A model generated the notes under the pieces. That model was not told where the DNA came from. It saw nothing but the letters and a program-made list of their open reading frames with translations, and did not search any database. From Verrucomicrobiota bacterium (GTDB lineage Bacteria; Verrucomicrobiota; Verrucomicrobiia; Limisphaerales; VHCN01), in contig VHCN01000001.1 of assembly GCA_016871675.1 (NCBI GenBank), forward strand, positions 130,268-185,619: a DNA stretch of 55,352 nucleotides, read 5' to 3'. The translations under genes and the position numbers were made by a program. Shown piece by piece: positions 1 through 55,352 of this stretch (position 1 is its first letter; each line of letters starts with the position of its first letter).

Positions 1-130
1 CGTGCGTGGACGGATGCTGCGGGCCCATCGAGACCTCGAGCAAATCGCCTTCGAGCGCCGAGCCGTCGGGCGCGGTCTTGGGGAGGACGGAGTAGGCCCT
101 TGAAGGAGCCGGTTCAACCGTGGTGCTCAT
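1..130 (-). CDS. nuoD: NADH-quinone oxidoreductase subunit D, N-terminal part (runs off the window)
   Basis: Only the first 43 codons are present, reading leftwards from an ATG at 128-130 off the edge. The peptide starts MSTTVEPAPS and reaches MGPQHPSTH, the highly conserved N-terminal signature of the 49-kDa/NuoD subunit of complex I, which helps form the quinone-binding site in the peripheral arm. The start is the first ATG before the conserved block, 90 bp downstream of the preceding gene. NuoA, NuoB and NuoC lie on the same strand about 9 kb upstream, so nuoD is separated from them by an inserted molybdoenzyme cluster. Identification rests on a short but distinctive motif. Confidence 0.9.
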   Translation of the reverse strand, partial: MSTTVEPAPSRAYSVLPKTAPDGSALEGDLLEVSMGPQHPSTH

Positions 131-220
131 GGAAGTCGCCGGTCCGTGTGTGCGTCGCGTCGTTCAACGCGGCGGACTTTAGCGGTGTTCCATGCCCGCG
201 CAAGGATTCGTGTGGCGAAC

Positions 221-1129
221 TCACGCCGCGCAGCAGGCGGCGCCCGCTTCGAGGACTTCCGCGCAGCGGTTGCACAGACCCTCGGCTGCGCACCAATCCG
301 GAAACTCTGTCGTGATGCGCGCGCGGGTTGCGGCGGACAACGTGTCGCCATCCGACCAAGCAAACGTCGGGAACCCGCACAGCGGACACAACGCACCGGG
401 CAACGGCTGGCGCGATTGGGCGAGGCAACGCGGATCGGTCGCCGTGCGGGCGAGGTCTGCGTGGCTCGGCCGGGGCGAAGACCACAGCGTCTCGAACGCC
501 GCGCGACGTGCCGGCTCGTCCCAAAAACCGAACGCGTGGTCGAACGCCGCCTCGTGCTGTGCGCGGGAAGTGGGCGTTGTGTGACCCGCGTTCGCGAGCC
601 GGCCGTCTATCGTGACGTCCCACAGCAGCCGGTAGCGGTCGCGAGCGAGACGGAGTTGATTGGGATTCGGCACGCGCAAGTCCGGCAAGTAACCAAACGC
701 CGGGTCGAGCATGTCATGCAGATGCGTGAACTCATGTCGTAGGAATACCGAAAGCGTGGCGGCGGCTGCGAGACGCGCCGGCTGCAGCGCAACGACGGCA
801 TTACGGCTCGCGGGTTTGACAAACAGTTCAGCGCCTTCGTCGTGGCGGCCTGCGGCCTTGCGGAACGCCAGCAGCCCGAGCGACTGTGAGATCAACGGAA
901 ACTCCGCGACGAGGTCGAGCAACCGCCGCTCGAACCCCCATTGCCGAAACCAGCCTGCGTTCAGCCGGAAGAACGCGTCTTCGCGCTCGTCGGGATTCGC
1001 GATTCCGTAGAGAGCCTCGCGTTCGCGGTGGAACCGCCGCGCGCCCGGCGCGGGCACTGCGCAGCGCGGGCCGCCCGCGTGGAGGAACACGACGGCTTCG
1101 AGCAGATCGGCATCGTATCGGAGGCGCAT
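221..1129 (-). CDS. HExxH-motif, zinc-ribbon protein of the molybdoenzyme cluster (function unknown)
   Basis: A 302-residue protein starting at an ATG 5 bp after the chaperone stop codon, so probably translationally coupled. The sequence shows HEFTH at residues 132-136, the zinc-binding motif of many metallopeptidases, with acidic residues following (D139, and D171/D175 in a WDVTID stretch). The C-terminus has two Cys pairs, C248-x2-C251 and C286-x2-C289, which look like a zinc ribbon. There is no signal peptide, so it is probably cytoplasmic. I do not recognise the family. Position last in the cluster suggests a role in maturation or quality control of the enzyme, but this is inference. The reading frame extends upstream to 1264, inside the chaperone gene; that extension is not conserved-looking. 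Confidence 0.75.
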   Translation of the reverse strand: MRLRYDADLLEAVVFLHAGGPRCAVPAPGARRFHREREALYGIANPDEREDAFFRLNAGWFRQWGFERRLLDLVAEFPLISQSLGLLAFRKAAGRHDEGAELFVKPASRNAVVALQPARLAAAATLSVFLRHEFTHLHDMLDPAFGYLPDLRVPNPNQLRLARDRYRLLWDVTIDGRLANAGHTTPTSRAQHEAAFDHAFGFWDEPARRAAFETLWSSPRPSHADLARTATDPRCLAQSRQPLPGALCPLCGFPTFAWSDGDTLSAATRARITTEFPDWCAAEGLCNRCAEVLEAGAACCAA

Positions 1130-1134
1130 TGGAT

Positions 1135-2103
1135 TCAAGTGGCCGCCAGCGCGCCGGGCGGCAGCGACTGAAGGCCGCAGTTCGCGCAGAGCCGCTCGGC
1201 CTCGTCGTCCACGGGGCGCAACCGCACATCTTCGCCGCCCGCGGGAACACCGAAGTTCACACACTCGAGCTCGATGAACATGACGAGGAACGTTCCGAGC
1301 GAACCAAGCGCGCCATCCCCGACCGCGCCTTGCAGCCGGCGGCCGAACGCCGGCGCCCAGCGGCCGAGATGTTCGCGCAGGAAATCACGCTGCGCCTCGC
1401 GGCAGACGCTGCGTTCTTCGTCGAGTTGGTGCTCGAGCGCCAGGGCTTCCTTCACCGCCAGCACGGACATGAACTCCAGTTCGATGGACACGTGATCTTG
1501 CCGTTCGCTGGCGTCGTCGCCGACTTCGAGTCCGAAGGCGCGATAGAACGCCGCGAGATCGGCCAGCCGATGCGGCTGGATGAGCGGGTCGGCGCGAAGC
1601 TCGCCGTATTCGATTTCGTTCAACGGGCAGCCGCCGCGCGCCGCGTGACCAAAGGCGGCAAGGTAGTCGTCGGTGAATGCTCCAAGTGAACCGGGCGTGA
1701 GCTGGCGGAAAAAGCCGAGGGCGGTGGCTTCGAGGGAAGGTGACTTAAAAGCCCGGATCGCCGACCCAAAGGCTGCGCGAGTCTCTGTCGCTCCGAGCCA
1801 ACGCCAACCATCCTCAGTGGGATCAGCGAACGCGCAGGCGAGAAGGCGGTGGAGGAAGGAGCGAGCGAGCGCGAGGTCAATCGAGTCCTGCAGGAGCGAT
1901 GTGGACGCTTGGGATTGAAGCAAGCGCTCTCCCTCACCCCTGCCCTCTCCCGCTGGGAGAGGGAGAATCGTCGGCAGCGGCTCGGCTGGTTCGGACGCGA
2001 ATGCGTGCTCGATCCGCCGTGCCGCGAAGTTTTCGAAGACCGAGCGCCGCGCCGTGGTCGGCACTGGTTCGTCAAACTTCGGGTTTGGTGTTTCTTTCGT
2101 CAT
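1135..2103 (-). CDS. TorD/DmsD-family molybdoenzyme chaperone
   Basis: A 322-residue, mostly helical protein. It carries the family hallmark ERQDHVSIELEFM at residues 200-212, preceded by LNEIEYG at 161-167, as in TorD/DmsD/NarJ chaperones that bind the twin-arginine signal and guide molybdenum-cofactor insertion of exported enzymes. The Tat-exported alpha subunit encoded just upstream is the obvious client. It is longer than usual for the family. Residues about 43-60 (LPLPAGEGRGEG) are encoded by a CCCTCTCCC-type hairpin repeat and look like an insertion. The extreme N-terminus is therefore unreliable and translation could begin further in. Confidence 0.85.
   Translation of the reverse strand: MTKETPNPKFDEPVPTTARRSVFENFAARRIEHAFASEPAEPLPTILPLPAGEGRGEGERLLQSQASTSLLQDSIDLALARSFLHRLLACAFADPTEDGWRWLGATETRAAFGSAIRAFKSPSLEATALGFFRQLTPGSLGAFTDDYLAAFGHAARGGCPLNEIEYGELRADPLIQPHRLADLAAFYRAFGLEVGDDASERQDHVSIELEFMSVLAVKEALALEHQLDEERSVCREAQRDFLREHLGRWAPAFGRRLQGAVGDGALGSLGTFLVMFIELECVNFGVPAGGEDVRLRPVDDEAERLCANCGLQSLPPGALAAT
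1943..1963. repeat. CCCTCTCCC hairpin repeat inside the TorD-family gene
   Basis: A perfect 9-bp inverted repeat (CCCTCTCCC / GGGAGAGGG) with a 3-base loop, embedded in a C-rich stretch beginning about 1927. It matches the style of the larger copies at 45725-45755 and 48003-48029. Here it is translated in frame as part of the chaperone N-terminal region. Confidence 0.7.
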
Positions 2104-2125
2104 TCGGATTTCGTCATTCGAGATT
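2097..2125. repeat. ATTCGGATTTCGTCATTCGAG-type short repeat
   Basis: A low-complexity stretch in which TTTCGTCATTCG appears twice within 30 bp, spanning the start codon of the chaperone gene and its upstream spacer. It has the look of dispersed intergenic repeats and differs in base use from the surrounding GC-rich coding DNA. Confidence 0.4.
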
Positions 2126-2187
2126 CAGCGAGAGCCTCCCCACGTCCGCCCTCCGCAGGGCCACGGAGGACGGGGCGGCTTCGGACA

Positions 2188-3459
<1,272 letters not shown>

Positions 3460-3480
3460 GTTCGTTACAGCGTTGAATCG

Positions 3481-4038
3481 TTACAGCGTGAGATCGGGTG
3501 CGGGATTGCCGAGTGGGTCGAGGGGAGCGGCAGGAACAGACCGTGAATCACACGGCCCGTCGCTGCCGCATGCGCAGGCACTCGCGATGGACTGTCGGAA
3601 GTGAATCGGCTCCCAACGTGCTTGGGGAGCGCACGCCTCTGGCGTGCTCGACGCGGCGTCCCGCCGCGTTGTCGGCGATTCGTCCGGTTCCTGCGAGTTC
3701 GCCGAGGTTGTCGGCGCGACGCCGACAACGGCACGCGAGACGCGTGCGCTCCCCGGCAGCGCAATCGGCGTCTTCCACTCCACCCACTTTCCCCACCGCG
3801 CGAAGGCGTCGCTGATCTGATCGCGCACGAACTGCTCGCCCTTGTTCTGAAGCACCATGTTCATGCCGAGGTAGGCCGGGTTCTGGAACAGCGCGAGGAT
3901 TTGCTTGTGGTTCCAGCCCATGCGCAGGAACTCCTCGATGAAGCACTCGCATATCGCGCCCGAGGTGTCCTCGTCGGTGAGCAGCGCCACGCCGTTCAAT
4001 TCCAGCGGGTCGTCAAAATCGAATTCGTCTTTGGGCAT
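3481..4038 (-). CDS. small conserved cluster protein with a repeat element in its 3' half
   Basis: The N-terminal 85 or so residues (MPKDEFDFDDPLELNGVALL onwards) look like a genuine acidic, helical protein with blocks such as CFIEEFLRMGW and FQNPAYLGMN. From about residue 95 the frame enters a 131-bp hairpin-rich element (3624-3754), and the product there is low-complexity. The start chosen is the ATG at 4036-4038. A GTG at 4087-4089 overlapping the alpha stop codon is an alternative and would add 17 residues. Its place between alpha and beta genes suggests an assembly or accessory role. No family is recognised with certainty. Confidence 0.65.
   Translation of the reverse strand: MPKDEFDFDDPLELNGVALLTDEDTSGAICECFIEEFLRMGWNHKQILALFQNPAYLGMNMVLQNKGEQFVRDQISDAFARWGKWVEWKTPIALPGSARVSRAVVGVAPTTSANSQEPDESPTTRRDAASSTPEACAPQARWEPIHFRQSIASACACGSDGPCDSRSVPAAPLDPLGNPAPDLTL
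3624..3754. mobile_element. 131-bp MITE-like element with 13-bp terminal inverted repeats
   Basis: The ends are perfect inverted copies: GGGGAGCGCACGC at 3624-3636 and GCGTGCGCTCCCC at 3742-3754. Between them are four consecutive hairpins: 3631-3647 (GCACGC/GCGTGC), 3652-3668 (CGCGGCG/CGCCGCG), 3707-3729 (GTTGTCGGCG/CGCCGACAAC, loop CGA) and 3731-3747 (GCACGC/GCGTGC). No transposase is encoded. The structure is that of a non-autonomous repeat able to fold along its length. It lies inside the 3' half of the small gene of the molybdoenzyme cluster and is read through in frame. Confidence 0.75.
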
Positions 4039-4085
4039 CTCTGGATTTGGTTGTTTGGACGCGGGTGAAACGCGCCATCCGTGGT

Positions 4086-7000
4086 TCACTCAAAACTCGC
4101 CCCGCCGCCGCCCGTCGCGAAGCCTCCGGCGAGATACTTGTTCATCTTGTCGTTCTCGCCACCTGGCGAAGTTCCTTCGGTTCCCGGTTTCCACGGGCCG
4201 CGCGCGTTGAGGCCGCCGTCCTCGGCTTTCGTCACGCGAACCAGACATTCCTTCGGCACCGTGTTCACCGCGTGGTTGTCCGCTTCGCCGCCGAAAATGA
4301 AGCTCATGTTCACCTTCGCCTTGTGGAAAAGCGTGTCGGTCTGGTGCATCGGCATGTGCCAGTTGCGGGTGATGCTTTGCTGCGAGCCGAAGCGGAAGTT
4401 CGAGATGTAGCCCTCGTCGGTGAGCGAAAGCCCGTCGGGCCTCGTCTGCTGCGCCTTCACGGTCTTCTCGGTCGCGATGAAGCTGCCATGCTTCATCATC
4501 ACCACATGATACGGGTAGGCCGCGTTGAAGGTGAGGCGCAACATGCAGCGGCTCACCTTGTAGAACGGGTCGCTCGGCGTCGCGCCGAGATACGGGCGGT
4601 CGGCGGGATTGGCGTCCACATACACGTAGTCGCCGTCCTTGAGGCCGAGGTCGCGCGCCGCCTGCGGGTTCATGTGAAGCTGGTGCTCGCCGACGTTGGG
4701 CAGGCGCTTGTCGAGACGGTAAGGGTCGCCGAAGTTTGAGTTCCAGATGAGGTGCCAGTCCACGTTAGCCCACGACGAATGCACCGAGTGCCGAGACTTC
4801 GGCGTGAGGCAGTAAAACTGAAATCCCTTTTCCCACAGGAAATTTTTCGATTGCTGCGCCTGCGCCCACGGCAGCTTCACGTTGCGCACGGTGCGTTCGT
4901 CCCAATGTTCCGCATCGAGCGGGATGCCAAAGTCATTCGGGCGCACGAAGGGATTTGAGCTGATGATGACATTCGGCAGATACGGCGTTGCCTCCGGCCC
5001 TTCGCGGTGCACGATGAAGTTCTCGCCACATGCGAGCGCGGTCGGGTCGTCGGTGTAGGAGTTGAGACGGCCCGTCTCCGTGTAGAACGGGTAGCTGTCG
5101 TGCACCTGCTCGTAAAACGGCACCCGCGGGTAGCTGCGGAAGAGCATCAGCGCGCCGCCCGGCGGGCCGAACTTGCCGGCCATGATGTCGTCGAGGTGGT
5201 AGCCGGCGGTCGTCGTGCACGTGTCGAGCAGGCGCTGGATGTAAACGCGGCGCCGGCCTGTGTGCTCAAACTTGAAGTGATCGAAAAAGCGTTTGTCGCC
5301 CGTGACTTTCCCGAGCGCGGCGGCGATGCCCGCGAGAATCGCAAGGTCATCCTTCGAGTCGTAAAGCGGCTTGATGCCGCCTTTCCAGATTTGCAGGAAG
5401 GGATTCGAGCAGCTCGCCGTCATCTCCAAATCCTGGAACTCGACCCACGTGTTCGCGGGCAGGCCGAAGTCGGAATACTCCACGCTCGCCGTCATCTGAG
5501 TCTCGAGTGTGACGATGAGCTCGACGTTCGGGTTGACGTTCTTGATGACGCCGTAAGCCCACTTGGCGTTGTTGATGAGGTTGACGTTCGTCGTGAAGAT
5601 CGCCTTCGTCGGCGACGGCATGTGCGTCTTGCCGGTGAACACTTTGCGGCCTTCCTTCGGCGTGTGGACGATGAGCGGGCGGTCGCCGTGGCTCCAATAA
5701 GCCGGCTCTTCATCCTTCGTGTAAGCGTGCGCGTGAACGTCGCGGCCGTGTGCCTTCGGGTCGAGGTTCTGCTTGAATGGGTCCTCGCCAATCCAGCCCT
5801 TGAAACCCGGCCCGGTGAGCTTCGAGCCTTGGAACAGCGCGGCCTTGTAGTTGCCCGCCCAGCCATGGCAGCCCGCGCCAGGCTTGCCGAGGTTGCCCGT
5901 GAGCATGATCGGCAGATACGCCGCGCGGTTTGCCTCGGTCGCATGGAACCAGTGGTTGATGCCTTCGCCCTGATGAATCGAGCACGGCTTGATGGTCGCG
6001 ATGTCCTTCGCGAGTTGCTCGATCAACTCCTTCGGCGCGCTCGTGATTTCGCTGACCGTGTCGAGGTCGTAGTCCTTGAGGTGGATTTGATAAAGATTCC
6101 ATGAAGTCGCGACCTCGACCTCGCTGCCGTCAGCGAGTTTCACGCGGCCTTTGAACTCGAGCTGCGGATCAATGCCCGTCTTTGCGAACGCTTCGCCGAC
6201 CAGGTCGCGATGAACCGCCTTCGGCGAATGGGTCCTGGCATCCCACACCACGAAATCGCCGAGGTTCCTGTGCTGTTCGTCAGTGATGCCCTGGACCCTC
6301 TTGCTCGGACCGTCGGGCGATAGCGTGTTGGCGTAGTTCGGAAAAACTTCCGCCGCGCGCAAACGCTTGAGGTTGTCCGTGCGGATGAGCATCGGGAAAT
6401 CGGTGAACCGCTTCACGAATGTCTCGTCATACCACTTGTTCTCCATCATCAGGCGCGTGACGCCGAGCCACAGCGCCGCGTCGGTGGCGGGGCGGACGGG
6501 AATCCAGTAGTCGGCCTTGGTCGAGGGCGCGCCGTATTCGGGCGCAATGACGACGATTTTCGCGCCGCGCTCCATGCACTCGATGAACCAGTGGGCGTCG
6601 GCCATTTTGTTTTCCACGAGGTTCTTGCCGTTCATGATGATGAGCTTCGAATTGCGGAGGTCGTTGAAGTCCGTCTCCGAATTCTGCAAGCCATGCACCC
6701 ACGGATGGCCCGGCGCCTGGTCGCCGTGCCAGGTGTAGTTCGACCACGTGCGGCCGGCCTTCGCTTCCCCGGGCTTCACGCCGCGCACGTGGACATCGAG
6801 CAACGCGAGCGAGTTGCACAGGCGATACATCCCGTATTTGCCCATCACGCCCAGCAAGCCCATGCCGCCGCGCATCTTGATGGTGCGCGTGCCGGCGCCG
6901 CCCATGTCGTCAATCATCTCCTGCGGATAACCCTGCGCTTCGAGCAGCTTCGCGCCGGATTCGCCGGAGTAACGCTTCGCGACCGCGACCGTGCCGCGGG

Positions 7001-7550
7001 CGATGTAGTCGAACGCCTGCTCCCACGAGAGCCGGTCAAACTTGTCCGTGCCGCGGGAGTCGAACTTGTATTTCGTGCGCAGCTCCTTTGTCAGTTCAGG
7101 GAAACCGTCATCGGCCCAGCGCCGCCACCCGCGTCGAACGATGGGATGTTTCAGCCGGTAAGGTCCGTAGAGAATGCGGTGGAACGTGTAGCCCTTGGCG
7201 CAATGGCGGTTGCCCCAATTGGCCGAAGCCTTGTTGCCATAGAGGTCCGAGTAGGTGTGGATGTCATACTGCTCGCCGAGGCGGACGATGACGCCGTTGC
7301 GGACGTGCGCGGTGATGCGGCAGTTGTGCGTGTCGTTCGGCGCGCAGACCCACGAAAAGGCGCGGTCGTAGGCGTATTGATCGCGGTAGAGTTGCTCCCA
7401 GCCACGGTTCGGATAAGTCGAGAGCGGATTGCCGCCGACTTCCTGCGCTTGGAGAAACCGCAACGGCAGCATCTGCGCCGCCGCGATGCCCGCGCCCGCG
7501 AGGCCGCTGCGCTGGATGAAGTCGCGACGAGAAAGGAAACCGGTGCTCAT
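4086..7550 (-). CDS. NxrA-like molybdopterin catalytic alpha subunit, Tat-exported
   Basis: A 1154-residue type II DMSO-reductase-family protein. It starts with a twin-arginine signal (SRRDFIQ at residues 7-13, then a hydrophobic stretch). The N-terminal Fe-S site reads C69-x3-D73-x3-C77 with C117 downstream, so Asp occupies a position that is Cys in NarG. Asp277 in YTWHGDQAPGHP is the likely molybdenum ligand. Blocks such as CAPNDTHNCRI, GGAGTRT, GGMGLLGVMGKYGMYR and GKNLVENKM resemble periplasmic-type nitrite oxidoreductase as I recall it. It would oxidise nitrite or reduce nitrate or a related oxyanion at a bis-molybdopterin centre outside the cytoplasmic membrane. Its ATG overlaps the cytochrome stop codon (ATGA). 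Confidence 0.9.
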   Translation of the reverse strand: MSTGFLSRRDFIQRSGLAGAGIAAAQMLPLRFLQAQEVGGNPLSTYPNRGWEQLYRDQYAYDRAFSWVCAPNDTHNCRITAHVRNGVIVRLGEQYDIHTYSDLYGNKASANWGNRHCAKGYTFHRILYGPYRLKHPIVRRGWRRWADDGFPELTKELRTKYKFDSRGTDKFDRLSWEQAFDYIARGTVAVAKRYSGESGAKLLEAQGYPQEMIDDMGGAGTRTIKMRGGMGLLGVMGKYGMYRLCNSLALLDVHVRGVKPGEAKAGRTWSNYTWHGDQAPGHPWVHGLQNSETDFNDLRNSKLIIMNGKNLVENKMADAHWFIECMERGAKIVVIAPEYGAPSTKADYWIPVRPATDAALWLGVTRLMMENKWYDETFVKRFTDFPMLIRTDNLKRLRAAEVFPNYANTLSPDGPSKRVQGITDEQHRNLGDFVVWDARTHSPKAVHRDLVGEAFAKTGIDPQLEFKGRVKLADGSEVEVATSWNLYQIHLKDYDLDTVSEITSAPKELIEQLAKDIATIKPCSIHQGEGINHWFHATEANRAAYLPIMLTGNLGKPGAGCHGWAGNYKAALFQGSKLTGPGFKGWIGEDPFKQNLDPKAHGRDVHAHAYTKDEEPAYWSHGDRPLIVHTPKEGRKVFTGKTHMPSPTKAIFTTNVNLINNAKWAYGVIKNVNPNVELIVTLETQMTASVEYSDFGLPANTWVEFQDLEMTASCSNPFLQIWKGGIKPLYDSKDDLAILAGIAAALGKVTGDKRFFDHFKFEHTGRRRVYIQRLLDTCTTTAGYHLDDIMAGKFGPPGGALMLFRSYPRVPFYEQVHDSYPFYTETGRLNSYTDDPTALACGENFIVHREGPEATPYLPNVIISSNPFVRPNDFGIPLDAEHWDERTVRNVKLPWAQAQQSKNFLWEKGFQFYCLTPKSRHSVHSSWANVDWHLIWNSNFGDPYRLDKRLPNVGEHQLHMNPQAARDLGLKDGDYVYVDANPADRPYLGATPSDPFYKVSRCMLRLTFNAAYPYHVVMMKHGSFIATEKTVKAQQTRPDGLSLTDEGYISNFRFGSQQSITRNWHMPMHQTDTLFHKAKVNMSFIFGGEADNHAVNTVPKECLVRVTKAEDGGLNARGPWKPGTEGTSPGGENDKMNKYLAGGFATGGGGASFE

Positions 7551-9109
7551 GGTTCGAGGAGGAGTTGATACCAGTTGCTGATGACTTTGCGTCCATTGCG
7601 ATCTCCCTGCTCACCATTCCACACCGCGAAGGACACGGGCACGGGCTGCTTCAGCCGGAGCTTCACATCCTCCGCGTCGGGTGAATTCAGTTCGCGCGTG
7701 AACAGGACGCTCCAATGCGCATCGCGCCAGATGCCTTTGCCCCGCACGTTCTGGCGCGCCAACGACTGCGACTTGAGCGTGCCGAAGCCGCGCGCGTTCG
7801 CGTCCTCGACCGGCGATGTGTGCGGAAGCGCGATGAGATTCTTCGCGGCTTCAGCCGTGTGGATGAGCGTGTTGGTTTGTGTGTAGAGGTCCACGTGCAT
7901 CGAGGGATACTGCTCGCGAAGACCGTGCGGCCGGCCGTCGGCCTCCTGCTGCCAGCCCGCGCGCCAGAACCACAGATTCACCGGGTTGTCTTTGTCGCCC
8001 ATGCCGAGGAACGGCGTCGTGCCGTTCATCGAAAACTGCAGCGCGATGCCGTCCTGGAAATCCTGCACACGCACCGGCGCTCCGTTGGCGATGTCGTCCC
8101 GCCACTGGCAAAGGATCGCGAGCCGACGGCCGTCGTGAAGCGCGGTCACGGCGACGGCGTAAATCGGCTTCGGCTCGGGCCAGAGCGGGTTGAGCGGGAT
8201 GCGCACCGGGTCGAAGCGTTCCCACTGCGTGTCCGCCGGGTCGGTCGGCAGCTTCTTCACACGGCGCGCGCGGATGAAGGCGTCCTCGAGCTTGAGGATG
8301 TCGCGCACCTCGGCATCAGGCCGGCGCAGCGATCGGATGTAATGCACGAGCGCCCAGCGCTCTTCGGGCGACATGAGTTCGGGCCCGAACGGCGGCATCG
8401 GCGTGCCGGCCATGCCCGTGAGGATGCGCAGGTAAATGTCGCGGCCCGAGTGCCCGCCGCGGAACGGCGCGGTGTTGAAGTCACGAGGCAGCAGGGGAAA
8501 CCCCTGCGAATCCTTTAGCGTCGCCGCGGTCGGCCCATCGCCCGCACCCGAATCGCCATGGCACGCGTTGCACGCGAACTTGATGAACAGGTCGCGCCCC
8601 GTCGCGACGGCGTTCGCGTCGGCGGGCGGTTCCGCGGGCACGACGGAGCGCGGCTTGAGCTCGCCCCTGCGCGCGGCCTCCTCGAAGCGGTTCACGCGCC
8701 GGCCCGCGGAGTCCGTAAACGCCGTGAGGTGTTTGATGCGGGCGACGAGCGCGTGGCGGTCGGCCTCGGGCAGGTGCGCGAAGCCCGGCATCGACGTGCC
8801 GGGCACGCCGCGCGTGATGGACTCGAGCAAGTCTTCATCCGTCGGTAGCGAGCCGTTCGGCGTGGACTGGATCTTGAACTGCCCCGCGCTGAAATCGCGT
8901 GGTCGCGGGAAGAGCCACACACTCGCAAGCCCTTTGCCGTCGCCGGTCGCGCCGTGACACGCCGCGCAATGAAGGTCGTAGGCGGCCTTGCCGCGATCAG
9001 GCGCGTTGTCAGGAGTGGCGCCGGAGCCACCCGCAGCAATCCCCAACATTGCGAGGGAGATGGGTGCGATTCCGGTGCGGACGCAGTGTCCGAAGCGCAG
9101 CGCCTTCAT
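7547..9109 (-). CDS. diheme cytochrome c fused to an ethylbenzene-dehydrogenase gamma-like heme b domain
   Basis: A 520-residue exported protein with an N-terminal hydrophobic signal. Two class I cytochrome c domains follow: CAACH at residues 48-52 with GTSMPGF (M107), and CNACH at 180-184 with GTPMPPF (M238) as likely axial methionines. From about residue 310 to the end the sequence (AVTALHDGRRLAILCQW, DGIALQF, WRAGW) resembles the heme b gamma subunit of ethylbenzene dehydrogenase and nitrite oxidoreductase. It would pass electrons between the alpha/beta complex and soluble or membrane c-type cytochromes. It is the first gene of the inserted cluster, 81 bp after nuoC, and overlaps the alpha gene by 4 bp. 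Confidence 0.85.
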   Translation of the reverse strand: MKALRFGHCVRTGIAPISLAMLGIAAGGSGATPDNAPDRGKAAYDLHCAACHGATGDGKGLASVWLFPRPRDFSAGQFKIQSTPNGSLPTDEDLLESITRGVPGTSMPGFAHLPEADRHALVARIKHLTAFTDSAGRRVNRFEEAARRGELKPRSVVPAEPPADANAVATGRDLFIKFACNACHGDSGAGDGPTAATLKDSQGFPLLPRDFNTAPFRGGHSGRDIYLRILTGMAGTPMPPFGPELMSPEERWALVHYIRSLRRPDAEVRDILKLEDAFIRARRVKKLPTDPADTQWERFDPVRIPLNPLWPEPKPIYAVAVTALHDGRRLAILCQWRDDIANGAPVRVQDFQDGIALQFSMNGTTPFLGMGDKDNPVNLWFWRAGWQQEADGRPHGLREQYPSMHVDLYTQTNTLIHTAEAAKNLIALPHTSPVEDANARGFGTLKSQSLARQNVRGKGIWRDAHWSVLFTRELNSPDAEDVKLRLKQPVPVSFAVWNGEQGDRNGRKVISNWYQLLLEP

Positions 9110-9190
9110 ACGACGCCGCCATCAAGCCACGGACGCGCGGCGTGCGCTTATCCTCTCTTGCGCTTCCGTCGGCAGTTTTTGTCCGGCGGC

Positions 9191-9829
9191 TCAATTCGGC
9201 ACGGGCGCGGGCGTCGGGTGGTGGCGCTTCGCTTTTTCCGCCACGTCGTCGTGCGGGGTGGGCTCGTATTCGTAGTCGTCGGGTTCGACGTAGTCCTTGC
9301 GCATCGGGTGGTCCTTGAACTCGTCCCACATCAGGATGCGCCGCAGGTCGGGATGGCCCTCGAACACGATGCCGTAGAGGTCGAAAATCTCGCGCTCCTG
9401 AAAGTCGCACGCGCGCCACAGCGGCGCGAGCGACGGCAGGCGCACATCGGCGCGATTCGCGGTGCGGACGCGCAGGATGAGTGGCCCGTGCTTGAGCGAC
9501 ATCGAGTAAAGGTGATACACGGACTCAAGGTAGCCGGGGATGGTCTTGTCGGTCGTCTCCTCGACCTCCTTCTCGACGCCATCCACGAGCTTCTTCACCT
9601 TGGTCTTGGTCTTCTCGACGCGGTCGAGCCAGTCCACGCCGGTGACGTTGGAGCAGTAATCGAGGCGCAACCGCTGGTCGTCGCGGAGGAACTGCGCGAC
9701 GGCAAAGGCGTGTGCCGTGTCCACGAGCAACGAATGCTGCGCGCACGGGCTGTCGTTCCTCACGATGGACACCTGCGCGCCGGGCACGGCGGCTTCGATG
9801 CAGGTCTTGATTTGTTCGAGCGTCTCCAT
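9191..9829 (-). CDS. nuoC: NADH-quinone oxidoreductase subunit C
   Basis: A 212-residue peripheral-arm subunit of complex I. The conserved C-terminal block is clear: WRACDFQEREIFDLYGIVFEGHPDLRRILMWDEFKDHPMRKDY. The start is the ATG at 9827-9829, which overlaps the nuoB stop by one base (TGATG), a typical coupled junction. A 17-residue charged insertion around KTKTKVKKLVDGVEKEVEE is unusual for NuoC. The reading frame extends upstream to 10126 but that part overlaps nuoB in another frame and is not real. In this genome the next gene is a cytochrome rather than nuoD. Confidence 0.93.
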   Translation of the reverse strand: METLEQIKTCIEAAVPGAQVSIVRNDSPCAQHSLLVDTAHAFAVAQFLRDDQRLRLDYCSNVTGVDWLDRVEKTKTKVKKLVDGVEKEVEETTDKTIPGYLESVYHLYSMSLKHGPLILRVRTANRADVRLPSLAPLWRACDFQEREIFDLYGIVFEGHPDLRRILMWDEFKDHPMRKDYVEPDDYEYEPTPHDDVAEKAKRHHPTPAPVPN

Positions 9830-10440
9830 CAGCCGCGCGCCAACACCGCCGGTTTCCACACGCTGGAATTCATCGACGGCACGAGGTCGTGTTCGCCGAA
9901 CTGCGGCACGGGAAATTCGCTGGGCGCGGCGGCGTCGGTGTGCCGGGCGCGGCCTTCGCCGGTGAGTTTCTGGACGTCGATCTTCCGCTGCAAGGTCATG
10001 AACGCGTGGATGAGCGCCTCGGGGCGCGGGGGGCAGCCGGGGATGTGGACGTCCACCGGGATGTAGCGGTCCACGCCCTTGAGGACGTTGTAGCCCTGCT
10101 TGAACGGCCCGCCTGAGATGGCGCACGCGCCCATGGCGATGACGTATTTGGGCTCGGGCATCTGGTTGTAGAGGCGCACGACCTGCGGGGCCATCTTCTT
10201 GGTGACGGTGCCGGCGACAATCATGAGGTCGGCCTGCCGCGGCGAGGGGCGGAACACCTCCGCGCCGAAGCGCGCAAGGTCATAGCGCGCCATGCTCGCG
10301 GCCATCATCTCAATGGCGCAGCACGCGAGCCCGAAGCCGAGCGGCCACACGGAGTTGCTGCGGCTCCAGTTGTGGAGCTCCTGCAGCGTCACGGTGAAGA
10401 CGCCCTGCTTCTGCAATTCACTTCGGAGCCCGGAGTCCAT
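9829..10440 (-). CDS. nuoB: NADH-quinone oxidoreductase subunit B
   Basis: A 203-residue protein holding the N2 [4Fe-4S] cluster of complex I. The cluster ligands are visible in [18 protein letters not shown] and IPGCPPRPE. The stretch [23 protein letters not shown] is also characteristic. A C-terminal tail of about 35 residues after the conserved core is less conserved-looking. It is 33 bp downstream of nuoA and overlaps nuoC by one base. Confidence 0.95.
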
Positions 10441-10473
10441 CTTGTTTCAAGGCCTGCTCCTGATCTCCATCTC

Positions 10474-10860
10474 TCACTTCCACGTCAGCACGCCCTTCGC
10501 CCAGGCCCACACGAGCCCTTCGGCGAGCAGCAGCACGAACAGCATCATCGCCGCGAACGCGCCCACGCCGAGGTCGAGGAACGCCACCGCGAACGGCAGC
10601 AGGAACACCACCTCGACGTCGAACACGAGGAACACAATCGCGTAGAGGTAAAACTCCGAGCGGAACCGGATCCACGGGTCGCCCTTCGAGGCGAGGCCGC
10701 ACTCGTAAGTGTCGTTCTTGTCGGGGCCGGGCTTCTGCGGCGAAAACGTCAGCGCCCAAAGCCGGGCAAGCGCGAGCGGCAGCAGCGGGAAGACGATCGC
10801 CACGACGAGAAAGACCGCGATGAACAGATACGGGCTCTGCAAGGTGGTGGCGGTGTTCAT
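10474..10860 (-). CDS. nuoA: NADH-quinone oxidoreductase subunit A
   Basis: A 128-residue membrane protein with three hydrophobic helices. The hallmark loop KNDTYECGLASKGDPWIRFRSEFYLYAIVFLVFDVEVVFLLPFA contains the conserved Cys of the quinone-site loop and the DVE motif. It is the first gene of the local nuo order and is preceded by a 67-bp gap from the small gene at 10928-11200 on the same strand. Confidence 0.95.
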   Translation of the reverse strand: MNTATTLQSPYLFIAVFLVVAIVFPLLPLALARLWALTFSPQKPGPDKNDTYECGLASKGDPWIRFRSEFYLYAIVFLVFDVEVVFLLPFAVAFLDLGVGAFAAMMLFVLLLAEGLVWAWAKGVLTWK

Positions 10861-10927
10861 CAGCGGCCGCGACGCTAACGACCGTGCGGCGCGCCGTCAA
10901 GGAAGGCGGCCTTGAATTGGGGCGAAC

Positions 10928-11200
10928 TCACTCCGGCTGGTGCCGGCGCAATCCGACGGACTGTGCGATGTCGTCGAACTCCTCGCGGCTCACTTCGCAA
11001 AGCTGCTTGCCGCGGCCGCGGAGCTTCTCGTTGATCTTGATGGCCTTTTCGGTCATGACTTCGTGCGTTTCCTTCGAGCCGCCGATCAAGGCGAAGTTCT
11101 CGCCCGTCGTGATGCGCTTGTGGCCGTCGGAGTCGAGCCCCACCCCGAGCATGAGAGCCTTGGGCGGTTGCGGTCGTTTCTTCTTGGGCGCGCCTGCCAT
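10928..11200 (-). CDS. small conserved-looking protein of unknown function
   Basis: A 90-residue basic protein starting MAGAPKKKRPQPPKALMLGVGLDSDGHKRITTGENFALIGGS and ending with a charged helical part. The composition is coding-like, the start is a clear ATG, and it sits directly upstream of nuoA on the same strand. There is no signal peptide or membrane segment. I do not recognise a family. It faces away from the permease gene at 11303. Confidence 0.6.
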   Translation of the reverse strand: MAGAPKKKRPQPPKALMLGVGLDSDGHKRITTGENFALIGGSKETHEVMTEKAIKINEKLRGRGKQLCEVSREEFDDIAQSVGLRRHQPE

Positions 11201-11302
11201 GGGGGAAGCCTAGAGCGGGCGGACTGAACTGCAAGGCGCAACCGCCGGGGTCCTGCGGCGGTTCGCTTGCGTTGGTGTCCCGGCTGCGACTACGCTCGCG
11301 CG

Positions 11303-12415
11303 ATGCGACTGCTCGACCGCTATCTGCTGCGCGAGTTGCTCGTTCCCCTCGGCCAGTGCCTGCTTGGGTTCTACATCTTCTGGGTCGCCTTCATGCTGTT
11401 CACGGAGATGGGGCAATTCCAGTCGCGCAAGACCGGGGCGGCAGACGTCGCGGCCTATTATGTGTTCAAGACGCCGGAGATGCTGCTCACGGTCGTGCCC
11501 GTCGCGCTCTTGCTCGCCGTGCTGCTGGCGCTGACGAACCACGCGCGTCACCACGAACTCGTGGCGATGCGCGCCGCGGGCATCGGCATCTGGCGGCTTG
11601 CCGCGCCCTGCCTCGGCACGGGCGCGGTGTTGAGCGCGGGGTTGCTCGCGTTGAGTGAATGGGTGGCGCCGCGGGCCGATGAACTGGCCGCGGAAATTTT
11701 CACGCCCGGTCAGGCCGGGCCGGCCGAGTCGCAATGGCATCCCCATCTTCACTTCGTCAACGAGCGCGAGGGCCGCACGTGGCGGGCGCGCAACTACAAC
11801 AAGCTCTCGCACGAGATGCTTCATCCCGACGTCGAGTGGGCCCAGGCCGACGGCACGCGGCGCCAGCTTTTTGCCGAGCGCGCGTGGCGGACCAACGACG
11901 CGTGGGTCTTCGAGAACGTCCAGTTGTTCATCTGGACCACCGCGCAGCCGGACGTGCCGGCGCGCGCGCTCACAAACCGGCTCGTCGTGCGCGAGTTCGC
12001 CGAGTCGCCGCGCCTGATCCTGAGCGAGATCAAGATCGGCGCGATGGACAGTTATCGCATCTCGAAGAAGATCCGCTTCACGCTCGCGGAAATCGCGGAC
12101 TACCAGCGGCTGCACCCGGAGCTTCGCGAGCCGAAACGGTCCGAACTGGCCACGCAATTCCACGCCCGGCTCGCCGCGCCGTGGACGTGCCTGGTCGTGG
12201 TGCTCGTCGCCCTGCCGTTTGGCGCGATGACCGGCCGGCGGAATGTGTTCGTCGGCGTGGCGGCGAGTGTGTTCATCGTGTTCGCGTTTTACATCCTCTC
12301 GCGGCTCGGGATGGCTGCGGGCACCGCGGGCCATGTGCCGCCCGTGCTTGCCGCGTGGGGTCCGCTTGTGCTCTTCGGCACGGTCGGCGCGTGGATGACG
12401 GCGCGCGTTCGTTGA
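11303..12415 (+). CDS. LptF/LptG-family permease
   Basis: A 371-residue inner-membrane protein starting MRLLDRYLLRELLVPLGQC, the usual opening of YjgP/YjgQ (LptF/LptG) proteins that form the transmembrane part of the lipopolysaccharide export ABC transporter. Three N-terminal hydrophobic segments, a periplasmic domain of about 150 residues and three C-terminal segments fit the family. The start is the ATG at 11303; the frame extends 36 bp further upstream without conservation. Only one such gene is in the window, so F or G cannot be assigned. Confidence 0.85.
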   Translation: MRLLDRYLLRELLVPLGQCLLGFYIFWVAFMLFTEMGQFQSRKTGAADVAAYYVFKTPEMLLTVVPVALLLAVLLALTNHARHHELVAMRAAGIGIWRLAAPCLGTGAVLSAGLLALSEWVAPRADELAAEIFTPGQAGPAESQWHPHLHFVNEREGRTWRARNYNKLSHEMLHPDVEWAQADGTRRQLFAERAWRTNDAWVFENVQLFIWTTAQPDVPARALTNRLVVREFAESPRLILSEIKIGAMDSYRISKKIRFTLAEIADYQRLHPELREPKRSELATQFHARLAAPWTCLVVVLVALPFGAMTGRRNVFVGVAASVFIVFAFYILSRLGMAAGTAGHVPPVLAAWGPLVLFGTVGAWMTARVR

Positions 12416-12471
12416 GATTCAAATGCCTGGCAGCAGGTCGCGCGGACGGGTCGTTGCCCGATTGCGGGCCA

Positions 12472-12508
12472 CTTTGAACCTTGAACTTTGAACCTTGAAC
12501 TTTGAACG
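12472..12508. repeat. TTGAACYTTGAACY short tandem repeat
   Basis: A run of about five 7-8 bp units of the type TTGAACC/TTTGAAC just before the start of the histidine kinase gene. A related stretch is at 40811-40837. It is much lower in GC than the surroundings and is non-coding. Confidence 0.7.
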
Positions 12509-12517
12509 TCGGCTTTG

Positions 12518-14245
12518 ATGAACGACGAGTTGTCCGCGTTGAGATTGCAGGTGGAGCGGCTCTCGCTGCTTCACCAAGTCAGCAACGTCATCCACTCGAC
12601 GCTCGACTCGCGCGAGGCGCTCGGGCTGTTGCTGCGCGAGGCGGTGAGCCTCACGCGCGCCACGAGCGGCTCGGTCGTGCTGCTCAATCCCACCACGGGG
12701 CTGATGGAAATCGAGGCGTCGCACGGACTGCCGGCAGACGCGGCGGGGCTGCGCTTTCGCATCGGCATGGGGCTCACCGGATGGGTCGCCCGCACGGGCC
12801 AGCCGGTGCGCGTCGGTGATGTCGGGCGCGACCCGCGGTATTTGCGGGTGGACTCGCGCGCGCGCTCGGAACTGGCGGTGCCGCTGCCCAGCGCGGGCGA
12901 TGCGCGGGGCGTGCTCAACCTCGAGTCGGACAGGCCCGACGCGTTCTCAGCCGGCGACCAGGCGTTGCTCGAGGAGCTCGCCACCCAGGCGGCGCGTGTC
13001 ATTCACAACACGTGGCTTTACGAGCAGCTCCGGCTCAAGGCGCGGCTCTTCGAAGGGCTGTTCAGCGTCGGCCAGGCGATCAACTCCACGCTCGACCTCG
13101 ACGAGGCGCTCGGCACGATCACGCGCGAGGCCGCCACGCTCATGGACGCGCGCGTGTGCTCGCTTCATCTGCTCGATGAGTCCCGGCAATGGCTCGACCT
13201 GCGCGCGAGCCACGGTGCGGGCCGCGCCTATTTGCGCAAACCCCGCCTGTCCGCCGAGGAAAGCCTGCCCGGCGTCGTGGTCCGCCGCAAGAAACCGCAG
13301 CAGATCGGGGACGTGCAGGTGTCGGCGCGTTACCAGCACGCGGACGCCGCGCGGCGCGAGGGCCTCGTCTCCCTGCTGAGCGTGCCGCTGCTGTTCAGCG
13401 GGCACGCGACGGGATCGCTGAGCGTTTACAAGGACCGGCCGCACACGTTTTCCAACGAGGAGGTGCGCATCCTTTCCGCGCTCGCGGACCTCTCGGCCAT
13501 CGCCATCGAGAAGGCACGGCTTTACGAGCGCATCGTGGACGTCGAGGAGCAGCTCCGGCAGAACGAGAAATTCTCCGCGCTCGGGCTGCTTGCCGCCGAG
13601 GTCGCTCACGAGATTCGGAATCCGCTCACGGTGATGAAGATGCTCTATCACTCGCTGGACCTGCGCTTCGAGGCGGCGGACCCGCGCGCCGAGGACGTCC
13701 GCATCATGGGCGCGAAGATGGAGCACCTGAACCGCATCGTGGAGCAGGTGCTGGACTTCGCGCGCAGCACCGAGCCGCAGCTTGCGCCCGTGGATGTAAA
13801 CCAGTTGCTCGACGACCTCGGCCTGCTCACGCGCCACAAACTCGCGCATCAAGGCATCGTGCTTGTTCGAAAGCTCGGCCCGGCGCTGCCGCCCGTCCCC
13901 GCGGACGCCACGCAACTTGAGCAGGCCTTCCTGAACCTCACGCTCAACGCGGTCGAGGCCATGCCCACGGGCGGCCGGCTCACGCTCACGACGCGACTGG
14001 CCCGCACACCGCGCTCGCACGATCCGCCCGCGCACGTCGAGATCGAGTTCAAGGACACGGGCGGAGGGATGAACGAGGAACAACGGAAGCGCGCGTTCAG
14101 CTCGTTGCTCAACACCACGAAAGCGCGCGGCACGGGACTCGGACTCGCCATCGTGCGCCGCGTCGTCGAGACGCATCGCGGCAAGGTGCACATCGCATCC
14201 CGCGCCGGGCGTGGCACGACGATCACGGTGTTGCTGCCGTTGTGA
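12518..14245 (+). CDS. soluble sensor histidine kinase with two GAF domains
   Basis: A 575-residue kinase with no membrane segment. Residues about 20-165 and 185-330 form two GAF-type sensory domains. The H-box FSALGLLAAEVAHEIRNPLTVMK follows, with the phospho-acceptor His at residue 364. The ATP-binding part has the N-box NLTLNAVEAMPTGG, the DTGGGM and GTGLGLAIVRR motifs. The layout is NtrB/AtoS-like. The start is ATG at 12518; a TTG one codon upstream is possible. The gene converges on the second histidine kinase at 14275-15855. No response regulator is adjacent. Confidence 0.88.
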   Translation: MNDELSALRLQVERLSLLHQVSNVIHSTLDSREALGLLLREAVSLTRATSGSVVLLNPTTGLMEIEASHGLPADAAGLRFRIGMGLTGWVARTGQPVRVGDVGRDPRYLRVDSRARSELAVPLPSAGDARGVLNLESDRPDAFSAGDQALLEELATQAARVIHNTWLYEQLRLKARLFEGLFSVGQAINSTLDLDEALGTITREAATLMDARVCSLHLLDESRQWLDLRASHGAGRAYLRKPRLSAEESLPGVVVRRKKPQQIGDVQVSARYQHADAARREGLVSLLSVPLLFSGHATGSLSVYKDRPHTFSNEEVRILSALADLSAIAIEKARLYERIVDVEEQLRQNEKFSALGLLAAEVAHEIRNPLTVMKMLYHSLDLRFEAADPRAEDVRIMGAKMEHLNRIVEQVLDFARSTEPQLAPVDVNQLLDDLGLLTRHKLAHQGIVLVRKLGPALPPVPADATQLEQAFLNLTLNAVEAMPTGGRLTLTTRLARTPRSHDPPAHVEIEFKDTGGGMNEEQRKRAFSSLLNTTKARGTGLGLAIVRRVVETHRGKVHIASRAGRGTTITVLLPL

Positions 14246-14274
14246 GAGGAGGACGACTGGATCGGCGGACGGCG

Positions 14275-15855
14275 CTACGCCTTGTTCAGCGCCTTCAGGT
14301 GGGTGATGCGGAAGCGTGCGCCGCGGGGTTCGTTGGCGAGGCATTCGATGCTCCAGCCGTGCGCGGACACGATCTGCTGCACGACGGCGAGGCCGAGGCC
14401 GGTGCCTTCCTTGTGCGAGGTGAAGTAGGGCTTGAAGATTTCGGCGCGGTTCTGCAGGGGGACGCCGGGGCCGTTGTCGACCACTTCGAGCCACGCGCCG
14501 CCGTTTTCACGGCCCACCAACACCTCGATTCGTCCGCCGGCGTCCGCAGCCTGAATGGCGTTGAGCAGGAGGTTGAAGAGCGCCTGACGCAGAAGTTGTT
14601 CGTCGGCCTCGATGACAATCGAGTCGTCGGGGACAGCGAGATCGATGCGTTTCTCGTCGGTGTCGATGGAGAGGGCGCGCGCGACCTCGGCGGCGACGTG
14701 ACCGACCGCGACCGGCGAGCGGCGGATGTCGCGCGGGCGCGAGTAGTTGATGAATTCGTTGAGCTGCGCGGTGACGCGGTCCGCCTCGTCCACGATGGCG
14801 CGCGAGCGGTCGCGGATGTCGGCGGGCGCGGCGGGTTCCTTGGAAATGAGCTGCGCCATGCCGCGGATGAGGTTGAGCGGGTTGCGCGTCTCGTGCGCGA
14901 GGCCGGCGGCGGCGAGGTTGAGTTCCTTGAGGTGTGCGTTCATCTCGCTGGCTTTCACGAGGCGGATTTGAAGCTCGGAGGATTTTACAAGGTTGCGCCA
15001 GCCGAAGGCCATGGCCGACGCGGCCACGGTGGCCAGCACGGCGACGAGCAAACGCAGCACAACGTCCCGACGGCCGGATTCGATCACGCTCGCGGTGGAC
15101 ATCACGATGAGGAAGCTGTGAACGCCCTGCTTGGTGATGAGCAACTGGAATTCGTCCGGGTTCATCCAGTTGGGCCGCACGAACGGGCCGCGGGGCGGGC
15201 GCGGGCCGCGCAAACCGGCGGCGGTGTTGGTGGAACCGGTGGCGTCATTCGTCCCGGCGGGGGGCGGTTGCGTGAACACCACGGGGTTTTCGGTCGCGCC
15301 GGTCGGGACTTCGGTCTGGTCCGCCGGCGGCGGGCGGTCACGGGGCGGGCGGCTGCCGGCTGGCGGGCGGTTGGTCTCGAACGTGAGGAAGATTTCCTCG
15401 CGTGGCATGATGATCGGCGGCGGCGGCGGGCGCGGGGGGGTGATGTCGGACTCGTTGGTGAGGTTGGCGCCGAGGTCCACGAGGTTCATCAGCGTGACCG
15501 TCTGTTCGGTCCAGACTTCGCCGGGACGGAACACGCTCGCGGGCTTGAATTCGATGCGCTCGCCGGCGGTGGCGACGACCTCGCCGGAGGCGCTGAGCAG
15601 TGCGATTGAGTTGACCTCGTTGGTGCGGATGAGCGCGGAGAGCGCGGACTCCATGCGCTCGCGAGAGACGATGCCGCCGAAGCGCCGCTGCGAGCGGACG
15701 ACGATGCCGAGGGTGGAAGTGATGTCGCGCCCGCGGTGGCGCAAGAGCTCGCGGGCGGCCTCGTTTACGCGCCGGTGCTCGGCGGCCTGCCACGCGAGCA
15801 CCACCGCCCATGCGACGGTCAGCGTGAGGTAAACGAGGAGGCTTCGCCGGCTCAC
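14275..15855 (-). CDS. membrane sensor histidine kinase at the end of the type II secretion operon
   Basis: A 526-residue kinase with an N-terminal membrane segment (about residues 5-22), a long extracytoplasmic region rich in Pro (PPRPPPPPIIM and following), a second membrane segment near 265-287, and a DHp domain LNLAAAGLAHETRNPLNLIRGMAQL with His at residue 321. ATPase motifs DNGPGVP and GTGLGLAVVQQI are intact. It starts 24 bp after the stop of the secretin gene and is therefore probably co-transcribed with the secretion genes. The domain set is NtrY/ZraS-like. Its partner regulator is not in the window. Confidence 0.87.
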   Translation of the reverse strand: MSRRSLLVYLTLTVAWAVVLAWQAAEHRRVNEAARELLRHRGRDITSTLGIVVRSQRRFGGIVSRERMESALSALIRTNEVNSIALLSASGEVVATAGERIEFKPASVFRPGEVWTEQTVTLMNLVDLGANLTNESDITPPRPPPPPIIMPREEIFLTFETNRPPAGSRPPRDRPPPADQTEVPTGATENPVVFTQPPPAGTNDATGSTNTAAGLRGPRPPRGPFVRPNWMNPDEFQLLITKQGVHSFLIVMSTASVIESGRRDVVLRLLVAVLATVAASAMAFGWRNLVKSSELQIRLVKASEMNAHLKELNLAAAGLAHETRNPLNLIRGMAQLISKEPAAPADIRDRSRAIVDEADRVTAQLNEFINYSRPRDIRRSPVAVGHVAAEVARALSIDTDEKRIDLAVPDDSIVIEADEQLLRQALFNLLLNAIQAADAGGRIEVLVGRENGGAWLEVVDNGPGVPLQNRAEIFKPYFTSHKEGTGLGLAVVQQIVSAHGWSIECLANEPRGARFRITHLKALNKA

Positions 15856-15879
15856 GGAGTCAGACGCCGGACGGCGCGT

Positions 15880-17235
15880 TTATTTGCGCGGCGGAAGCGA
15901 CGGCGAGACCGTCGCGGGTTTGCGCGCGGGTGGTTCGGGCGCGCCGGCAACGGGCGCGGCGGCGGCACCGGGTTGCGTGGCGGACTGGGGCTTCGCGCCG
16001 TTCGCGGGTGGCTTGGCGCCGTTCGCGGGTGGCTTCGCGCCGTTGGCCGGCGGCTTGGCGCTATTCGGGGGCGCGGTCGTGTCCACGTCGAACGCGCGGT
16101 TGAGTTCCTGTTCGCTGAAAGCCTTGCGCGGCATCTCAAGTTTGTTGGCCTCGCGCGCACTGGCCTCGATGAGGTCGCCCGGCTTGTGGATGACCTCGGG
16201 CGTGAGGAAAATGATGAGCTCGGTCTTCACGTCCTTTTTCTCGGTGCGCTTGAAAGCCGCGCCGAGGAGCGGGATGTCGCCGAGGAGCGGCACTTTCGTC
16301 TTGGTTTCGCGCTTGTCGGTCTTGATGAGCCCGCCAATGACGACGGTCTTGCCGCTCTCGGTCACGACGACGGTGTCCGCGGAAATCTTGTCGATGGCGT
16401 TGACGGTGAGGTTGGTGGAGATGGCGACGGTCTGCGCGCCGACCTTGGAGATTTCCGGCGCGACGATCATCTCGACGAGTCCCTCGGAGCTGATGAACGG
16501 GGTGACGCGCAGGATGATGCCGATGTCCTGATATTGCACGGTGTTGATCTGGCCGCCGTTCTGGTCGAAGCGCGTGTTGGTGATGAACGGATAGGACTGG
16601 CCCACGACGATGTTGGCCTGCTGGTTGTTGCGGGCGAGGATGGTCGGGCGCGAGAGCACCTCGGTCTTTGCAAGCTGGCTCAGCGCGTTGATGGTCAGTT
16701 CCACGTTTGCGCCGACGGGCAGGATCTTGTAGAAGAGGCCGCGGTCGGTCCCCGTGCCGCCGGGCACGCCGAGCAGGCTGAAGATTTCCCCGCCCTGTTT
16801 GTTGTTCACGTCGTGCTTGAGCTTGCCCTGCACGCCGAGGTTGAAGTCGTCGGTGTAGGTCACCTCGACGAACACGACGCGGATGAGCACCTGCGGCTTG
16901 GGCCGGTCGAGGTTTTGGATCACGGTCTTGAGGTGCTCGTTGGTTTCGTCGTCGGTGATGACAATGATCTGGCGCGTCTCGGGATCGATCGTGATGAGCG
17001 CCTCGCCGACGCGGGTGTTGCTCGGGTAGGTGCCGGTGTTCGCGCGCCCGCCGCCGCCCCCAAAGCCGCCGCCCCCAAGGCCGCCGCCGCCAAAGCCGCC
17101 AAAGCCGCCAAAGCCGCCAAAGCCGCCGCCGCCCGGGCGCTGCTGTGCCGGTGCGTTCATGGGGGTGAGTGCGATTGCCGAGAGGAGCGCGACTGCCATC
17201 GCGCAACGGTTGGTCCAGGACTGTTTTTTGTTCAT
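15880..17235 (-). CDS. gspD: type II secretion secretin, C-terminal (pore-forming) half of a split GspD
   Basis: A 451-residue protein with a signal peptide (ends near ALTPMNAPAQQ), then a Gly-Phe repeat GFGGFGGFGG at about residues 37-60. One N-type domain follows (ITIDPETRQIIVITDD to QNLDRP), then the full secretin domain QVLIRVVFVEVTYTDDFNLGVQ through GLIKTDKRETKTKVPLLGDIPLLGAAFKRTEKK. The GspD N0-N2 domains are missing from this protein and are found in the adjacent gene. The C-terminal tail has about 3.5 copies of AKPPANG. It would form the outer-membrane ring, together with the product of the upstream gene. Confidence 0.87.
   Translation of the reverse strand: MNKKQSWTNRCAMAVALLSAIALTPMNAPAQQRPGGGGFGGFGGFGGFGGGGLGGGGFGGGGGRANTGTYPSNTRVGEALITIDPETRQIIVITDDETNEHLKTVIQNLDRPKPQVLIRVVFVEVTYTDDFNLGVQGKLKHDVNNKQGGEIFSLLGVPGGTGTDRGLFYKILPVGANVELTINALSQLAKTEVLSRPTILARNNQQANIVVGQSYPFITNTRFDQNGGQINTVQYQDIGIILRVTPFISSEGLVEMIVAPEISKVGAQTVAISTNLTVNAIDKISADTVVVTESGKTVVIGGLIKTDKRETKTKVPLLGDIPLLGAAFKRTEKKDVKTELIIFLTPEVIHKPGDLIEASAREANKLEMPRKAFSEQELNRAFDVDTTAPPNSAKPPANGAKPPANGAKPPANGAKPQSATQPGAAAAPVAGAPEPPARKPATVSPSLPPRK
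16003..16065. repeat. tandem AKPPANG-coding repeat in the secretin tail
   Basis: About three 21-bp units (reading GCGCCGTTCGCGGGTGGCTT with small variation) encode consecutive AKPPANG heptapeptides near the C-terminus of the secretin-half protein. It is probably a flexible periplasmic or surface linker. Confidence 0.7.
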
Positions 17236-17279
17236 GGTGTGAATCTTTCGTGCCCGAGGGTTGGCGGAAGTGATACGGC

Positions 17280-19007
17280 TTACCGGAAGCCGCCGGATCC
17301 ACCGAAGCCGCTGCCGCCGCCGAAGCCGCCGCCGCCGCCGCCAAAGCCGCTTTGGGTGCCGCCTGTGCCGCGACTCTGTGAGTTGTTGTTCTGCCGGTTG
17401 GCAAGCGCGTCGGTCGTGCGCTGGCTGTTTTGCGACGACCGCGTGTTCTGGCCTTCGAACAGGCCGCGCAGCACGTTTTGCACGGTGTTTACGTCCGCGT
17501 TCTCGAGCGAATAGGTGAAGACCTTCTGCTTGCGCGCCGGGCTCGAATCGAGCTGTAACACCATGTCGGCGATCTGATCCATCATGTCCTTGGCCGCGGT
17601 CACAATGACGGACGAGGTGCGCGCGTCGGGCACGGCGAGGACGCGCTGCTGCTTGCGCGCGCGTTCGCTGTCGCCGGTGGCCGTCGTTCCCGTGCGCCCG
17701 CCTGTCGAACCGCCGGGACCGCCGCGGCCGAAGATGCCGCCCGGACCTCCGCCAAACGCGCCGCCGAATTGCAGGCCGCGGCTCCGGTCGCTGTTGCCGG
17801 AGCGCGTCGGGTCGGGGAAGAGCGACGCGAGGAGCGACGCCATCTCCGTGGGGTCGGAGTTCTTGAGGTGGAACACGCGCAGCTCGGTCACGTCCTGCGT
17901 GGCGGTGTCGAGTTGCTTGATGAGATCCTCGATGGTGACCATGAGGTGCTCGGGCGCGTTGATGATGACGGCGTTGCTCTGCTCGTCGGCGACGGCCACA
18001 ACGCGGGCGTTGGAAACCGGACCTCCGCCGGTGCGTCCGCCGGTGCGTCCGCCGAATCCGCCCGTGCCGCTGCTGCCGAATCCGCCTAAGCTCCCTCCGC
18101 CGAGTCCGCCGAGTCCGCCGAATCCGCCGAATCCGCCGAATCCGCCGAATCCACTGCTGCTGCGACCGCCGCCCGGGCTACCCTGGCCGAAGCCACCTTG
18201 TTGAGTGCCCGTGGCGGGTGTGAACAGGTCCTTGATGATCGTCGCCAGGGCCTTCGCGTCTCCGTATCGGAGTGCGAAGACCTTGATGCCCGTGGTGCCG
18301 GTTTGCGAGAGGTCGAGGGCCTGCACAAGTTCGGTGAGGCGCCGGATGTTGCGCTTGGTGTCGGTGATGACGATGGAATTGGCGCCGTCGTTCGCGGTCA
18401 CGGTCTGGTTGCCCGGGAGAATGGGCGCGAGGTCGGAGAGGATTTGACGCGCGCCCACGAACTTGAGCGGGATGACCTGCGTGACGATCTCGTCGGTTTT
18501 GACCATGTCCTTCGGGTCGCTGCCGGTGACGATGGGGATGTCGTCGAACTTCGCGTCTTCGAGCCGCTTCACGGTGAGCGTCTTGCCGTTCACGATGGCG
18601 GCGTAGTTGTTCTTCCGGAGGACCTGGTTGAGCAGGTCGAGCGCCTCGCTCTTGGTGACGGGGTGGTTGCTCCACACGTCCACCGTGCCACGCACCTGGG
18701 TCTCGAGCACGATGGTGAAGCCGGCGGCCTCGCTCAAGTAAGTGAGCACCTGGTCGATGCCGACGCCGCGGAAGTTGAGGCGCAGGTTGGCCTCCTCGCC
18801 GGTCTTCGGGTCCACGGTCTTGGTGGTGGCGCGCGGCGCGAAGGGATTCTTGGAATCCTTCCCCGCAGGCGGCGTGGTCGCGGGTGGCGTGGTCGCGGGT
18901 GGCGGCGTCGTGGGCGTGGCGGGTGGCGTCTGGTTCTGCGCGGCGACGCGGCTGGCGAGCGCGAGGGCGAGCCCGAGCGTGGCGAGTGTGGTTCGTGAGG
19001 CGTTCAT
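17280..19007 (-). CDS. gspD: type II secretion secretin, N-domain half of a split GspD
   Basis: A 575-residue exported protein with signal peptide, Pro/Thr-rich linker, then an N0-like domain (LRLNFRGVGIDQVLTYLSEAAGFTIVLE), and three or so N1-N3-like ring domains (IPLKFVGARQILSDLAPILPG; VFALRYGDAKALATIIKDLF; VFHLKNSDPTEMASLLASLF; FTYSLENADVNTVQNVLRGLF). These are separated by Gly/Phe/Ser-rich linkers. There is no secretin pore domain; the protein ends in GGGFGGGSGFGGSGGF. It overlaps the GspC-like gene by 4 bp (ATGA) and is 44 bp upstream of the secretin-domain gene. It would supply the periplasmic rings of the outer-membrane channel. Confidence 0.85.
   Translation of the reverse strand: MNASRTTLATLGLALALASRVAAQNQTPPATPTTPPPATTPPATTPPAGKDSKNPFAPRATTKTVDPKTGEEANLRLNFRGVGIDQVLTYLSEAAGFTIVLETQVRGTVDVWSNHPVTKSEALDLLNQVLRKNNYAAIVNGKTLTVKRLEDAKFDDIPIVTGSDPKDMVKTDEIVTQVIPLKFVGARQILSDLAPILPGNQTVTANDGANSIVITDTKRNIRRLTELVQALDLSQTGTTGIKVFALRYGDAKALATIIKDLFTPATGTQQGGFGQGSPGGGRSSSGFGGFGGFGGFGGLGGLGGGSLGGFGSSGTGGFGGRTGGRTGGGPVSNARVVAVADEQSNAVIINAPEHLMVTIEDLIKQLDTATQDVTELRVFHLKNSDPTEMASLLASLFPDPTRSGNSDRSRGLQFGGAFGGGPGGIFGRGGPGGSTGGRTGTTATGDSERARKQQRVLAVPDARTSSVIVTAAKDMMDQIADMVLQLDSSPARKQKVFTYSLENADVNTVQNVLRGLFEGQNTRSSQNSQRTTDALANRQNNNSQSRGTGGTQSGFGGGGGGFGGGSGFGGSGGFR
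18085..18160. repeat. Gly-Phe-rich coding repeat (GFGGFGGFGG)
   Basis: Short 9-bp units (consensus CCGCCGAAT) repeat several times and encode GFGGFGGFGGFGGLGGLGG in the N-domain GspD protein. A similar repeat is at about 17085-17135 in the secretin-domain protein. Both are low-complexity and prone to slippage. Confidence 0.7.
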
Positions 19008-20179
19008 TGTTTGTTCTCCTGTTGGCGGCGCTCCATGAGGCGCTTCAAAATCTCACTTTCGTTGGCGGGCGGCGTGGTGCTCGCGGGCGGGGGCGGCGAG
19101 GAGGGTGACTGGGACGGACCGGGGCCGCCGCCGCCGAAAGTGCTGTTTCCGCTCGAGCCACCGCCATATCGTGCGGTGTAGTAGGCGGTGTATTCCGCGG
19201 CGTCGACGAATCCGTTGCCGTCCTTGTCGATCTCGCGGAAGCGGTCGCGCAGTCCGCGGTCGGCCTCCTGCTGCGAAACCCTGCCGTCGCCGTCGCGGTC
19301 CTGCTCGCGGATGCGCCGTTGCGCGGAGTCGGCGGCGCTGTTGCTCCCGCTGCTGCTCCCGAAACTACCCCCGCCAAACCGGCTGCGGTCGAAGCCGCCG
19401 CCCTGCATGCGGGCTTCCATCATGCGGCGGATCAAGTCGATGTCGCCGCTGCTGCCGAACGAGGAACTTCCGAAGGACGAGGATCCCGACGACAAATACG
19501 GGCTGCGATATGGTTCCTCGGGCACGGGCCGGAGGCTGGCGAGCCACGCGCCTTCATCCTCGCGGCGGAGTTGGTAGCCGACCTTGAGTTCCACTTCCTT
19601 CTCGTCTTTGAGCAGTTTGACCTGGTCCGTCGCGATGGCGGTAAGCTTGTGCCCTGCGATGACGTCGCCGGGCTTGGCGGTCTTGCGATACGCGGAATTC
19701 TCGCTCTCAAAGAACGCGAAGTCTCCCTTCTCGTAGCTCATCGTGCCGACGAGCGCGAAGCTCTCGACCTTGGGCGAGCGGCGGACGGGTTGCTCGGTCT
19801 GTTGCGGGCGGCCATTGCGGTTGGGGTTGAAGATGTTCTTGTCGGCAATCGGGCGGAACGCGGCGAAGCCCTCGGCGGGGGACGCGGAACCGGACTTCGA
19901 CGGCGACGAACCGGACTTGCCGGAGCCGGACTTCGAGTCAACGGGCGGATTCCTCGAGCCGCGCGAGCGAGAGTCGCGCCCAGAGCCTGACCTCGGGTCG
20001 GTGGACTTCGGGTCGGTGGTCGCCGTGCCCGGCGTTGAGGTTGTCGTCGGAGCCGTGGCGGGCGGGGCCGTGGGCGTCGTTGCCGCCGGGGCCGTGGGCG
20101 GGGCGGCGGGTGTCTTGGCGTCCTGCGCGGCGGCGAGGCTCGCGGTGAACGCCGCAAGAATGAGCGGGAAAGTCTTCAT
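19004..20179 (-). CDS. GspC-like type II secretion adaptor with a pair of EF-hands
   Basis: A 391-residue exported protein. A signal peptide and long Pro/Thr/Ser linker lead into FRPIADKNIFNPNRNGRP, the kind of motif seen in GspC/PilP-type proteins, followed by a small beta domain (VESFALVGTMSYEKGDFAFFESENSAYRKTAKPGDVIAGHKL). Two EF-hand calcium loops follow: DRDGDGRVSQQE and DKDGNGFVDAAE. Ser/Gly-rich linkers surround them. In known systems GspC links the inner-membrane platform to the secretin. The EF-hands are not a normal part of GspC. The gene overlaps the downstream GspD N-domain gene by 4 bp. The GspC assignment is inferred from short motifs and operon position. Confidence 0.7.
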   Translation of the reverse strand: MKTFPLILAAFTASLAAAQDAKTPAAPPTAPAATTPTAPPATAPTTTSTPGTATTDPKSTDPRSGSGRDSRSRGSRNPPVDSKSGSGKSGSSPSKSGSASPAEGFAAFRPIADKNIFNPNRNGRPQQTEQPVRRSPKVESFALVGTMSYEKGDFAFFESENSAYRKTAKPGDVIAGHKLTAIATDQVKLLKDEKEVELKVGYQLRREDEGAWLASLRPVPEEPYRSPYLSSGSSSFGSSSFGSSGDIDLIRRMMEARMQGGGFDRSRFGGGSFGSSSGSNSAADSAQRRIREQDRDGDGRVSQQEADRGLRDRFREIDKDGNGFVDAAEYTAYYTARYGGGSSGNSTFGGGGPGPSQSPSSPPPPASTTPPANESEILKRLMERRQQENKQ

Positions 20180-20229
20180 GGCGATGTCTCAAAAGTTACC
20201 AGATGGCGGTTGGGTTGTCTTGAAGCAAT

Positions 20230-20775
20230 TCATTTGGCTTCCAGTGGCGAGAGGCGCAGCCCGCTGACAAGCAGGCCGAGCGCGAGTTGAGAGCCGGAGG
20301 TGTCGCGGGTGCTGAGTTCGACGGCCTCGATCTTGAGCGCCATGGGGTCCTGTTCGAGCTCGTAGAGGAACCGGCTGAGCGACGAGAGGCTGCCCGAGGC
20401 GTCCACGCGGCATTCGAGGAGTGAATGGTCGTCGGTCGCGCCGCGCTTCCACTGCGGCTTGACGGAGCTGACGCTGATTCGCGCCTCGCGGGACCATTTG
20501 TCGAAGGCGCTCAACAGTTGCTGCTCGGCGGCGGAACGGTCCTTGGGAAGCGTGCCCTTGCGCATGGTGTTCCAGCGGTCGCGCATGGCGCGGTCGCGGT
20601 CGAGCAGGGCGGAGCCGGCGCGGACGTCCTTCTCGAGTTTCGCGATGCGGGCCTGCCGGGCCTTCCACGACGCGGTGAGCGGCTGGACGACGAGCTTGTC
20701 GCCCGCGAAGAGCGCGACCACGCTGATGGCGAGGAGCGCGAGGAGATGCTGGCGTTTCTGGGCTTCAGTTTTCAT
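20230..20775 (-). CDS. gspM: GspM/PilO-like inner-membrane protein
   Basis: A 181-residue protein with one N-terminal membrane helix (LLALLAISVVALFAGDKLVV), a coiled-coil stretch (ASWKARQARIAKLEKDVRAGSALLDRD) and a ferredoxin-like alpha/beta domain. This is the GspM/PilO plan: an inner-membrane platform protein pairing with GspL. Sequence similarity in this family is weak, so the assignment rests on architecture and on its position right after the GspL-like gene, which it overlaps by 11 bp. Confidence 0.7.
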   Translation of the reverse strand: MKTEAQKRQHLLALLAISVVALFAGDKLVVQPLTASWKARQARIAKLEKDVRAGSALLDRDRAMRDRWNTMRKGTLPKDRSAAEQQLLSAFDKWSREARISVSSVKPQWKRGATDDHSLLECRVDASGSLSSLSRFLYELEQDPMALKIEAVELSTRDTSGSQLALGLLVSGLRLSPLEAK

Positions 20776-22207
20776 TTCGCCTGGGGGTTCCCCAGTTGAA
20801 GCGGAATGTGAACTGCATCGCGGGCGCCTTGCCCTTCATGGAGTCCACCTTGATGTCGGAGACGTTGCCCACGGCGCGCAGCCGGTCCAGCGCCTTGAGC
20901 AGCGACGGGCTGTCGCGCATCGTGCCGGAGCAGGACACGCTGGCGAGGTTGCGTATCTCGAAGCTCTTCGCCGCGACCGAGCCGTCCTCGGGGAAGGACT
21001 CGGTGACGCGCTGGAGCACGCTCAGGCTCGTGTGCGACTCGTCGAACCACGGGCGATACTTGCGAACCTGCTTCTGGATGTCCTCCAGTTCGCTGACGGG
21101 TTTCTTCATCGCGCTCCACTGGCCGTTGAGGCCGTTGAGGCGGAATTGCTGCCAGCCGAATAGCCCGATGACCGACGCCGCGACCAGACCCGCGGCCACG
21201 CCCGCCCACGCGAGCTTGCCGGAGGAATAGCGCTCGGAGAACTGCTTCCACAGGCTCGGCTTCGGCGGCAGGAACTCGAACGGCTTGCGCCCGGAAAGAT
21301 ACTGCGCCGCCAGCGCGAGCGCGCACGAGACGGGCGTGTTGTCCGGCACCTTGAGCCCGCCGGCCTCGCTGCCGAAGTTCGGCACGTGCTCGGTGAGCAG
21401 CCCCATCGAGGCGGCGCGCGGCCGCAGTTCGATCATCAACTGCTCGGCGAACCGGCTCGCGCCGAAAATCTTGAACTCGCGCACGCCGCCGCGCACCTCG
21501 GGGGGCATCTGCCCGAGCGTGATCCGCAGGTCGCGCGCGACGTGCTCGGACTGCAGCCGGCGGTCGCCGCCCTCGGTGTCGAACGCGCCCTCGATCGAGC
21601 GCAGCGCGACCACGCCGCCGCCGCTGGTCACCAGCAAATCCACCGCTGACTCGCCGACGACGGCAGCGATCTGCCCGTTCGGGCGGGCCGCAAGGACGCC
21701 GGGCAGCGCGGTGAGGCCGGGGGAGAATCCGTGCGGTTTGAGCCCTGCGGCCTCGAGCACTTCATCCAGCCTCGCGAGGTGCTCCCGCGTGACGGCCAGT
21801 TGCGTCGCGAAGCGCGCCCCCGACGGCGCGGCGTATCGCGACACGCACACCCGCAAGTCCTCCATCCCGTTTGGAAAGCCGCGCTCGGCCTCGATCTCGA
21901 GGAAGCCCGGCACATCCTCCTCGGGCATCTCCGGAATCCCGGCGTGAACCGACAGCACCCACGCGGTGGGCACGCAGGCGACGCAGCGTTTCTCGCGGAT
22001 GCCCGCGGCGTCGAGCGCGTCGCGCAGTTCCTTGCCGACGAGTTCGACCTCGTCTTTGAACAGGTCGAGCGCGAGCGTCGCGGTCGCGGTCTTTTGGATC
22101 GTGACCGAGCCGTTGGTCCGGCGCAGCACGACGGCCTCGAGCCGGCTGCCGTCGAGCGCGAGGGCAAGCAGCGTGGTGGGGGTCTTGTCCTTGGAGAGCA
22201 TGGTCAT
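20765..22207 (-). CDS. gspL: GspL-like protein: PilM-type actin-fold domain plus PilN-type membrane domain
   Basis: A 480-residue protein. Residues 1 to about 330 have an actin-like PilM/GspL fold (LLALALDGSRLEAVVLRR, CVACVPTAWVLSVHAGIPEMPEEDVPGFLEIEAERGFP). A membrane helix lies near 350-375 (LAWAGVAAGLVAASVIGLFGW), then a coiled coil and a PilN-like ferredoxin fold. This is the GspL plan that recruits the GspE ATPase. The start ATG at 22205-22207 overlaps the gspK stop (ATGA). The frame continues upstream to 22540 but only as a shadow of gspK. Confidence 0.8.
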   Translation of the reverse strand: MTMLSKDKTPTTLLALALDGSRLEAVVLRRTNGSVTIQKTATATLALDLFKDEVELVGKELRDALDAAGIREKRCVACVPTAWVLSVHAGIPEMPEEDVPGFLEIEAERGFPNGMEDLRVCVSRYAAPSGARFATQLAVTREHLARLDEVLEAAGLKPHGFSPGLTALPGVLAARPNGQIAAVVGESAVDLLVTSGGGVVALRSIEGAFDTEGGDRRLQSEHVARDLRITLGQMPPEVRGGVREFKIFGASRFAEQLMIELRPRAASMGLLTEHVPNFGSEAGGLKVPDNTPVSCALALAAQYLSGRKPFEFLPPKPSLWKQFSERYSSGKLAWAGVAAGLVAASVIGLFGWQQFRLNGLNGQWSAMKKPVSELEDIQKQVRKYRPWFDESHTSLSVLQRVTESFPEDGSVAAKSFEIRNLASVSCSGTMRDSPSLLKALDRLRAVGNVSDIKVDSMKGKAPAMQFTFRFNWGTPRRNEN

Positions 22208-23586
22208 CGGAGTTCCTTTGCGAGGCGCGCCTGCTCGCGGATGGCCGGGCCGAGGGCCCAGCCGAAGTGCGTGAGGTCCTGGCGGTGGACGATCCGCGGC
22301 GTGCCGGAGCTGGTGTCGAAGATGAACTTTACGCGCTGGTAGCCTCGGGCGTGATGGCCGAGCGCCACGATGTCCGCGCTGAACTGGTAGCTTTGCGCGG
22401 TGAGGAACGGCCCGGCGCGGACGGCGTCCTCGCGCTCGAGGACCTCGGACACCCACGCGATGGAGTCGAGCCGCGAGGGGTTGGCCTGGCGGAAGCTCAC
22501 CAGCGAGCCCGCGTTGTCCGCGCCGATGCCGGGGATGCACTTGAGCACGGCCTCGCTGGCGGTGTTCACGTTGACGCGCCCTTCGATGGATGTGGCGTTG
22601 GTCGTGGTGAGGTCCGAGTGGATTTGCGCAAACTCATCGGCGGTCATCTGGCTCACGAGGTAGAACTCCAGCAGGCTGCCAAAGTTGGCGCCGGGCCCGC
22701 TGATGCGCGGCATGATTTCTTGCGCGCGGGTTTCGCCGAACTTCTCGTTCAAGAGTCCCTGCAATCGCGCGCCGCCCCCTTGCTGCTGGCCGCCCTGGGT
22801 GGGATTGACGTTGATGCGCTGCGAGCCGTCGCTGCGGGTGTTGGGCTCGCGGCTGTGGACGGTCACGTATTCGAGCACGCCCAGGTCGAGCACGCCGTTG
22901 CGGTCGTCGCCGGGCAGCGAGTTGTCGCCGTCGTTCTCGTTCGGGTCGAGCACGCCGTTCATGTTCACGTCCTCGCCGTAAAGGATCGCCAGCGTCGCGC
23001 CGTAAACGAGGCGCAGTTCCTCGATGGACTCGAAGCGCCCGTTCTTGCAGCGATACGCGGGATTGAGGCGGCCGTAGATTTCGTCCTCGGCGCCGCCCTC
23101 GGTCACGGTGCTGTCCTCGTCGCGCCAGTCCACGGTGGCCGCCGAGAACTCCGCGGTGGTCTTCGGCAGCGCCTGCAGCATCTCGAGCGTGGCCGTGTTG
23201 AGGTTGAGCTTGGACGCCTCGTCCACAAGCCCGAAGACCGGCCGGTCGGGCGAAACCTGGTCGTCCCCGCGGCCGAGTATCCAAAAGGTCGCGTCGCCGA
23301 TGGGAACGGCCTCCGATTCGTAGCTCTGCGGATCCGGCCGGAAGCCGTTCGTCTCCTGGTTGGCGAGGATGTAGTTCACGTAGCGCGCCGCGCCCGCGAT
23401 GGCCTGCCCCGCCTCGACGGTGGCGGTGCGGTTGTCGGCGGCGCGCAACTCGAGCGTGCTCGACTGTGCGAAGTAGAGCGCAAGCGTCACGAGCCCGAAC
23501 GCGATCCACAGCACGATCACGAGCACGGACGCGCGCTCGGCGCGGTGCGTCCGGGTCGGGGCCGGGTTGACAGCGCGCAGCTTCAT
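22204..23586 (-). CDS. gspK: type II secretion minor pseudopilin GspK
   Basis: A 460-residue protein with an N-terminal membrane helix (RASVLVIVLWIAFGLVTLALYF) and the large GspK domain. The block DEASKLNLNTATLEMLQALP and a second copy VNVNTASEAVLKCIPGIGADNAGSLVSFR are helix-hairpin-helix type GspK signatures. An insertion of DxN/DxD-rich sequence (EDVNMNGVLDPNENDGDN) may bind calcium. The N-terminal cleavage site lacks the usual Gly and Glu5, as is common in GspK. It overlaps gspJ by 4 bp and gspL by 4 bp. Confidence 0.88.
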   Translation of the reverse strand: MKLRAVNPAPTRTHRAERASVLVIVLWIAFGLVTLALYFAQSSTLELRAADNRTATVEAGQAIAGAARYVNYILANQETNGFRPDPQSYESEAVPIGDATFWILGRGDDQVSPDRPVFGLVDEASKLNLNTATLEMLQALPKTTAEFSAATVDWRDEDSTVTEGGAEDEIYGRLNPAYRCKNGRFESIEELRLVYGATLAILYGEDVNMNGVLDPNENDGDNSLPGDDRNGVLDLGVLEYVTVHSREPNTRSDGSQRINVNPTQGGQQQGGGARLQGLLNEKFGETRAQEIMPRISGPGANFGSLLEFYLVSQMTADEFAQIHSDLTTTNATSIEGRVNVNTASEAVLKCIPGIGADNAGSLVSFRQANPSRLDSIAWVSEVLEREDAVRAGPFLTAQSYQFSADIVALGHHARGYQRVKFIFDTSSGTPRIVHRQDLTHFGWALGPAIREQARLAKELR

Positions 23587-24308
23587 TGGCCGGCCTCCGC
23601 GGACGCGGTGGCATTGGTCGTTCCCTGCACGAGGATCGGCACCACGATTTCAATCGGCGCGCGCGCCGGGGAATCGGCGGACTCGCGGACGCGTTCAAGG
23701 ATCATCTTGACGCCCGCGGGCAGCGGCGGGCTGGCGACGGTCGAGTCCCACACGTCGGTCCACGCCGTGCCGTCGAAGAACTCGAAGTGGAAGTTCTCGA
23801 TGCCGGCCATGAGGAATTGCGGCTCTTCCTCGGCGACGTTGATCGGCAGCAGATTCCGCGTGAGCACGCGCACGAGGTCCTTGCCGGCGGCGTTGTTCGT
23901 CGGGAGCACGAGCACGTAGGAAACGCGCTGGATTTCGGACCACGGGGAGTTGTTGTCCACCATGCCGGTGGTCGTGGTGAAGGTGACGGACGCCACGCCG
24001 GCGATCAAAAGGACGTTGGTCGAGGCGCCGGTGGTGCCGGGCGTCGCGAGCGGTCCGAGGAGTTGATTGGTGCCGGGCACCACGATGCCCTCGAGGTCGC
24101 GCTTGATGATCGCGACGGCCTGGTGCACGGGCACGGCCTGCTCGATGGCCGCGGTGGTCTTGTTGCGCAGGCGCACTGCGCTGAAGAACACCGTGCCGAT
24201 GGACGCAAGCACGATGGAGAACACCGCCACGGCGAGCAGCAGTTCCATGAGCGTGAACGCGGCGCCGGGGCGCGCGTGTGGCTGGATGAGTTGGCGCGCC
24301 GTCCTCAT
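23583..24308 (-). CDS. gspJ: type II secretion minor pseudopilin GspJ
   Basis: A 241-residue protein starting at the ATG overlapping the gspI stop (ATGA). The type IV pilin-like N-terminus is AAFTLMELLLAVAVFSIVLAS with Glu5 present but Ala, not Gly, before the cleavage point. The rest is a beta-rich domain of the size expected for GspJ, ending near EIVVPILVQGT. Downstream it overlaps gspK by 4 bp. Upstream in-frame sequence to 24464 is a shadow. Confidence 0.8.
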   Translation of the reverse strand: MRTARQLIQPHARPGAAFTLMELLLAVAVFSIVLASIGTVFFSAVRLRNKTTAAIEQAVPVHQAVAIIKRDLEGIVVPGTNQLLGPLATPGTTGASTNVLLIAGVASVTFTTTTGMVDNNSPWSEIQRVSYVLVLPTNNAAGKDLVRVLTRNLLPINVAEEEPQFLMAGIENFHFEFFDGTAWTDVWDSTVASPPLPAGVKMILERVRESADSPARAPIEIVVPILVQGTTNATASAEAGQ

Positions 24309-24715
24309 GGCTGGCTGGTGCCTCCCGGGGTGACGGTGAGCGCCGGGTCCTCGGCGATCGTGCTCAGCTTGACGGAATATTCCTGGCCCTGCACCGGGAA
24401 CTTGACCTCCACGGTCACGAGCAGCAGCGCCTCCACCTCCCAACCCTCGGAGCTGAGCGTCCACTCAAACTCGAACGGGCCGTCCTGCACCGTGCCGCCG
24501 CGGCCGGACTCGTTGAACTGCCCGGTGACCAGCGCCTCGTTGAGCATCTGCTCGGCGATGCGGATGGCAACGGTCTTGCGCTCGCCGACGGCGCCCGCGC
24601 GCGCGGCCACCCGCACGCCCTCGACGGCAACGGGGATGACGATGGCCATGAAGAGCAGCGCCGCGAGGACTTCCGCGAGAGTGAAGCCCGCCTGCGAGCG
24701 CCGGCGACCACGCAT
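24305..24715 (-). CDS. gspI: type II secretion minor pseudopilin GspI
   Basis: A 136-residue protein starting MRGRRRSQAGFTLAEVLAAL, with a normal prepilin peptidase site (G|FTLAE) and hydrophobic helix. The remaining domain has the size of GspI. The start ATG at 24713-24715 lies at the edge of a repeat-rich spacer (24716-24809); upstream in-frame ATGs fall inside the repeat and are less likely. It overlaps gspJ by 4 bp. Confidence 0.8.
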   Translation of the reverse strand: MRGRRRSQAGFTLAEVLAALLFMAIVIPVAVEGVRVAARAGAVGERKTVAIRIAEQMLNEALVTGQFNESGRGGTVQDGPFEFEWTLSSEGWEVEALLLVTVEVKFPVQGQEYSVKLSTIAEDPALTVTPGGTSQP

Positions 24716-24809
24716 GCACGCGGATGCACGCGGATGAGACGCGGCCATGTGCGGCCCGCCTGCCAATCCGTGTTCGTGTCCCTTCGTGTTCATTCGTGGT
24801 TTTCCCCGG
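24716..24809. repeat. repeat-rich spacer between gspH and gspI
   Basis: Contains GGATGCACGC units repeated twice (24713-24735) and, at 24768-24801, a stretch reading on the minus strand as ACCACGAATGAACACGAAG and then GGACACGAACACGG. This has the look of a dispersed short repeat common in GC-rich environmental genomes. It is the only sizeable gap in the pseudopilin operon, and it is where the start of gspI becomes ambiguous. Confidence 0.6.
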
Positions 24810-25415
24810 TCATCTCGCGCCCTGCGGCAGGCCGTTGGTGGAGATTTCGTATTGCAGTTTCGTGCGGCTCTGCACGATGGCGACTTTGCTGCCCTCGTTG
24901 GCCGGGTTGCTCTCCGCATCGCCTTCCTTGAGGACGACCCAGTCGGGGCTGCTCGGCGTGATGAAGCCGTCGGTCTGGAACCGGATGATCGGGAGGTTTT
25001 GGTAGCTGCCGAGCTTGGCGCGCTGGGCCATGCCCACACCCTGGTTCGCGCCCTCGGGCACCTGGATGGAGAGCGTCTTTGCCAGCGCGTATTCCACGGC
25101 CTTCTCGTCCGCGCGCTCGTCGTAGCCGGGCTCCATTTCAAGGCCGTATTTGCCCTCCTGCGCGTCCACCCACAACAGCATCGGCACGCCCTCGGTCACT
25201 GCGCGGCTTTGCGCGTAACGCGTGAGCGTGAGGAACCGCCGCGCCTCCGAATCCAGCGCGCGGCCCTTGAAGAAATTCGAGAGCGACGGCGACGCGAGCG
25301 CCGCGACGATGGACAGCAGGGCCATCACGAGGATCAACTCGATCATCGTGAACGCGCGGAGCGCCTCGCGTTGCGGGCGGGACTCCAGCCGGGACGTTGT
25401 CGGGCTCGGGCTCAT
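24810..25415 (-). CDS. gspH: type II secretion minor pseudopilin GspH
   Basis: A 201-residue protein with pilin-like N-terminus LRAFTMIELILVMALLSIVAALASP; the residue before Phe is Ala rather than Gly, while Glu5 is conserved. The following helix KGRALDSEARRFLTLTRYAQSRAVTEGVPMLLWVD matches the GspH family. It lies between gspG (27 bp upstream) and the repeat-rich spacer before gspI. Confidence 0.82.
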   Translation of the reverse strand: MSPSPTTSRLESRPQREALRAFTMIELILVMALLSIVAALASPSLSNFFKGRALDSEARRFLTLTRYAQSRAVTEGVPMLLWVDAQEGKYGLEMEPGYDERADEKAVEYALAKTLSIQVPEGANQGVGMAQRAKLGSYQNLPIIRFQTDGFITPSSPDWVVLKEGDAESNPANEGSKVAIVQSRTKLQYEISTNGLPQGAR

Positions 25416-25442
25416 CGGTGTTTCGCGTCGGGCTCGCGCCGG

Positions 25443-25922
25443 CTACGGCCGCCGCGCGTTGCCCGTGCTCCAGTTGGTGATGTCGTCATCGCCGCCGTCG
25501 CGTCCGTCGGGGCCGGTGGACATGATGTCGTAGGAGGTCTGGTTGTAGCGGCCCGGGCACTCGTAGATGTAGGGGTTGCCCCACGGGTCGATCGGGATTT
25601 CGCCCTTGAGATACGGGCCCTTCCAGCTCGTCGCATCGCGCGGCGCGGACACGAGGTCCTGCAGGCCGTCCTTGCCCTTCGGGTAGTAGCCGTTGTCCAC
25701 CTCGAAGGCGTCGAGCGCGGTGCCGAACGTGGCGATCTGCGTCTGCGCGGCGGTGATGCGCGCCTGCTCGGTGCGGCCGGAGAACTTCGGCACGACGATC
25801 GCCGCGAGCACGCCGAGGATGACGAGCACAAGCAGCAGTTCGATGAGCGTGAAGCCGCGCGAGGCGCGGCGGCGGGTTTCGAGGTTCGGGTTTCGAGCCG
25901 GGCGTGCGATGCGGGTTTTCAT
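25443..25922 (-). CDS. gspG: type II secretion major pseudopilin GspG
   Basis: A 159-residue major pseudopilin. The prepilin peptidase site is SRGFTLIELLLVLVILGVLAAIVVPK. The conserved C-terminal part LKGEIPIDPWGNPYIYECPG and PDGRDGGDDDITNW is the calcium-binding region typical of GspG. The start is the ATG at 25920-25922; the longer frame upstream overlaps gspF in another frame. It follows gspF after 20 bp. Confidence 0.93.
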   Translation of the reverse strand: MKTRIARPARNPNLETRRRASRGFTLIELLLVLVILGVLAAIVVPKFSGRTEQARITAAQTQIATFGTALDAFEVDNGYYPKGKDGLQDLVSAPRDATSWKGPYLKGEIPIDPWGNPYIYECPGRYNQTSYDIMSTGPDGRDGGDDDITNWSTGNARRP

Positions 25923-25942
25923 GTTGGATGGGTTGTGGAGAG

Positions 25943-27253
25943 TTACTTGATGTGGTCCTGCAAGCTGAAGATCGGGATGACCATGCCGATGAAGATGGTC
26001 CCGATGAATCCGGCGATGAAGAAGAGCATGAGCGGCTCGGCCAGCGCCACGGCGGCCTTGAGTTCGCGGTCCAGATCGCCCTCGGTCACGTTGGCGATGC
26101 GCACCAGCTCGGCGTCGAGCTTGCCGCTCTCCTCGGCGACGGAAATCATCTCGATGGTCGAGCCGGAAAAAAGCGTGCGGCAATCGCCGAGGCTCGGCCC
26201 GAGCGGCTTGCCTTCCTTCACGCGGTCGATGGAGTTGGACACGGCGTCCACGAGGATCTGGTTGCCGATGGAGCGGCGGGCGACGTTCAAGCCGTTGATG
26301 AGCGGCACGCCCGCGCCGAGCAGCGTGCCGAGCATCCGGCAGAAGCGCGACATGGCAAACTCCGCCACGAGCGGTCCCACAAGCGGCGCGCGGAGGATGA
26401 AGCCCTCCCACACGCGCCGGCCAGCCTCGGAGGCGAACCAGTTCCTCACTATGAAGCCGCCGATCGCCAGGCCCAGCAGCGCGAGCAGCCCGTAGCTGCG
26501 CATGAAATCGCTCGTCGAGACGATGAGTTGCGTGAGCGCCGGCAGCTTCGCGCCGAACCCGGCGAACACGAGCTGGAAGCGCGGAATGAAGAACACGAGC
26601 AGGAACACCACCACCGCCATCGCGAGGCAGAACAGGATGATCGGGTAGAGCAGCGCGGTCATCACCTTGCCCTTCATTTCCTTTTCGCGCGCCTGGAAGT
26701 CCGCGATCTGCGCGAGCACCACGTCGAGAAACCCGCCCGTCTCGCCCGCCTCGACCATCGCCACATACACGCGCGGGAAAACCTCCGGCGACTTGGCCAT
26801 CGCGTCGGCGAGCGTCATGCCGTCCACCACCAGGTCGTGCACTTCCTTCCACTTCGCCTTCGCGGTCGGGCTCGGCGCTTCCTTTTGAAGAATCACGAGC
26901 GCGCGGCTGAGCGGGACGCCGGCGGCCAGCAGGTTGGAAAGCAGGCGGGTGAAGTTCTCGAGCTCGCGCGCGGAGATGCGGTTCCCGCCGAGGTCGAGGC
27001 TGGGCGCGGCGGGGGATTCGGGCTGCGCGGCATCGTTTTTTGAGGCGGTCGCGCGGGCCGGCGGGCGTTCGTCGCGCTTCGAGTTCGACTTCGAGGAACC
27101 GTTCGCGCCGTTGCGCTCGGCGAGCTTGATGGGCCGCAGGCCGAGGCTTTCCATCTGTTTGAAGGCGTCCGAGCGCCCGCCGGCTTCGAGCTCGCCGACG
27201 GCGATCTTGCCGTCGGTCTTGAGCGCTTTGTAGGCGAAGGTCGGCATGGGCAT
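25943..27253 (-). CDS. gspF: type II secretion inner-membrane platform protein GspF
   Basis: A 436-residue polytopic membrane protein, MPMPTFAYKALKTDGK at the start and two GspF/PilC domains (about 95-215 and 300-420) with AGVPLSRAL, VYVAMVEAGETGG and the second copy GAGVPLINGL, MISVAEESGKLD. Three hydrophobic segments are at the expected places. A charged 45-residue linker (NGANGSSKSNSKRDERPP and on) between the N-terminal part and the first domain makes it longer than usual. The ATG overlaps the gspE stop by one base. Confidence 0.93.
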   Translation of the reverse strand: MPMPTFAYKALKTDGKIAVGELEAGGRSDAFKQMESLGLRPIKLAERNGANGSSKSNSKRDERPPARATASKNDAAQPESPAAPSLDLGGNRISARELENFTRLLSNLLAAGVPLSRALVILQKEAPSPTAKAKWKEVHDLVVDGMTLADAMAKSPEVFPRVYVAMVEAGETGGFLDVVLAQIADFQAREKEMKGKVMTALLYPIILFCLAMAVVVFLLVFFIPRFQLVFAGFGAKLPALTQLIVSTSDFMRSYGLLALLGLAIGGFIVRNWFASEAGRRVWEGFILRAPLVGPLVAEFAMSRFCRMLGTLLGAGVPLINGLNVARRSIGNQILVDAVSNSIDRVKEGKPLGPSLGDCRTLFSGSTIEMISVAEESGKLDAELVRIANVTEGDLDRELKAAVALAEPLMLFFIAGFIGTIFIGMVIPIFSLQDHIK

Positions 27254-29025
27254 CAGTGGCGCGCCACGGCGATGCTCGCCAGGCTCGCGGTGTCTTCACC
27301 GTCGCTTTTGCTGTCCATTGTCGTGCGCGAGACTTCCTTGGCGGTCGTCACGCTCAGCACTTCCTCGACGGTGGTCACGCCCGCGCGCACGAGCCGCCAG
27401 CCGTCCTGCGCGAGCGTGCGCATGCCGTCGCGCAGTGCCGCGTCGCGAATCTGGTCGGTCGAGGCGCTGGCGAGGATGAGCTGCCGGATTTCGTTGCTCG
27501 AATCCATCCACTCGAAGATCGCGCGGCGGCCGTGGAACCCGGTGTTGCGGCACTCGCGGCAACCGACGGATTTGAAGATGGTGATGTCGGCCGGGATGCC
27601 GACCTTGGCCTTGAACGCGGCGGCGGTCGGCGAGGCGTCGGGCTGCGTGCAGTGTTTGCACAGCACCCGGACGAGGCGTTGCGCGAGCACGGCTTCGAGC
27701 GACGAGGCGACGAGATACGGCTCGACGCCCATGTCCACGAGCCGTGTGCACGCGCCGGGCGCGTCGTTCGTGTGCAGCGTGGAGAAGACGAGGTGACCGG
27801 TCAGCGACGCCTGCACCGCAATCTGCGCGGTCTCGGCATCTCGGATTTCGCCGATGAGCACGACATCCGGGTCGTGGCGGAGGATGGAGCGCAGCCCGCG
27901 CGCGAAGGTGAGGCCGGACTTTTCGTTGACCTGAATCTGGTTGATGCCCTTGAGCTGATACTCGATCGGGTCCTCGATGGTGATGATCTTGCGCTCCAGG
28001 TCGTTGATCTCATTGAGCGCGGTGTAAAGCGTGGAGGTCTTGCCGCTGCCCGTCGGGCCGGTCACGAGGATGATGCCGTGCGGCATCTGCAGGACGTGGT
28101 TGAAGCACTTGAGCTCGCGCAGATCGAGCCCGAGATCCTTCATTCCGCGCAACGTGGAGTTCTGGCGAAGGAGACGCATGACGACCGCCTCGCCGTGCAA
28201 CATCGGAATGACGCTGACGCGGATGTCGATCTCGGCGTCGTCGAGGCGAATCTTGATGCGGCCGTCCTGCGGGAGACGCTTCTCGGCGATGTTGAGGTGG
28301 GCGAGAATCTTGACGCGCGAAACGATCGCGGGCTGGAAGCGCTTGATCTGCGGCGGCACCGGGACTTCCTGCAACACGCCGTCAATGCGGTAGCGGATGC
28401 GCAACTCGTCCTCGAACGGTTCGAGGTGGATGTCCGACGCGCGCAGTTCCACCGCGTCGCGGAGGAACTGGTTGACGAAGCGGATGATCGAGGCGTCTTC
28501 GGCGGCGGAATCGAGGTCGGTGTCGTCGTGGACGTCCTCGACGACTTGCAAACCGGATTCCTCGGCAAGCGTGCCGAGCGTGTCGGCGCCGACGCCGAGG
28601 CGTTTCTTCATCTCGCGCTGGATGATTTCGCTTGGCGCGAGAACGGGCTTGAGCTTGAGGCCGGTGACGGTCTTGAGGGCGTCGAGCCCCTGCGTGGCAA
28701 AGAGGCGGCTCGTGGCCACCTCGACGGAGCCATTCGTGCGGCGGAGCGGGAGGATTTCCTCCTTCAACAGCAGCCGCGCGGGGAACAGGGAGAGGACCTG
28801 CTTGTCGGGCTCGATGTCTTCGAGCGAGGTGAATGCGACGCCGTATTCTTTCGCGAGCCAGCGCAGGACGGCTTCCTCGGAAACCGAGGAGCCGCCTGCG
28901 CCGGACTTTGCGAAGTTGAGGGCGTCCGATGCGGAAAGCTGCCGGGCGGCGATCATCCGCTCCAGCAACTCCTGGGACTGGGCGTCCGGAATCGGGATGG
29001 GGCTCATGAGTGATGCACTGGCCAT
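27253..29025 (-). CDS. gspE: type II secretion ATPase GspE
   Basis: A 590-residue ATPase powering pseudopilus assembly. The N-terminal N1E-like region is followed by the ATPase core with Walker A GPTGSGKTST, Asp box ITIEDPIEYQL, Walker B DVVLIGEIRDAETA and the His box TGHLVFSTLHTNDAPG. The zinc-binding cysteines CKHC and CREC are present. Two starts are possible: ATG at 29023-29025 (chosen, 15 bp after the upstream gene) and ATG at 29005-29007. No clear ribosome-binding site distinguishes them. It overlaps gspF by one base. Confidence 0.93.
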   Translation of the reverse strand: MASASLMSPIPIPDAQSQELLERMIAARQLSASDALNFAKSGAGGSSVSEEAVLRWLAKEYGVAFTSLEDIEPDKQVLSLFPARLLLKEEILPLRRTNGSVEVATSRLFATQGLDALKTVTGLKLKPVLAPSEIIQREMKKRLGVGADTLGTLAEESGLQVVEDVHDDTDLDSAAEDASIIRFVNQFLRDAVELRASDIHLEPFEDELRIRYRIDGVLQEVPVPPQIKRFQPAIVSRVKILAHLNIAEKRLPQDGRIKIRLDDAEIDIRVSVIPMLHGEAVVMRLLRQNSTLRGMKDLGLDLRELKCFNHVLQMPHGIILVTGPTGSGKTSTLYTALNEINDLERKIITIEDPIEYQLKGINQIQVNEKSGLTFARGLRSILRHDPDVVLIGEIRDAETAQIAVQASLTGHLVFSTLHTNDAPGACTRLVDMGVEPYLVASSLEAVLAQRLVRVLCKHCTQPDASPTAAAFKAKVGIPADITIFKSVGCRECRNTGFHGRRAIFEWMDSSNEIRQLILASASTDQIRDAALRDGMRTLAQDGWRLVRAGVTTVEEVLSVTTAKEVSRTTMDSKSDGEDTASLASIAVARH

Positions 29026-29039
29026 CCGCGAACGCGCGT

Positions 29040-29612
29040 TCAGCGAACCAGCCCGAACAGGTAAGCCTGCGCCTCCTGCCGGTCGGTCAACACGGCCTTC
29101 AAATCGTCCTGGGCCTTCTCGACCTTGGCGTCGGCGGACTTGCGCGCGTCGCGAACCTTCGCGAGCATGGACTTGAGTTCCGCGGAGGGAGCCTTCTCCT
29201 CGACGGCCTTGCGGAGCGCCTCGATGTCGGGATTCGGCGTGAAACCAAACGGGTTGGTGCCGCCGCCCTGCGGGCGACCGCCGCCCCCCTTGTCGCCACC
29301 GCCGCCCGGACCGCGGCCGCCGAAGCCACTCATCGCGAGGCCACCTAAGCCACCGATCGCGAATGCGCGGGCTTCGCGCTGCGCTTCCGACACCTTTTCG
29401 ATGCGGGCGGCGAGGACCTTCCATTCGTCGTCGTTCTTCACGTCGAACGCTTCGCGCATGCGTTCCATCGCGCGGGCGCGGAACTCCTCGGCGCGGGCGC
29501 GGAACTCCTCGATGTTGAAATTGCCCTTGCCTTGGGCGCTGGCAGTGGGTGCGCCGGCGGATAACGCGACGAGCGCGCCGGCGAACACGATGGTCTTGGC
29601 GATCGGATACAT
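29040..29612 (-). CDS. small exported protein upstream of gspE, function unknown
   Basis: A 190-residue protein with a signal peptide (TIVFAGALVALSAGAPTASAQ), a long charged amphipathic helix (FNIEEFRARAEEFRARAMERMREAFDVKNDDEWKV), a Gly-rich middle (GGRGPGGGGDKGGGGRP) and a second helix ending in a KAQDDLKAVLTDRQEAQAYLFGLVR stretch. It is the apparent first gene of the secretion operon. Its gap to gspE is 14 bp. Similar small alpha-helical exported proteins occur next to such operons in related genomes as I recall, but no function is established. Confidence 0.65.
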   Translation of the reverse strand: MYPIAKTIVFAGALVALSAGAPTASAQGKGNFNIEEFRARAEEFRARAMERMREAFDVKNDDEWKVLAARIEKVSEAQREARAFAIGGLGGLAMSGFGGRGPGGGGDKGGGGRPQGGGTNPFGFTPNPDIEALRKAVEEKAPSAELKSMLAKVRDARKSADAKVEKAQDDLKAVLTDRQEAQAYLFGLVR

Positions 29613-30101
29613 GGTTGCTTGGTTGGGTTGGGGTTGGCTGTCATGAGCCCGCCAGCATGAGTGCCAGGAGCTCGTTTTGATACTTGACGCAATCCCTGTG
29701 CCACGCCGGGCCGACTGTGTTTTCACGGGATTCGCGCTCTCGCCACCAATAAGTCGCGCAATCCATGCCCACCCAGCCCGGGGCTGGGCAAAACTTGCGC
29801 GCACACCCGGTGTCGGGTGTTTCCGATATCATGAAGATCCCGACCGCCCGGGCCGTGTTCCGGCGCCGTCCGGTGCATGCATGTCCCGAGCCATCCGGTT
29901 TCAACTGCCTTCGCATGAACTCCGCAGTCTCCATCGCATCGCGCGTCGCGCGGGTGTGCTGTCTCGCTGGCTTCGCGCCTCCTTCGGCAAGCGCGGCGGA
30001 TGGACCCGCTTGGACTCGCGCTCGAGAACTTCAACGCGCTCGGCATGGGGCGGATATCGAGCGCGGGAAGCCCGTGGATGAAGGCGACCGCGGCCGCCCG
30101 C
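29613..30101. other. 489-bp region without an intact gene
   Basis: Open frames on both strands are present but look non-coding. A 7-8 bp palindrome (CCCAGCCC/GGGCTGGG) lies at 29772-29788, without a T-run. The right part contains the decayed remnant described separately (29915-30110). The left part may hold the promoter of the type II secretion operon, but no convincing -35/-10 pair was identified. Confidence 0.5.
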
Positions 30102-30110
30102 TCACGCCTT
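29915..30110 (+). pseudogene. remnant of a PVC-type cytochrome (PSD1/DUF1592-like) protein: signal peptide joined to a C-terminal fragment
   Basis: An ATG at 29915 opens a signal-peptide-like sequence (MNSAVSIASRVARVCCLAGF). From 30000 another frame reads DPLGLALENFNALGMG, a motif of the C-terminal region of Planctomycete/Verrucomicrobia DUF1588/DUF1592-type cytochrome proteins, and then a third frame continues ADIERGKPVDEG. The middle of the gene and its heme motif are missing and the frames do not connect, so I call it a decayed remnant. Fragment identity is recalled from family knowledge. Confidence 0.5.
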
Positions 30111-30557
30111 GTAAACCACCACCACGCCGTAGTCGGTCACCGCCGCGCCTTCCTTCGGCGTGGGGGTGTATTGGATGGTGTGCACCCCGATGAGGTTTTC
30201 CTCGCCGGTGTTGCTGAGAAAGTTCGCGACGGTTTCGTCGAAGCTGTCCTTCCCGTCCTTGACGAAGTCGAGGTGGCGAAAGGTCTTGAAGCGGACTTTG
30301 CGGATGGCCTTGGCGGCGATGTCCAGCGGCTTGGGGGCCTTTAAGATTTTGGTCTCGCCCCGGCTTGTCGGCGGAAGCGGCACCGAATGCCCGCCGCCCT
30401 CAGCCTCGCTGGCGTGGCGCGGCGTGGGTTCGGTGGGTTCGGGCGTGGGGATGATCAGCACCTCGCCGCACTTCGGGCAGGGGATCTCGGCGCCCACGCC
30501 CGATTCATCAATCGTCAGGTGCTGGTTGCAGAGAGGGCAGTTGAAACTGATTTCCAT
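30102..30557 (-). CDS. zinc-ribbon N-terminal protein of unknown function
   Basis: A 151-residue protein. The N-terminus MEISFNCPLCNQHLTIDESGVGAEIPCPKCGEVLIIP is a classic two-pair zinc ribbon (CPLC, CPKC). A Pro/Thr-rich linker follows. The C-terminal 70 residues (DIAAKAIRKVRFKTFRHLDFVKDGKDSFDETVANFLSNTGEENLIGVHTIQYTP to VVVYKA) look like a small alpha/beta domain. No signal peptide. Similar zinc-ribbon openers are common in verrucomicrobial small proteins. Function unknown. Confidence 0.7.
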   Translation of the reverse strand: MEISFNCPLCNQHLTIDESGVGAEIPCPKCGEVLIIPTPEPTEPTPRHASEAEGGGHSVPLPPTSRGETKILKAPKPLDIAAKAIRKVRFKTFRHLDFVKDGKDSFDETVANFLSNTGEENLIGVHTIQYTPTPKEGAAVTDYGVVVVYKA

Positions 30558-30702
30558 ATCCTTTGCGCGCCAGAGTTCGCGGACAAGCTAGGTCGCGCCG
30601 GGGGCCAATGCCAGCCCAAAAATCCCGCGGCGAGTCCCGGCCCGCGCCGCCGGGCGCTTTTTCCTTCATCACCATTCCGCGCCTCGTTAGCCTTCGCGGC
30701 CG

Positions 30703-31446
30703 ATGCAAGTCCTCGTCCTCGCCGCCGGTTACGCCACGCGCCTCTATCCGCTCACGCTCACCCGCCCCAAGCCGCTGCTGCCCGTCGCCGGCAAGCCGAT
30801 GATCGACCACGTGATGGACAATCTCGCGCCCATCGGCGGCATTGACCGCGTCCATGTCGTCACCAACGCGAAGTTCGCCGGGCAGTTTCAGGATTGGGCC
30901 GACGGCTATTCCGCGCGCGCGAGGCTCCCCTTCACCATTATCAACGACGGCTCGACCGACGACTCCAACAAGCTCGGCGCCATCGGCGACCTGCACCTGG
31001 TGTTGCGGCAGGAGAAGGTTGATGACGACCTCATCGTCGTCGCCGGCGACAACCTCTTCAGCGAGCCGCTCAACGGCTTCGGCGACCTCATCCGCGCGCG
31101 CCGCGCGCCCGTGCTCGGCATCCGCGACGTGGGCAGCCTCGAGCAGGCGAAGAAATACGGCGTGGTCGCGGTGGACGGCGCGGGCGTGATCACACAGTTT
31201 GTCGAGAAGCCGGAGAAGCCGCCGAGCACGCTCATCAGCGTCGCGCTCTATTATTATCCGCGCGCGGTGCTGCCGCTCATCCACCAATACGTCGCGGACG
31301 GCAACAACCCCGACCAGCCGGGACGCCTGGTGCAATGGCTGTATCCGCGCCAGCCGGTTTACACGTGGCCGGTGCCGGGGCTGTGGTTCGACATCGGGTC
31401 GAAGGAAACCCTCGAGGAAGCGGACCGCGTGTTCTCGCTGCGGTAA
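30703..31446 (+). CDS. sugar-1-phosphate nucleotidyltransferase
   Basis: A 247-residue nucleotidyltransferase. The N-terminal signature LAAGYATRLYPLTLTRPKPLLPVAGKPMIDHV is the nucleotide-binding loop; DDDLIVVAGDNLF contains the metal-binding Asp; VVAVDGAGVITQFVEKPEKPPS and LWFDIGSKETLEEA are also typical of glucose-1-phosphate thymidylyltransferase-like enzymes. It joins a nucleoside triphosphate and a sugar phosphate to give an activated NDP-sugar. It lacks a C-terminal left-handed helix domain. The exact sugar is not determinable. It stands alone, divergent from the zinc-ribbon gene. Confidence 0.85.
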   Translation: MQVLVLAAGYATRLYPLTLTRPKPLLPVAGKPMIDHVMDNLAPIGGIDRVHVVTNAKFAGQFQDWADGYSARARLPFTIINDGSTDDSNKLGAIGDLHLVLRQEKVDDDLIVVAGDNLFSEPLNGFGDLIRARRAPVLGIRDVGSLEQAKKYGVVAVDGAGVITQFVEKPEKPPSTLISVALYYYPRAVLPLIHQYVADGNNPDQPGRLVQWLYPRQPVYTWPVPGLWFDIGSKETLEEADRVFSLR

Positions 31447-31473
31447 ACGCCGGACGGATCCCGGATAGAGACG

Positions 31474-32406
31474 CTACTTCTTCGCGTCGTCCTTCTTCGG
31501 CTCTTCTTTCTTCGCGGCGGCCTTCGGGCGCGCGCCGCCCTTCGGGTCGAGGTTCGCCATCATGTCTTCCTCGGTGACTTTGGATTCGACGCCGTTGGCG
31601 GGCACTTCGACCTTCGCGAGCCAGAGGATGGCGTTGAGCACAAGCTTGCGCTGGTCGTCGTTGCGCCAGCCGAGGTGGTTGTGGCCGCCGGTGAAGCCGA
31701 AGCCCCGCCCGCCGTCGGGCCGCGTGGCGGCCCACATCACGTGCTGCGGCGCACCATTCTTCACGGCCTCGCGCACGGCGGGATTGCCGCTGTGCGTGCC
31801 GTCGGTGCGGTTCATCGTGGTCGCCGGTGCGAGGGCGGTGAGGATGGGCGTCACGTCTTTCATCCCCTCGCGGAACCGCATGTGGAAATACCACTCGTCA
31901 TTCGTCTTGAACGGCTTCACGCCGCGGGTGACGGGATGCCTCGGCAGCTCCTTGAAGTCCGCGTCCCAGTGCGGGTTCACGCTCCAGTGGGCCTCGAACG
32001 CGCCGCCGATCCAGTCGAGCCATTCCTTCTGGCCCTTCTCGCGCGTGGGCTCGACGGCGTAGTGGATGCAGCCGAAGCCGACGCCCTTCTGCATGAGCGC
32101 GCCAATCTTTTCGAGGCGGTTGTCGCGCAGGAACGGCAGCCCGCCGCCGCCGCTGCTGTAGAGCACGATGGCCGCGGCGTTCTCGAAGGCCTTTTCATCC
32201 TGCACCCAGCCGTTGGTGTGGAGTTCGGTCACGATGCCCGCCGTGGTCGCGAGGCATTTCTGGAAGAGCATGAACCCCGCGCGGTGCTCGTGTTGCAGCA
32301 CGCCGTGGCTGGGAGAGCCGGAGATGAACAGGACCTTCGCGGGCGCGGCGGTGAGCGCGGAGGGCAGCGCGAGGGCGAGGGCGAGAAGTGACGGCAGTGT
32401 GTTCAT
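31474..32406 (-). CDS. ThuA-like domain protein, exported
   Basis: A 310-residue exported protein: signal peptide ending near ALTAAPAKV, then a ThuA-like glutamine-amidotransferase fold (VLFISGSPSHGVLQHEHRAG, GVGFGCIHYAVEPT, HPVTRGVKPFKTNDEWYFHMRF, GRGFGFTGGHNHLGW). ThuA domains are frequent in Verrucomicrobia and Planctomycetes alongside sugar-degradation genes; the enzymatic activity is not established. The Lys/Ala-rich tail (KAAAKKEEPKKDDAKK) is unusual. The DUF1080 protein gene lies upstream on the same strand with 24 bp spacing. Confidence 0.82.
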   Translation of the reverse strand: MNTLPSLLALALALPSALTAAPAKVLFISGSPSHGVLQHEHRAGFMLFQKCLATTAGIVTELHTNGWVQDEKAFENAAAIVLYSSGGGGLPFLRDNRLEKIGALMQKGVGFGCIHYAVEPTREKGQKEWLDWIGGAFEAHWSVNPHWDADFKELPRHPVTRGVKPFKTNDEWYFHMRFREGMKDVTPILTALAPATTMNRTDGTHSGNPAVREAVKNGAPQHVMWAATRPDGGRGFGFTGGHNHLGWRNDDQRKLVLNAILWLAKVEVPANGVESKVTEEDMMANLDPKGGARPKAAAKKEEPKKDDAKK

Positions 32407-32430
32407 TGGGAGGCCGGACGCCGGAGGCGG

Positions 32431-33492
32431 CTATTTGCGCTTGTAGGTGAGGAAGACCACGCCGCTGTCGGCCTCGGACTTGAATCCGGTCGGGCGCTCG
32501 CCCTTGGTGGCGTAACAGATGCGCAGCGTGTCGCCGTCCAGTTCGTAGATGGCGGGAATCACACGGTCGGCGCTGTTTCCGGGGCGCACGTCCATCGCCT
32601 TCGGGGACTTCGTGTCGTCCACGGTGAACGTCCCGGTCTCCACCTCGCTACCGTGCGTGATGCGATACGCCTTGCCCTCGACGGTGACGGTCACGTTGTC
32701 CACGAAATCCTGCGGGGCGGGCTGCCCGTCAATCGTGCCGGACACGACTCTCCACGTGCCGTCGAGTCCGGCGGTTTTTGCAAGTTCCTTTAGTCGGATG
32801 TTGCGGAATTGAACGGTCATCGGCGGGCCTGCGTGAAGCTGCAGCGCAAGGATGCCGTCCTTTGCGGCCTTCGAGGGCTGCTCGTCCACCACGTCCACCG
32901 TTTGCACGCCGTTGATGAAGTGCTGGAGGTGATTGCCCTTCGCGATGACCACGTAATCGTTCCAATCCTCGTCCTTGATTTTGGCCTGGATCTCGTCGGA
33001 CTTGCCGACCGTGCCGGCGGCCTCGACCTTGTGCTTGCCATCCACTTCCTTGATCACAGTCTTCTGCCCGCGTTGCGCGAGGATGCCCCGGCCGCGCTCC
33101 TCGTAAAGAATCCCGCTGTAAGTCTTGCCCGCCTCGAAATCTGCCTGATACCCGCCGACGACGAACGCCTTCTCGTCCGTCACCTTGCTGCGATACTGGA
33201 TGCCCGAGTTCGCCTGCTTCCGCTCGTTGTTGCCGACAATCTTGTAACTGAGGCGCAGCTCGAAATCGCCCACGGTCCCGCCGCGCCAGACGAGAAAAGT
33301 GTTCCCGCGCGTCGGGTTTTCGGCCGTGGTCTGGCCGGTGATGGCGCCGTCCTTGACGGACCAAAACTGCGGCAAGCCCTCCCACCCGGCGAGGTCCTTG
33401 CCGTTGAAGAGCGGCTTGAAGCCCACCTCGGCGGCGGTGGCGGCGGTGGCGATGACGAGGCTGGTGGCGAGAAGGGCGAGCGTGCGTTTCAT
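32431..33492 (-). CDS. DUF1080 (3-keto-disaccharide hydrolase type) protein fused to a lipocalin-like domain
   Basis: A 353-residue exported protein. Residues about 20-235 form a DUF1080 domain (FKPLFNGKDLAGWEG, NSGIQYRSKV, WNDYVVIAKGNHLQHFINGV, GILALQLHAGPPMTVQFRNIRLKEL). The remaining 110 residues (GTWRVVSGTIDGQPAPQDF to GVVFLTYKRK) resemble the TIGR03067 planctomycete/verrucomicrobial lipocalin-like domain. DUF1080 proteins have been linked to 3-keto-glycoside cleavage. The gene is upstream of the ThuA gene on the same strand, so the two are probably co-transcribed. Confidence 0.85.
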   Translation of the reverse strand: MKRTLALLATSLVIATAATAAEVGFKPLFNGKDLAGWEGLPQFWSVKDGAITGQTTAENPTRGNTFLVWRGGTVGDFELRLSYKIVGNNERKQANSGIQYRSKVTDEKAFVVGGYQADFEAGKTYSGILYEERGRGILAQRGQKTVIKEVDGKHKVEAAGTVGKSDEIQAKIKDEDWNDYVVIAKGNHLQHFINGVQTVDVVDEQPSKAAKDGILALQLHAGPPMTVQFRNIRLKELAKTAGLDGTWRVVSGTIDGQPAPQDFVDNVTVTVEGKAYRITHGSEVETGTFTVDDTKSPKAMDVRPGNSADRVIPAIYELDGDTLRICYATKGERPTGFKSEADSGVVFLTYKRK

Positions 33493-33626
33493 GGTCGTGT
33501 CGTCGATTGGAATCAGCGGATGTGCGGGCCATTCATCACGCGCCCGCGCAGGCTGTCAACGCCGAAACCCGGCGGCGCCTCGAAACCCTGAGCGACCCGG
33601 AGTCGCCGGATGCCGGACGTATCTCC

Positions 33627-34001
33627 TCACTTCACGTCGGTCTGAATCTCGATCCACAGCGTGCCGATTTGAAGTTTGTTGCCGCCCTGCAGGGTGTGCG
33701 TGGAGTTCGTCAGCTTGTTTTCCATTTCCACCTTGCCCCCGCGGAACGTCACCACGGCGGTCACTTCGGGGAAGCCTTTCTCCCGCGGCAGATACACGTG
33801 CGCCTCGGGCGAGCTGCCGAGGATGACCGGGTCGTGGCCGAGGTTGATGACGGTGCGCTCGTTCTCATGCCAGTGGACGACGAGCGCGGCCTCGCGCGAC
33901 TTGAGCAGGGGTTCACCCGCAAGCCAGCCCCCCAGGCAGCCCAGCGCGCCGAGGGCTGCGAAGAACAGCGGCTTGGGCAGCAGATGAATGAGACGGCTCA
34001 T
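33627..34001 (-). CDS. single-pass membrane protein with an FHA-like domain
   Basis: A 124-residue protein with one N-terminal hydrophobic helix (LPKPLFFAALGALGCLGGWLAG) and a beta-rich domain reading VINLGHDPVILGSSPEAHVYLP to LQGGNKLQIGTLWIEIQ, which has the strand pattern and GSS/N motifs of a forkhead-associated domain, although its phosphopeptide-binding residues are not clear. The ATG at 33999-34001 is 120 bp from the divergent DUF1501 gene. Upstream frame extension to 34208 is a shadow of that gene. Confidence 0.6.
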   Translation of the reverse strand: MSRLIHLLPKPLFFAALGALGCLGGWLAGEPLLKSREAALVVHWHENERTVINLGHDPVILGSSPEAHVYLPREKGFPEVTAVVTFRGGKVEMENKLTNSTHTLQGGNKLQIGTLWIEIQTDVK

Positions 34002-34121
34002 GTGAGGCGCGGCCAATGCGAACCGGCCGTGCTTGCAGCACGCGGCTCCGGGCCGGCAAAGGCCAAAGCTCCCGCGGCCAAATCCTTTGACGCAGCCCGC
34101 GCGCGCCGCTAGCTTCGCACC

Positions 34122-35528
34122 ATGCCACCGGGCTCGCGCCACGTTCATTCGCCGGCGCACGCGTTCAGCTTTTTCCAGCCTCGCGTGCGCGAAGGGCTCG
34201 TGGTGCACAGCCGCCGCAGCGTGCTCAAGGCCGGCCTTGCGGGACTCGCCGGGCTTTCATTGCCCGGATTGCTCCGCGCGCGCGGCGCGGCGGCGAATGC
34301 AGGCAAATCCATCGGCAGCCACAAGTCCGTCATCCTCCTCTGGATGGCCGGCGGGCCCAGCCACATTGACACGTGGGATGTGAAGCCCGACATGCCGCGC
34401 GAGATTCGCGGGCCGTTCAAGGACATCGCGACCCGGCTGCCGGGCGTCCACCTCTGCGAGTTTCTGCCGAAGCAGGCCGCGATGCTCGACAAGATGACGA
34501 TCATCCGCTCGGTGGACTGCCGGCACAGCAATCACCAGCCGAACACGGTGATGCAGACCGCCAACCTCGAGGCCGAGCCGCGCCTCAACCCGCGCGCGCC
34601 GATGTATCCCGGCCACGCCGCGGTCGTGGCGAAGTTTCGCGGCGCGAACCAGCCCGGCATGCCGCCCGCGGTTCACCTGAACGTGCGCGACAAGACGCAC
34701 TTCGCGTGGAGCGGTTATCTTGGCAAGCAATTTGAGCCCTTCATCGGCGACAACGTGAGCCGGCTCTTCCAGCTTCCGGGCGAGCTTTCGATGGACCGAT
34801 TGAAGTCCCGGCAGACGCTCTCGCAGCAGATGGACCGCCTGCGGCGCGACCTCGACGCGTCGGGCTCCATCGAGGCGCTCGACCGCTACGGGCAGCAGGC
34901 GTTCGACCTCGTCGCCGGACAGCGCGCGCAGGAGGCCTTTGACATCGCGCGCGAACCGCAGCGCGTGCTCGACCGCTACGGCGAACACGACTGGTCAAAG
35001 AAAGCGCTGCTTGCGCGCCGGCTCGTCGAGGCGGGCGTGAGCTTCGTGACGCTCGACTTGAGCAACCACTCCGCGTCCGGCACGTGGGACACCCACGGCG
35101 ACAACATCCCGCCCTACGGCGGCATCTGGAACGGGCTGCGCCCGCTGCTGCCGGTGTTCGACCACTTGCTCACGACACTCGTGAGCGACCTCGAGGAGCG
35201 CGGGTTGCTGGACGAAGTGCTCGTGATCGCGATGGGCGAGTTCGGCCGCACGCCGCAACTCGGCACGCAGGACAGCACCGATGGCCGCAACCACTGGCCC
35301 GTGGTGATGTCCATGACGCTCGCGGGCGGCGGCTTCCGGCACGGGCAGGTGATCGGCTCGACCGAGCGCGACGGCGGGCAGATTGCCACGCGGCCCGTCA
35401 CGCCCGGCGACCTCGCGGCAACAGTTTACCACCACATGGGCGTGCCGCTGGACTCGACGTATCTCGACCACCAGCAACGCCCCGTGCGCTTCATCGAGAA
35501 CGGCGAGCCAATCCGGGAGTTGATTTGA
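34122..35528 (+). CDS. DUF1501 domain-containing Tat-exported protein
   Basis: A 468-residue protein with a Tat signal (HSRRSVLKAGLAGLAGLSLPG) placed about 30 residues from the start. The body (SVILLWMAGGPSHIDTWDVKPD, HQPNTVMQTAN, MPPAVHLN, WDTHGDNIPPYGGIWNGLRPLLPVFDHLL, EFGRTPQLGTQDSTDGRNHWPVVMSMTLAGGG, YLDHQQRPVRFIENGEPIRELI) is the DUF1501 family, alkaline-phosphatase-superfamily-like, which is abundant in Planctomycetes and Verrucomicrobia and usually lies next to a DUF1553 cytochrome gene. Such a partner is not present here. The enzyme activity is unknown. Confidence 0.9.
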   Translation: MPPGSRHVHSPAHAFSFFQPRVREGLVVHSRRSVLKAGLAGLAGLSLPGLLRARGAAANAGKSIGSHKSVILLWMAGGPSHIDTWDVKPDMPREIRGPFKDIATRLPGVHLCEFLPKQAAMLDKMTIIRSVDCRHSNHQPNTVMQTANLEAEPRLNPRAPMYPGHAAVVAKFRGANQPGMPPAVHLNVRDKTHFAWSGYLGKQFEPFIGDNVSRLFQLPGELSMDRLKSRQTLSQQMDRLRRDLDASGSIEALDRYGQQAFDLVAGQRAQEAFDIAREPQRVLDRYGEHDWSKKALLARRLVEAGVSFVTLDLSNHSASGTWDTHGDNIPPYGGIWNGLRPLLPVFDHLLTTLVSDLEERGLLDEVLVIAMGEFGRTPQLGTQDSTDGRNHWPVVMSMTLAGGGFRHGQVIGSTERDGGQIATRPVTPGDLAATVYHHMGVPLDSTYLDHQQRPVRFIENGEPIRELI

Positions 35529-35641
35529 GGCGGCTGGCGCCGCCTTTCGAGCCGCGCAACCGTGCGTTCCTGCCGCCCGCCGTGGCCCTCCGGGAAACTC
35601 ATGTCTTCCCGCCACACTCCGCCTGTGCTTCACTCCCGCGC

Positions 35642-36250
35642 ATGAAATCACTCCTCGCCAAGTCCGCGCTGCTGTCAGCCGCGTTCGCCTCCGCCACGTT
35701 GTTCGTCCTCGCCGCCGAGCAGGACAACTGGAAACCCGAGCCCGGTTACACCGTGCTTTACAACGGCAGGGACCTCACCGGCTGGGGATATCGCGACAAG
35801 GAATTCAAACCGTCCGAGACGTTCGATGGCAAGACCGAGGCGTCCGACAAGCGCTACACGGCCAAGCCCGGCATCCTCACCGTCAACCCGCACGTCGAGG
35901 GCATGGCGCGCTTCCGCCAGCTCTACACGGTCAAGGAGTTCCCGAAGGACTTCCACCTCAAGCTCGAGTTCCGCGCCGCGGTGAACGCCGACAGCGGCAT
36001 TTACCTGCGCCGTCCGCAGCTGCAGTGCCGCGACTACCTCGTGGCCGGCCCTTACAAGGACCTCAAGAAATACAAGGCGCAGGATTGGAACGAAATCGAG
36101 GTGACGGTGAAGGGCGACGTGGCCACGTGCACGTGCAACGGCGAGGCGCTGGCCTTCACAAACAAACTGCCCGCCACCGGCCCCATCGGCCTGGAGGCCG
36201 ACCGCGGCACGATGGAATACCGCCGCATCCGCATCAAGGAACTGCCATGA
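35642..36250 (+). CDS. DUF1080 (3-keto-disaccharide hydrolase type) protein
   Basis: A 202-residue exported protein with signal peptide (ALLSAAFASATLFVLAAEQ). DUF1080 motifs are YTVLYNGRDLTGWGYRDKEF, FRAAVNADSGIYLRRPQLQCRDY, WNEIEVTVKGDVATCTCNGE and GPIGLEADRGTMEYRRIRIKEL. It is shorter than the other DUF1080 protein (32431-33492) and lacks the lipocalin domain. Its stop overlaps the start of the next gene (ATGA), so they form a two-gene operon. Confidence 0.87.
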   Translation: MKSLLAKSALLSAAFASATLFVLAAEQDNWKPEPGYTVLYNGRDLTGWGYRDKEFKPSETFDGKTEASDKRYTAKPGILTVNPHVEGMARFRQLYTVKEFPKDFHLKLEFRAAVNADSGIYLRRPQLQCRDYLVAGPYKDLKKYKAQDWNEIEVTVKGDVATCTCNGEALAFTNKLPATGPIGLEADRGTMEYRRIRIKELP

Positions 36251-37011
36251 GAACCACCATCGTCAGCGCCGTCGCATTCGCGGTCGCCGCCAGCTTCGCA
36301 ATCCCCGGCTCCCGCGCCGCGGCCCAGGTCGCAACGGGCTTCCAAAACCGTGTGCTCCTCGAGGCCGACGGCACGAAGCGGCCGTTCGTCGTCTTCGTGC
36401 CGGCGAAGTATCAGCCCGGCTCCAAGCCGCCGGTGATGCTGTTCCTGCACGGCTCGGGCGAGCGCGGCGACAACAACATTGACCCGATCATGGTCGGCCT
36501 CGGCCCGGCCATCTGGAAGCGCAAGGCCGCGTTCCCGTTCGTCACCGTCCTCCCGCAGTGCGCGACGAATTCCAACTGGCTCGCCGACGGCCCCGATGCG
36601 ACGCGCGCGCTCGCGATGCTCAGGCAGACGCAGGCGGAGTTCGGCACGGACCCCGACCGCGTCTATCTCACGGGCCTCTCGATGGGCGGCAGCGGCACGT
36701 GGAGCATCGCGGCGAAGGACCCGTCCGCGTGGGCGGCCATCGTGCCGATGTGCTCGCGGAACGACGTGGCCAACGCGAAGAAGTTCGCCGACGCGCGCCT
36801 GCCCATCTGGGATTTCTGCGGCGACAAGGACCGCGCCGAGACGGTGAAATTCAGCCGGGACATGAGCGCCGCGCTCGCGCAACTCAAGGCGCCCGCCAGG
36901 TACACCGAGTATCCCGGCGTGGGCCACAATTGCTGGGACAACGCCTACGGCTCGGGCGAGCTTTACACGTGGCTCCTCGAGCAGTCGCGCAGCAGGAACG
37001 CGGCGAAGTGA
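36247..37011 (+). CDS. secreted alpha/beta hydrolase (esterase/phospholipase-carboxylesterase type)
   Basis: A 254-residue exported hydrolase with signal peptide up to about SRAAAQ. The catalytic triad is visible as GLSMGGSGTW (Ser nucleophile), DFCGDKD (Asp) and PGVGHNCWDNAY (His). The oxyanion-region motif MLFLHGSGERGDN is also typical of the PHB-depolymerase-like/phospholipase-carboxylesterase group. The ATG overlaps the DUF1080 stop codon by 4 bp. Substrate unknown; a role in carbohydrate-ester breakdown with the DUF1080 partner is inference. Confidence 0.85.
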   Translation: MRTTIVSAVAFAVAASFAIPGSRAAAQVATGFQNRVLLEADGTKRPFVVFVPAKYQPGSKPPVMLFLHGSGERGDNNIDPIMVGLGPAIWKRKAAFPFVTVLPQCATNSNWLADGPDATRALAMLRQTQAEFGTDPDRVYLTGLSMGGSGTWSIAAKDPSAWAAIVPMCSRNDVANAKKFADARLPIWDFCGDKDRAETVKFSRDMSAALAQLKAPARYTEYPGVGHNCWDNAYGSGELYTWLLEQSRSRNAAK

Positions 37012-37105
37012 TCAGAGATCCACGGCCCGCGGCGGGCACGGGTGATCCTCCTTCGCGTTCGCCTTCCGCCTTGCACTTCCTTCCTCCCGGCGCATCCTTT
37101 CCGCG

Positions 37106-37714
37106 ATGAGTTTTGAGCCTGACTCGCGGGTGGAAGCGCTGTGGGAGGAATACGGCAAGTCGTTCAAGGACTTCGACGACCTCACGCTTGCGCGCTGGCT
37201 CGCGCAGACACTCGGGCAGCTCAACGGCCGCGTGTGGCGCTATTCGCATCCGCTCGTGGGCTGCTACCGGCTCGCGGCGCAACTCGGCCACGACCGCCAG
37301 ATCTGGCTCAAGCGGCTTGCCACCGCGCCGCATGATTATCCGGAGAGCCCGTGCTGCCGCGCGCCGCTGCTGCCGTTGATCACGCGCGACGTGCTCGAGA
37401 GCGGGTTGATCTGCCTCCACTGCAACGCCACGGCCATCGCGCTGGAGGACGTCCCGTCCGACGTGCGGGCGCCGCTGGAGAAGTGGGCGCAGCAATACGC
37501 GAAGGTCCACGCGACCGCGCACTGGGACGACCGCCAGCGCAAGCGCGTGCCGGACTACGACGACGCGTTCGAGCAGGCCGCGCAGGATGCCGAGAAGCTG
37601 CTGTCCCACGCCGGGAGCAACCTCGCGACCAAGCTCGCCGAGTTCTATCCGGCGGTCGTGTGGGAAGACCAGGACGAGTGCCTCGAAGTGCGCCCCGAAG
37701 ACGTGCTGCTCTGA
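37106..37714 (+). CDS. zinc-ribbon-containing conserved hypothetical protein
   Basis: A 202-residue soluble protein with a CC pair at about residues 83-84 and CLHC near 102-105, which could form a zinc site, then an acidic helical C-terminus (HWDDRQRKRVPDYDDAFEQAAQDAEKLL). No signal peptide. I do not recognise a function. The start is the first ATG after the preceding gene. Codon use and frame are consistent with a real gene. Confidence 0.65.
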   Translation: MSFEPDSRVEALWEEYGKSFKDFDDLTLARWLAQTLGQLNGRVWRYSHPLVGCYRLAAQLGHDRQIWLKRLATAPHDYPESPCCRAPLLPLITRDVLESGLICLHCNATAIALEDVPSDVRAPLEKWAQQYAKVHATAHWDDRQRKRVPDYDDAFEQAAQDAEKLLSHAGSNLATKLAEFYPAVVWEDQDECLEVRPEDVLL

Positions 37715-37751
37715 GGCGCGCCAATCCGGCGCCGCCTTCTTCCGCGGTGGC

Positions 37752-38717
37752 TCAATCGAACGCGTGCCCCGCGCAGCAGAGGACGTCGCGCACCTTGTGG
37801 CGCACGAGTTCCTTCACCTTGGCGCGGGCGGGGGCGAGATACTTGCGCGGGTCGAACTCCTTCGGGTTCTCGGCGAACACCTTGCGGATCGCGGCGGTCA
37901 TCGCGAGGCGCAGGTCGGTGTCGATGTTCACCTTGGTGCAGCCCACGCGGCGCGCGACCTCGATGTCCGCCTCGGGCACGCCCTTGGTCTTCTCGCCGAG
38001 CTTGCCGCCGAAACGGTTGATCTCGTCGGCCAGGTCCTTCGGCACGCTCGACGCGCCGTGCAGGACGAGCGGGTAATCGCCCATGCCCGCATCGAGCAGC
38101 GCCTTCTTGATGGCCTTGAGGCGTTCGAGGTCGAGGTGTTGCTCGCCCTCGAACTTGTAGGCGCCGTGTGAATTGCCGATGGCCACGGCGAGCGAGTCCA
38201 CGCCGGAGCGCTTCACGAATTCCACCGCCTCGTCCGGGTGCGTGTAACAGCCGCCCTTGGAATAGCCGCCGCCCTCCTCGCCGTCGTCGTGCTGCGCCCC
38301 GACAAGCATGCCGAGTTCGCCCTCGACGACGCAGTTGTGCCGGTGCGCGTAGTCGACGACCGAGCGGCAGATTTCGATGTTCTTGTCGAAGGTCTCGTGG
38401 CTCGCGTCGATCATCACGCTGGTGAAACCCTCGTCGATGCACTGCTTGCACAACTCGAAGCTGTCACCGTGGTCGAGATGCACCGCGATGGGGATGGTCG
38501 AGAGGCTGACTGCCGCCTCGATGAGTTTCTTGAGATAGACCGGGTGCGCGTATTGGCGCGCGCCCTTGGAAATCTGGAGCATCACCGGGGCCTTTTCCTC
38601 CTCGCAGGCCTCGATGATGGCCTGGAGCAGTTCCATGTTGTTCACGTTGAAGGCGCCGAGGGCGTATCTGCCCTTCAGGGCCTTGGCGAAGAGGTCGCGG
38701 GTGTGTGTCAGTGGCAT
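37752..38717 (-). CDS. fba: class II fructose-bisphosphate aldolase
   Basis: A 321-residue zinc-dependent aldolase of glycolysis/gluconeogenesis. The zinc and substrate motifs are clear: AVHLDHGDSFELCKQCIDEGF, MIDASHETFDKNI, VEGELGML, YTHPDEAVEFVKRSGVDSLAVAIGNSHGAYK, LHGASSVP and VNIDTDLRLAMTAAIRK. Length and layout match class IIB-type aldolases. It cleaves fructose-1,6-bisphosphate into dihydroxyacetone phosphate and glyceraldehyde-3-phosphate. The gene stands alone, divergent from the large unknown gene at 38914. Confidence 0.93.
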   Translation of the reverse strand: MPLTHTRDLFAKALKGRYALGAFNVNNMELLQAIIEACEEEKAPVMLQISKGARQYAHPVYLKKLIEAAVSLSTIPIAVHLDHGDSFELCKQCIDEGFTSVMIDASHETFDKNIEICRSVVDYAHRHNCVVEGELGMLVGAQHDDGEEGGGYSKGGCYTHPDEAVEFVKRSGVDSLAVAIGNSHGAYKFEGEQHLDLERLKAIKKALLDAGMGDYPLVLHGASSVPKDLADEINRFGGKLGEKTKGVPEADIEVARRVGCTKVNIDTDLRLAMTAAIRKVFAENPKEFDPRKYLAPARAKVKELVRHKVRDVLCCAGHAFD

Positions 38718-38913
38718 GTTTCGTGGGGTTCATGCGCCGCCCGGGGACGGCAACAGCGGGGCAAGGTAGGGAAGTGCGCGGTGGAAGGGAAACAGTTTTT
38801 CTGGCGGACGGAGCGCACGCGCGGGGCGTTCGGCGCAGTGCTGTGAAAGGCAATACCGGCCACTCGACACTTGCAATCGCGCGCCCCGTGCATTCCCTTC
38901 ACCGCAACCACTG

Positions 38914-40386
38914 ATGCGACTCTCCGCGAAGCTGTTCCTGTGGGGCGCGGTGTTTGCCGTGCTCGGCGTGCTGGCGTTGTGGATCGAGCACGCGCGCGCC
39001 GCGGCCCGCACTCGCGCCTTCAAGGCGCAGCTCGAGGCGAAGGGCGAGCGGCTGTCCTACACGAACCACGTCCCGCCCATGCCGCCCATGGCGTCCAACG
39101 GCGCGACGGCCTTCGCCGGCGCCGCGAACGCGCTCACCACGCTTAATCCATCTTTCGTGCCACAGCCGATGCGCCTCGTCGCGCCCGGCCGCGCGAGGGT
39201 TGCGTGGCGTCTGCCCGCGCTGCCGGAGCCAAAGGAGGCGGACGTCTGGCCCGCCGTGGCCGCGCACATCGAGGAGAACCGCGACGTGCTTGCGGAGCTG
39301 CACGCCGCGGTCGAACTGCCCGTGATGGTCCACAAGCTCGCATACGAGAAGACGTTCTCGATGCTCCTGCCGCACTTGCAGAAATTGAAGGGCGCGGTCG
39401 GTTCGCTGAGCTGGGCCGCGCTCTACGACATGCGCGAGGGCAACCGCGAAGCGGCCTTCACGAACCTGCTCGCGGGCATCCGCGCGGGCAGCCGGCTCAA
39501 GGAGCCCGTGGTGATCTCACAACTCATTCGCGTCTCGTGCGGCAGCATCATGTTCGGGACGACGTGGGAGGCGATGCAGTTCCCCGGATGGACGGACCGT
39601 GAGCTGGCGGCGCTCCAGCAGGCTTGGGAGGAGTTCGACACTCTTGAAGGCTATATGAGCGCGCTGAACATGGAACGCGCGATGGGCGTCGCCATCACCG
39701 CCGAGTGTCGGACGAACTGGCGGGCACTTTCGGGCACTAGACTTGGAGGGTCGTCCGGCCCAGGCAATGTTGGCGACTACGTTTCAGAGGTCTGGTCCGT
39801 CGTGACGTGGCACGCATGGACCTCGTATGCCGACGAGCGCTGGCTGCTGGAGCGGCACCAGATCTCGCTCGACGGGGCGAGGCTCGCGCTCGCGACCAAT
39901 TGCTTCGCGCCCGTGAAGTCACAAGTCGCCGCCGCCACCACCGCACTGGGCGAACCCGATTTCAACTATCTTGTTTCGAAGGCGACCGTTCCTGCCATGG
40001 ACCGGTTCTTCTTGAGGATCGCGAGGCACGAGACGACCCGGCGTCTGGCCGCGGCGGCCATCGCACTCGAACGCCACAAGTTGCGGCATGGCCGGTATCC
40101 GGAAGCCCTCGCCGCGCTCGTGCCTGAGTTCATGGCGACGCTTCCGCACGATTTCATGGACGGCAACCCGCTGCGCTACCGGTTGCTGCCGGAGGGCACG
40201 TTCCTGCTGTGGTCCATCGGCGACGACCTGGTGGACGACGGCGGCGATGGCTCGACCCCACCGGCCGCCACGCCCGGCGAGAGGCTTTGGATCAATGGCC
40301 GAGACCTGGTGTGGCCTTTGCCGGGAACCGCGCGGGAGGTCGAGGATGACCGCGCCGCGATGGAGTCGCGGCGGCCTGGGAGGTAG
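38914..40386 (+). CDS. large membrane-anchored protein of unknown function
   Basis: A 490-residue protein with one N-terminal hydrophobic helix (LFLWGAVFAVLGVLALWI) and a long helical domain. The C-terminal block RLAAAAIALERHKLRHGRYPEALAALVPEFMATLPHDFMDGNPLRYRLLPEGTFLLWSIGDDLVDDGG recurs, as I recall, in many planctomycete and verrucomicrobial proteins of unknown function. It probably faces the periplasm. Start: ATG at 38914, in a normal distance from the divergent aldolase. Confidence 0.72.
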   Translation: MRLSAKLFLWGAVFAVLGVLALWIEHARAAARTRAFKAQLEAKGERLSYTNHVPPMPPMASNGATAFAGAANALTTLNPSFVPQPMRLVAPGRARVAWRLPALPEPKEADVWPAVAAHIEENRDVLAELHAAVELPVMVHKLAYEKTFSMLLPHLQKLKGAVGSLSWAALYDMREGNREAAFTNLLAGIRAGSRLKEPVVISQLIRVSCGSIMFGTTWEAMQFPGWTDRELAALQQAWEEFDTLEGYMSALNMERAMGVAITAECRTNWRALSGTRLGGSSGPGNVGDYVSEVWSVVTWHAWTSYADERWLLERHQISLDGARLALATNCFAPVKSQVAAATTALGEPDFNYLVSKATVPAMDRFFLRIARHETTRRLAAAAIALERHKLRHGRYPEALAALVPEFMATLPHDFMDGNPLRYRLLPEGTFLLWSIGDDLVDDGGDGSTPPAATPGERLWINGRDLVWPLPGTAREVEDDRAAMESRRPGR

Positions 40387-40406
40387 GGCGGCGCGAAGGC
40401 CGTGGA

Positions 40407-40738
40407 CTACTTCCGCGAGAGCAGAAACGAAATCACGTCCCGGAAATCCTGCACGGTCATCCCCTGCTCCAACCCCTCGGGCATCAGCGCGAGCCTCGAT
40501 TGCGTTCGCGACTTGACCTGCGGTCCGGGAATCACGAGGCCCTTGCCGTCGGCGGTGAGCAGCGTGACCGTGCCGTCGGGGCTGGAGCTTTCGAGCAGCC
40601 CCGAGTGAGTCTGGCCGTCCGCCGTCGTGACCTCGTGCGTGACAAACCGCGGCGCGCGCGGGCGCCTCCGGCCAGAGGGCGGCCATGAATCCAAGGAGGA
40701 GGGCGGTCGTTGCGGCGCGAGAGTTCATGGCGGCTCGG
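40407..40738 (-). pseudogene. remnant of a PVC heme-binding-domain protein: signal peptide out of frame with a C-terminal fragment
   Basis: From the ATG at 40736-40738 one frame reads a signal peptide (MNSRAATTALLLGFMAALWP). Near 40650 that frame becomes meaningless. In the neighbouring frame, from about 40650 to the stop at 40407, the peptide reads VTTADGQTHSGLLESSSPDGTVTLLTADGKGLVIPGPQVKSRTQSRLALMPEGLEQGMTVQDFRDVISFLLSRK, the C-terminal end of the putative heme-binding domain (TIGR02603-type) of PVC bacteria. The large middle portion is absent. A frameshift after an internal deletion explains it. A 95-codon ORF (40407-40694) exists but lacks a proper N-terminus. Confidence 0.6.
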
Positions 40739-40810
40739 GTGATGCGGCGATTGGACGGAATGGCTGCGCACAAGGCGAGCGTTCAATGAGGCGCTCGGCC
40801 GGAGGAACCG

Positions 40811-40837
40811 AACCTGGAACACTGAACATTGAACTTT
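40811..40837. repeat. TGGAACACTGAACATTGAACTT short repeat
   Basis: A stretch of 7-8 bp units of the form TGAAC, related to the repeat at 12472-12508. It lies just upstream of the dihydrouridine synthase gene and is non-coding. Confidence 0.55.
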
Positions 40838-40851
40838 CCGCCTCCACCGCG

Positions 40852-41988
40852 ATGCGGGAGATTCCGCGTTGCATGCGTTTCGGGCCGCTTGAACTGAAGT
40901 CCAACCTGTTCCTCTCGCCGCTGGCGGGCTACACGAACCTGCCGTTCCGGCTCACGGTGCGCGAGATCGGCGGCGTGGACTTGTGCACGACCGACCTCGT
41001 CAACGCCCGCTCGCTGCTCGAGCGCAATCCGAAGGCGCTCAAACTCATCGAGACCTGCCCTGCCGATCGACCGCTCGCCGTGCAGCTTTTCGGCTCCGTG
41101 CCGGAGGAAATGCGCGACGCCGCGCTCGACCTCGAAGCGCGCGGCATCGCCTCCGTGGACATCAACATGGGCTGTCCCGTGAGGAAGGTCTGCCGCGTCG
41201 GCGGCGGCTCCGCGATGATGACGGAGCTCGACCGCACCGCGTCGCTCGTCAAGGGCATGGTCGGCGTGGTGAAGATTCCCGTCACGGCCAAGATGCGGCT
41301 CGGCTGGGACGATGACAACCTGACCGCGCCGGACCTGGCGCGCGCGCTTGCGGACGTCGGCGTCGCCGCGATCTTCGTCCATGGCCGCACGCGCGAGCAG
41401 GGTTTCGGCGGGACGGTGAGCCTCGCCGGCATCCGCGCGGTGGTGGATGCCGTGCCTGGCATCCCGGTCATCGGCAACGGCGACGTGATTTCGCCCGAGG
41501 CTGCGAGCCGGATGCTCGACGCGACGGGTTGCGCCGGCGTGAGCATCGGCCGGGGGGCGTTTTATGATCCCTGGATTTTCACGCGCACGCGGCGGCTGCT
41601 CGAAACGGGCGAGTCCGCGCCCGAGCCGGGATTCGGCGAGCGCGTGCGCGTGATGTGCGGCCATCTCGACCGGATGGTGGAGGTGTTCGGCGAGGAACTG
41701 GGCTGCCGGATGTTCCGGAAGGTCGCGCCGTGGTATGCGAAGCGGTTCGGGCCCGCGAACGAGTTCAACAAGGCCGTGGTGCGCGTGAACACGCGCGCGG
41801 AATTCCAGGACGTGCTCGGTCAATACCTGCGCTGGCGGCGGCAGTTCTGCGATGAGCGCGGCGAGTTGCTGCCGCGCTTCGCGCCCGCGCCGATGGTCGC
41901 GTCGTTCATGCAGGGGCGCGAAGCCGCGCCGCCCGCCGTCCGGCGCGAGGCCATCCCCGTCCCGAAGGGCCCGGTCGAAGTCTGGTAG
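40852..41988 (+). CDS. dusB: tRNA-dihydrouridine synthase (DusB family)
   Basis: A 378-residue FMN enzyme that reduces uridine in the D-loop of tRNA. Family motifs: LSPLAGYTNLPFRLTVREIG, VQLFGSVPEEMRDAA, SVDINMGCPVRKVCRVGGGSAMM (with the catalytic Cys region), TAKMRLGWDDDN, FVHGRTREQGFGG, VIGNGDVISPEAASRML and GVSIGRGAFYDPWIF. The start is either ATG 40852 (chosen) or ATG 40873 (MRFGPLEL, the usual family opening). The C-terminal 60 residues, Pro/Ala-rich, are an unusual extension. Confidence 0.85.
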   Translation: MREIPRCMRFGPLELKSNLFLSPLAGYTNLPFRLTVREIGGVDLCTTDLVNARSLLERNPKALKLIETCPADRPLAVQLFGSVPEEMRDAALDLEARGIASVDINMGCPVRKVCRVGGGSAMMTELDRTASLVKGMVGVVKIPVTAKMRLGWDDDNLTAPDLARALADVGVAAIFVHGRTREQGFGGTVSLAGIRAVVDAVPGIPVIGNGDVISPEAASRMLDATGCAGVSIGRGAFYDPWIFTRTRRLLETGESAPEPGFGERVRVMCGHLDRMVEVFGEELGCRMFRKVAPWYAKRFGPANEFNKAVVRVNTRAEFQDVLGQYLRWRRQFCDERGELLPRFAPAPMVASFMQGREAAPPAVRREAIPVPKGPVEVW

Positions 41989-42070
41989 TCTCAGGCGAAT
42001 TTCCGATTGGCCGCGCGGGTGAATCCGCTATGGTCTGCCCGCAAGACCGACCTGAAACCACGCCTCATCC

Positions 42071-44758
42071 ATGCCCGAGAAGCCCGCCCCGCCGCCCGCC
42101 GAGAACGGCCCCGGCAGTTTCGTGCTGCTGCTCATCGCGCTGTCGGCGGTGCTGGCCGTGCAGTTTCACAAGAGCTTCGCGCCGGACCAGATGCTCTTCG
42201 CCAATGACGGTCCGCTGGGCGTGATGGTGGCTTACCGCGACGACGCCGTGGGGAACCTCGCCGGCGTGTGGCAGGACCTGACCTGGCTCGGCGGACAATC
42301 ACCCGGCGGGACGCTGAACCTGACCACGGTGCTCACCGCCGGGCTCGGGCCGTTCACGTTCATGAAGTTCTTCACGCCGTTCACCCAACTGCTCCTCGGC
42401 GTGTGCGCGTGGCTGTTCTTCCGGCAGTTGCGATTCAACCCGCTCGTGTGCGTGCTCGGCGGCATCGCGGCCGCGCTCAACATGGATTCCTTCTCGCGCG
42501 GTTGCTGGGGGCTCGGCCAGTGGAACATCACCGCGGCGATGACCTGGCTTGCGATGGCCGCGCTTGTGGTGCCCGGCGTGAAGCGGGCGTGGCTGCGCGC
42601 GGGCGTCGCGGGGGCGGCCATCGGTCTCGGCGTCTCGGAGGGCTTCGACACCGGCGCGATTTACAGCCTCTACGCCGCGGCGTTCGCGCTCGCGTTGCCG
42701 TGGCTGCTCGACGGCGCTTCGGAACCCGCCGTGCGCGCCCGGCGCGGAATCGTCTCCACGGTGCTCATGGCGCTGTTCGCCGGCATCGTCGCGGCGCAGA
42801 CGGTTCACGTGCTTGTCACGACGCAGATCAAGGGCGTGGCCGGAATGGAGAAGCAGGACGCGAAGCAGAAGCAGGCGATTTACGACTTCGCGACGCAATG
42901 GAGCCTGCCGAAAGTCGAGACGCTGCGCGTGATCATCCCGGGGCTCTACGGTTATCGCATGCTCGACCACTACACGCGCGACCCTGGCTCCGTGTATTGG
43001 GGCACGGTCGGACAGCAACCGGGCTACGAGACGCATCGCCAGGGGTATCCCCGCCACTCCGGCTCGGGCGAATACGCCGGCGTGCTCGTGGTGCTCGTGG
43101 CGTTGTGGGCGCTGGCGCAGGCGTGGCGCAAGGACAAGGGCCCGTTCACGCCGCGCGAGCGCCGCTTCATCTGGTTCTGGTTCGGCGTCGCGGTCGTGTC
43201 GCTGTTGCTCGCGTGGGGAAGGCACGCGCCCTTCTACAAGCTGTTCTTCTCGCTGCCGTTTGCGTCCACCATCCGCAACCCGATCAAGTTCATGCACCAG
43301 TTCCACCTCGGCCTGCTCGTGCTGTTCGGCTTCGGCCTGCAGGGACTGTGGCGGCTGCACCTCGAGGCGGGCGCGGGCGCGAAGGACTCCATCATCGAGC
43401 ATGTGAAACTCTGGTGGGCGCGCGTCACCGGCTTTGACCGCCACTGGGTTCACGCCTCCGTCGCGGCGCTGGTGCTGGCGGTGCTGGGCTGGATGTTCCA
43501 CGTCTCGTCGCAGGCGGAGCGCATCGCGTGGCTCAAGGCAAACGGCTTCGACGAAAAATCCGTGGGCGGCGTGCCGGACATCGCCGCGCAGATCGCGAAG
43601 TTCAGCTCCAACGAGGTCAGTTGGTTCATCGTCTTCCTCATCCTCTCGGCGGGATTGGTCGCGGTCATGACAAGCGGCGCGCTCGCCGGGCCGCGCTCGA
43701 AGCTCGCCGCGCTTCTGCTCGGCATGTTGCTCATCACCGACCTCGGGCGCGCCGACGCGCCGTGGATTCTCTACTACAACCACCGCGAGCGCTACGCGAC
43801 CAATCCCGTGATCGACACGCTCAAGGCCCGGCCGTGGGAGCACCGCGTCACCGCGCTGCAACAGCCGATGGTCTTCTACAGCTTCTACCATCAGGAATGG
43901 CTGCAGCACCACTTCCCGTTTTACCGCGTCCAGTCGCTCGACGTCGCGCAAGAGCCGCGCGTGCCGCAGGAGAAGATGGACTACCGCGGCGCGTTCGGGC
44001 AGGACGCGCTGCGCTACTGGCAGTTCACGAGCACGCGCTGGGTGCTGGGCGTGGGACTCGTCCCCACGGAGCGCGGTCCGATGAACTTCCTCGACGTGCT
44101 CAACGGCCAGCTCGATCCGGTGCAGAAGCGATTCCGCCTCCACACGTCGTTCAACCTCGCGCAGTCCAGGCCCGACGCGCCCATCACCACCCACGTCGCC
44201 ACGAACGGCCAGTTCGCGCTCTACGAATTCACCGGCGCACTCCCGCGCGCCGCGCTCTACTCAAGCTGGATCGCGACGAACCGCGCCGCGCACCTGGCCT
44301 TCCTCACCAACGCCGCGTTCGACCCGCGGGCGCACGTGCTCGTCGAGGAACCTTTCAGCGCGCCCGCCGCCGGTGCCACCGGCACGAACCCGCCGGGCGG
44401 CGAGGTGAAGTTCGTTTCGTATGCGCCGAAGCGCATCACGCTCGCCGCATCGGCGCCCGGACCGCGCGTGCTGCTGCTCAACGACCGTCACGACCCGAAT
44501 TGGACCGTGCGCGTGGACGGCCAGCCCGCGCCGCTGCTGCGCTGCAATTACATCATGCGCGGCGTGGCGCTGCCCGCGGGCGAGCACACCATCGAGTTCC
44601 GCTTCGAACCCCCGCGGCAGGGGCTGATGCTCAGCATGGCCGGCCTCGTCGTCGCGCTCGGGTTGTGCGCCCTGCTCCTCTACGACCGCCGCCTCGCGCC
44701 GGCATCCGACACACCCGCGCCGCCGCCCGCGCCCACCCAGCCGAAGCCTGGAAAGTGA
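42071..44758 (+). CDS. large polytopic membrane protein, YfhO-like
   Basis: An 895-residue protein with about 12 hydrophobic segments, then a C-terminal extracytoplasmic domain (LLLNDRHDPNWTVRVDGQPAPLLRCNYIMRGVALPAGEHTIEFRFEP) and a final membrane helix. The DPNWTVRVDG / GVALPAGEHTIEFRF motif is typical of the YfhO/glycosyltransferase-associated C-terminal domain, and the overall plan is like bacterial YfhO proteins involved in cell-surface glycan modification. No signal peptide beyond the first helix. Exact substrate unknown. The methyltransferase gene follows after 51 bp. Confidence 0.75.
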   Translation: MPEKPAPPPAENGPGSFVLLLIALSAVLAVQFHKSFAPDQMLFANDGPLGVMVAYRDDAVGNLAGVWQDLTWLGGQSPGGTLNLTTVLTAGLGPFTFMKFFTPFTQLLLGVCAWLFFRQLRFNPLVCVLGGIAAALNMDSFSRGCWGLGQWNITAAMTWLAMAALVVPGVKRAWLRAGVAGAAIGLGVSEGFDTGAIYSLYAAAFALALPWLLDGASEPAVRARRGIVSTVLMALFAGIVAAQTVHVLVTTQIKGVAGMEKQDAKQKQAIYDFATQWSLPKVETLRVIIPGLYGYRMLDHYTRDPGSVYWGTVGQQPGYETHRQGYPRHSGSGEYAGVLVVLVALWALAQAWRKDKGPFTPRERRFIWFWFGVAVVSLLLAWGRHAPFYKLFFSLPFASTIRNPIKFMHQFHLGLLVLFGFGLQGLWRLHLEAGAGAKDSIIEHVKLWWARVTGFDRHWVHASVAALVLAVLGWMFHVSSQAERIAWLKANGFDEKSVGGVPDIAAQIAKFSSNEVSWFIVFLILSAGLVAVMTSGALAGPRSKLAALLLGMLLITDLGRADAPWILYYNHRERYATNPVIDTLKARPWEHRVTALQQPMVFYSFYHQEWLQHHFPFYRVQSLDVAQEPRVPQEKMDYRGAFGQDALRYWQFTSTRWVLGVGLVPTERGPMNFLDVLNGQLDPVQKRFRLHTSFNLAQSRPDAPITTHVATNGQFALYEFTGALPRAALYSSWIATNRAAHLAFLTNAAFDPRAHVLVEEPFSAPAAGATGTNPPGGEVKFVSYAPKRITLAASAPGPRVLLLNDRHDPNWTVRVDGQPAPLLRCNYIMRGVALPAGEHTIEFRFEPPRQGLMLSMAGLVVALGLCALLLYDRRLAPASDTPAPPPAPTQPKPGK

Positions 44759-44809
44759 CCGAGACGCGACCGCTTCCCCAATTGGAAATTGGCCATCGGC
44801 GATTCCCCC

Positions 44810-45571
44810 ATGTCCCATCAGGAAACCTACCGGCACAACGAAGCCTACGCGGAATTCCTCGCCCACTGGGACGCGGGCTTTTACGCGAAGTATGCCGACA
44901 CCCTCAAGCCCGCCCGCGCCGGCGCGCGCGCGCTTGACGTCGGCTGCGGCGCCGGACAAGTCGTGGGACGGCTCACCGAGGCGGGCATCGAGGCGTGGGG
45001 CGTGGACGTCTCCGAGCCGAACATCGCGCGCGCGCGCAAGTTCAGCGAACGCTGCCTCATTTACGACGGCCGCAAGCTGCCGTTCCCCGACGCGCACTTC
45101 GCCTCGGCGGGCGCGCTCAACGTGCTCGAACACGTCGAGGAACCCGAGGCGTTCATCCTCGAACTCGCGCGCGTGGTCGAGCCCGGCGGACGGCTCGTGC
45201 TCTCCAGCCCGAACTTCTTCCGCGTGCTCGGTTTCCGCGATTACCATCCGCGCATGCGGGGCGTCGCGAACAAGTGGCGCAACTGGCGCCGCCTGCGCGA
45301 GAAGCTCCGCCAGATGTGCGACGCGCCGGACACCGTGCGCTTCGACCGCATGACGCCCATCGTGAAGGAGCCGTTCACGCCGGACGACGACGCCATCGTG
45401 GCCACCAACGCCGTCGAGATGGAGTTCTTCCTCGAGCGCGCCGGTTGCGCCGTGGACCGCGTCGAGTGCACCGACCGCACCGTGGCCGCGCCCGTGGACT
45501 TCCTGCTCAACCTCGGCCCGTGGCGCTACGGGATGTTCAACGCCTTCCTCGTGGCGACGAAGCGCGGATAG
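44810..45571 (+). CDS. class I SAM-dependent methyltransferase
   Basis: A 253-residue methyltransferase. Motif I is ALDVGCGAGQVVGRLTEAG, followed by WGVDVSEPNIARARKF, the post-I acidic loop and LARVVEPGGRLVLSSPNFFRVLG. No transmembrane segment. The start chosen is ATG 44810; an in-frame TTG at 44789 is less likely. It lies 51 bp after the YfhO-like gene on the same strand, so a role in cell-surface glycan modification is possible but unproven. Confidence 0.8.
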   Translation: MSHQETYRHNEAYAEFLAHWDAGFYAKYADTLKPARAGARALDVGCGAGQVVGRLTEAGIEAWGVDVSEPNIARARKFSERCLIYDGRKLPFPDAHFASAGALNVLEHVEEPEAFILELARVVEPGGRLVLSSPNFFRVLGFRDYHPRMRGVANKWRNWRRLREKLRQMCDAPDTVRFDRMTPIVKEPFTPDDDAIVATNAVEMEFFLERAGCAVDRVECTDRTVAAPVDFLLNLGPWRYGMFNAFLVATKRG

Positions 45572-45632
45572 ACCTCTCCATGAACCTGTGGCCCGACCAC
45601 CCCTCACCCGTCCCGCTCCGAGCGGCAGCACC

Positions 45633-45659
45633 CTCTCCCCTCGTCCGACGAGGGGAGAG
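45633..45659. repeat. 13-bp hairpin repeat, CTCTCCCCTCGTC type
   Basis: CTCTCCCCTCGTC at 45633-45645 is perfectly complementary to GACGAGGGGAGAG at 45647-45659, leaving one unpaired base. It belongs to the same repeat family as the copies at 45725-45755, 48003-48029 and 1943-1963. Confidence 0.8.
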
Positions 45660-45717
45660 AACCAATGGCCCGCCAACTGCCGCGATTTCGGCCCCTGAAC
45701 CCGAACGGACACTCATC

Positions 45718-45776
45718 ACCCCATCCCTCTCCCCTCCTCCGAGGAGGGGAGAGGGTGCCCGAAGGGCGGGTGAGGG
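45718..45776. repeat. REP-like repeat with 15-bp hairpin (copy A)
   Basis: The stem at 45725-45755 pairs CCCTCTCCCCTCCTC with GAGGAGGGGAGAGGG. With its flanks (CACCCCAT on the left, GTGCCCGAAGGGCGGGTGAG on the right) it is nearly identical to the segment at 47994-48052 inside rdgB. Two near-identical 59-bp copies 2.3 kb apart, one intergenic and one within a gene, show this is a dispersed element. Confidence 0.8.
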
Positions 45777-45903
45777 GTGGCTGTGCGCCAGCCGGTTCAT
45801 GGGTAGGGATGGGGTGAGGGGTGGCCGTTCCGGTTCATGATCCCAATGCGCGGCTTGCGAGCCGTGGGGGCTGCCCATGGACCGGAGCGCGACCGTCGCC
45901 CCA

Positions 45904-46665
45904 TCAGAGCCCCGTCGGGTGGTCGAGGAACACCCACGGGACTCCAAACCGTTCCGACAAGTGCGCCGCGAGCGCCTTCACGCCGAACGTCTCCGTCGCG
46001 TAGTGTCCGCCGTAAAACACGTTCAGCCCAAGCTCCTCCGCCACGCCGAACGTCCAGTGCGGCCCCTCGCCGGTGATGAACGTGTCCACGCCCTCCGCCG
46101 CGGCCTGTTTCAACTCCGCGCCCGCGCCGCCGGTCACGATGCCAATCCGCCGGCATCGCGCCGGCCCGCCGGGAAGGACCTTGGGAGCGCCGCCCAGCGC
46201 GCGCGTCAACGCGCCTTCGAGCGCCGCGCGAGAGAGGTCCGCCGCCGCCTGCCATCCGATCTTCCGGCCCTTGCACTCGAAGAACGGACGCAGCCGCCTC
46301 AAGCCGAGCGCGGCGGCAAGCTGCGCGTTGTTGCCGAGCCTTGGATGCGCGTCCAGCGGGAGATGCGAGCTGTAAACCGCCACGTTCTCCTCCACAAGCG
46401 CGCCCAGCAATTCGCGGCGCCGGCCCGTCCACGGCACGTTCGGCGACCAGAACAGCCCGTGATGCACGATGAGCAGGTCCGCGCCCGCCGCCGCCGCGAG
46501 CTTCACCGTCGCGAGGCTCGCGTCCACCGCGGCGGCGATGCGGGTGACGCGCCCGGAGTTCTCGACTTGCAGCCCGTTGTGCGCGCCGTCCCAGTCCTTG
46601 AACGCCGCGGGACGGAGCAGCCTGTCGGCGTGCGCCACCAACCGGCTGAGGGAAGCGGCCTTCAT
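45904..46665 (-). CDS. Nif3-like dinuclear metal centre protein
   Basis: A 253-residue protein. Family signatures: [48 protein letters not shown] (metal-binding HH), [51 protein letters not shown] and [17 protein letters not shown]. These are the conserved metal ligands of the Nif3/YbgI family, whose biochemical role (possibly GTP cyclohydrolase-related or hydrolase) is unsettled. The ATG overlaps the tdk stop by 4 bp, so the two are coupled. Confidence 0.88.
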
Positions 46666-47240
46666 GCGGCGAGGCTCTCCTTGTAATGCCGCCGGCACAC
46701 GGAGAGGTAGCGGTCGTTGCCGCCGATCTCGACCTGCGCGCCTTCCTTGAGCGCCTTCCCGCCGGCATCCAGCCGCAGCACCATCGTGGCCTTGCGCCCG
46801 CAATGGCAGATGGTCTTGAGCTCGATGAGATTGTCCGCCCACGCCAGCAGCCACTGGCTTCCCTCGAACAGGTTGCCCTGAAAATCCGTCCGCAGCCCGT
46901 AGCACAGCACGGGGATGCGCAACACGTCCGCGATGTCGGTGAGCTGGTGCACCTGCGCCCGGCTCATGAACTGCGCCTCGTCCACCAGCACGCACGCGAC
47001 CGGGCGCGCCGCGGTCTCCGCGCGCGCAAGTTCGAGCAGGTTGTCGCCGGGCGAGAAGATGCGGGCGTCCGCCTCAAGGCCGATGCGGGACTTGACCTTG
47101 CCCCTGCCGAAGCGTTCGTCCAGTGCGGGCGTGAGCACGAGCGTATGCATGCCGCGCTCGCGGTAGTTGTAGCTCGACTGCAACAGCACCGTGCTCTTCC
47201 CCGCGTTCATCGCGGAGTAGTAGAAATAGACCTTGGACAT
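46662..47240 (-). CDS. tdk: thymidine kinase
   Basis: A 192-residue type II thymidine kinase that phosphorylates thymidine to dTMP. The P-loop is [20 protein letters not shown]; the DEAQF and [18 protein letters not shown] motifs and the zinc-binding C-x-C pair ([13 protein letters not shown]) are intact. It starts at ATG 47240 and overlaps the Nif3-like gene by 4 bp. The DUF5069 gene ends 8 bp upstream on the same strand. Confidence 0.92.
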
Positions 47241-47248
47241 GCGCCGCG

Positions 47249-47680
47249 CTAGAGCCGCTTTTCGTCGGCGTCCATGTAGTCGGTGAAGCACTGGATGTCG
47301 TCGCGGTGGGCGAGGCCGGACTGTTCCTTGCGCCACTTGAGCCGGGCCTTGAGCTGCGGGTCGTCGCCGCGGCCGTAGTTGAGCACGTGCTCGCAGAAGG
47401 CGGCCTTGTCCGCGGCGGTGGCCTTCACGTTCTTGAGCACCCAGTCGCAGACTTCGCCATCGGTGATCGAGCCCTTCACCACGGCGATGAACTGCTCGGC
47501 GGTCAGGCCGGCGGCCTTGAGCCACGCGCCGTCGAAGCCCTTGGTGAAGTTCTCCTGGTAGTCGGCGTGCAGCCTGCCCGCGAGGTGCAGGCGGATCTTG
47601 TCCACGAATCGCGGCAGGTAGGCCCAGCCCGCCATGGTTTCACGCGGGCTGCGGGGATAAAGGATCGGGGTGTCGCTCAT
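47249..47680 (-). CDS. DUF5069 domain protein
   Basis: A 143-residue protein ([45 protein letters not shown] and on, ending in DADEKRL). It matches the DUF5069 family as I recall it, small soluble proteins of unknown function common in Verrucomicrobia. ATG at 47678-47680. It sits between rdgB and tdk in the same direction, so may be co-transcribed. Confidence 0.75.
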
Positions 47681-47711
47681 GCGGGCATCGTCGCGAGGCG
47701 GCGGTGGTGTG

Positions 47712-48518
47712 TCAATCGCGCGCGGTCGCCAGCCAATGCGCCAGCGCCGCGAGCGCCTTCGACCTGTGGCTGATGCGGTTCTTCTCCGCGTCGCCGAGTT
47801 CGGCGAAGGACTGCTGGAAACCGTCGGGCACGAAGTGCGGGTCGTAGCCGAAGCCGCCCGCGCCGCTCGCGTGAAGTTGGATGCGGCCTTCGCACGTGCC
47901 GCTGAAGAGGTGAGGGGTGAAGGGTGAGGAGGGATGGGTTTCCGATGGAACAGATTCTGCGCTGAATCCTTGAACTGATGTCGAGCTCCCCTCACCCCAT
48001 CCCTCTCCCCTCCTCGGAGGAGGGGAGAGCGTGCCCGTAGGGCGGGTGAGCGGTGTCGGAAGGCAGGGAGCGAGCGGCACGAGCGCGAGCACGCAGCGGA
48101 ATCGGGCGGTGCGCTTCGCTTCGGGCACGTCGCGGAGCAGGCGGACCAGTTTCGCGTTGTTCTCCGCGTCGGGCGAGTTGCCCGCGGAGGCCGAGGGCGA
48201 GTCCAACGCCGCGAAGCGCGCGGAATGCACTCCCGGCGCTCCCACGAGCGCGTCCACTTCGAGCCCGGAATCATCCGCGAGGACGAAGCGGGTTCCGTCA
48301 TCCCGCACGCCGCACGCCGCACGCCGCGTTTCCCTGAGCCACTCCGCGAGCGCGAGCGCTTTCTTCGCGGCGTTGCCCGCGAAGGTCGGCGCATCCTCGA
48401 CCACGCCGGGCGCGCCGGGAAACGCATCGAGCGTCTCGCACCGGAATGCCGCGCCGAGGATGGACTGGATTTCCTGCGCCTTGTGGCGGTTGCGCGTGGC
48501 GAGGACGACCGTGGTCAT
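47712..48518 (-). CDS. rdgB: XTP/dITP diphosphatase (RdgB/HAM1) with an in-frame repeat insertion
   Basis: A 268-residue protein that hydrolyses non-canonical purine nucleotides to monophosphates. Core motifs are intact: VVLATRNRHKAQEIQSIL, EDAPTFAGNAAKKALALAEW, LADDSGLEVDALVGAPGVHSARFA, RFRCVLALV, FSGTCEGRI and GGFGYDPHFVPDG, SHRSKALAAL. Between residues about 148 and 204 there is an extra stretch of about 57 residues (PLAPCLPTPLTRPTGTLSPPPRRGEGWGEGSS and on) encoded by the REP-like repeat, replacing the loop of the normal enzyme. A second short insert (RETRRAACGVRDDGTRF near residue 61) is also repeat-like. Normal family length is near 200. Confidence 0.87.
   Translation of the reverse strand: MTTVVLATRNRHKAQEIQSILGAAFRCETLDAFPGAPGVVEDAPTFAGNAAKKALALAEWLRETRRAACGVRDDGTRFVLADDSGLEVDALVGAPGVHSARFAALDSPSASAGNSPDAENNAKLVRLLRDVPEAKRTARFRCVLALVPLAPCLPTPLTRPTGTLSPPPRRGEGWGEGSSTSVQGFSAESVPSETHPSSPFTPHLFSGTCEGRIQLHASGAGGFGYDPHFVPDGFQQSFAELGDAEKNRISHRSKALAALAHWLATARD
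47994..48052. repeat. REP-like repeat with 13-bp hairpin (copy B), inside rdgB
   Basis: The stem at 48003-48029 pairs CTCTCCCCTCCTC with GAGGAGGGGAGAG. The surrounding 59 bp match copy A at 45718-45776 apart from a few bases. It is translated in frame as part of the RdgB insertion. Confidence 0.8.
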
Positions 48519-48555
48519 GCGCGGGCCTTCTCCTTTCGGCCGTCCGTCCCGCCTC

Positions 48556-50595
48556 TCACAAATCCTGCCGGACGCGGTAGAGGCGGGGGAAGAAGTTGGT
48601 GAGGACGGTGTCGTTGAAGATGAAGTTGGTGCCCGAGGCGACATTCGTCGCGATCGGGAACCAGCGCGAGCCGAAGGAGCCGGCGCCGAGATTGGTGAGC
48701 GCCTCGAAGACGTAGGTTTGCCCGCTGATGGCGTTGCTCACGTGAAACGCGGGCTGGTTCGTGAGCGCCGGGTCCACGAGCAACGTGGCGTTGGTGAGCA
48801 CCTGGATGTTCACCGTGGCGGAGTTGTTGGACGCGCCCAAGTTGTCGAACACGCGGGCGGACAGCGCGAAGTTGCCCGGCATGATGTTCGTGGACGTGAG
48901 GTTGAACGGCGCGTTGGAGACGACGCCGATGAAGTTCGTCCCGCTCTCGTAGAATTCGACCCGGACGACGGTGCCGTCCGTGTCGTTCGCCGTCGTCGTG
49001 ATGGTCGCGTTGGAGCCGGCGAGCAGCCTAGTGCCGTTGGTTGGTGAAGTGATTGTCACCGAAGGCCCGGCGTTCACGGTCAATATGAAGCTAGTGCTCC
49101 CAATCGAAATGCCATCACTGACTACGACTGTGATTGCCGTGGACCCCATTTGATTCGCAGTAGGACTGATCGATAGTGATCGAATTGCTCCGGTCCCAAC
49201 GACGACGATACTACTATTAGCCACTAAACCACCATTTGATGACGATGCGGTGACTACCAGACCGCTCGCCGAAGTCTCCGTGTCACCAACTACGAATGAG
49301 ATATTGGAAACCGTAGTGCTTTTGAGAGTCACTTGCGGTTGGATGCTGGAGACGGTTGGCGGGTCGTTAACTAAGACAGTGAAGCTCTTAATGGTTGAAG
49401 CCACTCCATCACTCACGGTTACAGAAATGACCGCACTTCCGGACTGGTTGGATAGTGGGGTGATTGTGAGAATCCGATTTGCTCCATTGCCTCCAAAAAC
49501 GAGATTTGAATCTGGAATCAGCAATGGGTTTGCGGAAGTCCCCGAAACGGACAAACTAGCCGAAGGAGTTTCAGTATCGCCGATGGTGAACGGAATGCCA
49601 ATTAGTGTCCCGTTTCGAGAAATAAGTTGATTCGAGATGTCGGAGAAAGTTGGGGGATCGTTCACAGTGAGTGTGAAAGAGACAAAGTTAGTGCTTATGC
49701 CGTCGGTTACTGATACTTGGATCAAGCTCATTCCGGTTTGGTTCGTTATTGGGATAATGGTTAAAGTGCGATTCGTCCCGCTGACTCCGATCACGATGTT
49801 CGTGACAGGAATCAGACTCGGATTGGAGGAGGAAGCACTGAGGCCCAAACTGGATGCTGGAGTTTCGGCATCAGAGATGTTCACGGTCAAATTAGTCAGT
49901 GCCGAATTGCGATTAATTACCTGATTGGCGATTGCTCCAATCGAAGGTGGGTCGTTTACCGTCAATACGAACGAGGTTGTTGTTGTGGTTTCTCCATCGG
50001 TCACACCAATCGTAATCGTAGCCGCACCGGATTGATTCGGGTTAGGTGTCACCAACACAGTTCGGGACGCACCGCTGCCCGCAAGGACGATGTTCGCATT
50101 TGAAACCAAAGTAGTGTTTCCTGAACTAGCTGAAACCAACAGACTGTTCAAAGGTGAATCAGGATCGCCAATCGTGAAAGCCAAAGCTGATGTCGAAGCG
50201 TTTCGACCTATTGTTTGGTTGGCGATAGCTGTAATCGTAGGCGCAGGATTGTTCGCTACGACAATCGTTCCGTTTTGGTTGAAGTGGAGCGTGCACGTGT
50301 AGTTGTAAGTGCCCGCGGTCGGAAAAGTGAACGTGTAGGCGCCGTTGCGCGGGATGATGAACGGCGAACTCGTGAAGGTCGGACTGCCCGTGGAGGTGAC
50401 GTTGTGGTTGGCGAAGCCGGTGTTCGTCCACGTCACCGTGTCGCCCGCGGTGATCGAGAAGGAATACAAGGTTGTGGGCGTCGGCCCGAAGAAGTTGTCG
50501 CCGATGTTGATGATGTGCGTCGCGCCGCGGGCGCCGGGCGCAAACAAGAGGGCGAGGAGCAACAGGCACGCGCGGAGTGAATGGGGAAATGACAT
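48556..50595 (-). CDS. secreted cupredoxin with four tandem extracellular repeats and an Ig-like domain
   Basis: A 679-residue exported protein. A signal peptide ends near residue 24, then a plastocyanin-type cupredoxin fold (residues about 26-114) with copper ligands H64 (ANHNV), C101 and H104 (YTCTLHFNQN). At the position of the usual axial Met, residue 107 is Gln. Four repeats of about 97 residues follow (from PAPTITAIANQ to TVNA), each ending in the TVND/PP linker; then an Ig-like domain (SVTITSPTNGTRLLAG and on) and a C-terminal FPRLYRVRQ tail of verrucomicrobial type. The repeat part (49072-50247) is visibly less GC-rich than the rest of the window. Start: ATG 50595. Confidence 0.82.
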   Translation of the reverse strand: MSFPHSLRACLLLLALLFAPGARGATHIINIGDNFFGPTPTTLYSFSITAGDTVTWTNTGFANHNVTSTGSPTFTSSPFIIPRNGAYTFTFPTAGTYNYTCTLHFNQNGTIVVANNPAPTITAIANQTIGRNASTSALAFTIGDPDSPLNSLLVSASSGNTTLVSNANIVLAGSGASRTVLVTPNPNQSGAATITIGVTDGETTTTTSFVLTVNDPPSIGAIANQVINRNSALTNLTVNISDAETPASSLGLSASSSNPSLIPVTNIVIGVSGTNRTLTIIPITNQTGMSLIQVSVTDGISTNFVSFTLTVNDPPTFSDISNQLISRNGTLIGIPFTIGDTETPSASLSVSGTSANPLLIPDSNLVFGGNGANRILTITPLSNQSGSAVISVTVSDGVASTIKSFTVLVNDPPTVSSIQPQVTLKSTTVSNISFVVGDTETSASGLVVTASSSNGGLVANSSIVVVGTGAIRSLSISPTANQMGSTAITVVVSDGISIGSTSFILTVNAGPSVTITSPTNGTRLLAGSNATITTTANDTDGTVVRVEFYESGTNFIGVVSNAPFNLTSTNIMPGNFALSARVFDNLGASNNSATVNIQVLTNATLLVDPALTNQPAFHVSNAISGQTYVFEALTNLGAGSFGSRWFPIATNVASGTNFIFNDTVLTNFFPRLYRVRQDL

Positions 50596-51136
50596 GGTGC
50601 GGATGAGCTTCCGGCCAGATTGAAGCACTTCCGCGGCGCAGAAACAAGGCGGCACTCCGCGGCGCCGATTCCGATTTCAGCCTTGCCTCGCCGCCGGGGG
50701 GACAGTCGGGTGTTTGCGCGTGAAATCTCCTTCGAAATCCCTCCGGGTTCGCTTTCGCGTCACGCCCGTGGCCGTGTTCATTGCCCTGTCGGGCGTTGCG
50801 TCCTCTCCCGGCGCCAGCGCGCAGACGTTGCGGCCGCTTACGCCGGCGTTTCGCGACGCGCCTGCGCCCGCACTCCCGCGGCGCGGCGCAACCCTGCGAG
50901 ACGCCCGCCGTTCCGTTGCCGCAAGGCGCCGCGTTTCCCGCCCCGCAGATTCCCCCGGTCATCGAAGTCCCGTGCCGGATGGTTCTCGCGGCGATGTTCG
51001 TCAACCAGCACCGTCACGACTTCGACGTGACACCTTCTGCTTGCAGGGCATCCAGGGCGATCGAGTTCGCTCCGCTGCCGGAATCCCGCCGCAATCACGC
51101 TTGCCATCCGCCCCTGCGGCGGGCAATTAGAAGCGC
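50596..51136. other. 541-bp region without a confident gene
   Basis: On the plus strand a signal-peptide-like start (RVTPVAVFIALSGVASSPG, about 50758-50815) is followed by frames that do not hold together. It could be another decayed exported gene, but nothing in the body is recognisable. No hairpin, tRNA or promoter signal was identified with confidence. Confidence 0.35.
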
Positions 51137-51409
51137 ATGGGCTTGCCTCAAACCGCCGTCACGCTTTCCCCGGAGAACATCGCCGAGCTCAGCCAGAAAC
51201 TTGGCGACATGCGGCACAACATCAACAACCAGCTCTCACTCATCATCGCCGCCGTGGAGTTGTGCCGCCGCAAGCCCGAGGCCTTGGAACGCATGCTCGC
51301 CTCCATGGAGAAGCAGCCCGGCAAGGTGATGGCCGAGATGCGGACGTTCACCGCGGAATTCGAGGGCGCGCTCGGCATCAAGCGCGACGAGGAGACACTC
51401 GTCGGTTGA
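51137..51409 (+). CDS. small DHp-like helical protein
   Basis: A 90-residue protein: MGLPQTAVTLSPENIAELSQKLGDMRHNINNQLSLIIAAVELCRRKPEALERMLASMEKQPGKVMAEMRTFTAEFEGALG. The stretch DMRHNINNQLSLIIAAVEL resembles the H-box helix of sensor kinases (RHDINNSL type). It lacks an ATP-binding domain. It could be a stand-alone phosphotransfer-like or dimeric helical protein. Function unknown; it lies convergent with polX, in front of which it ends. Confidence 0.6.
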   Translation: MGLPQTAVTLSPENIAELSQKLGDMRHNINNQLSLIIAAVELCRRKPEALERMLASMEKQPGKVMAEMRTFTAEFEGALGIKRDEETLVG

Positions 51410-51430
51410 AGCCAGCGGGCGCGCCGCGGC

Positions 51431-53185
51431 TCAACCGGCGCGCTTTCGCTTTGCTCCAAGCCGTTGCCGCAGTTGCTCCAGCGGCAGCGTGTTGACCACG
51501 TCGCGCCGTTCCAGCCAGCCCTTGCGCGCGAGGCCCGCGCCGAACCGCAGGAACTGCGCGTGGTCGAGCCGGTGCGCGTCGCAGTTGATCACGCACTGCA
51601 CGCCCCTGGCCTTCGCCGCGGGCCAGAGCCGCCAGTCCATGTCGAGGCGATACGGGTTCGCATTCAACTCGATCCACGTGCCCGTCGCCGCGCACGCCTC
51701 GATCACGGCCTGCGCGTTCACCTTGTATGGCTCGCGCTCCAGCAGCAACCGCCCCGTGAGGTGGCCGAGCATGTGCACGTGCGGACACTCCGCGGCGCGG
51801 ATGAGCCGCTTCGTGTTGTCCGCCTCGTCGCTTCCGGCCACGTGCAGGCTCGCCACCACCACGTCGAGGTCCGCGAGCACATCGTCGTCGAAGTCCAGCC
51901 GCTCCTTCAACACGTCCACCTCCGTCCCCGACAGCAGGCGGAAGTCCGCGCCTTCGCCCTCCAGCCGCCCGTTCACTGCGCGCACCGCCTTGACTTGCGC
52001 CCGCAACCTCGCCGCGTCCAGCCCGTGCGCCTGGAATGAACTGCGCGAGTGATCCGTGACCGCCCAATACGCGCAGCCCAATTCCTGCGCGCCGTCCGCC
52101 AGCGCGTCGAGCGTCTCCACGCCGTCGCTCCAGTTGGAGTGGTTGTGCAGCGAGCCCTTCAAGTCCGTCCACTCGAGCAGCCGCGGCAGCGCGCCCTTCT
52201 CGCCCGCGGCGAACTCGCCGTGGTCCTCGCGCAGCTCGGGCTCGATGAACGGCAGGTCCAGCGCTTGAAAAATCTCCTCCTCGGTCCGGCACGGCACGAG
52301 CAGCGCCGCGTCGCGCGTCTCTTCCTTCGAGCGAAACAGCCCGTATTCGTTCAGCCGCAATCCGCGCGAAAGGGCGCGCTGGCGCATCACGATGTTGTGC
52401 TCCTTGCTGCCCGTGAAGTAAGCCAGCGCGTAGGGAAACTCCGTGTCGCTCACCACCCGCAAGTCGGCCTGGATTCCGCCCGCAAGCATCACGCTCGCCT
52501 TCGTCTCGCCCCGCGCGCTCACGCTCAACACGCCCGGCTGCTGCGTGAAAAACTCGATCACGTTCGCCGGCCGCTTCGACGATGCGAGAAAATCAATGTC
52601 GCCAATCGTCTCCTTCCAGCGCCGCAGGCTGCCCGCCGTGCTGCAACGCGTCACCTCCGGGTGCGACCGCAGCGCGTCGAGCAACGGCTCCGCCGCCGCG
52701 AGCGCGGCATGGAGATGATGCTTGCTCGCATACGTCCGGCTGAAGGCAATCGCCTCGAGGATTTTCGACTGCGTCTTCTCGCCAAAGCCGTCGAGCGCGG
52801 CGACCTTGCCCGACGTGCACGCGGCCTCGAGTTGCTCGAGCGATTCGAGGCCGAGCTCGTCGTGCAGCTTCTTCACCTTCTTCGGCCCGAGCCCGTGCAG
52901 GCCGAGCATCGCGAGCAGGCCCGCCGGCACCGACGCCTTCAGCTCGTCGTAATACGCCAGCTTCCCCGTGGTCGCGAGCGCGGTGATCTTCTGCTGCAAC
53001 GCCTCGCCGATGCCCTTGATCTCTCCCAGCCGCTGCTCGGCGATGACCTTGTCGAGCGGCTCGGGCAGCGCCTCGAGCGTGCGCGCGGCGTTGTGGTAGG
53101 CGCGCGTCTTGAACGGGTTCTCGCCCTTCAACTCCAGCAGCGTGCCGATCTCGACGAGAATCTCCGCGATGCGGTCCTTGTCCAT
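51431..53185 (-). CDS. polX: DNA polymerase X with PHP domain
   Basis: A 584-residue PolX-type polymerase/exonuclease of DNA repair. The N-terminal part has the helix-hairpin-helix GIGEALQQKITAL and FGEKTQSKILEAI; the polymerase core has AGSLRRWKETIGDIDFLAS with the catalytic DxD and a further Asp in QADLRVV. The C-terminal PHP phosphoesterase has LHNHSNWSDG, VTDHSRSS, GTEVDVL, ASLHV, HMLGHLTGR and NCDAHR. Bacterial PolX commonly has 570-590 residues. Start: ATG 53185. Confidence 0.93.
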   Translation of the reverse strand: MDKDRIAEILVEIGTLLELKGENPFKTRAYHNAARTLEALPEPLDKVIAEQRLGEIKGIGEALQQKITALATTGKLAYYDELKASVPAGLLAMLGLHGLGPKKVKKLHDELGLESLEQLEAACTSGKVAALDGFGEKTQSKILEAIAFSRTYASKHHLHAALAAAEPLLDALRSHPEVTRCSTAGSLRRWKETIGDIDFLASSKRPANVIEFFTQQPGVLSVSARGETKASVMLAGGIQADLRVVSDTEFPYALAYFTGSKEHNIVMRQRALSRGLRLNEYGLFRSKEETRDAALLVPCRTEEEIFQALDLPFIEPELREDHGEFAAGEKGALPRLLEWTDLKGSLHNHSNWSDGVETLDALADGAQELGCAYWAVTDHSRSSFQAHGLDAARLRAQVKAVRAVNGRLEGEGADFRLLSGTEVDVLKERLDFDDDVLADLDVVVASLHVAGSDEADNTKRLIRAAECPHVHMLGHLTGRLLLEREPYKVNAQAVIEACAATGTWIELNANPYRLDMDWRLWPAAKARGVQCVINCDAHRLDHAQFLRFGAGLARKGWLERRDVVNTLPLEQLRQRLGAKRKRAG

Positions 53186-53282
53186 GCCGCGATGATGCGA
53201 GCGCCGTCCCGAAGTGCAACGCGGAAAGCGCCCCCCCGCGCGCGACACTTGCAACGAACCGGTCGCGGCGGATAGTCCACGC

Positions 53283-55051
<1,769 letters not shown>

Positions 55052-55056
55052 TGGCG

Positions 55057-55352
55057 CTACGCGCGGCGCTCCTGGATGCCCGCGAGGATGTCCGCCACCA
55101 CTTCCGCGCGCGGCTTCACGCCGACGTGGCCCTTGCCGTGGACGCGGACTGCGACATTGCCCGCCTCCAAATCGCGCGGGCCGATGACCAGCATGGTGTG
55201 GACGCGCGCGGTCTCGGCGTTCGCAATCTTGGCCTTGATGGGGTCGGAGCCAAAGTCACCTTCGCACCGCGCCATGGCCGCGCGCAGTTGCTGCACGATG
55301 GATTTCGCGTAGGCCACGAGCGCCGCGCATGCGGGATCGTCCTCGCTGCCGA
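55057..55352 (-). CDS. thrS: threonyl-tRNA synthetase, C-terminal part (runs off the window)
   Basis: The last 98 codons of a minus-strand gene that starts beyond the right edge. The peptide (VAYAKSIVQQLRAAMARCEGDFGSDPIKAKIANAETARVHTMLVIGPRDLEAGNVAVRVHGKGHVGVKPRAEVVADILAGIQERRA) is the anticodon-binding domain of ThrRS, with the typical DPIKAKI..A, MLVIGPRD and VR-HGKG motifs. The frame is open to the edge. The stop at 55057 is 5 bp from the end of the convergent bioD gene. Confidence 0.85.
   Translation of the reverse strand, partial: GSEDDPACAALVAYAKSIVQQLRAAMARCEGDFGSDPIKAKIANAETARVHTMLVIGPRDLEAGNVAVRVHGKGHVGVKPRAEVVADILAGIQERRA

What the first reader, a model, noticed from the sequence alone, without database searches (positions are those of the whole stretch)
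15880..19007. GspD secretin is split into two proteins: an N-domain protein and a secretin-domain protein
The 575-residue protein has an N0-like domain and several N-type ring domains but no pore domain. The next gene has the pore domain with one N-type domain. Both have their own signal peptides, and both carry a Gly-Phe-rich repeat (GFGGFGG) at the end facing the partner, which may replace the lost peptide bond as an association zone. GspD is normally a single chain.
Basis: partly seen in the sequence, partly recalled or inferred. Interest (0 to 1): 0.75.

Follow-up and report, generated by a model that had tools for sequence, protein, structure and literature searches.

The report
Two-chain GspD secretin, split mid-domain

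Summary
Two adjacent genes at the end of a complete type II secretion operon encode complementary halves of GspD (NCBIfam GspD model 1-300 and 301-596). Each protein starts with a Sec-type signal peptide. The cut does not fall between domains. It falls inside the last N ring domain, between its first helix and second strand, so each chain carries half a domain.

This is neither a frameshift nor an assembly error. All 37 readable relatives, each from a different family of the order, and 78 of 79 readable named loci have the same cut. These span Verrucomicrobiota, Kiritimatiellota, Omnitrophota, Hydrogenedentota and Sumerlaeota. Reading frames between the genes are random, and the second chain always has its own signal peptide. 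The split clade is monophyletic (100/99); its sister is a single-chain Lentisphaeria GspD.

Six loci, at least four events, are cut again at the same place in the N2 domain, giving three exported chains.

Half-domain complementation is the best mechanism, inferred from models and not shown by experiment.

Split secretins are known from rhizobial T3SS and mitochondrial T2SS. This is a new variant.

The parts
17280..19007 (-). gspD N part (575 aa, P0001): signal peptide 1-23, linker, N0 (75-150), N1 (176-236), N2 (241-369 with Gly-rich loop 265-332), N3 (375-490 with Gly-rich loop 403-447), first half of the last N domain (494-519), conserved L..R tail, Gly-rich end
   Evidence: ORF; Pfam N0 and Secretin_N on slices; GspD model 1-300/600; AlphaFold model
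15880..17235 (-). gspD C part (451 aa, P0002): own signal peptide 1-31, Gly-rich head, second half of the last N domain (about 76-112), secretin pore domain (184-349), Pro/Ala-rich tail
   Evidence: ORF; Pfam Secretin 6.6e-46 and Secretin_N 35-69; GspD model 301-596/600; PDB GspD matches
17236..17279 (.). 44-nt gap between the two genes, frame offset 2, no shared frame
   Evidence: gaps of 3-155 nt in relatives except one lineage with 805-809 nt
19004..20179 (-). gspC-like gene overlapping the start of the gspD N part by 4 nt (ATGA); carries an EF-hand pair
20230..29424 (-). rest of the type II secretion operon upstream: gspM (20230-20775), gspL-like with PilM match (within 20765-22540), gspK (22204-23586), gspJ, gspI, gspH, gspG (within 25443-25900), gspF (25943-27253), gspE (within 27253-29424)
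   Evidence: NCBIfam matches; GspG 139 bits against cut-off 88.85
14275..15855 (-). sensor histidine kinase directly downstream of the gspD C part; conserved neighbour in relatives

Best explanation
This is a two-chain GspD secretin of a complete type II secretion system. Both chains are exported by Sec. The C chain forms the outer-membrane pore ring and carries the strand-strand-helix half of the ring domain next to the pore. The N chain carries the N0, N1, N2 and N3 rings and ends with the strand-helix half of that same domain. The two halves assemble in trans into one complete N domain in each of the (presumably 15) subunits, which joins the periplasmic rings, and through N0 the GspC platform, to the pore. 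The cut lies in the long low-complexity loop that N domains of these proteins commonly carry, so it removes only a flexible loop. It arose once at the base of a clade in Verrucomicrobiota and neighbouring phyla. The same kind of cut was repeated later in the N2 domain of several lineages, giving three-chain secretins. Shown here by sequence: gene structure, half-domain content, conservation, monophyly and repetition. Inferred: export, trans assembly, 1:1 stoichiometry, ring number and function.
For: Complementary halves of GspD: TIGR02517 1-300 and 301-596, Secretin_N 1-26 and 35-69. Same cut in 37/37 families of the order and 78/79 named loci, always N gene then C gene, each C part with its own start and hydrophobic signal peptide. 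Frame offsets are random: 12/13/12 (counted) and 31/24/23. One lineage carries 805-809 nt between the genes and keeps both intact. Bimodal scores in 188 class and 388 phylum genomes: hits above 400 bits have short frames, apart from out-of-frame extensions. Synteny H-I-J-K-L-M-C-D1-D2-kinase. Split clade 100/99.3 with a single-chain Lentisphaeria GspD as sister. Six loci with a second cut in the N2 loop, where the middle piece has its own signal peptide. Half-domains are nearly as conserved as intact N domains (0.47 and 0.53 against 0.54-0.60 pairwise identity) and ungapped. In a read-through model of a relative, with both chains in one frame and the signal peptide as linker, strand and helix of half 1 (416-438, pLDDT 81-89) and half 2 (540-569, about 90) align together with the intact N3-plus-pore of solved secretins from residue 415 to 823-855: pIV 4.5 A over 215, EPEC GspD 6.4 A over 259, PilQ 5.0 A over 237. 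In the window N chain alone that strand is not formed (pLDDT 54-75).
Against: No experiment exists. No true two-chain complex prediction could be run: the read-through model ties the chains in one polypeptide, which favours contact, and the comparison with the lone N chain uses a different species and alignment. Global pTM is low (0.39), so only local domain structure is usable. Ring stoichiometry and expression of both proteins are untested. The larger quick tree put the single-chain Lentisphaeria protein inside the split clade, which would mean re-fusion rather than a sister.
Confidence: 0.8

Rival explanations
1. The C chain is a self-sufficient short secretin (like phage pIV or Tad secretins) and the N chain is a separate periplasmic adaptor that links it to GspC, without sharing a domain, as proposed for rhizobial RhcC1.
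For: Short secretins with few N domains exist; RhcC1 is thought to act as a linker between SctD and RhcC2 (PMC3459982). Both chains have their own signal peptides.
Against: Each chain ends in a conserved half of one and the same domain; the half in the lone N chain loses its strand in the model; both halves belong to one GspD family and are complementary, unlike RhcC1/RhcC2 of different origin.
Confidence: 0.12
2. The split is a sequencing or assembly artefact, a programmed frameshift or stop read-through, and the cell makes one chain.
For: In 12 of 37 relatives the two genes share a frame, most of these with a single stop between them, so read-through is formally possible there.
Against: Frame offsets are uniform; every C part has its own start and signal peptide, which would sit as a hydrophobic segment in the middle of a fused periplasmic protein; one lineage has 805-809 nt between the genes.
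Confidence: 0.02
3. The true GspD of this organism is another secretin (the 756-aa single chain on contig 107 or the 3950-aa giant), and the split pair is an accessory or decaying copy.
For: The genome holds three other secretins; the 756-aa protein scores 341.7 against the GspD cut-off of 351 and the giant far above it.
Against: The split pair sits in an operon with GspC and the pseudopilins, in conserved order; the 756-aa protein lies in another operon with its own ATPase. Both halves are strongly conserved.
Confidence: 0.06

Closest known systems
Canonical GspD (PulD, XcpQ, EpsD)
   Same: N0 and Secretin_N rings, secretin pore, place beside gspC in a gsp operon, sequence match to TIGR02517 and to solved GspD chains
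   Different: Two exported chains instead of one; cut inside the last N domain; one extra N domain in the window and most relatives (N0 plus four instead of three); no single chain reaches the GspD cut-off
Rhizobial T3SS secretin RhcC1/RhcC2 (PMC3459982)
   Same: Secretin encoded by two genes, N-terminal part and pore part
   Different: There the two genes have different origins (T3SS-like and Tad-like, partial replacement); here both are halves of one GspD, adjacent, and sharing one domain
Mitochondrial T2SS GspD plus GspDN1-3 of jakobids and heteroloboseans (PMC8134430)
   Same: GspD split into several polypeptides, including proteins that match only the first or only the second half of an N domain
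   Different: Eukaryotic, mitochondrial system that lacks N0 and GspC; here bacterial, in one operon, with N0 and GspC kept and a Sec signal peptide on each piece
Phage pIV and T4P/T3SS secretins with few N domains
   Same: Pore plus adjacent N domain fold; the read-through model aligns with them across the cut
   Different: Single chain with the adjacent N domain intact

Membership tests
Type II secretion secretin GspD | Secretin pore domain (PF00263) | tested here: met
   C part 6.6e-46, 156 bits over cut-off 27.5
Type II secretion secretin GspD | N0 domain that binds GspC (PF21305) | tested here: met
   N part 50.7-54.6 bits over cut-off 27; binding itself not tested
Type II secretion secretin GspD | Array of Secretin_N (N1-N3) domains | tested here: met
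   Three complete plus one split between the two chains
Type II secretion secretin GspD | Genes of gspC and other T2SS parts alongside | tested here: met
   E-F-G-H-I-J-K-L-M-C in one operon; GspC itself is recognised only weakly by models but by position and synteny
Type II secretion secretin GspD | One polypeptide passing the TIGR02517 cut-off (351.35 bits) | tested here: not met
   213.0 and 217.2 bits for the two chains, complementary model ranges
Type II secretion secretin GspD | Pentadecameric ring in the outer membrane | not testable with these tools
   needs purification or cryo-EM
RhcC1/RhcC2-type split secretin (partial replacement) | The two chains derive from different secretin families | tested here: not met
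   Both match GspD best, in complementary ranges; the C-part tree places them as one clade with a single-chain GspD as sister
Mitochondrial GspD/GspDN system | Separate polypeptides holding half N domains | tested here: met
   Secretin_N 1-26 in the N chain, 35-69 in the C chain; feature described in PMC8134430
Mitochondrial GspD/GspDN system | N0 domain and GspC absent | tested here: not met
   N0 present; a GspC-like gene present by position and synteny

The most novel reading that the evidence does not exclude
In this clade the secretin's N rings are truly modular. Ring domains are rebuilt from half-domains in trans, so the secretin is a hetero-oligomer of two or three chains whose periplasmic part can assemble after, or detach from, the pore, giving a regulated joint that single-chain secretins lack. 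It would be the bacterial counterpart of the fragmented mitochondrial GspD.
Probability: 0.3. Interest if true: 0.75.

Novelty: new variant of a known kind. Interest (0 to 1): 0.6.

Why it matters
GspD is treated as a single-chain 15-mer in structural models. A lineage-wide two-chain form, with repeated further cuts at the same point of the fold, shows which bond in an N ring can be lost. It gives a natural split-domain system for testing how secretin rings assemble and where they tolerate breaks, and offers a bacterial parallel to the fragmented mitochondrial GspD. Annotation rules that need one full-length GspD (for example the NCBIfam equivalog cut-off, which neither half reaches) would miss these systems.

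Tried and rejected
Frameshift, read-through or assembly error: rejected by uniform frame offsets, universal second signal peptides and conservation across families. Gly-Phe repeat as the association zone: rejected as a general mechanism (both ends in 10 of 101 pairs). Fusion in relatives suggested by long open frames (G006, G040, G032, G003, G044): these were out-of-frame extensions; all five are split. Literature searches found no description of a split GspD in Verrucomicrobiota in the open-access library; absence there is weak evidence.

Full report
OBSERVATION. Both ORFs are present as described on the minus strand: 19007-17280 (575 aa, P0001) and 17235-15880 (451 aa, P0002), 44 nt apart and in different frames. 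They end a complete type II secretion operon E-F-G-H-I-J-K-L-M-C-D1-D2. GspG passes its curated cut-off, and GspE, F, H, I, J, K and M are matched below theirs; the GspL-like gene matches only a PilM model. A sensor kinase follows.

WHERE THE CUT IS. The NCBIfam GspD model is covered by P0001 from 1 to 300 and by P0002 from 301 to 596 of 600, and neither chain reaches the cut-off on its own. Domain slices show N0, three complete Secretin_N domains and then Secretin_N positions 1-26 at the end of P0001; P0002 starts, after its signal peptide and a Gly-rich head, with positions 35-69. The break therefore lies inside the last N domain, between first helix and second strand. The window protein has one N domain more than canonical GspD. 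Several relatives (L066, L069, L070, L071 and probably L063) lack the N2 domain and so have the canonical number.

IT IS REAL. In 38 families of the same order the orthologue was fetched, and in all 37 readable cases GspD is split at the same place, N gene before C gene. Every C part has its own start and a hydrophobic signal peptide; gaps are 7-153 nt except for one family with 805 nt of apparently non-coding sequence. Frame offsets are 12/13/12 (counted). A scan of named genomes gave 80 loci: 78 split, one unreadable, one single chain (L184, Lentisphaeria). The split loci are mostly Verrucomicrobiota, with Kiritimatiellota (L155), Omnitrophota (L125, L136), Hydrogenedentota (L154) and Sumerlaeota/BRC1 (L161, L165, L167, L169, L170). 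The two sets overlap; together they hold 101 distinct pairs. Scans of 188 class and 388 phylum genomes give a clean gap between the split type (over 400 bits, short frames) and all other secretins (under 275 bits).

ORIGIN. A careful tree of the C parts puts all split proteins in one clade (100/99.6 under LG+G4, 100/99.3 under LG+C20) with the single-chain L184, which has N0-N1-N2-N3-pore, as its sister. A quick 80-row tree had L184 inside the clade with lower support, so re-fusion is not fully excluded.

SECOND CUTS. Six loci (L037, L043, L048, L137, L161, L165) have the N part cut again inside N2, at the same fold position and in the same Gly-rich loop, and each middle protein has its own signal peptide. 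L043 and L137 are sisters, and L161 and L165 are sisters, so at least four events are needed. Repeated cutting at equivalent points is strong evidence that half N domains can work in trans.

MECHANISM. The half-domains are ungapped and conserved at 0.47 and 0.53 pairwise identity, close to intact N domains (0.54-0.60), while loops and ends are less conserved. GFGG-type repeats occur on both facing ends in only 10 of 101 distinct pairs, and such repeats also fill the loops of the intact N2 and N3 domains. They are therefore loop remnants rather than a conserved association zone. A relative whose two genes share a frame (L057, G020) was modelled as a read-through chain, with the stop read as Gly and 32 paired rows. 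Half 1 (416-438) and half 2 (540-569) are both confident and, with the pore, align over solved N3-plus-pore chains starting at residue 415. In the window N chain alone the corresponding strand is not formed and confidence drops to 54-75. This fits complementation in trans, with the caveat that the read-through model ties the chains together and the two models are of different species.

COMPARISON. Rhizobial T3SS secretins RhcC1/RhcC2 are split but of two origins (PMC3459982). Mitochondrial GspD is broken into GspD and GspDN1-3, two of which are half N domains (PMC8134430). The present case is, as far as the searched literature shows, an undescribed bacterial T2SS version that keeps N0 and a GspC-like partner.

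OTHER SECRETINS IN THE GENOME. Three others exist: a 756-aa single chain with its own ATPase operon, a 535-aa one and a 3950-aa giant. No gspC was seen beside the 756-aa or the giant gene; the 535-aa gene's neighbours were not annotated. By position the split pair is the T2SS secretin, but a genetic test is missing.

Noticed in passing
L073:5007-16856 (- strand; genome contig C5, outside the window): A single 3950-aa secretin with signal peptide, N0-like start, 34 significant (about 43 with weak ones) tandem Secretin_N domains and a C-terminal pore domain; giant frames of about 2900-5350 aa with the same pore occur in many relatives of the order. A stack of that many rings would be longer than a normal periplasm. 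A PilM-like gene lies just upstream.
   Followed up: partly
window 19004-20179: The GspC-like protein carries an EF-hand pair (PF00036, 2.7e-8). By a simple pattern only 1 of 34 GspC orthologues in the order also has EF-hand loops (G026), so this looks like a lineage-specific addition.
   Followed up: partly
L037, L043, L048, L137, L161, L165: GspD in three separately exported chains, the second cut lying in the N2 Gly-rich loop.
   Followed up: yes
L064 (G036) and L135, between the two gspD genes: About 805 nt of apparently non-coding sequence with inverted GGGGCATC-type repeats, possibly a small mobile element, separates the two gspD genes without disrupting either.
   Followed up: partly
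L185 (genome contig C107): A second, T2SS/T4P-like operon with GspE/PilB-type ATPase, GspL- and GspM-like genes and a 756-aa single-chain secretin just below the GspD cut-off.
   Followed up: partly
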